This document shows positions 1 through 20,200 of a stretch of DNA of 20,200 nucleotides, one piece after another. Position 1 is the first letter of the stretch, and the number at the start of each line of letters is the position of its first letter. The notes under the pieces are model-generated. The model was not told the origin of the DNA, made no database searches, and was given only the letters and a program-made list of their open reading frames with translations. This DNA comes from a virus, in IMG/VR virus record IMGVR_UViG_3300010158_000399, positions 1-20,200 of that record. The stretch is one strand, 5' to 3'. The position numbers and the translations under genes were made by a program.

Positions 1-834
1 CCTTTGCAATGTGCTCTCAATAGCAAACCTGTTATGAGTGCTGTGCTAGACTGTTTGCAGGCACGAGGAATCGAAACACAAGAAAACTCCATGACGTCTG
101 ATGCGGCAGTAATTTGGTCAGTGCTGTGGCATGGGCGTATGAGACCAAATCGTGCGGTTTATGAACATTATCGAGCACAAGGTAAACCGGTAATTTGCAT
201 TGATATTGGTGCATTGTATCGAGGGCAAACTTGGAAAATTGCTGTGAACAATATAAATGCTCAGGGCTATTATGGACACCAAGAAAATTTGGACCCAGAT
301 AGACCAAAAAAACTCAAAATAAGTCTTGCATCAAATTTTTCAAACAATCCTGCCATACTAGTAGCCGCACAACACACTCAAAGTTTACAAGTGGCTGACT
401 TACCCACTTTGGAATCCTGGATTGCCAAAACTATTCAGCAGGTGAGAACACACACAGACAGACCCGTTGTGGTACGCCCGCATCCAAGATCCAAATTGAA
501 TTGGGACATATTACCAAGGGATATTCAAATTGAAAAACCAACAAAAGTAATTGATACCTATGACAGTTTTGACATACACTTTGATTTTTATGCTGTGATT
601 AATTATAATTCAGGACCGGGTATTCAAGCAGGCATTGCTGGATGTAGACCCGTTGTCGCACAATCCAGTTTGGCACACCCTGTTGCTGTAAATATAGCCG
701 ACATCGACAAACCTTATGCAATTGATCGGGCACAATGGCTGACGGAAATCTGCCATACTGAATACACTGTAGAAGAAATACAAGCCGGCACCTGGCTTGG
801 TAGAATTGCGCCAATATTAGAAGGACTCATATGA
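1..834 (+). CDS. Glycosyltransferase-like protein, C-terminal part (5' end outside window)
   Basis: The frame is open from the first base, so the gene probably begins upstream; the first possible initiator inside is a TTG at 4, giving 276 residues. The C-terminal half has a PVVVRPHPRS segment near residue 152 and, near residue 205, an YNSGPGIQAG stretch followed by GCRPVV. This arrangement (RPHPR, then an N-S-G-P loop before a G-x-x-x-V strand) resembles the nucleotide-sugar or CDP-polyol binding half of GT-B enzymes such as capsule and teichoic-acid polymerases. That comparison is by eye and the substrate is unknown. The gene overlaps the next by four bases (ATGA), and AAGGA at 821-825 serves the downstream start, so the two are translationally coupled. 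With the next two genes it forms a likely surface-glycan cluster. It could also be an unrelated phage protein of Rossmann type. Confidence 0.6.
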   Translation, partial: PLQCALNSKPVMSAVLDCLQARGIETQENSMTSDAAVIWSVLWHGRMRPNRAVYEHYRAQGKPVICIDIGALYRGQTWKIAVNNINAQGYYGHQENLDPDRPKKLKISLASNFSNNPAILVAAQHTQSLQVADLPTLESWIAKTIQQVRTHTDRPVVVRPHPRSKLNWDILPRDIQIEKPTKVIDTYDSFDIHFDFYAVINYNSGPGIQAGIAGCRPVVAQSSLAHPVAVNIADIDKPYAIDRAQWLTEICHTEYTVEEIQAGTWLGRIAPILEGLI

Positions 835-1490
835 ATTGGTTAGAATATTATCGTCAAAAGTATTATCCTTTACTCACAATCACAAATATTCCACCAGGGT
901 ATGGTTACCAGTTTGCAGAAGGCGGTCCTTCTCTAGGCCCTGGTATCTACAATCGTTTTTTAGGATTTGATATCATGTGGAGGCTGTTGTTGAATCAACA
1001 AGCAGGTAGTTTTAGCATCATAGAAACTGGTACATTGAGAGAAGGCAACAGTTGGACAGATGGACAAAGTGCATTTCTTTTTACAGAGTTTGTTAAACAC
1101 CATGGAGGACAAGTGCGTAGTGTAGATATAGATCCTGCCGCATGTGATGTTGCCCGTAATTTTATTAACAGCAACCAATTTTCAGTCACATGTAGTGACA
1201 GCGTGACTTGGCTTGCACAACAAAAAGACCTAGCTGAAGTAGATTTATTTTATCTAGACAGTTACGACGTAGATTGGAACAATGATACTGCCAGTGCCGA
1301 ACATCACTTGAAAGAGTTTTTGACCATAGAACCATTTGTAACACCAGGCACAGTTGTAGTAATAGATGATAACTCGCGTTGGGTCAACACTAACCAACGC
1401 ACCGGCAAAGGTCGACGGGTAGTAGAATATCTAGAACAGAAAAGCATCTACCCCATCTATGATGAGTATCAAATTATTTTCCAATTTTAA
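831..1490 (+). CDS. Class I SAM-dependent methyltransferase-like protein
   Basis: A 219-residue protein with the signature order of a class I (Rossmann) methyltransferase of the Methyltransf_24 type. IETGTLREG at about 64-72 stands in the SAM-binding motif I position, SVDIDP at 97-102 carries the acidic residue expected at the end of strand 2, LFYLDSYD at 139-146 matches motif IV, and VVVIDDNS at 175-182 follows as a later strand. The glycine-rich loop is unusual (E-T-G-T-L-R-E-G), so cofactor use is inferred rather than shown. The ATG overlaps the previous stop (ATGA) and has AAGGA a few bases upstream. It lies between two glycosyltransferase-like genes, so a sugar or a surface polymer is a reasonable but unproven substrate. 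Members of this fold group can also act as hydroxylases or be inactive. Confidence 0.72.
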   Translation: MNWLEYYRQKYYPLLTITNIPPGYGYQFAEGGPSLGPGIYNRFLGFDIMWRLLLNQQAGSFSIIETGTLREGNSWTDGQSAFLFTEFVKHHGGQVRSVDIDPAACDVARNFINSNQFSVTCSDSVTWLAQQKDLAEVDLFYLDSYDVDWNNDTASAEHHLKEFLTIEPFVTPGTVVVIDDNSRWVNTNQRTGKGRRVVEYLEQKSIYPIYDEYQIIFQF

Positions 1491-2215
1491 TGAGCAAAAA
1501 GAATCCTGCCATAATTGACTGTGCTTGTGTGATACATGGCAACGGATACAACTGGCAATATGTGGAACGATTGTACAACATGTTGTGCAGAGTATTCCCT
1601 CATGGCATACGCATGCATGTGTACACCGAACATGATAGATCAGTCCCACCACATATGATCAAACACATACTAAAAGACTGGGGCATTGCTGGACCAAAAA
1701 GATCTTGGTGGTACAAAATGCAGTTGTTTAATCCTGAGCATTTTGACGGCAACCTGTTGTACCTGGATCTTGATGTGGTTGTGGTTCGTGAATTAGATTT
1801 TGTAAGAGCATTGTCAACTGATTATTTTTGGGCCATTAAAGACTTTAAATATCTACAACGAGGGCAAACACACACCCTTAACTCCAGTATGATGTGGTTC
1901 AATGTAAACCAATTTAGTTGGATTTGGGATCAATTCAATGAGGCAGACGTTAATACCACAATCAAACATTATCCAGGAGACCAAGATTACTTGAGTGCGG
2001 TACTAAATGTCAACCAACGTAGATTTTTTGAAACTAAGTTTTTTGAAAGTTATCGTTGGCAATGTTTAGACGGCGGATTTGATTTTCACAAAAGAAAACA
2101 TTTGCGTCCGGGCGTGGGGGTCGAAATAGCCAACGATACTGCACTTGTTGTATTTCACGGAAAACCCAAACCGCACGAAGTACATGATCCTGTTATTGTA
2201 CAACTGTGGAAATAG
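1490..2215 (+). CDS. GT-A-type glycosyltransferase
   Basis: A 241-residue protein that looks complete for a small GT-A enzyme. LYLDLDVVVV at 90-99 holds the D-x-D motif (D93-D95) that binds a divalent metal and the nucleotide sugar. WWYKMQLF at 73-80, the N-S-S-M-M-W-F stretch at 131-137, GDQDYL at 163-168 and a C-terminal VFHGKPKPHE at 221-230 match the usual order of conserved blocks in GT8-like transferases, where the late histidine also contacts the metal. The donor sugar and acceptor cannot be read from the sequence; virion, host-surface or DNA-base glycosylation are all possible. The start codon shares one base with the previous stop (TAATG). The gene is followed immediately by the first early-type promoter, so it is likely the last gene of its operon. 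Confidence 0.85.
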   Translation: MSKKNPAIIDCACVIHGNGYNWQYVERLYNMLCRVFPHGIRMHVYTEHDRSVPPHMIKHILKDWGIAGPKRSWWYKMQLFNPEHFDGNLLYLDLDVVVVRELDFVRALSTDYFWAIKDFKYLQRGQTHTLNSSMMWFNVNQFSWIWDQFNEADVNTTIKHYPGDQDYLSAVLNVNQRRFFETKFFESYRWQCLDGGFDFHKRKHLRPGVGVEIANDTALVVFHGKPKPHEVHDPVIVQLWK

Positions 2216-2233
2216 GTAATACTTAGGTAGTAC

Positions 2234-2262
2234 TTGACCATCAATTGCTCTTTTGCTATAAT
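2234..2262 (+). promoter_or_regulatory. Sigma-70-like early promoter P1
   Basis: TTGACC at 2234-2239 and a perfect TATAAT at 2257-2262 are separated by 17 bp, with an extended -10 TG (TGC before TATAAT). The 42-base block 2231-2272 recurs at 2951-2992 with only two changes. A Shine-Dalgarno AAGGAGC lies just downstream before the ATG at 2286. Confidence 0.88.
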
Positions 2263-2285
2263 AGACACATAGTAAGGAGCAAAAG

Positions 2286-2414
2286 ATGCAGATGATTACA
2301 GGACAACCCAAATATGTAGAGAGACGTGTTGCACAGTTTGTAGCACAGGGCTACAGAATAGTCCTGCGTCATGTCCATCCGGATGCGTCTATAACTGTCA
2401 AATTGGAGCGATAA
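2286..2414 (+). CDS. Small early protein, 42 residues, unknown function
   Basis: A short reading frame that begins at the ATG nine bases after AAGGAG (2274-2279), directly behind promoter P1, and stops at a TAA that shares its last base with the next ATG (TAATG). The product is basic (MQMITGQPKYVERRVAQFVA at the start, then arginine and histidine-rich) and has no recognisable domain, signal peptide or membrane segment. A later ATG (third codon) is an alternative start. The strong promoter, good ribosome site and coupling to the next gene are the evidence that it is real. Phages often make such small early proteins to modify the host, but nothing here shows what this one does. Confidence 0.75.
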   Translation: MQMITGQPKYVERRVAQFVAQGYRIVLRHVHPDASITVKLER

Positions 2415-2644
2415 TGGGATACAAAGTAATTGCAGACAAGTTTGAAACAGATCTAATGCGCCAAAAGTACGGGCCACGCACGGGACTGGAAGGCCCGTTT
2501 AAATATGCGTCTGGGCGAGTACTGTATTACGATCCCAAAGAAGGGCGTTATTATGACCCCACTACAGATTTCTACGTGTCTAACGAGGAAATGGACGCAG
2601 AGCATGCAATTATTGTGCAAAAACTAGTGGATTACCAAAAGTAA
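2414..2644 (+). CDS. Small early protein, 76 residues, unknown function
   Basis: Second gene of the P1 transcript, translationally coupled to the 42-residue gene by a TAATG overlap. The protein is tyrosine-rich and charged. Its central part reads VLYYDPKEGRYYDPTTDFYV (about residues 36-55), a double Y-Y-D-P motif that suggests a small beta-hairpin domain, followed by an acidic helix. I do not recognise the family. Its TAA stop (2642-2644) sits exactly in the centre of a 15-base palindrome that precedes promoter P2, so the end of this gene is part of a repeated regulatory unit. Confidence 0.78.
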   Translation: MGYKVIADKFETDLMRQKYGPRTGLEGPFKYASGRVLYYDPKEGRYYDPTTDFYVSNEEMDAEHAIIVQKLVDYQK

Positions 2645-2665
2645 TACTTTTGCTGTACTTGACCA
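2637..2665 (+). repeat. 29-base repeat, copy 1: palindrome plus promoter -35
   Basis: AAAAGTAATACTTTT (2637-2651) is a perfect palindrome around a central A and contains the stop codon of the upstream gene. It is followed by TGCTG and TACTTGACCA, which carries the -35 of promoter P2. The same 29 bases occur again at 2932-2960. Confidence 0.9.
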
Positions 2666-2687
2666 ATAAACCCCAACGTGCTATAAT
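2659..2687 (+). promoter_or_regulatory. Sigma-70-like early promoter P2
   Basis: TTGACC at 2659-2664 and TATAAT at 2682-2687 with a 17-bp spacer and an extended -10 TG. It drives the small membrane protein at 2718, which has AAGGA at 2706-2710 as ribosome site. Confidence 0.87.
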
Positions 2688-2717
2688 TATGGCATACAAA
2701 GCAAAAAGGAATACAAA

Positions 2718-2939
2718 ATGACACTTAAACAAACCGCCCTAGTTCAAACCGCAGGCATCTGTGCCACAATGTTAGCCCTGTCGCTAGGTGTAAACTTATT
2801 GTTTACCATGTTGACAGCCCAAGAATTAGCAACCCTGCTTGCAGTGGGAAGTATTACAATATTGGTATATTGCATGTACCAAGTGGTGCTGAGTCGCTTG
2901 GAATACAGCCAAAAACTTGATGAAATCGCTAAAAAGTAA
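2718..2939 (+). CDS. Small membrane protein with two predicted transmembrane helices
   Basis: A 73-residue protein with two hydrophobic stretches: roughly residues 8-33 (ALVQTAGICATMLALSLGVN and on to LLFTML) and 38-56 (LATLLAVGSITILVYCMYQV). Short charged ends follow, the C-terminal tail being lysine-rich (QKLDEIAKK). This predicts a helical hairpin in the inner membrane with both ends on the same side. It is alone on its own strong promoter with a good ribosome site (AAGGA, seven bases before the ATG), an arrangement typical of early phage proteins that act on the host envelope, for example in superinfection exclusion; that role is only inference. Its stop codon lies in the centre of the second copy of the palindrome. 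Confidence 0.82.
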   Translation: MTLKQTALVQTAGICATMLALSLGVNLLFTMLTAQELATLLAVGSITILVYCMYQVVLSRLEYSQKLDEIAKK

Positions 2940-2960
2940 TACTTTTGCTGTACTTGACCA
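2932..2960 (+). repeat. 29-base repeat, copy 2: palindrome plus promoter -35
   Basis: Identical over 29 bases to 2637-2665: the palindrome AAAAGTAATACTTTT (2932-2946), again with a gene's TAA stop in its centre, then the -35 region of promoter P3. A weaker, diverged version (GGTAATACTTAGG, then TACTTGACCA) precedes P1 at 2215-2240. Confidence 0.9.
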
Positions 2961-2982
2961 TTAATTGCTCTTTTGTTATAAT
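2954..2982 (+). promoter_or_regulatory. Sigma-70-like early promoter P3
   Basis: TTGACC at 2954-2959 and TATAAT at 2977-2982, 17-bp spacer, extended -10 TG. It is almost identical to P1 from the -35 to beyond the transcription start. It drives the AAA ATPase gene, which has AAGGAG at 3017-3022. Confidence 0.88.
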
Positions 2983-3028
2983 AGACACATAGACAGTAAA
3001 CATTAACCCGCACAAAAAGGAGCCAACT

Positions 3029-4066
3029 ATGAGTGCAATCCGTGTTTTAAATGGTACATATCGCAACCAACCCGTTCGCAATATGTCTTTTACTCTTGTA
3101 AAAGGTTACCAGTCCGGTACCAAAGGTAATTTTGTAACAGTTAAAAACGACAACAATTTTCCCGGGTATAGTGACACAATCCGTATCAACGTAAACGGTA
3201 TTCAAGATTTTGAATACATCAATGGAGAAGCAATGCAGACTAATACAGTACATTTTGAAAAACCAACAGCAACACCTGCACCCGTGGAAACAGACGAGCA
3301 AGCCATGGACCGTATCCGTGAGCGTTTTGACATACTTACAGAGATGACCAAAGCCACAGTGAGTGGCGACATACGTGCCATGATTGTGAGTGGCCCTCCT
3401 GGAGTTGGCAAGAGTTTTGGTGTTGAGACTGAGATTGAGAAGGCATGTTTGTTTGACAAACTTGCTGGCAAACGCCTACGTGCCGAAGTGGTAAAAGGTA
3501 GTGCAACTCCTATTGGCTTGTTCCAAGTATTGTACAAGTACTCGGATGAAAATTGCGTTATTGTGTTTGATGACTGTGACAGTATTTTATTAGATGACGT
3601 GGCCCTTAACTTGTTGAAGGGTGCATTAGACTCAAGCAAAAAACGTACCATCAGTTGGTTAAGTGAGAGCAGTGCCTTACGCCGTGAAGGCATCCCAGAC
3701 CGTTTTGACTTTAAGGGTTCGGTAATTTTTATTACAAACTTGAAGTTTGACAAAATGAAATCGCAAAAATTGCGTGATCACTTGGATGCATTGCAATCAC
3801 GCTGTCACTACCTGGATTTGACCCTGGACACCATGCGTGACAAGTTGTTGCGTATCAAACAGATTGCCAAAGATGGTGTGTTGTTTGCAGATTATGAATT
3901 TGAACCTGAAGTGCAAGATGACATTATTGATTTTATGCACACCAACAAGGACCGTTTGCGTGAGGTGAGCTTGCGTATGGCGCTGAAGATTGCAGACTTG
4001 CGCAAGATGAGTGTGCTTAATTGGAAGCGCCTTGCAGAGACAACATGTATGAAAGTGGCAGGTTAA
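3029..4066 (+). CDS. AAA-family ATPase
   Basis: A 345-residue protein. Residues 1 to about 75 form a separate, beta-rich N-terminal region (VKGYQSG, FVTVKNDNNF), joined by a proline/threonine linker (about 78-88) to an AAA module. Walker A is GPPGVGKS at 122-129 and Walker B is VIVFDDCD at 177-184. A sensor-like segment reads VIFITNL near 232-238, and LQSRCHYLDL further on includes a likely arginine finger. The C-terminal helical part probably forms the lid. The module resembles AAA proteins that remodel DNA or protein complexes; the partner is unknown. It is not an obvious gp44 clamp loader. It has its own strong early-type promoter and ribosome site, suggesting high early expression. A 37-residue gene follows one base after its stop. 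Confidence 0.85.
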   Translation: MSAIRVLNGTYRNQPVRNMSFTLVKGYQSGTKGNFVTVKNDNNFPGYSDTIRINVNGIQDFEYINGEAMQTNTVHFEKPTATPAPVETDEQAMDRIRERFDILTEMTKATVSGDIRAMIVSGPPGVGKSFGVETEIEKACLFDKLAGKRLRAEVVKGSATPIGLFQVLYKYSDENCVIVFDDCDSILLDDVALNLLKGALDSSKKRTISWLSESSALRREGIPDRFDFKGSVIFITNLKFDKMKSQKLRDHLDALQSRCHYLDLTLDTMRDKLLRIKQIAKDGVLFADYEFEPEVQDDIIDFMHTNKDRLREVSLRMALKIADLRKMSVLNWKRLAETTCMKVAG

Positions 4067-4067
4067 T

Positions 4068-4181
4068 ATGGAATGGCAAATTTGGGATGAAGGTTTATAC
4101 TTGTACAGTGTTTACACCTTGGAAGAAGCTGAGGAACACAAGGCAGTCGGCTTCGAAATTAAAGCATTAGAGTTAGTTTAA
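4068..4181 (+). CDS. Small acidic protein, 37 residues, unknown function
   Basis: A short frame one base after the ATPase stop (TAATATGG), ending just before two hairpins and the terminator. The start reads MEWQIWDEGLYLYSVYTLEE; the rest is a short acidic helix ending in KALELV. No domain is recognised. Support comes from its tight coupling to the ATPase gene and its position filling the space exactly up to the terminator. A clear ribosome site is not visible, so translation by re-initiation is likely. Confidence 0.55.
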   Translation: MEWQIWDEGLYLYSVYTLEEAEEHKAVGFEIKALELV

Positions 4182-4209
4182 TCTGGGCATTGGTTGGCTC
4201 CGGCCCAGA
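4182..4209 (+). other. Hairpin upstream of the terminator
   Basis: TCTGGGC (4182-4188) can pair with GCCCAGA (4203-4209), a perfect 7-bp stem with a 14-base loop starting right after the upstream stop codon. It may protect the mRNA 3' end or assist termination. Confidence 0.5.
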
Positions 4210-4215
4210 CTTTGA

Positions 4216-4240
4216 CAGGGACTTTGGTCCCTGTTTTTTT
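4216..4240 (+). terminator. Rho-independent terminator of the early operon
   Basis: CAGGGAC (4216-4222) pairs perfectly with GTCCCTG (4227-4233) around the loop TTTG and is followed by seven T residues (4234-4240). The last two T residues are also the start of the -35 box of the next promoter. Confidence 0.93.
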
Positions 4241-4267
4241 GACTTTTACTTGCTAATACTATATACT
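4239..4267 (+). promoter_or_regulatory. Promoter of the first radical SAM gene (leaderless)
   Basis: TTGACT (4239-4244), 17-bp spacer, TATACT (4262-4267), then six bases and the ATG at 4274. Transcription would be expected to start at or next to the A of the ATG. The -35 overlaps the terminator T-tract. An imperfect operator-like repeat, ATACTA at 4256-4261 and TAGTAT at 4267-4272, spans the -10. Confidence 0.8.
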
Positions 4268-4273
4268 AGTATC

Positions 4274-5404
4274 ATGCCCTTTTGTTATTCACCATGGACC
4301 AATGTCGATATTGACCCTGTCGGGGCTATAACACCTTGTTGCAAATTTGACACCAAACATTATTCTGAACAGTTTAACATACAAACACATACTATCAAAC
4401 AATACGCTCAAAGTCAATTGGTTCAAGAAATTAAAAAAGACTTTGTAAATGGCACCTGGCCCAAGGGATGCGAGAGGTGCCGGATTGAAGAAAACAACTC
4501 AATTGAAAGCAAACGCATCTTAGACTACGCACGGTGGGAAGAGCATTACAAAGAATATGATCTTGAACATGATCAATTTATTACTGCAAGTGTAGCATTT
4601 GGTAATACTTGCAATTTGAAATGTATTACATGCAATCCAATTGCATCAAGTATGTGGCAGCAAGAACATAAGAAAATTTTTAATGTTGAAGTACCACACT
4701 TTAAATTTTACAAACAAAACTTTGTGAATGATTTCACTGGTAGTGTTCCTGATATTGTGCATTTAGACGTACCTGGTGGAGAACCGTTTTTAAGCGGAGT
4801 GCCTGAACAAAAATTATTGCTACAACATTACATTGATAGTGGTCGGGCCGACAAGATTACACTGCACTACACTACCAACGTCACTGTATTTCCATCACAA
4901 GATTGGTGGGATCTTTGGAAACATTTTAAAGAAATTGATATACAATTAAGCATAGACGGAATACACGCACGATACGAATACATACGTTTTCCTGCCAAAT
5001 GGAAAGATACCGTGGTCAATGTCAAACAATATTTGCAAAAAGAAAAAGATATAAGTAACATAAGACTCAGTGTTAGCCATACAGTTAGTGCATACAATAT
5101 ATTGTATCTTGATGAGTTTTGTACATGGGCTAGTCAAATTGGATTACCGAAACCCTGGTTAGGGCGTGTACATTATCCGCATTACATGCGCCCCGGCGTA
5201 TGGCCCAATGATGCTAAAAATTTTATAAAAGATAAAATATTACAATCCGCAATAACCGAAATACATCTGTGGGCGCATTTAATGGCCAATCACGATGATA
5301 GTGAGAATTTTGATTTGTTCTGTCAGAGACTAAAACAACACGATGATTACAGGGGAGTTAACTTTGCAACAGTATTTTCCGAATTAAAAAATTACATCAA
5401 ATGA
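4274..5404 (+). CDS. Radical SAM protein with N-terminal cysteine pairs (radical SAM 1)
   Basis: A 376-residue enzyme. C113, C117 and C120 form CxxxCxxC (context FGNTCNLKCITCNP), which holds the 4Fe-4S cluster that cleaves S-adenosylmethionine, and VPGGEPFLSG near 167-176 is the GGEP SAM-binding motif. Before the core are a Cys-Cys pair (C22-C23) and CERC (C66, C69), which may bind an auxiliary cluster as in twitch/SPASM-type proteins. The substrate is unknown. I chose the ATG at 4274 because the open frame upstream runs through the terminator and promoter; this start lies six bases after the -10, so the mRNA is probably leaderless. The protein is similar to the gene at 18130: both have a C-C pair, C-x-x-C, CxxxCxxC, GGEP and a later R-F-P-A-K-W segment. 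It overlaps the next gene by ATGA. Confidence 0.9.
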   Translation: MPFCYSPWTNVDIDPVGAITPCCKFDTKHYSEQFNIQTHTIKQYAQSQLVQEIKKDFVNGTWPKGCERCRIEENNSIESKRILDYARWEEHYKEYDLEHDQFITASVAFGNTCNLKCITCNPIASSMWQQEHKKIFNVEVPHFKFYKQNFVNDFTGSVPDIVHLDVPGGEPFLSGVPEQKLLLQHYIDSGRADKITLHYTTNVTVFPSQDWWDLWKHFKEIDIQLSIDGIHARYEYIRFPAKWKDTVVNVKQYLQKEKDISNIRLSVSHTVSAYNILYLDEFCTWASQIGLPKPWLGRVHYPHYMRPGVWPNDAKNFIKDKILQSAITEIHLWAHLMANHDDSENFDLFCQRLKQHDDYRGVNFATVFSELKNYIK

Positions 5405-6723
5405 ACAAACAATATGCTGTTATACCTTTGTTAGAAAAAAAGAGTAAGTTTTTTTGTCCAGCCAAATGGACTGAACTGTTTTTGTATTTGAATCACGGAA
5501 CAAGCAACAGTTGCCACCACCCGTTGCCACACGAGATTCCCAAAGAATTATTATCCAACCCAGCAGTACTACACAACACTCCTCACAAGTTGGAACAACA
5601 ACGTTTAATGATGAATGGAATACGACCCGAAGAGTGCCACATGTGCTGGCACATTGAAGATTCAAATCCCGATGCAGTAAGTGATCGCATAGTAAAAAGC
5701 CAACACTGGCAAGACAAAATAGCAGATCTTGTGGTCGATCCCAGCTATGTGCCACCTTTTATTGAGGTGATATTTGACAACTATTGTAATTTGTCTTGTA
5801 GTTATTGTGACTCTGGGCAGAGCTCTTCTTGGGCAGCCAAAATACACACTCAACCATTACACCTAGAGTCCGACCATCGACACTTGTACTCAAAAATACA
5901 CATTGCACCGGGTACCACTAAAAAAGAATATCTTGATGCATGGTTAAAGTGGTGGCCGCAGATTCGAAATCAGGTCCAGATACTTAAAATTAGTGGTGGC
6001 GAGCCATTGATGAGCAAAAACTTTTGGCAGTTTGTTGAGTCTCTAGGCTCTGCACCAAACTTAACAATTGCCATCAACAGTAATTGTTCTGTAGATATCA
6101 AATACCTCAAACGGTTTGCTGAGTACGCACCAAATTTTCTTAAAGTTATAATTTCTGCCAGTATTGATGCCACAGGAGATATTGCCGAATACGCAAGACA
6201 AGGATTAGACTACACGCAATTCTTAACCAACATAGAATACTGGTGTTCCGAAACTTCAGATAATTGTTTTCTTAAACTGCAAAGCACAGTCAGCATACTA
6301 AATGTATGGGGGCTAACAGACAAGTTTGATTTAAATATACAATTGAGAAAAAAATATCCCGCTCGCATCTTAGATTTTTACAGCACTGTAGTTCGCGCAC
6401 CAGAATTCCAGTCTGTGTCTTTATTACCAGAAACAATAAAACAACAGATTGGGCAACGGATGCAAATTTGGTTTAAAAATAATAAACAATCATTAACTGA
6501 AACTGAACAAATCTTTGTAAACAAAACTATTGGATATCTATTAGATAACCCTATTCCGCAACATACGTTTGATAGCAGAGTTTTAGAGATTGACTTTGTG
6601 AAGTTTTTGCAGTATTATAACAACTCTAGCAAATTAAAATATCAACATATATATCCAAAGGAATTTTTAAATTGGATACAATCAATAAGCAATTATGAAA
6701 CGATGCACAATACAAATACGTGA
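5401..6723 (+). CDS. Radical SAM protein, divergent (radical SAM 2)
   Basis: A 440-residue protein coupled by ATGA to radical SAM 1. The CxxxCxxC motif is at C129, C133 and C136 (context DNYCNLSCSYCDSG) and ISGGEPLMSK at 197-206 gives the GGEP motif. The N-terminal part has scattered cysteines (C19, C38) and E-C-H-M-C-W with C79 and C82, comparable in position to the CxxC of its neighbour but without the Cys-Cys pair. It is longer and clearly more distant from the other two radical SAM proteins. The tandem arrangement suggests the two act on the same substrate or in successive steps, which is inference. The 3' end overlaps the UvsW start by 29 bp, consistent with later insertion of the radical SAM pair in front of a core gene. 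Base composition is AT-rich compared with UvsW. Confidence 0.9.
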   Translation: MNKQYAVIPLLEKKSKFFCPAKWTELFLYLNHGTSNSCHHPLPHEIPKELLSNPAVLHNTPHKLEQQRLMMNGIRPEECHMCWHIEDSNPDAVSDRIVKSQHWQDKIADLVVDPSYVPPFIEVIFDNYCNLSCSYCDSGQSSSWAAKIHTQPLHLESDHRHLYSKIHIAPGTTKKEYLDAWLKWWPQIRNQVQILKISGGEPLMSKNFWQFVESLGSAPNLTIAINSNCSVDIKYLKRFAEYAPNFLKVIISASIDATGDIAEYARQGLDYTQFLTNIEYWCSETSDNCFLKLQSTVSILNVWGLTDKFDLNIQLRKKYPARILDFYSTVVRAPEFQSVSLLPETIKQQIGQRMQIWFKNNKQSLTETEQIFVNKTIGYLLDNPIPQHTFDSRVLEIDFVKFLQYYNNSSKLKYQHIYPKEFLNWIQSISNYETMHNTNT

Positions 6724-8164
6724 TGAAGTAAACATCCGACTAGAAGGCCTGGACTTGGATGTACGCAAAGCCCTGACCAATGCGTTCAAATATGATGTTC
6801 CCTATGCACGTTACTTGCCTGCGGTCAGATTGGGACGTTGGGACGGCAAGGTCAGTTACTTCCAAATGGGAGGTAGCACATACACCAACCTGTTGCCCGA
6901 GATCATTCCAATATTGGAAAAGTTTGATTACGACATTGAACTAGATGACCAACGAGAATACTCAAACACATTTCAGTTTGAGCAAGTGCGCGAGGATTCG
7001 TTTGCACACATCATGTGGCCTAAAGGACATCCACAAGAAGGCACGCCTATTGTGATGCGTGACTACCAGGTGGAGATTGTGAACAGTTTCCTGGCCAACC
7101 CGCAGTGCCTGCAAGAGGTGGCCACAGGTGCAGGTAAGACTATCATGACAGCGGCATTATCAAATGCTGTGACACCATATGGACGATCAATCGTTATTGT
7201 GCCCAACAAGAGTCTAGTCACACAAACAGAAAAAGACTACGTCAACATGCAACAGGATGTGGGCGTGTACTTTGGTGACAGGAAAGAATATGGACGCCAG
7301 CATACCATATGCACTTGGCAAAGTCTCAACATCTTGTTGAAGAATACCAAAGCAGGCGTAGGTGACTGTACCATTGGCGAGTTCCTGGAAGGTGTGGTAT
7401 GTGTTATTGTGGACGAAGTACACATGGCCAAAGCAGATGCACTCAAAACATTGTTAACTGGTGTGATGGCTACAGTGCCAATTAGGTGGGGATTGACTGG
7501 AACCATACCCAAAGAAAAGTTTGAAAGCCAAGCATTGCTGGTCAGTCTTGGACCTGTTATCGGACGCCTCAGTGCCAACGAACTGCAACAACAAGGTGTG
7601 CTGGCCAATTGCCATGTGAACATTGTGCAGTTGGTAGATCATGTGGAGTTTAAAGAATACCAAAGCGAGCTTAAATACTTGCTTGAGGAATCAGGTAGAC
7701 TGGACACCATAGCAGAACTCATACGTAAAGTAAACGAAACAGGCAACACACTGGTGCTTGTGGACAGGGTAGCCGCGGGCAATGCCCTGGTAGAACGACT
7801 GGGTGAGCGAGCTGTGTTTGTGTCTGGTGCCACCAAAGCAAAAGATAGACAAGACGAATATGATGAAATTGCCGACAGCACTGATAAGATTATTGTGGCT
7901 ACCTATGGTGTTGCCTCTGTGGGTATTAATATCCCTAGGATTTTTAATTTGGTTCTTATTGAACCCGGGAAAAGTTTTGTCCGCGTTATTCAAAGTATTG
8001 GACGGGGCATAAGAAAAGCTGAAGACAAAGACCATGTGCAGATCTGGGACATAACTTCAACCTGCAAGTTTGCCAAACGTCACTTGACCAAACGCAAACA
8101 ATTTTATCGAGAGGCCAATTACCCTTTCTCGGCAGAAAAACTAGAATGGATGAAAATAGCATAA
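6695..8164 (+). CDS. uvsW: UvsW-type superfamily 2 DNA helicase
   Basis: A 489-residue superfamily 2 helicase. Walker A is ATGAGKT at 143-149, the DExH box is DEVH at 240-243, motif III is LTGT at 267-270, and motif VI is QSIGRGIRKA at 433-442. The N-terminal 100 residues include an L-G-R-W-D-G-K stretch near 46-52, which matches the position and style of the small N-terminal domain of T4 UvsW (N-W-D-G-R). UvsW unwinds R-loops and branched DNA, and in T4 helps switch from origin-dependent to recombination-dependent replication. The start overlaps the preceding radical SAM gene by 29 bp and has no obvious ribosome site, so it may rely on coupling. The stop shares a base with the next ATG (TAATG). 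Length is close to that of T4 UvsW. Confidence 0.9.
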   Translation: MKRCTIQIRDEVNIRLEGLDLDVRKALTNAFKYDVPYARYLPAVRLGRWDGKVSYFQMGGSTYTNLLPEIIPILEKFDYDIELDDQREYSNTFQFEQVREDSFAHIMWPKGHPQEGTPIVMRDYQVEIVNSFLANPQCLQEVATGAGKTIMTAALSNAVTPYGRSIVIVPNKSLVTQTEKDYVNMQQDVGVYFGDRKEYGRQHTICTWQSLNILLKNTKAGVGDCTIGEFLEGVVCVIVDEVHMAKADALKTLLTGVMATVPIRWGLTGTIPKEKFESQALLVSLGPVIGRLSANELQQQGVLANCHVNIVQLVDHVEFKEYQSELKYLLEESGRLDTIAELIRKVNETGNTLVLVDRVAAGNALVERLGERAVFVSGATKAKDRQDEYDEIADSTDKIIVATYGVASVGINIPRIFNLVLIEPGKSFVRVIQSIGRGIRKAEDKDHVQIWDITSTCKFAKRHLTKRKQFYREANYPFSAEKLEWMKIA

Positions 8165-8766
8165 TGGGACAAGTTTTTAAACTAGCAAAACAATACCTGC
8201 CAACCGTAGGAACCGATGATGTGTTTGTTGAAATTGGTAGCGATCGCGGCGACGGATCTACTCGTCTGTTTTCAGAAATGGCATTGAAAAATCAAACAGT
8301 ATTGCATACTGTTGATATCAATAGTTATCCTCAAGAGTGGTGTGAGAAACACGGTGTCAACCAAGGGGTTGTTTGGCATCAGGCAACTGGAAGTGAGTGG
8401 GCCAAAGATGTTTTTCCCGCTCTAAATAAAAAAATCGTATGTTTATATTTAGATAACTTTGATTACAATTATAATACTGTTCACATAGATCCCATGATAA
8501 TAGAACAGCAAAAACAATACCGAGAAGACTATGGCATTGAAATGAACAATGAAAATTGTCTAGTAGAACACATGAAACAGATGATAGCATTGTTTCCATA
8601 CATGAGTGAGCACAGCATTGTCATTTGCGATGACACATACGATAGCAATGGTTGTTGGATTGGCAAGGGAGGTCCGATTGTTACATTTTTACAAGCACAA
8701 GGCTTTCAGTTGGCAGCGATTGAAGTTGAACACCGCCTCAGTTACGGGGTCGTGTTAAAAAGATAA
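8164..8766 (+). CDS. Class I methyltransferase-like protein
   Basis: A 200-residue protein with Rossmann methyltransferase features. FVEIGSDRGDGST at about 21-33 is the SAM loop (motif I), HTVDIN at 48-53 supplies the acidic strand-2 residue, CLYLDNFDYNY at 93-103 resembles motif IV, and SIVICDDTYD at 151-160 is a later strand with a paired Asp. The layout parallels the methyltransferase-like gene at 831 (strand ending in D-D near the C-terminus), although the sequences differ widely. I chose the ATG at 8164 because it overlaps the UvsW stop as TAATG; an in-frame ATG at 8146 is an alternative. The substrate is unknown. It is the last gene before a new promoter and is AT-richer than UvsW. Confidence 0.72.
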   Translation: MGQVFKLAKQYLPTVGTDDVFVEIGSDRGDGSTRLFSEMALKNQTVLHTVDINSYPQEWCEKHGVNQGVVWHQATGSEWAKDVFPALNKKIVCLYLDNFDYNYNTVHIDPMIIEQQKQYREDYGIEMNNENCLVEHMKQMIALFPYMSEHSIVICDDTYDSNGCWIGKGGPIVTFLQAQGFQLAAIEVEHRLSYGVVLKR

Positions 8767-8774
8767 ACTAATTG

Positions 8775-8803
8775 TTGCAAAACTACCAATATTTTGTTAT
8801 AAT
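8775..8803 (+). promoter_or_regulatory. Sigma-70-like promoter with leaderless start
   Basis: TTGCAA (8775-8780), 17-bp spacer, perfect TATAAT (8798-8803), then six bases and the ATG at 8810. The predicted transcription start coincides with the start codon and there is no ribosome site. Confidence 0.82.
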
Positions 8804-8809
8804 AAAATC

Positions 8810-9310
8810 ATGCGAATCCTTACATTAAACAATACCTATTACGATTTAAACCACTTGCCCGAAGAAGTAGATGACATGCGTTTTGCCATATTAGATAACT
8901 CTAATCCAGCAGAACCAGACTATCATTTTATCCCACTCATCTTTTTGGAAAGTTTCAACGCACCTGCCCTGGTACTTCGAATAGGAAACACAACAATCAA
9001 GATGCCCATGGACTGGCAAATCCTAATAGGTGAACCCGACATAGGTGACCTCGAAGTGTTGCCACTAACAAGTATAAACGATCGTGGGTTCAGAGTGTTT
9101 CAATTCAATCCCTTGTCAAGTTATAGACCCAGTTTCCCCGACATAGAAATACTAGATGTGTATCATGAAGTTAACTGGTATGCACCCAAACTCAAGAACG
9201 GTCAGATGTTGGCCGTGCCATTAAACGATGATGCAGAACCTGACTGTGTTTACTTTGTGAAAGACGTCAGTCGCAACTGTGAGATTGTCGACTACACCAA
9301 GGCTTGGTAA
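8810..9310 (+). CDS. Conserved-looking phage protein, 166 residues, unknown function
   Basis: The first gene behind a near-consensus promoter, with its ATG six bases after the -10, so its mRNA is predicted leaderless. The protein is acidic and beta-rich with no membrane segment or signal peptide. The middle reads MPMDWQILIGEPDIGDLEVL, followed by a proline/serine-rich stretch (FNPLSSYRPSFPDIEIL) and a C-terminal part with YFVKDVSRNCEIV. I do not recognise the family. It opens a row of closely spaced genes that run towards a candidate clamp-loader subunit, so a link to replication or late transcription is possible, but this is context only. Confidence 0.85.
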   Translation: MRILTLNNTYYDLNHLPEEVDDMRFAILDNSNPAEPDYHFIPLIFLESFNAPALVLRIGNTTIKMPMDWQILIGEPDIGDLEVLPLTSINDRGFRVFQFNPLSSYRPSFPDIEILDVYHEVNWYAPKLKNGQMLAVPLNDDAEPDCVYFVKDVSRNCEIVDYTKAW

Positions 9311-9311
9311 T

Positions 9312-9458
9312 ATGCCCTATACTGAACCTGAAATATTTGAAATAATTAATCGTCTATCCCGAGTATACTTAGAAAGTTATCCAGACGATCGGGAGGGGCT
9401 TGAACGTTTTTTACGTTGGGCACATTTGCAGTATGGCTACAAGTATGGGCAGTCTTAA
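9312..9458 (+). CDS. Small protein, 48 residues, unknown function
   Basis: The frame begins one base after the previous stop (TAATATG), like several other gene joints in this window, and ends inside the next gene. The start reads MPYTEPEIFEIINRLSRVYL and the rest contains YPDDREGLERFLRWAHLQYG, which suggests two short amphipathic helices. No known domain is recognised. Support comes from spacing, codon use resembling its neighbours and the otherwise empty gap it fills. It overlaps the following gene by about 26 bases in a different frame. Confidence 0.6.
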   Translation: MPYTEPEIFEIINRLSRVYLESYPDDREGLERFLRWAHLQYGYKYGQS

Positions 9459-9696
9459 GCCAGGTGCCACATACATTTACGAAAGTCCAGATGGAGGAGA
9501 AACTGTGTATGCTCGCGAAGCAGGTTCTACGGAGCGTCACATGATTGGGCAAAGCACAAAGGCTGCAGGCCTAGTAAAAAACCTTGAACAAGACCGGTTG
9601 TGGGGCAACATTCGTCGAGCCGCCGAAACCAATACCGCTTTACAAGATGCCCTGGACCGTGCTATACTGATTTATAATTTAAGCAAACATGAGTGA
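9433..9696 (+). CDS. Small phage protein, 87 residues, unknown function
   Basis: The longest open frame begins at a TTG at 9400, but the ATG at 9433 (MATSMGSLKPGATYIYESPD) is more likely because the upstream residues lie wholly inside the preceding gene. A second ATG at 9445 (MGSLKPG) is also possible. The N-terminal half (PGATYIYESPDGGETVYARE) looks like a small beta-sheet; the C-terminal half is helical. No domain is recognised. It overlaps the next gene by eight bases, so the two are probably co-translated. Confidence 0.75.
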   Translation: MATSMGSLKPGATYIYESPDGGETVYAREAGSTERHMIGQSTKAAGLVKNLEQDRLWGNIRRAAETNTALQDALDRAILIYNLSKHE

Positions 9697-10135
9697 AAAA
9701 CTAACCATTGCCAATGAAATGCGGCAGTTCGATCGCAAGAACAGAAACTTCTACGACGAGCTTACCGACGAAGAAAAGAAAAAGTTTTCAACCTATCTCA
9801 TGATCCGCTGGGGATCCGCGGTAGAAGGCTCACGCGAACTACAAGAGTTCTATGTTATTGCTTGTAACGAACGATTGAACAAGCACTTCTTTAGCGTGAG
9901 CAAACACCCCAAACTACAATGGCTCATGGCCACAAGTGTAAGTCCTGACATGGGAACACCCAGACACGTTTGGATTGCTCCCAAGAAAAAAGAGGCAGGG
10001 CTTAGTGCCAAACGCCGAGCACTCATGGCTATCTATCCACACTACAAAGATGATGAAATAGATGTCATGGCACAGATAACAACCCAAAAAGAAATTGACG
10101 AATACAATCGTCTAGCAGGCAATGACAAGAAATGA
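9689..10135 (+). CDS. Candidate clamp-loader small subunit (gp62-like)
   Basis: A 148-residue, mostly helical, charged protein. The pattern resembles the small clamp-loader subunits of T4-like marine phages: a helix with KKFSTYLMIRWGS, then VIACNERLNKHFFSVSKHPK, then a W near residue 73 before a basic PKKK stretch, an R-R-A-L helix followed by Y-P-H-Y-K, and a final MAQITTQKEIDEYNRL helix. In T4, gp62 joins gp44 to load the gp45 clamp. The match is by eye on residue pattern and size, not on an unmistakable motif. Gene order does not prove it, because gp44 and gp45 are not in the window. It overlaps both neighbours (8 bp upstream, ATGA downstream). Confidence 0.55.
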   Translation: MSEKLTIANEMRQFDRKNRNFYDELTDEEKKKFSTYLMIRWGSAVEGSRELQEFYVIACNERLNKHFFSVSKHPKLQWLMATSVSPDMGTPRHVWIAPKKKEAGLSAKRRALMAIYPHYKDDEIDVMAQITTQKEIDEYNRLAGNDKK

Positions 10136-10806
10136 CATTCACGTGCGAATACTGCAAGAAGACTTTTGCTAGAGAAACCAGCATAGCAGTTCACATGTGT
10201 GAACCCAAACGCAGAAGATTAAACAAAGATGAACCGGGGGTGCGATTAGGTTTTCAAGCATACATCAAGTTTTATGAAACCATGCAAGGGTCTGCCAGGA
10301 ACAAAACACACGATGATTTTTGTGAGAGTGCATACTATAGAGCCTTTGTTAAATTTGGACACTACTGTGTAAACACTCGGGTAGTAGCACCAGATCGGTT
10401 TATGTCATGGTTGCTTAAAGAACAAAAGAAAATAGACCATTGGTGTAGTGATCGAGTGTATACAGAGTACCTTATGCAATACCTGTTGGTAGAAGCAGTG
10501 AACGATGCTCTAGCCCGTGCAATAGAACACAGCATGCGTTGGTCAGAAGAAACAAACAATCCTTCTCATGATTGGTTGCGGTATGGTAACACTCATGCAT
10601 TGTGTTACGCTGTCACAGCCGGCCGTATTTCACCTTGGGTAATTTACAATTCAGAATCAGGACAAAAGTTCTTGAGTGAGTTGTCGGCACAACAGGTCGC
10701 AATAGTTTGGCCCTACATTGATAGTGACGCTTGGCAGAAAAAGTTCCATGATTACCCAGCGGATCAAGAGTATGCCAAGGAAATTTTAAAGCAAGCAGGA
10801 TGGTAA
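10132..10806 (+). CDS. Zinc-finger protein, unknown function
   Basis: A 224-residue protein with an N-terminal single zinc finger: C5 and C8 (TCEYCKKTF), then H21 and C23 (VHMC), close to the C2H2 pattern with a final cysteine. A basic stretch, KRRRLNK at about 26-32, follows and would suit nucleic-acid contact. The rest (about 40-224) is helical, rich in aromatic residues, and contains many W and Y positions (WLLKEQKKIDHWCSD, HDWLRYGN, WPYIDSDAWQKKF). This is a separate globular domain that I do not recognise. It is coupled by ATGA to the candidate gp62 gene. A role in DNA or RNA binding is inferred from the finger alone. Confidence 0.78.
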   Translation: MTFTCEYCKKTFARETSIAVHMCEPKRRRLNKDEPGVRLGFQAYIKFYETMQGSARNKTHDDFCESAYYRAFVKFGHYCVNTRVVAPDRFMSWLLKEQKKIDHWCSDRVYTEYLMQYLLVEAVNDALARAIEHSMRWSEETNNPSHDWLRYGNTHALCYAVTAGRISPWVIYNSESGQKFLSELSAQQVAIVWPYIDSDAWQKKFHDYPADQEYAKEILKQAGW

Positions 10807-10807
10807 T

Positions 10808-11155
10808 ATGATCAAAAACATTTGGCACAATGGACCTGGTATTCATGTAGAAATAAATGCTTCTGGACCTTCTTTTCCTATGACCACGTCTGACTCTGGA
10901 CGGGTTCGTTATAATGGCAGTCTTAAAGCAATGGAAACATATGACGGCTATGCCTGGGTCCCAGTGGGTACCAACGCCATGGTTGGATTAACTGCTGACT
11001 ATATTGGTGCAATTGAGTGGGCAAAAGCAAAACGTGAACAAGAACAAAAAATTACACGTCGTGCCGAACTGGACCCGGTTGTGCGTGATGCACTAGACGC
11101 AGTAGAAAAAGCACAGGAACAATTACAAATGGTCATGGAGTTGACTGAAAAATGA
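10808..11155 (+). CDS. Phage protein 'A': beta N-terminus, coiled-coil C-terminus
   Basis: A 115-residue protein. Residues about 30-57 (GRVRYNGSLKAMETYDGYAW then VPVG) match a short motif common in phage structural proteins (R-Y-N-G/T ... YDG-x-W), while residues about 70-115 are charged, heptad-like and probably a coiled coil (AKAKREQEQKI, then AVEKAQEQLQMVM). Function is unknown. The last 138 bases of this gene (11018-11155) are present again in diverged form at 11807-11944, joined to the beginning of gene B. It is coupled to the SGNH-like gene by ATGA. Confidence 0.8.
   Translation: MIKNIWHNGPGIHVEINASGPSFPMTTSDSGRVRYNGSLKAMETYDGYAWVPVGTNAMVGLTADYIGAIEWAKAKREQEQKITRRAELDPVVRDALDAVEKAQEQLQMVMELTEK
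11018..11155 (+). repeat. 3' end of gene A, duplicated downstream
   Basis: These 138 bases align without gaps to 11807-11944. By hand count about 16 positions differ, mostly third-codon positions plus the last few codons. The copy here is the intact one. Confidence 0.9.
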
Positions 11156-11727
11156 AATTATTATTATGTGGTGATAGTTTTAGTTACGATCATAAACTTG
11201 AGCATAGCTGGCCAACTAGATTATCTCAAGTGCACCAAGTTGATAATCTAAGTCAATGTGGGTGTGGTGAATACAAAATAAGATTACAAATTGCATCACG
11301 CAATCTTGACAATTACGATGCTGTAATGATTTTTCATACTAGCCCAAATCGAATTTATTATAATCAGTTAAACAATATGTATGTTGACAATTATCATGGC
11401 CAAGCTGATTTTTTGTTTACTGATGTAGAACATCATCGACACTCAAATAAACTGGCACAAACAGCCTATGATTATTTTGTAAACATATTCGATGCTACAT
11501 ATCATTCATATGTTCATAATTTAATTTGTGCCGAGATTGATCAAATAACCAAACCATACTGTATATATCATTTCACAGCATTTGATTACTCAACATTATA
11601 TCAATTTGACAATAATCTAATAGATTTGTATAATATATGGCAGGCCAATCGCGGGAACATAAACCATTTGAATCCAGCGGGCCATCAAGAGTTTTTTAAA
11701 AAGATAACAGATACAATAACAATATGA
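11152..11727 (+). CDS. SGNH/GDSL hydrolase-like protein (inserted cargo gene)
   Basis: A 191-residue protein. LLLCGDSFSY at 3-12 gives the block I G-D-S with S9 as nucleophile, QCGCGEYKI at 35-43 lies where block II glycine is expected, and INHLNPAGHQEFF at 170-182 matches the C-terminal H-P-N-x-x-G-H-type block V with H172 as the likely catalytic histidine. The aspartate usually three residues earlier is an asparagine here (N169), so activity is uncertain. Such enzymes remove acetyl or acyl groups from sugars and lipids. It is strongly AT-rich compared with genes A and B. It lies directly between gene A and a broken copy of the start of gene B, so it is interpreted as cargo inserted between A and B. 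Confidence 0.7.
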   Translation: MKLLLCGDSFSYDHKLEHSWPTRLSQVHQVDNLSQCGCGEYKIRLQIASRNLDNYDAVMIFHTSPNRIYYNQLNNMYVDNYHGQADFLFTDVEHHRHSNKLAQTAYDYFVNIFDATYHSYVHNLICAEIDQITKPYCIYHFTAFDYSTLYQFDNNLIDLYNIWQANRGNINHLNPAGHQEFFKKITDTITI

Positions 11728-11944
11728 GCGCAGATATTGACATTGACTTTGCCAACAGAGAAGATATACTGAAACTGATTCGGCATACTCCAGCACGACA
11801 AAGTAATGGGCAAAAGCAAAACGTGAACAAGAACAAAAAATTGCACGTCGTGCCGAACTGGATCCTGTTGTGCGTGACGCATTAGAGTCAGTAGAAAAAG
11901 CACAGGAACAATTACAAATGGTCATGACATTAACAGATGTATAA
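11724..11944 (+). pseudogene. Chimeric relic: start of gene B fused to end of gene A
   Basis: Bases 11724 to about 11810 are a diverged copy of the first 87 bases of gene B (MSADIDIDFANREDILKLIR compared with MSADIDLDFANREDILKLIQ; about 14 mismatches). From 11807 the sequence continues as a diverged copy of the last 138 bases of gene A, but out of frame with the B part. Reading from the ATG therefore gives 53 residues and stops at 11885, while the A-type frame runs on to a TAA at 11942-11944. At the joint the two parents share TGGGC-x-AAAGCA-x-AAC. The piece can make neither protein. The B part still shows purifying-type differences, so both parents were functional before the fusion. Confidence 0.9.
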
Positions 11945-12035
11945 AAAACTTGCGACCTAGTTCGTGCATCCAGTTACTGGCTGCTGACCAAATATAGTAA
12001 GGGCATGAGTTGGGTATTAGTATTAAGGAAATATA

Positions 12036-12995
12036 ATGAAAATAGCTATTGATTATCAAGGTAGAACATACGGAAGATTTTTAGAATTTGTGTGCAACAC
12101 ATTACTAGGAATAACTACCGGAACCCCGTTTTATCGTGGGTGGGTTGGATATGTCGATATCAACGGAAAAAATTATGCAGGAGATAAAGTATTTGAAGCA
12201 AATCAACATTTCTTCCTTCCAAAAGACATTGAAGCCGAAAAAGTAATAAGCATACAGTTTGATATTAACGATTTATTACCAGTTCAACAAACAAATTTGT
12301 TAGTGGAAATTCCTTACGGATATGACATGATACCAATAGAAATTAATACTTACAATAGATTCAATGAAATAAAAGGGTATCGAGACATATTGCAAAATTT
12401 GTCAGACAATTTTTTTAAAAATCAAATTAAAGAAAGTTATAATGCAGTTAGAGATCCGTCTTGGCCCGATGTAACCACTATTGCAGAATTTGAAAAATTG
12501 CCTGATATAATTAAACAAGAATGCATCGAACAACATAAATTAGAGTTGTTAGAGTTTTCGGCAGATTATCCTGATTGTCCGAGACAAATACTGCGAGAGT
12601 TTTTCCAAATTGGATTTTCTAAACCTGAACAGCATGGATTAATTCTTAGTCAAAAGAAAATGCAATACCAGGAAGACAAGCAAGTATACATATTTCCATT
12701 TAGATGTTTTTATAACAAACATGATTTTTTAGAACAAATAGAAAAGATTACAGAATGGGCAGGAATACCTCACAACTATCAACAAAAGATTGAACTATTG
12801 CATGATGAATTTTTACAAAAAGAACCTTATAGAAATTCAAAAGCCAAATGTGACATGATTATCAACATAATACAAACCGGAATAAGAGAGTCTTGGCCCA
12901 AGTACGAAATAACCGAATCATCTGCAGTATCAGAATTAGATGTGGTAGAAGAAGCCTATATAAACGCCGCACTTGGTCAAGATTGGTTTCAATGA
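12036..12995 (+). CDS. AT-rich cargo protein with GRFLEF motif, unknown function
   Basis: A 319-residue protein that starts at the ATG behind AAGGAA (12025-12030). The start, MKIAIDYQGRTYGRFLEFVC, has a conserved-looking G-R-F-L-E-F loop after the first strand, and a later YIFPFRCFYNKHDFLEQIEK segment (from about residue 226) ends a strand and begins a helix. This order, an early Y-G-R-F loop and a late strand-helix with a charged residue, is reminiscent of sulfotransferase-like phage proteins, but without a clear PAPS site I do not assign that function. The gene is very AT-rich, overlaps gene B by ATGA, and is preceded by a 91-bp spacer after the A'-type relic. It is therefore the second cargo gene placed between A and B. 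Confidence 0.75.
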   Translation: MKIAIDYQGRTYGRFLEFVCNTLLGITTGTPFYRGWVGYVDINGKNYAGDKVFEANQHFFLPKDIEAEKVISIQFDINDLLPVQQTNLLVEIPYGYDMIPIEINTYNRFNEIKGYRDILQNLSDNFFKNQIKESYNAVRDPSWPDVTTIAEFEKLPDIIKQECIEQHKLELLEFSADYPDCPRQILREFFQIGFSKPEQHGLILSQKKMQYQEDKQVYIFPFRCFYNKHDFLEQIEKITEWAGIPHNYQQKIELLHDEFLQKEPYRNSKAKCDMIINIIQTGIRESWPKYEITESSAVSELDVVEEAYINAALGQDWFQ

Positions 12996-13561
12996 GCGCA
13001 GATATTGATTTAGACTTTGCAAATCGTGAAGATATATTGAAACTTATTCAACATGTTCCTGCACGACAAAGTAATGGGCGAAAGCACAACTCGGGAATAT
13101 ATGTTACCAACATACCACGTGATCCATTCAATGGTTGTGCGGCATTAGATTACGAAACAGCAGAACAACGTGGATACTTTAAACTAGACTTCTTGAACAT
13201 GAGTGTGTATCAGTTGATACAGAATCCGGCACACTATCAACAAATGCTAGATCAAACACCACCTTGGTCACAACTTTGGGCGGACCGTGAGTGGGCCAGT
13301 AAACTAGTACATATAGGCAATTACACAGATTTACTAAAGGTAATGCGGCCAGATAGTATACCCAGGATGGCAGCCTTTATATCTATCATACGTCCGGGCA
13401 AGGCACATTTACAAACACGCCCGTGGGACGAAGTATTTTCTAGTGTGTGGGACGGAGATGAATCACAAGGATTTGTGTTCAAACACAGTCATGCAATTTC
13501 TTATGCAGCCTTGGTTGCGTTACATATGAATTTAATCAGTCAAGACGTCGCACAAGTGTAA
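12992..13561 (+). CDS. Miniature DNA polymerase III alpha (C-family)-like protein, gene 'B'
   Basis: A 189-residue protein that carries, in order, short versions of the landmark motifs of the bacterial replicative polymerase core. ADIDLDF at 3-9 corresponds to PDFDVDF of E. coli DnaE (catalytic D401 and D403 to D4 and D6). GRKHNSGIYV at 29-38 corresponds to GKHAGGVV. GYFKLDFLNM at 61-70 corresponds to GLVKFDFLGL (third catalytic Asp D555 to D66). RPDSIPRMAAF with IIRPGK at 119-137 corresponds to QPDCFEDMIAL with LFRPGP. FKHSHAISYA at 163-172 corresponds to NKSHSAAYAL. DnaE is about 1,160 residues, so PHP, most of the fingers, the clamp-binding and the OB parts are absent. All three catalytic aspartates are kept. 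Activity and role are unknown. I chose the ATG at 12992 (ATGA with the upstream stop); its counterpart is conserved in the relic at 11724. Confidence 0.72.
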   Translation: MSADIDLDFANREDILKLIQHVPARQSNGRKHNSGIYVTNIPRDPFNGCAALDYETAEQRGYFKLDFLNMSVYQLIQNPAHYQQMLDQTPPWSQLWADREWASKLVHIGNYTDLLKVMRPDSIPRMAAFISIIRPGKAHLQTRPWDEVFSSVWDGDESQGFVFKHSHAISYAALVALHMNLISQDVAQV

Positions 13562-13913
13562 TTGATTTTCTCTTGCCTTTTTTACGGGCAATGTCCAACA
13601 AACTACAAGCCGGACCGTGTAAGATTTCTAAATCTTTGTTGACAAAAGTACGTAGGGTGGGACGGAACTTTTCCCAGTCTCGCCGCAGGAATATGTTGAT
13701 GGGAATTGAACGATTACTCTCCCACCACCAGGTTGACGCTAGTTCTAAAAACTCCATCTTGAGCTCTTGTGTTTGAACAACGCCAAAGTCATAGATGGTG
13801 GTCACAATATCATCCCTGTTTTGTACAACACCTACATATTCTGCATTGGCGTACATGCACAGCGTTATAAACGGATATTTTTCAGTTAATTTTTCAAAGA
13901 TATTGTTTCCCAT
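13536..13913 (-). CDS. Conserved T4-like phage protein, 125 residues, unknown function
   Basis: Minus-strand gene, the first of two in this orientation. The product is compact and basic at its end: MGNNIFEKLTEKYPFITLCM, then AEYVGVVQNRDDIVTTIYDF, a WWWESNR segment near residues 62-68 with IPINIFL after it, and a C-terminal CSLLDIARKKGKRKSITLVR. I recall closely similar proteins from marine T4-like phages (YVGIIQNQDD, TWWWESNR, IPIN), always of unknown function. The start is supported by a late-type promoter element six bases upstream of the ATG. Its 3' end overlaps the end of gene B by 26 bp on the opposite strand. Plus-strand frames in the same region lack ribosome sites and are judged spurious. 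Confidence 0.82.
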   Translation of the reverse strand: MGNNIFEKLTEKYPFITLCMYANAEYVGVVQNRDDIVTTIYDFGVVQTQELKMEFLELASTWWWESNRSIPINIFLRRDWEKFRPTLRTFVNKDLEILHGPACSLLDIARKKGKRKSITLVRRLD

Positions 13914-13919
13914 TGCGGT

Positions 13920-13927
13920 TATTTATG
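13920..13927 (-). promoter_or_regulatory. T4-type late promoter candidate, minus strand
   Basis: On the minus strand this reads CATAAATA, one change from the T4 late consensus TATAAATA, followed by six bases and the ATG of the minus-strand gene at 13913. The transcript would be nearly or fully leaderless. Confidence 0.6.
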
Positions 13928-13946
13928 GGTTGCTAATTTTGGACAA

Positions 13947-13954
13947 ACTAAATA
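13947..13954 (+). promoter_or_regulatory. Weak T4-type late promoter candidate, plus strand
   Basis: ACTAAATA, six of eight matches to TATAAATA, four bases before the ATG at 13959 of a virion-protein gene. No ribosome site is visible. Confidence 0.4.
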
Positions 13955-13958
13955 TAAG

Positions 13959-15026
13959 ATGTATTCCACCACCGCTTATCTTTATCAACAAATCGTCCGT
14001 GTACTGCTAGTAGACACCAGCGGCGGATACTTTACTCAGAGGTATGACCCAGTGTACGCAAAACAACTAACAATCAACAAGGGAGTAGACAATGTGCTAC
14101 TCTTTGAATTTATAAATCAGGACCAGAAACCTGTGAACATTGCAGGATCCAGCTTTGTTTTCCGGGTGGTAAATCAAACCGGAGACGAGTTATTGATTAC
14201 CAAAGACATGGAAATCCTGAGTTCGGCCCTGGGCCGTGTCAAAGTAGTGCTCGACAACGAAGACACTATCAATCTCCAAGCACAGCCTGCCAGTTACAGT
14301 ATACAAAGATCAGCAGGAAACTACGTACAAGCGGTATACACAGATGCCAATAGCCAGGCAAGAGCAGATTGTAATATTGTGGATAGTGTATTTCCGCAAC
14401 ACATACCAGCCAGAGAATGTACTGTGCCTGACATGTATGGCAAAATCAACTTCATGGGCACAGCACCCACACAATGGCCGGACTGGGCACTCACACCACA
14501 ACCTATCAATGCTATCCAACAAACAGAATTCTTTTCCAGTTACATGCCCACAAACGGTGCAAGTCTAACCACAGTCAAATATGACATAGTGGGATTTACT
14601 GGCACAGTCAAAGTACAAGCCGCACAAAACTATGAATCAGTTTGGTATGATGTTACTGAGTCTAGACAATATCTTTGTGAAACCATAAGTGATTATATCA
14701 ATGTTGCGGGATTCCATCCGCTGTTGAGATTGGGATTAAACAACTCAATTGGATTTGGAGCATCTGGCAACGTTACTGTGGTCAATGGATCAGTGACGGG
14801 CATCACTGTTCAAAATCCCGGATACAATTATGTGGCACCACCTTACATCCAAATTTTGGGCAATGGGTCAGGAGCTGAAGCAACATGTACTCTTGGCAGT
14901 ACCGGAGTTGGTGCGGTCACAATAGTCAATGGCGGTTCAGGTTACTTACCAATCCAATTTGGCAGTAGCGTATCAGCAACGGCGGTATTCACAAACGGCA
15001 AGATAGAAAACGTTCAATATCGTTGA
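13959..15026 (+). CDS. Virion protein with BppU-like N-terminus and glycine-rich C-terminus
   Basis: A 355-residue protein. After a short N-terminal region (MYSTTAYLYQQIVRVLLVDT), residues about 45-115 resemble the Ig-like BppU N-terminal domain of baseplate and fibre-attachment proteins: FEFINQDQKPVNIAGSSFVF, then LLITKDMEI, GRVKVVLDNEDT and an A-x-Y-S-I segment. The C-terminal 90 residues are glycine-rich with repeated V-N-G-G-S-G-Y and N-P-G-Y-N-Y motifs (VTVVNGSVTGITVQNPGYNY; VGAVTIVNGGSGYLP), typical of beta-structured phage tail proteins. It probably belongs to the tail, neck or fibre apparatus. Its start is supported by the late-type element just upstream. The TGA stop lies within the -35 box of the primase promoter. 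Confidence 0.75.
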   Translation: MYSTTAYLYQQIVRVLLVDTSGGYFTQRYDPVYAKQLTINKGVDNVLLFEFINQDQKPVNIAGSSFVFRVVNQTGDELLITKDMEILSSALGRVKVVLDNEDTINLQAQPASYSIQRSAGNYVQAVYTDANSQARADCNIVDSVFPQHIPARECTVPDMYGKINFMGTAPTQWPDWALTPQPINAIQQTEFFSSYMPTNGASLTTVKYDIVGFTGTVKVQAAQNYESVWYDVTESRQYLCETISDYINVAGFHPLLRLGLNNSIGFGASGNVTVVNGSVTGITVQNPGYNYVAPPYIQILGNGSGAEATCTLGSTGVGAVTIVNGGSGYLPIQFGSSVSATAVFTNGKIENVQYR

Positions 15027-15051
15027 TTTAGTACAGTAAATCTGTTATACT
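15023..15051 (+). promoter_or_regulatory. Primase promoter with overlapping inverted repeat (leaderless)
   Basis: TTGATT (15023-15028), 17-bp spacer, TATACT (15046-15051) with extended -10 TG, then six bases and the ATG at 15058. A perfect 8-bp inverted repeat, GTACAGTA (15031-15038) and TACTGTAC (15048-15055), overlaps the spacer, the -10 and the expected start site, as an operator would. Confidence 0.78.
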
Positions 15052-15057
15052 GTACAG

Positions 15058-16050
15058 ATGCTTGACATCCTAACATATCTACCTGCAAAAAGAAAAGCCA
15101 CACCGGGCGGTTGGTTGAGCTTCAATGCAGTATGTTGCACTCACAATGGCAACACACAGGACCGTCGTCAACGTGGCGGGATCAAACAAACTGAACAGGG
15201 ATGGAGTTATCATTGTTTCAATTGCGCATACACAGCCAGTTTTATCCTTGGCCGGAATCTTTCCTTTAAGGCCCGCAGGCTCTTGACTTGGCTGGGTGTG
15301 CCCGAAGCAGAAATAGAACGTGTAAATTTGGAGAGTATGCGACATCGCAGTATCAATGGCATACTACAAGAACGCCGACAAACATTTGATGCACTTGCTG
15401 GCATCTCTTTTCCAGAATTTGAACTGCCTGCATTTTCAGTAGTGTGTACACCCAAACATACAGAAGCATGGCAATATCTTAGAAATAGATCAGCACCTGT
15501 AGATTATCCTTTCATGGTTACCGATCCTGATAACGGATCTATTGGTGTAGGAGCATCTTTAAGATCATATGTGATTGTTCCATTCACTTACGATAATTCT
15601 GTAGTGGGATTTACGCAACGATTTTTAGATGACCGTACTCCCAGATACATTAATCAAACACCGCCGGGTTATGTATTTGGCACAGATCTACAACATGACA
15701 CCTGGACTCATGTGTTAGTAACAGAAGGCATATTTGATGCATTGACTATTGGTGGTTTAGCAGTAATGCATAATACCATAAGCGATACTCAAGCAAGACT
15801 CATACGCAGTCTGGGCAAAGAGGTAACTGTTGTGCCGGACCAAGATGTTGCAGGCATGGAATTGGTAGACCGTGCTGTGGAATTGAACTGGGCAGTGAGC
15901 ATGCCCGAGTGGCCAGAAGGTTGTAAAGATGTAAATGATGCAGTGATAAAATTAGGAAAATTAGGCACATTGCTAACTATAATGCAATCAAGAGAAACCA
16001 GTAAGATAAAAATTGAGATGAGAAAAAAATGGCTATTAAAAAAATTCTAA
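15058..16050 (+). CDS. DNA primase, gp61/TOPRIM type
   Basis: A 330-residue primase like T4 gp61 (T4 protein 342 residues). A zinc-binding region near the N-terminus has C26, C27 and H29, then C53 and C56 (WSYHCFNCAY). The TOPRIM core shows LVTEGIFDAL at 220-229 with catalytic E223, and VVPDQDVAGM at 258-267 with the metal-binding D261 and D263. Primases of this group make the short RNA primers for lagging-strand synthesis and work with the DnaB-type helicase, encoded two genes downstream. The start is the ATG just behind the leaderless promoter. The last 20 residues are lysine-rich and overlap the sulfotransferase start by 22 bp, so the C-terminus may have been altered by that insertion. Confidence 0.88.
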   Translation: MLDILTYLPAKRKATPGGWLSFNAVCCTHNGNTQDRRQRGGIKQTEQGWSYHCFNCAYTASFILGRNLSFKARRLLTWLGVPEAEIERVNLESMRHRSINGILQERRQTFDALAGISFPEFELPAFSVVCTPKHTEAWQYLRNRSAPVDYPFMVTDPDNGSIGVGASLRSYVIVPFTYDNSVVGFTQRFLDDRTPRYINQTPPGYVFGTDLQHDTWTHVLVTEGIFDALTIGGLAVMHNTISDTQARLIRSLGKEVTVVPDQDVAGMELVDRAVELNWAVSMPEWPEGCKDVNDAVIKLGKLGTLLTIMQSRETSKIKIEMRKKWLLKKF

Positions 16051-16682
16051 TCCTTGCTATGCCACGAACTGGAACAACAATCATACAAGAAATTCTGTCA
16101 CGAGAATTTAGAATTGCAAATTTGTCTGAACCTTTTGCTAGATATATTAGAAAAACAGATCCTAGAAAAGATTATCCCCCAGATAACGACCCTTATCAAT
16201 GGGTGGCCAAAGAAACTTCTGGTATTTTTAAATTGTTGTCCACAACGCTAGATCACTTTGATTTTGAAAAAATAATTTCAATTGCTAAATTTGATCACGT
16301 GATCATGATCGAACGTAAAAATCTAGTGGATGGATTATTGAGTTTAAAATATGCAGAACTAACTGATAAGTATCATTGTTTCCGGGGAGAAACTATTATC
16401 CCGCAACAGTTTGGCGTAGACCAGTTTGATTTTGGACTATGGGATAGATCTTATCGGCTATACAATGAATCTAAAAATCTCATAATCAATTCAAATATTT
16501 CCTATGATTTAATAAGCTATGATGATTTTGTAGCAGATATACCACAGTACGTTGCAGGACATTTATTGCAACAATCTAAAGCGTCGGGAAATTACAATAT
16601 TATACCAAATGATTTATGTTATAAAGATTTATGCATAAATTATCAGGAAGTTGAAACACACATAAGGAATACAACTTGTTAA
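16029..16682 (+). CDS. Sulfotransferase-like protein inserted between primase and helicase
   Basis: A 217-residue protein. ILAMPRTGTT at 8-17 is the 5'-phosphosulfate loop that binds PAPS, and VIMIERKNLVDGLLSLKYAE at 91-110 corresponds to the 3'-phosphate-binding strand-helix (R-x-x-x-x-x-x-x-S-L) of sulfotransferases. The acceptor is unknown; phage examples are thought to modify glycans or small molecules. The gene is distinctly AT-rich relative to the flanking replication genes and overlaps both: 22 bp with the primase and a few bases with the helicase. T4-like phages usually keep primase and helicase as a functional pair, so this gene is interpreted as inserted cargo. The ribosome site of the helicase (AAGGA at 16664-16668) lies within its last codons. 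Confidence 0.8.
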   Translation: MAIKKILILAMPRTGTTIIQEILSREFRIANLSEPFARYIRKTDPRKDYPPDNDPYQWVAKETSGIFKLLSTTLDHFDFEKIISIAKFDHVIMIERKNLVDGLLSLKYAELTDKYHCFRGETIIPQQFGVDQFDFGLWDRSYRLYNESKNLIINSNISYDLISYDDFVADIPQYVAGHLLQQSKASGNYNIIPNDLCYKDLCINYQEVETHIRNTTC

Positions 16683-18133
16683 AAGATTACGGACTTGAGG
16701 TCCAACGATTATTCCTAGAGATGATGTTGGAGGATGCGGCCAGTTACGTGCGTGTTCAAAACATCTATAACCCTGCAAACTTTGACCGCAGTCTTAGACC
16801 TGCGGCTGAGTTTATCAAGGAACACAGTGACAAGCACAAGACCATGCCTGACAGGACACAGATTTTGGCCACAACTGGGATCAAACTTGCCCCGGTACCA
16901 GAACTAAACGAAGGGCACTATGACTGGTTCATGCAGGAGTTTGAATCATTTACCAAGCGTCAAGAACTTGAACGTGCAATCTTAAAGTCCGCAGACTTGT
17001 TGGAAAAAGGTGAGTTTGAACCGGTAGAGAAACTGATCAAGGATGCTGTACAAATAAGTTTAACCAAGGACATGGGCACAGACTATTTTGCTGATCCAGC
17101 AGGTCGTATCAACAAGTATTTTAATTCAGGTGGACAAGTATCAACAGGTTGGCCACAACTGGATAGATTGTTGTATGGTGGATTTAGTCGCGGTGAACTA
17201 AACATCTTTGCCGGCGGATCCGGATCAGGCAAGAGTCTTGTGATGATGAACATTGCACTCAACTGGTTGCAACAAGGGCTAAGTGGAGTTTATGTCACAC
17301 TAGAATTAAGTGAAGAACTTACTAGTTTAAGAACAGATGCTATGTTAACAAACATGAGCACTAAAGAGATACGCAAAGACATTGGCACAACAGAACTCAA
17401 AGTCAAACTTGTGGCCAAAAAGTCTGGACAGTATCGAGTTAAAGGATTACCGGCACAAAGCAACATCAACGACATTCGCAGTTATATCAAAGAAGTACAG
17501 ATACAAACCAATATAAAGGTTGACTTTATCATGGTAGACTATTTGGACTTGTTGATGCCGGTGAGTGCTAAAGTTTCGCCCAATGACTTGTTTGTTAAAG
17601 ACAAGTATGTTTCAGAAGAACTGCGTAACTTGGCCAAGGAATTGGGTGTGCTAATGGTCACAGCAAGTCAATTGAATCGTAGTGCTGTGGAAGAGATTGA
17701 GTTCGATCACTCGCATATTTCGGGTGGCATATCCAAGATCAATACTGCTGACAACGTGTTTGGTATTTTTACAAGCAGACACATGAAAGAAAAGGGCAAG
17801 TATCAAATTCAATGTATGAAGAGTCGTAGTTCAACAGGAGTTGGCCAAAAGATTGATTTAGAATACAATATTGAAACCATGCGTATTACAGATGCAGGTG
17901 GAGAAGAAAACGGTTACAACAAGCCCACAACAAACATCATGGATTCGATCAAGGCACGCAGTCAAGTCCGTGCCGACGAGGATGGTGTTGTAGATGAGAA
18001 CGCACCTGTAAAGTGGAACCGTCCCGAAGGTATCAGTGCTTGGGAAAAACCTCCACAAGAAACCAGCAAGGTATCAGCAGATGTTCAGAGTGCAAAACTA
18101 AAACAGTTATTAGGACAAATTAAATCTCAATGA
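16676..18133 (+). CDS. Replicative DNA helicase, DnaB/gp41 type
   Basis: A 485-residue helicase of the DnaB family (T4 gp41 is 475). The N-terminal 130 residues form the helical primase-interacting part. The RecA-like core has Walker A GGSGSGKS at about 180-187 (context NIFAGGSGSGKSLVM), Walker B FIMVDYLDLL with D288, and a later S-Q-L-N-R sensor-like segment (VTASQLNRSAVEE). The enzyme unwinds DNA at the fork and stimulates the primase. The start is a TTG, supported by AAGGA seven bases upstream and overlap with the preceding stop; no ATG is suitably placed. The last 60 bases (18074-18133) are repeated in recoded form at 19098-19157, after radical SAM 3. The radical SAM start overlaps the stop by four bases (ATGA). 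Confidence 0.92.
   Translation: MLKDYGLEVQRLFLEMMLEDAASYVRVQNIYNPANFDRSLRPAAEFIKEHSDKHKTMPDRTQILATTGIKLAPVPELNEGHYDWFMQEFESFTKRQELERAILKSADLLEKGEFEPVEKLIKDAVQISLTKDMGTDYFADPAGRINKYFNSGGQVSTGWPQLDRLLYGGFSRGELNIFAGGSGSGKSLVMMNIALNWLQQGLSGVYVTLELSEELTSLRTDAMLTNMSTKEIRKDIGTTELKVKLVAKKSGQYRVKGLPAQSNINDIRSYIKEVQIQTNIKVDFIMVDYLDLLMPVSAKVSPNDLFVKDKYVSEELRNLAKELGVLMVTASQLNRSAVEEIEFDHSHISGGISKINTADNVFGIFTSRHMKEKGKYQIQCMKSRSSTGVGQKIDLEYNIETMRITDAGGEENGYNKPTTNIMDSIKARSQVRADEDGVVDENAPVKWNRPEGISAWEKPPQETSKVSADVQSAKLKQLLGQIKSQ
18074..18133 (+). repeat. Helicase 3' end, duplicated after radical SAM 3
   Basis: These 60 bases align without gaps to 19098-19157. The first 32 bases are identical; of the last 28, about 11 differ, nearly all at synonymous positions. 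Both copies encode SADVQSAKLKQLLGQIKS followed by Q here and N in the copy. Confidence 0.93.
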
Positions 18134-19125
18134 CATGCATTGACATTTATAAAAATATAAACATTGTTGCTCGGCAAAATGCACTAGCAATTTCGCCTTG
18201 TTGTATATCGCCTATACGCCCATTTGAAGTAGTTGATTTTTTGAAAAACGAATACCTTGTTAGTCTTCGCAATGAGATATCTACTGGGAAGTTACCGACA
18301 GCATGTGGTATTTGTAAAAATGCCGAATCTGCTGGACTAACAAGCCGACGGCAAGGTAGCAACTCTTGGTACAAAGACCACAACCTTAACAACAACAAGG
18401 TTGAGTTAATTCGCATGGATTACTGGACTGGTGATACATGTAATTTGGCCTGTGTAATATGCGGACCGCATAATAGTAGTGTATGGAAGCAAGAACTTGG
18501 GCTACCCAAGGAATTACAAAAATCAACGGCCAATCAGTTTTGGAAAACCGTCGACTTGAGTAATATACAATTTATACATTTCAATGGCGGCGAACCGTTG
18601 TTGAGTAAAGAGCATGTAAAATTGTTACATGCTGTTGAGCATAAAAATCAAGTACACTTAAATTACAACACTAATGGAACTATATTACCAAATGAAGAGT
18701 TGTTGAATTTGTGGGAGCAATTTAAGTTAGTGCAACTTGATTTCAGTATCGATGACGTCGGTGAAAGATTTGAATACCAACGGTTCCCTGCAAAGTGGGC
18801 TCAGGTAACAGATAATTTGCAATGGTATATTGATAATGCGCCGCATAATTGTATGTTTGCAATCAATACATCGGTTGGTATTTTAAATCATGCTAACCTG
18901 GACAAATTGCTAACATGGCTGCAACATAATTTCCATACCACAAGATTTACAGACCCAATAGAGTATAGACAACAACTAACCCAGGGCGTGTTTGCATTAA
19001 AAGATGCAGACAAAAGAAAATCCAAAATAATTGCTACCCTAGATTCTATTGATCAACGCCGTGGAACAAATTATCGCGCCATATTTCCGGAATTGTTTCA
19101 GCAGATGTTCAGAGTGCAAAACTAA
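18130..19125 (+). CDS. Radical SAM protein, paralogue of radical SAM 1 (radical SAM 3)
   Basis: A 331-residue radical SAM enzyme. CxxxCxxC is C104, C108 and C111 (context DTCNLACVICGP), and GGEP lies at 153-156 (HFNGGEPLLSKE). A Cys-Cys pair is at C24-C25 and CGIC is at C59/C62, in the same order as in radical SAM 1. Both proteins also share an R-F-P-A-K-W segment and an F-x-x-x-x-x-E-L end (YRAIFPEL here, FATVFSEL there), so they are paralogues. The substrate is unknown. The last eight residues (QQMFRVQN) are encoded by a copied piece of the helicase gene read in another frame. The natural C-terminus therefore seems to have been replaced just after the conserved P-E-L position. The product is otherwise full length. 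It overlaps the helicase stop by ATGA. Confidence 0.9.
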   Translation: MTCIDIYKNINIVARQNALAISPCCISPIRPFEVVDFLKNEYLVSLRNEISTGKLPTACGICKNAESAGLTSRRQGSNSWYKDHNLNNNKVELIRMDYWTGDTCNLACVICGPHNSSVWKQELGLPKELQKSTANQFWKTVDLSNIQFIHFNGGEPLLSKEHVKLLHAVEHKNQVHLNYNTNGTILPNEELLNLWEQFKLVQLDFSIDDVGERFEYQRFPAKWAQVTDNLQWYIDNAPHNCMFAINTSVGILNHANLDKLLTWLQHNFHTTRFTDPIEYRQQLTQGVFALKDADKRKSKIIATLDSIDQRRGTNYRAIFPELFQQMFRVQN

Positions 19126-19157
19126 AACAACTGCTGGGACAAATCAAATCAAATTAG
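19098..19157 (+). pseudogene. Recoded relic of the helicase 3' end
   Basis: A diverged copy of 18074-18133, encoding SADVQSAKLKQLLGQIKSN and a TAG stop in the helicase frame but with no start or upstream helicase sequence. It supplies the last codons and stop of radical SAM 3 in a different frame. Its final bases also overlap the end of the minus-strand fibre gene. Confidence 0.92.
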
Positions 19158-20200
19158 GCCGCAACGCCTTTGATCACAGCAAAGTTGATAATAGGTGCTT
19201 CACTAGTGACACCACCAGTGGTCCATACAGTTATGTTAGCACTGCCACCTGTTGCACCTATTTGTGACACAAGTAAATTATACAAGTTGGTACCAGATCT
19301 TTGATTCAGGATCACGACATCAGTGTTTGCTATTGCACTGTTGGTGAGTGTGAATGTGGTAGGAGTAGTATTTCCTGCAACCGTGAACAATACAATATTG
19401 CCAGTGACTGTGTTTAATGTAACTCCTGTTGCACGACTTGTGCCCTGAGTAACTGTTCCGCCAGCACCGGTTGCATATCCTATACCTGCAGTTGGATAGT
19501 TTGATTTAATAGAAAATGCTGACGTGATACTTGAAGTGGCTGATATTGTTCCAGTGGTCAATGCATAACCAATGGAGACATTACCACCAGTGATATTGCC
19601 ACTAGAGGTAGTAATATTACCTGTTGCTGAAATCAATCCACCAGTCAAGATGTTTCCAGCAAATGTTCCCATACCTGCAGAGAAATTATTAATACTATAC
19701 ATCGAAACTGTGGCGCCGCCATAATTTGCCACATACACAAATCTACCAGTTGGGTCAACAGTTACGCCGTATGGAGTAGTTCCTGTGGCAACAGCAGTGG
19801 TTATGCTGGTCAATGCACCGGTTGACTGATCGATGCTGTACATTGAAACTGTGCCGGCGGTACTATTTGCCACATACACAAATCTACCAGTTGGGTCAAC
19901 AGCCACGGCGTATGGACCAGTTCCCGCGGCAACAGCAGTGGTTATGCTGGTCAATGCACCGGTTGACTGATTGATGCTGTACATTGAAACTGTTGCACCG
20001 CCATAATTTGCCACATACACAAATCTACCAGTTGGGTCAACAGCTACGCTGAGTGGACCAGATCCTGTGGCAACAGCGGTGGTTATGCTGGTCAATGCAC
20101 CAGTTGACTGATTGATGCTGTACATCGAAACTGTGTTGCCGCTACTATTTGCCACATACACAAATCTACCAGTTGGGTCAACAGCTACGTCGTATGGTCC
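19154..20200 (-). CDS. Tail-fibre-like protein: beta-propeller repeats plus C-terminal fibre domain (5' part outside window)
   Basis: Minus-strand gene, open to the right edge, so the N-terminus is missing; 348 residues are visible. The visible N-terminal half has repeats of 47 residues (V-D-P-T-G-R-F-V-Y-V-A-N, then V-S-M-Y-S-I, then S-T-G-A-L-T-S-I-T-T-A-V) of the lactonase/YVTN beta-propeller type. The last repeat is cut short after MYSIN and followed by a glycine/threonine/serine-rich part (GNILTGGLISATGNITTSSG and on) typical of trimeric phage fibres. The C-terminal 100 residues form a beta-rich domain (TLNTVTGNIVLFTVAGNTTP; VVILNQRSGTNLYNLLVSQI) resembling other phage fibre tips. Such proteins usually bind the host surface. 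It converges tail-to-tail with radical SAM 3 and overlaps the helicase relic by four bases. Confidence 0.82.
   Translation of the reverse strand, partial: GPYDVAVDPTGRFVYVANSSGNTVSMYSINQSTGALTSITTAVATGSGPLSVAVDPTGRFVYVANYGGATVSMYSINQSTGALTSITTAVAAGTGPYAVAVDPTGRFVYVANSTAGTVSMYSIDQSTGALTSITTAVATGTTPYGVTVDPTGRFVYVANYGGATVSMYSINNFSAGMGTFAGNILTGGLISATGNITTSSGNITGGNVSIGYALTTGTISATSSITSAFSIKSNYPTAGIGYATGAGGTVTQGTSRATGVTLNTVTGNIVLFTVAGNTTPTTFTLTNSAIANTDVVILNQRSGTNLYNLLVSQIGATGGSANITVWTTGGVTSEAPIINFAVIKGVAA
19695..20200 (-). repeat. 141-bp tandem repeats encoding beta-propeller blades
   Basis: The sequence AAATCTACCAGTTGGGTCAA recurs at 19739, 19880, 20021 and 20162 (plus strand), exactly 141 bases apart. 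About 3.6 copies are visible and continue past the window edge. Differences are clustered at two places per unit: the residues after V-A-N (SSGN, YGGA, STAG, YGGA from N to C) and those before the next V-D-P-T-G. Confidence 0.95.

Follow-up and report, generated by a model that had tools for sequence, protein, structure and literature searches.

A 189-residue viral protein as the C-terminal half of a split minimal DnaE-type polymerase

A DnaE relative in a T4-like replication neighbourhood

What might a protein of 189 residues that resembles the core of a bacterial replicase be doing among the replication genes of a phage? The question is raised by a 20.2-kb viral contig with a T4-like replication neighbourhood (the window, that is, the whole stretch of DNA analysed here), in which an open reading frame at 12992-13561 (+) encodes a product starting MSADIDLDF. 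An earlier note on this DNA had placed the gene correctly and had recognized in its product five landmark segments of DnaE, the DNA polymerase III alpha subunit, in collinear order. Single-sequence searches with the protein, against Pfam and with phmmer against the PDB, returned no match, so that a profile was needed. The protein is a member of the family phrog_11778, annotated as 'DNA polymerase' (E 7e-50), and corresponds to the C-terminal half (C half) of a split minimal DnaE-type polymerase, as the profiles and the AlphaFold model indicate. The C half is found in 63 of 50,697 phage records, and those listed are nearly all jumbo phages, the remainder being shorter, apparently partial records. 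More than 500 IMG/VR stretches carry homologues, and the cultured representatives shown share 33-39% identity with the 189-residue protein.

The relationship with DnaE is supported at the level of both profile and fold. When all PDB chains were compared with a profile of 107 non-redundant homologues (184-216 aa, identity down to 33%), nine matches were obtained at E<=10, each of them a DNA polymerase III alpha (best E 0.007), including the collinear segments MPDIDIDF and FNKSHA. In a profile-profile comparison with hhalign against an alignment of 13 diverse DnaE sequences, built from plasmid and phage records, the C half reached an E of 5.1e-9, better than all of its controls (reversal and 20 column shuffles of the C half, E 0.007-0.9). 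The AlphaFold model of the protein (pLDDT 92.4) retrieves DnaE chains first in Foldseek. With VIA-align, C-family polymerases take the first 11 places (Z 6.0-9.6, with 177-188 of the 189 residues aligned, and 184-188 in the alignments to DnaE), while the best unrelated fold reaches a Z of 3.5. The model spans residues 399-781 of E. coli DnaE and 418-808 of Mtb DnaE1 end to end, with the order kept. The 189-residue protein is thus a genuine C-family relative and not a chance resemblance, and the five-segment homology claimed in the earlier note is borne out by sequence profiles and by structure prediction alike. The catalytic aspartates and the fold are also common to PolC, and two PDB entries whose numbering fits PolC (9qpc and 9qrl) align to the model as well. 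It has been established that the position of E. coli D405 is occupied by Asp in DnaE and by Asn in PolC (PMC3919608); since Asp is found there in 107 of 107 phage sequences, the phage protein is of the DnaE type.

The surroundings of the gene are those of Cronobacter phage GAP32, in which a C-half homologue lies in the same gene order as in the window. By comparison with GAP32, the conserved neighbourhood begins upstream with a UvsW-like DNA helicase (6695-8164, +) and includes a DNA primase (15058-16050, +) and a DnaB/gp41-like replicative helicase (16676-18133, +). A convergent gene of phrog_11637 (13536-13913, -) overlaps the 3' end of the C half and occupies the same place in GAP32; upstream, the small families phrog_11279, phrog_11758 and phrog_11058, of unknown function, are common to both. 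The window also contains genes of other kinds. Three radical SAM or SPASM-type genes (4190-5404, 5401-6723 and 18130-19125) lie in the replication region and are possibly peptide- or sugar-modifying cargo. The gene between primase and replicative helicase (16029-16682) gives a weak sulfotransferase-like match below the cut-off (Pfam E 2e-4). A Methyltransf_24 methyltransferase-domain gene (831-1490) is followed by one without a Pfam match that appears glycosyltransferase-like by eye (1490-2215), and a gene on the opposite strand (19154-20161, -) encodes the lactonase-like repeats of a seven-bladed beta-propeller and a tail that resembles a virion protein.

Active-site residues and the separately encoded partner

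Ten residues that are invariant in the 107 C halves (D4, D6, D8, H32, K64, D66, L68, R134, F163 and H167) have as counterparts in DnaE, in the same order, D401, D403, D405, H511, K553, D555, L557, R639, F756 and H760, all of which are invariant in the 13-sequence DnaE set. Overall, 10 of the 13 mapped DnaE-invariant positions coincide with the 19 invariant positions of the C half (hypergeometric p ~2e-9). The codons of D4, D6 and D8 lie in the DIDLD segment at 13001-13015 (+), followed by those of H32 in the KHAGGVVI segment (13085-13087, +), of K64 and D66 in FKLDFL (13181-13189, +), and of R134-P135-G136-K137 (13391-13402, +), the counterpart of the RPGP segment of DnaE, in which R134, P135 and K137 are invariant. 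The last of these segments, F163 to H167 (FKHSH; 13478-13492, +), was matched to F756 to H760 through the profile and the DnaE alignment. In DnaE, the catalytic magnesium ions are coordinated by D401, D403 and D555 (PMC3919608), and H760 is the proposed ribonucleotide steric gate (PMC8485763). The three catalytic aspartates named in the earlier note (D4, D6 and D66) therefore lie where it had put them; they align with the metal-binding residues in the model and are invariant throughout the family.

Compared with bacterial DnaE1 (E. coli PolIII alpha, PDB 2HNH and 5FKV; Mtb, 5LEW), the C half is one sixth as large and comprises the C-terminal palm and the base of the fingers, with equivalents of D401, D403, D405, D555, K553, H511, R639, F756 and H760. 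The whole 189 residues map to DnaE 399-781 only, and the PHP, beta-clamp-binding, OB and C-terminal domains (CTD) of full-length DnaE are absent. Neither the thumb nor the full fingers are matched: the thumb is shrunk to ~20 residues, the distal fingers are absent, and in the structure and hhalign alignments no C-half residues fall in the columns of Q687, E688 and R709. These three, together with G423, are DnaE-invariant residues without a counterpart in the split phage polymerase, in which, in addition, the R390 position is Glu and the Q610 position is mostly His. The part of the palm that bears the GS motif is not in the 189-residue protein either; a GRGSS motif is found in a partner protein, so that the Pol-beta-like palm with its GS motif is present only in trans.

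This partner, the N half (PF07733/phrog_11127), is encoded in relatives by a separate gene of ~170 aa, detected by PF07733 in PA5oct, GAP32, Atu_ph07 and G001, the last of which carries a C half 78% identical to the 189-residue protein. Its profile matches DnaE with an E of 7.7e-10, and residues 73-172 of its model (pLDDT 87.3) align to E. coli 277-393 and Mtb 306-413, with Z up to 12.1. The equivalents of R362, G363 and S364 are invariant in 63 N halves. The two halves are complementary: the N half ends at DnaE residue 393 and the C half begins at 399, which places the break just before the catalytic motif. The earlier description of the 189-residue protein as a miniature DnaE core is thus accurate as to homology and motifs and fails as to self-sufficiency, as the GS-motif part of the palm is the product of a second gene in relatives.

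The two halves also occur together. The N half is found in 62 of the 50,697 phage records, and 59 of 60 listed C-half phage records also hold it (lists compared by eye), the sole exception among the 60 being PP728206.1, a 109-kb record. The host tallies of the two sets are almost identical, and both halves are present in 14 of 14 searched records that measure at least 286 kb; the contigs that carry one half only are 107-280 kb long and are probably fragments. Among 177 C-half and 92 N-half loci there is neither a fusion nor an adjacency of the two genes, the nearest measured spacing being 34 kb, in CBB. In the relatives with a C half 70-78% identical to that of the window (G001, G014, G015, G017 and G018), the N half lies ~95 kb or more away; the window lacks an N half, being at 20 kb too short to reach one at such a distance. 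A B-family polymerase (PF00136) is encoded in 11 of 15 relatives' records, though not in the window itself, so the expectation that the C-family relative coexists with a B-family enzyme holds for the relatives. In L089, L090 and L093, the N-half gene is followed by a small conserved gene and, after it, by one that looks GroES-like by eye, an order shared by phages as distant as PA5oct, Atu_ph07 and the freshwater G001.

The earlier note had known of no described protein of this size with this set of motifs; the family is, however, already described. Iyer et al. reported in 2021 (PMC7824862) that jumbo phages of group 2.2 have a split minimal Pol III alpha, a recognition that was computational, from sequence, and the 189-residue protein is the C-terminal unit of that system. 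Size, motifs, profile family and kind of phage all agree. Here too, a standalone protein has only the Mg-binding aspartates and the template-binding part of PolIII alpha, and relatives encode the N-terminal NTP-binding unit in a distant, separate gene. A B-family polymerase (in relatives) and the T4-like genes for UvsW, primase and DnaB helicase (in the window) accompany it, as in the system of 2021. The window differs in being a contig of an uncultivated virus and in having two gene insertions before the usual upstream neighbour of the C half. The papers on CBB and Atu_ph07 had already remarked on a small Pol III alpha; the gene named in the CBB paper (CBB_328, 172 aa) is the N half, and the one in the Atu_ph07 paper appears to be the N half too. 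In Atu_ph07, the annotated start of the C half FDI40_gp074 (L086:18305-18865; NC_042013.1 58304-58864) has been placed past the DIDIDF motif, so that two of the catalytic aspartates are missing from the deposited protein, although they are encoded in the DNA. To the 2021 proposal, the present analysis adds the precise break point, the near-obligate co-occurrence, the steric gate, the DnaE-type D405 and the list of missing DnaE-invariant residues.

The partial second copy upstream of the gene

A second, partial copy of the C-half gene lies upstream of the intact one. The stretch at 11724-11822 (+) represents the C-half gene of a relative, of which it contains the opening 33 codons (84% nucleotide identity to the intact copy, 89% to L078). 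That at 11823-11944 (+) represents the gene at 10808-11155 in a relative's version, of which it contains the 3' end (93% to the window's own copy, 94% to L004). The 99 bp of C-half sequence and the 122 bp of upstream-gene end are joined at the short homology TGGGCRAAAGCAMAAC. The gene at 10808-11155 (+) is the one normally found directly upstream of the C half (L004, L013-L015, L024, L032 and L043), and in the window two genes (11152-11727 and 12036-12995) sit between them. In L028 and L062, too, the 319-aa insert gene immediately precedes the C half. Since the copy at 11724 comprises 33 codons, is nearer to the alleles of other phages and runs on into a remnant of the upstream gene, it is read as a recombination scar, most likely left when the two inserted genes arrived by recombination. 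The proposal of duplicated alleles that both keep D4 and D6 under selection is consequently rejected: one 'allele' amounts to 33 codons from a relative, continued by the end of a neighbouring gene, and its D4 and D6 are no evidence of selection. Such evidence comes instead from the conservation read in the alignment of 107 sequences.

Possible activity of the split polymerase

The reading that we consider probable is that the two halves rebuild a single palm active site and that the result is an active, low-processivity, dNTP-transferring enzyme. The C half would bring the catalytic aspartates and the base of the fingers, and the N half, encoded far off in the same genome, the GS-motif part of the palm; by binding each other, they would form one palm active site of ~360 residues. 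The triphosphate would be held by the GS motif and the K553 equivalent and the metals by the three aspartates, and ribonucleotides would be excluded by the H760 equivalent. Such an enzyme could carry out low-processivity DNA synthesis beside the B-family replicase, e.g., in gap filling, repair or the synthesis of one strand, possibly helped by the DnaQ-like exonuclease for which GAP32 and CBB have a gene close by. Because the thumb and the distal fingers, with Q687, E688 and R709, are missing, the activity is something that we infer, as are the physical assembly and the role of the split polymerase. More tentatively, the ~190- and ~170-residue proteins may together make up a C-family DNA polymerase that is active without a thumb and smaller than any other of its family, working beside the B-family replicase. 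No functional tests of the split mini-polymerase were found in the literature searched.

The same absences lend weight to the main rival reading, a non-polymerising or altered transferase in which the old active site is reused: a nucleotide-binding factor (DNA-binding, clamp-loader or accessory to the B-family polymerase) or another nucleotidyltransferase, e.g., a terminal or oligonucleotide transferase. In its favour are the loss of the thumb, of R390 and of Q687, E688 and R709, which are invariant in the fingers of DnaE, and the B-family replicase that is already there. Against it, neither the steric gate H760 nor any of the metal and GS-motif residues varies, which suggests that dNTP transfer is retained, and we regard this rival as rather unlikely.

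It is far less probable that the protein, by mimicking part of the core of host Pol III alpha, acts on that enzyme as a decoy or inhibitor, a function that the earlier note had entertained. Modulators of host enzymes are often encoded by phages, and the C half is homologous to host DnaE. However, a decoy acting through its surface would have no use for the buried catalytic residues, and yet these do not vary among phages that infect many different hosts; it is the surface-exposed parts of DnaE (PHP, thumb, beta- and tau-binding) that are missing, and pairing with the N half is near-obligate. Nor is a decoy easily reconciled with an active site so strictly conserved in the two halves. That the gene is a decaying, functionless fragment of a former full-length DnaE, to which its small size and the adjoining truncated 33-codon copy might point, is refuted by the conservation of the family, with 107 non-redundant homologues of 184-216 aa at identities down to 33% and 19 invariant columns, 10 of them shared with DnaE.

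Whether the two halves assembled into one palm have polymerase activity is a question directly testable with two small proteins. If they do, the thumb-less split polymerase would be either primitive or the outcome of a drastic reduction of the core of the bacterial replicase. A minimal C-family site made of two proteins would reveal what that core needs for chemistry, and would show why jumbo phages keep both B-family and C-family enzymes.
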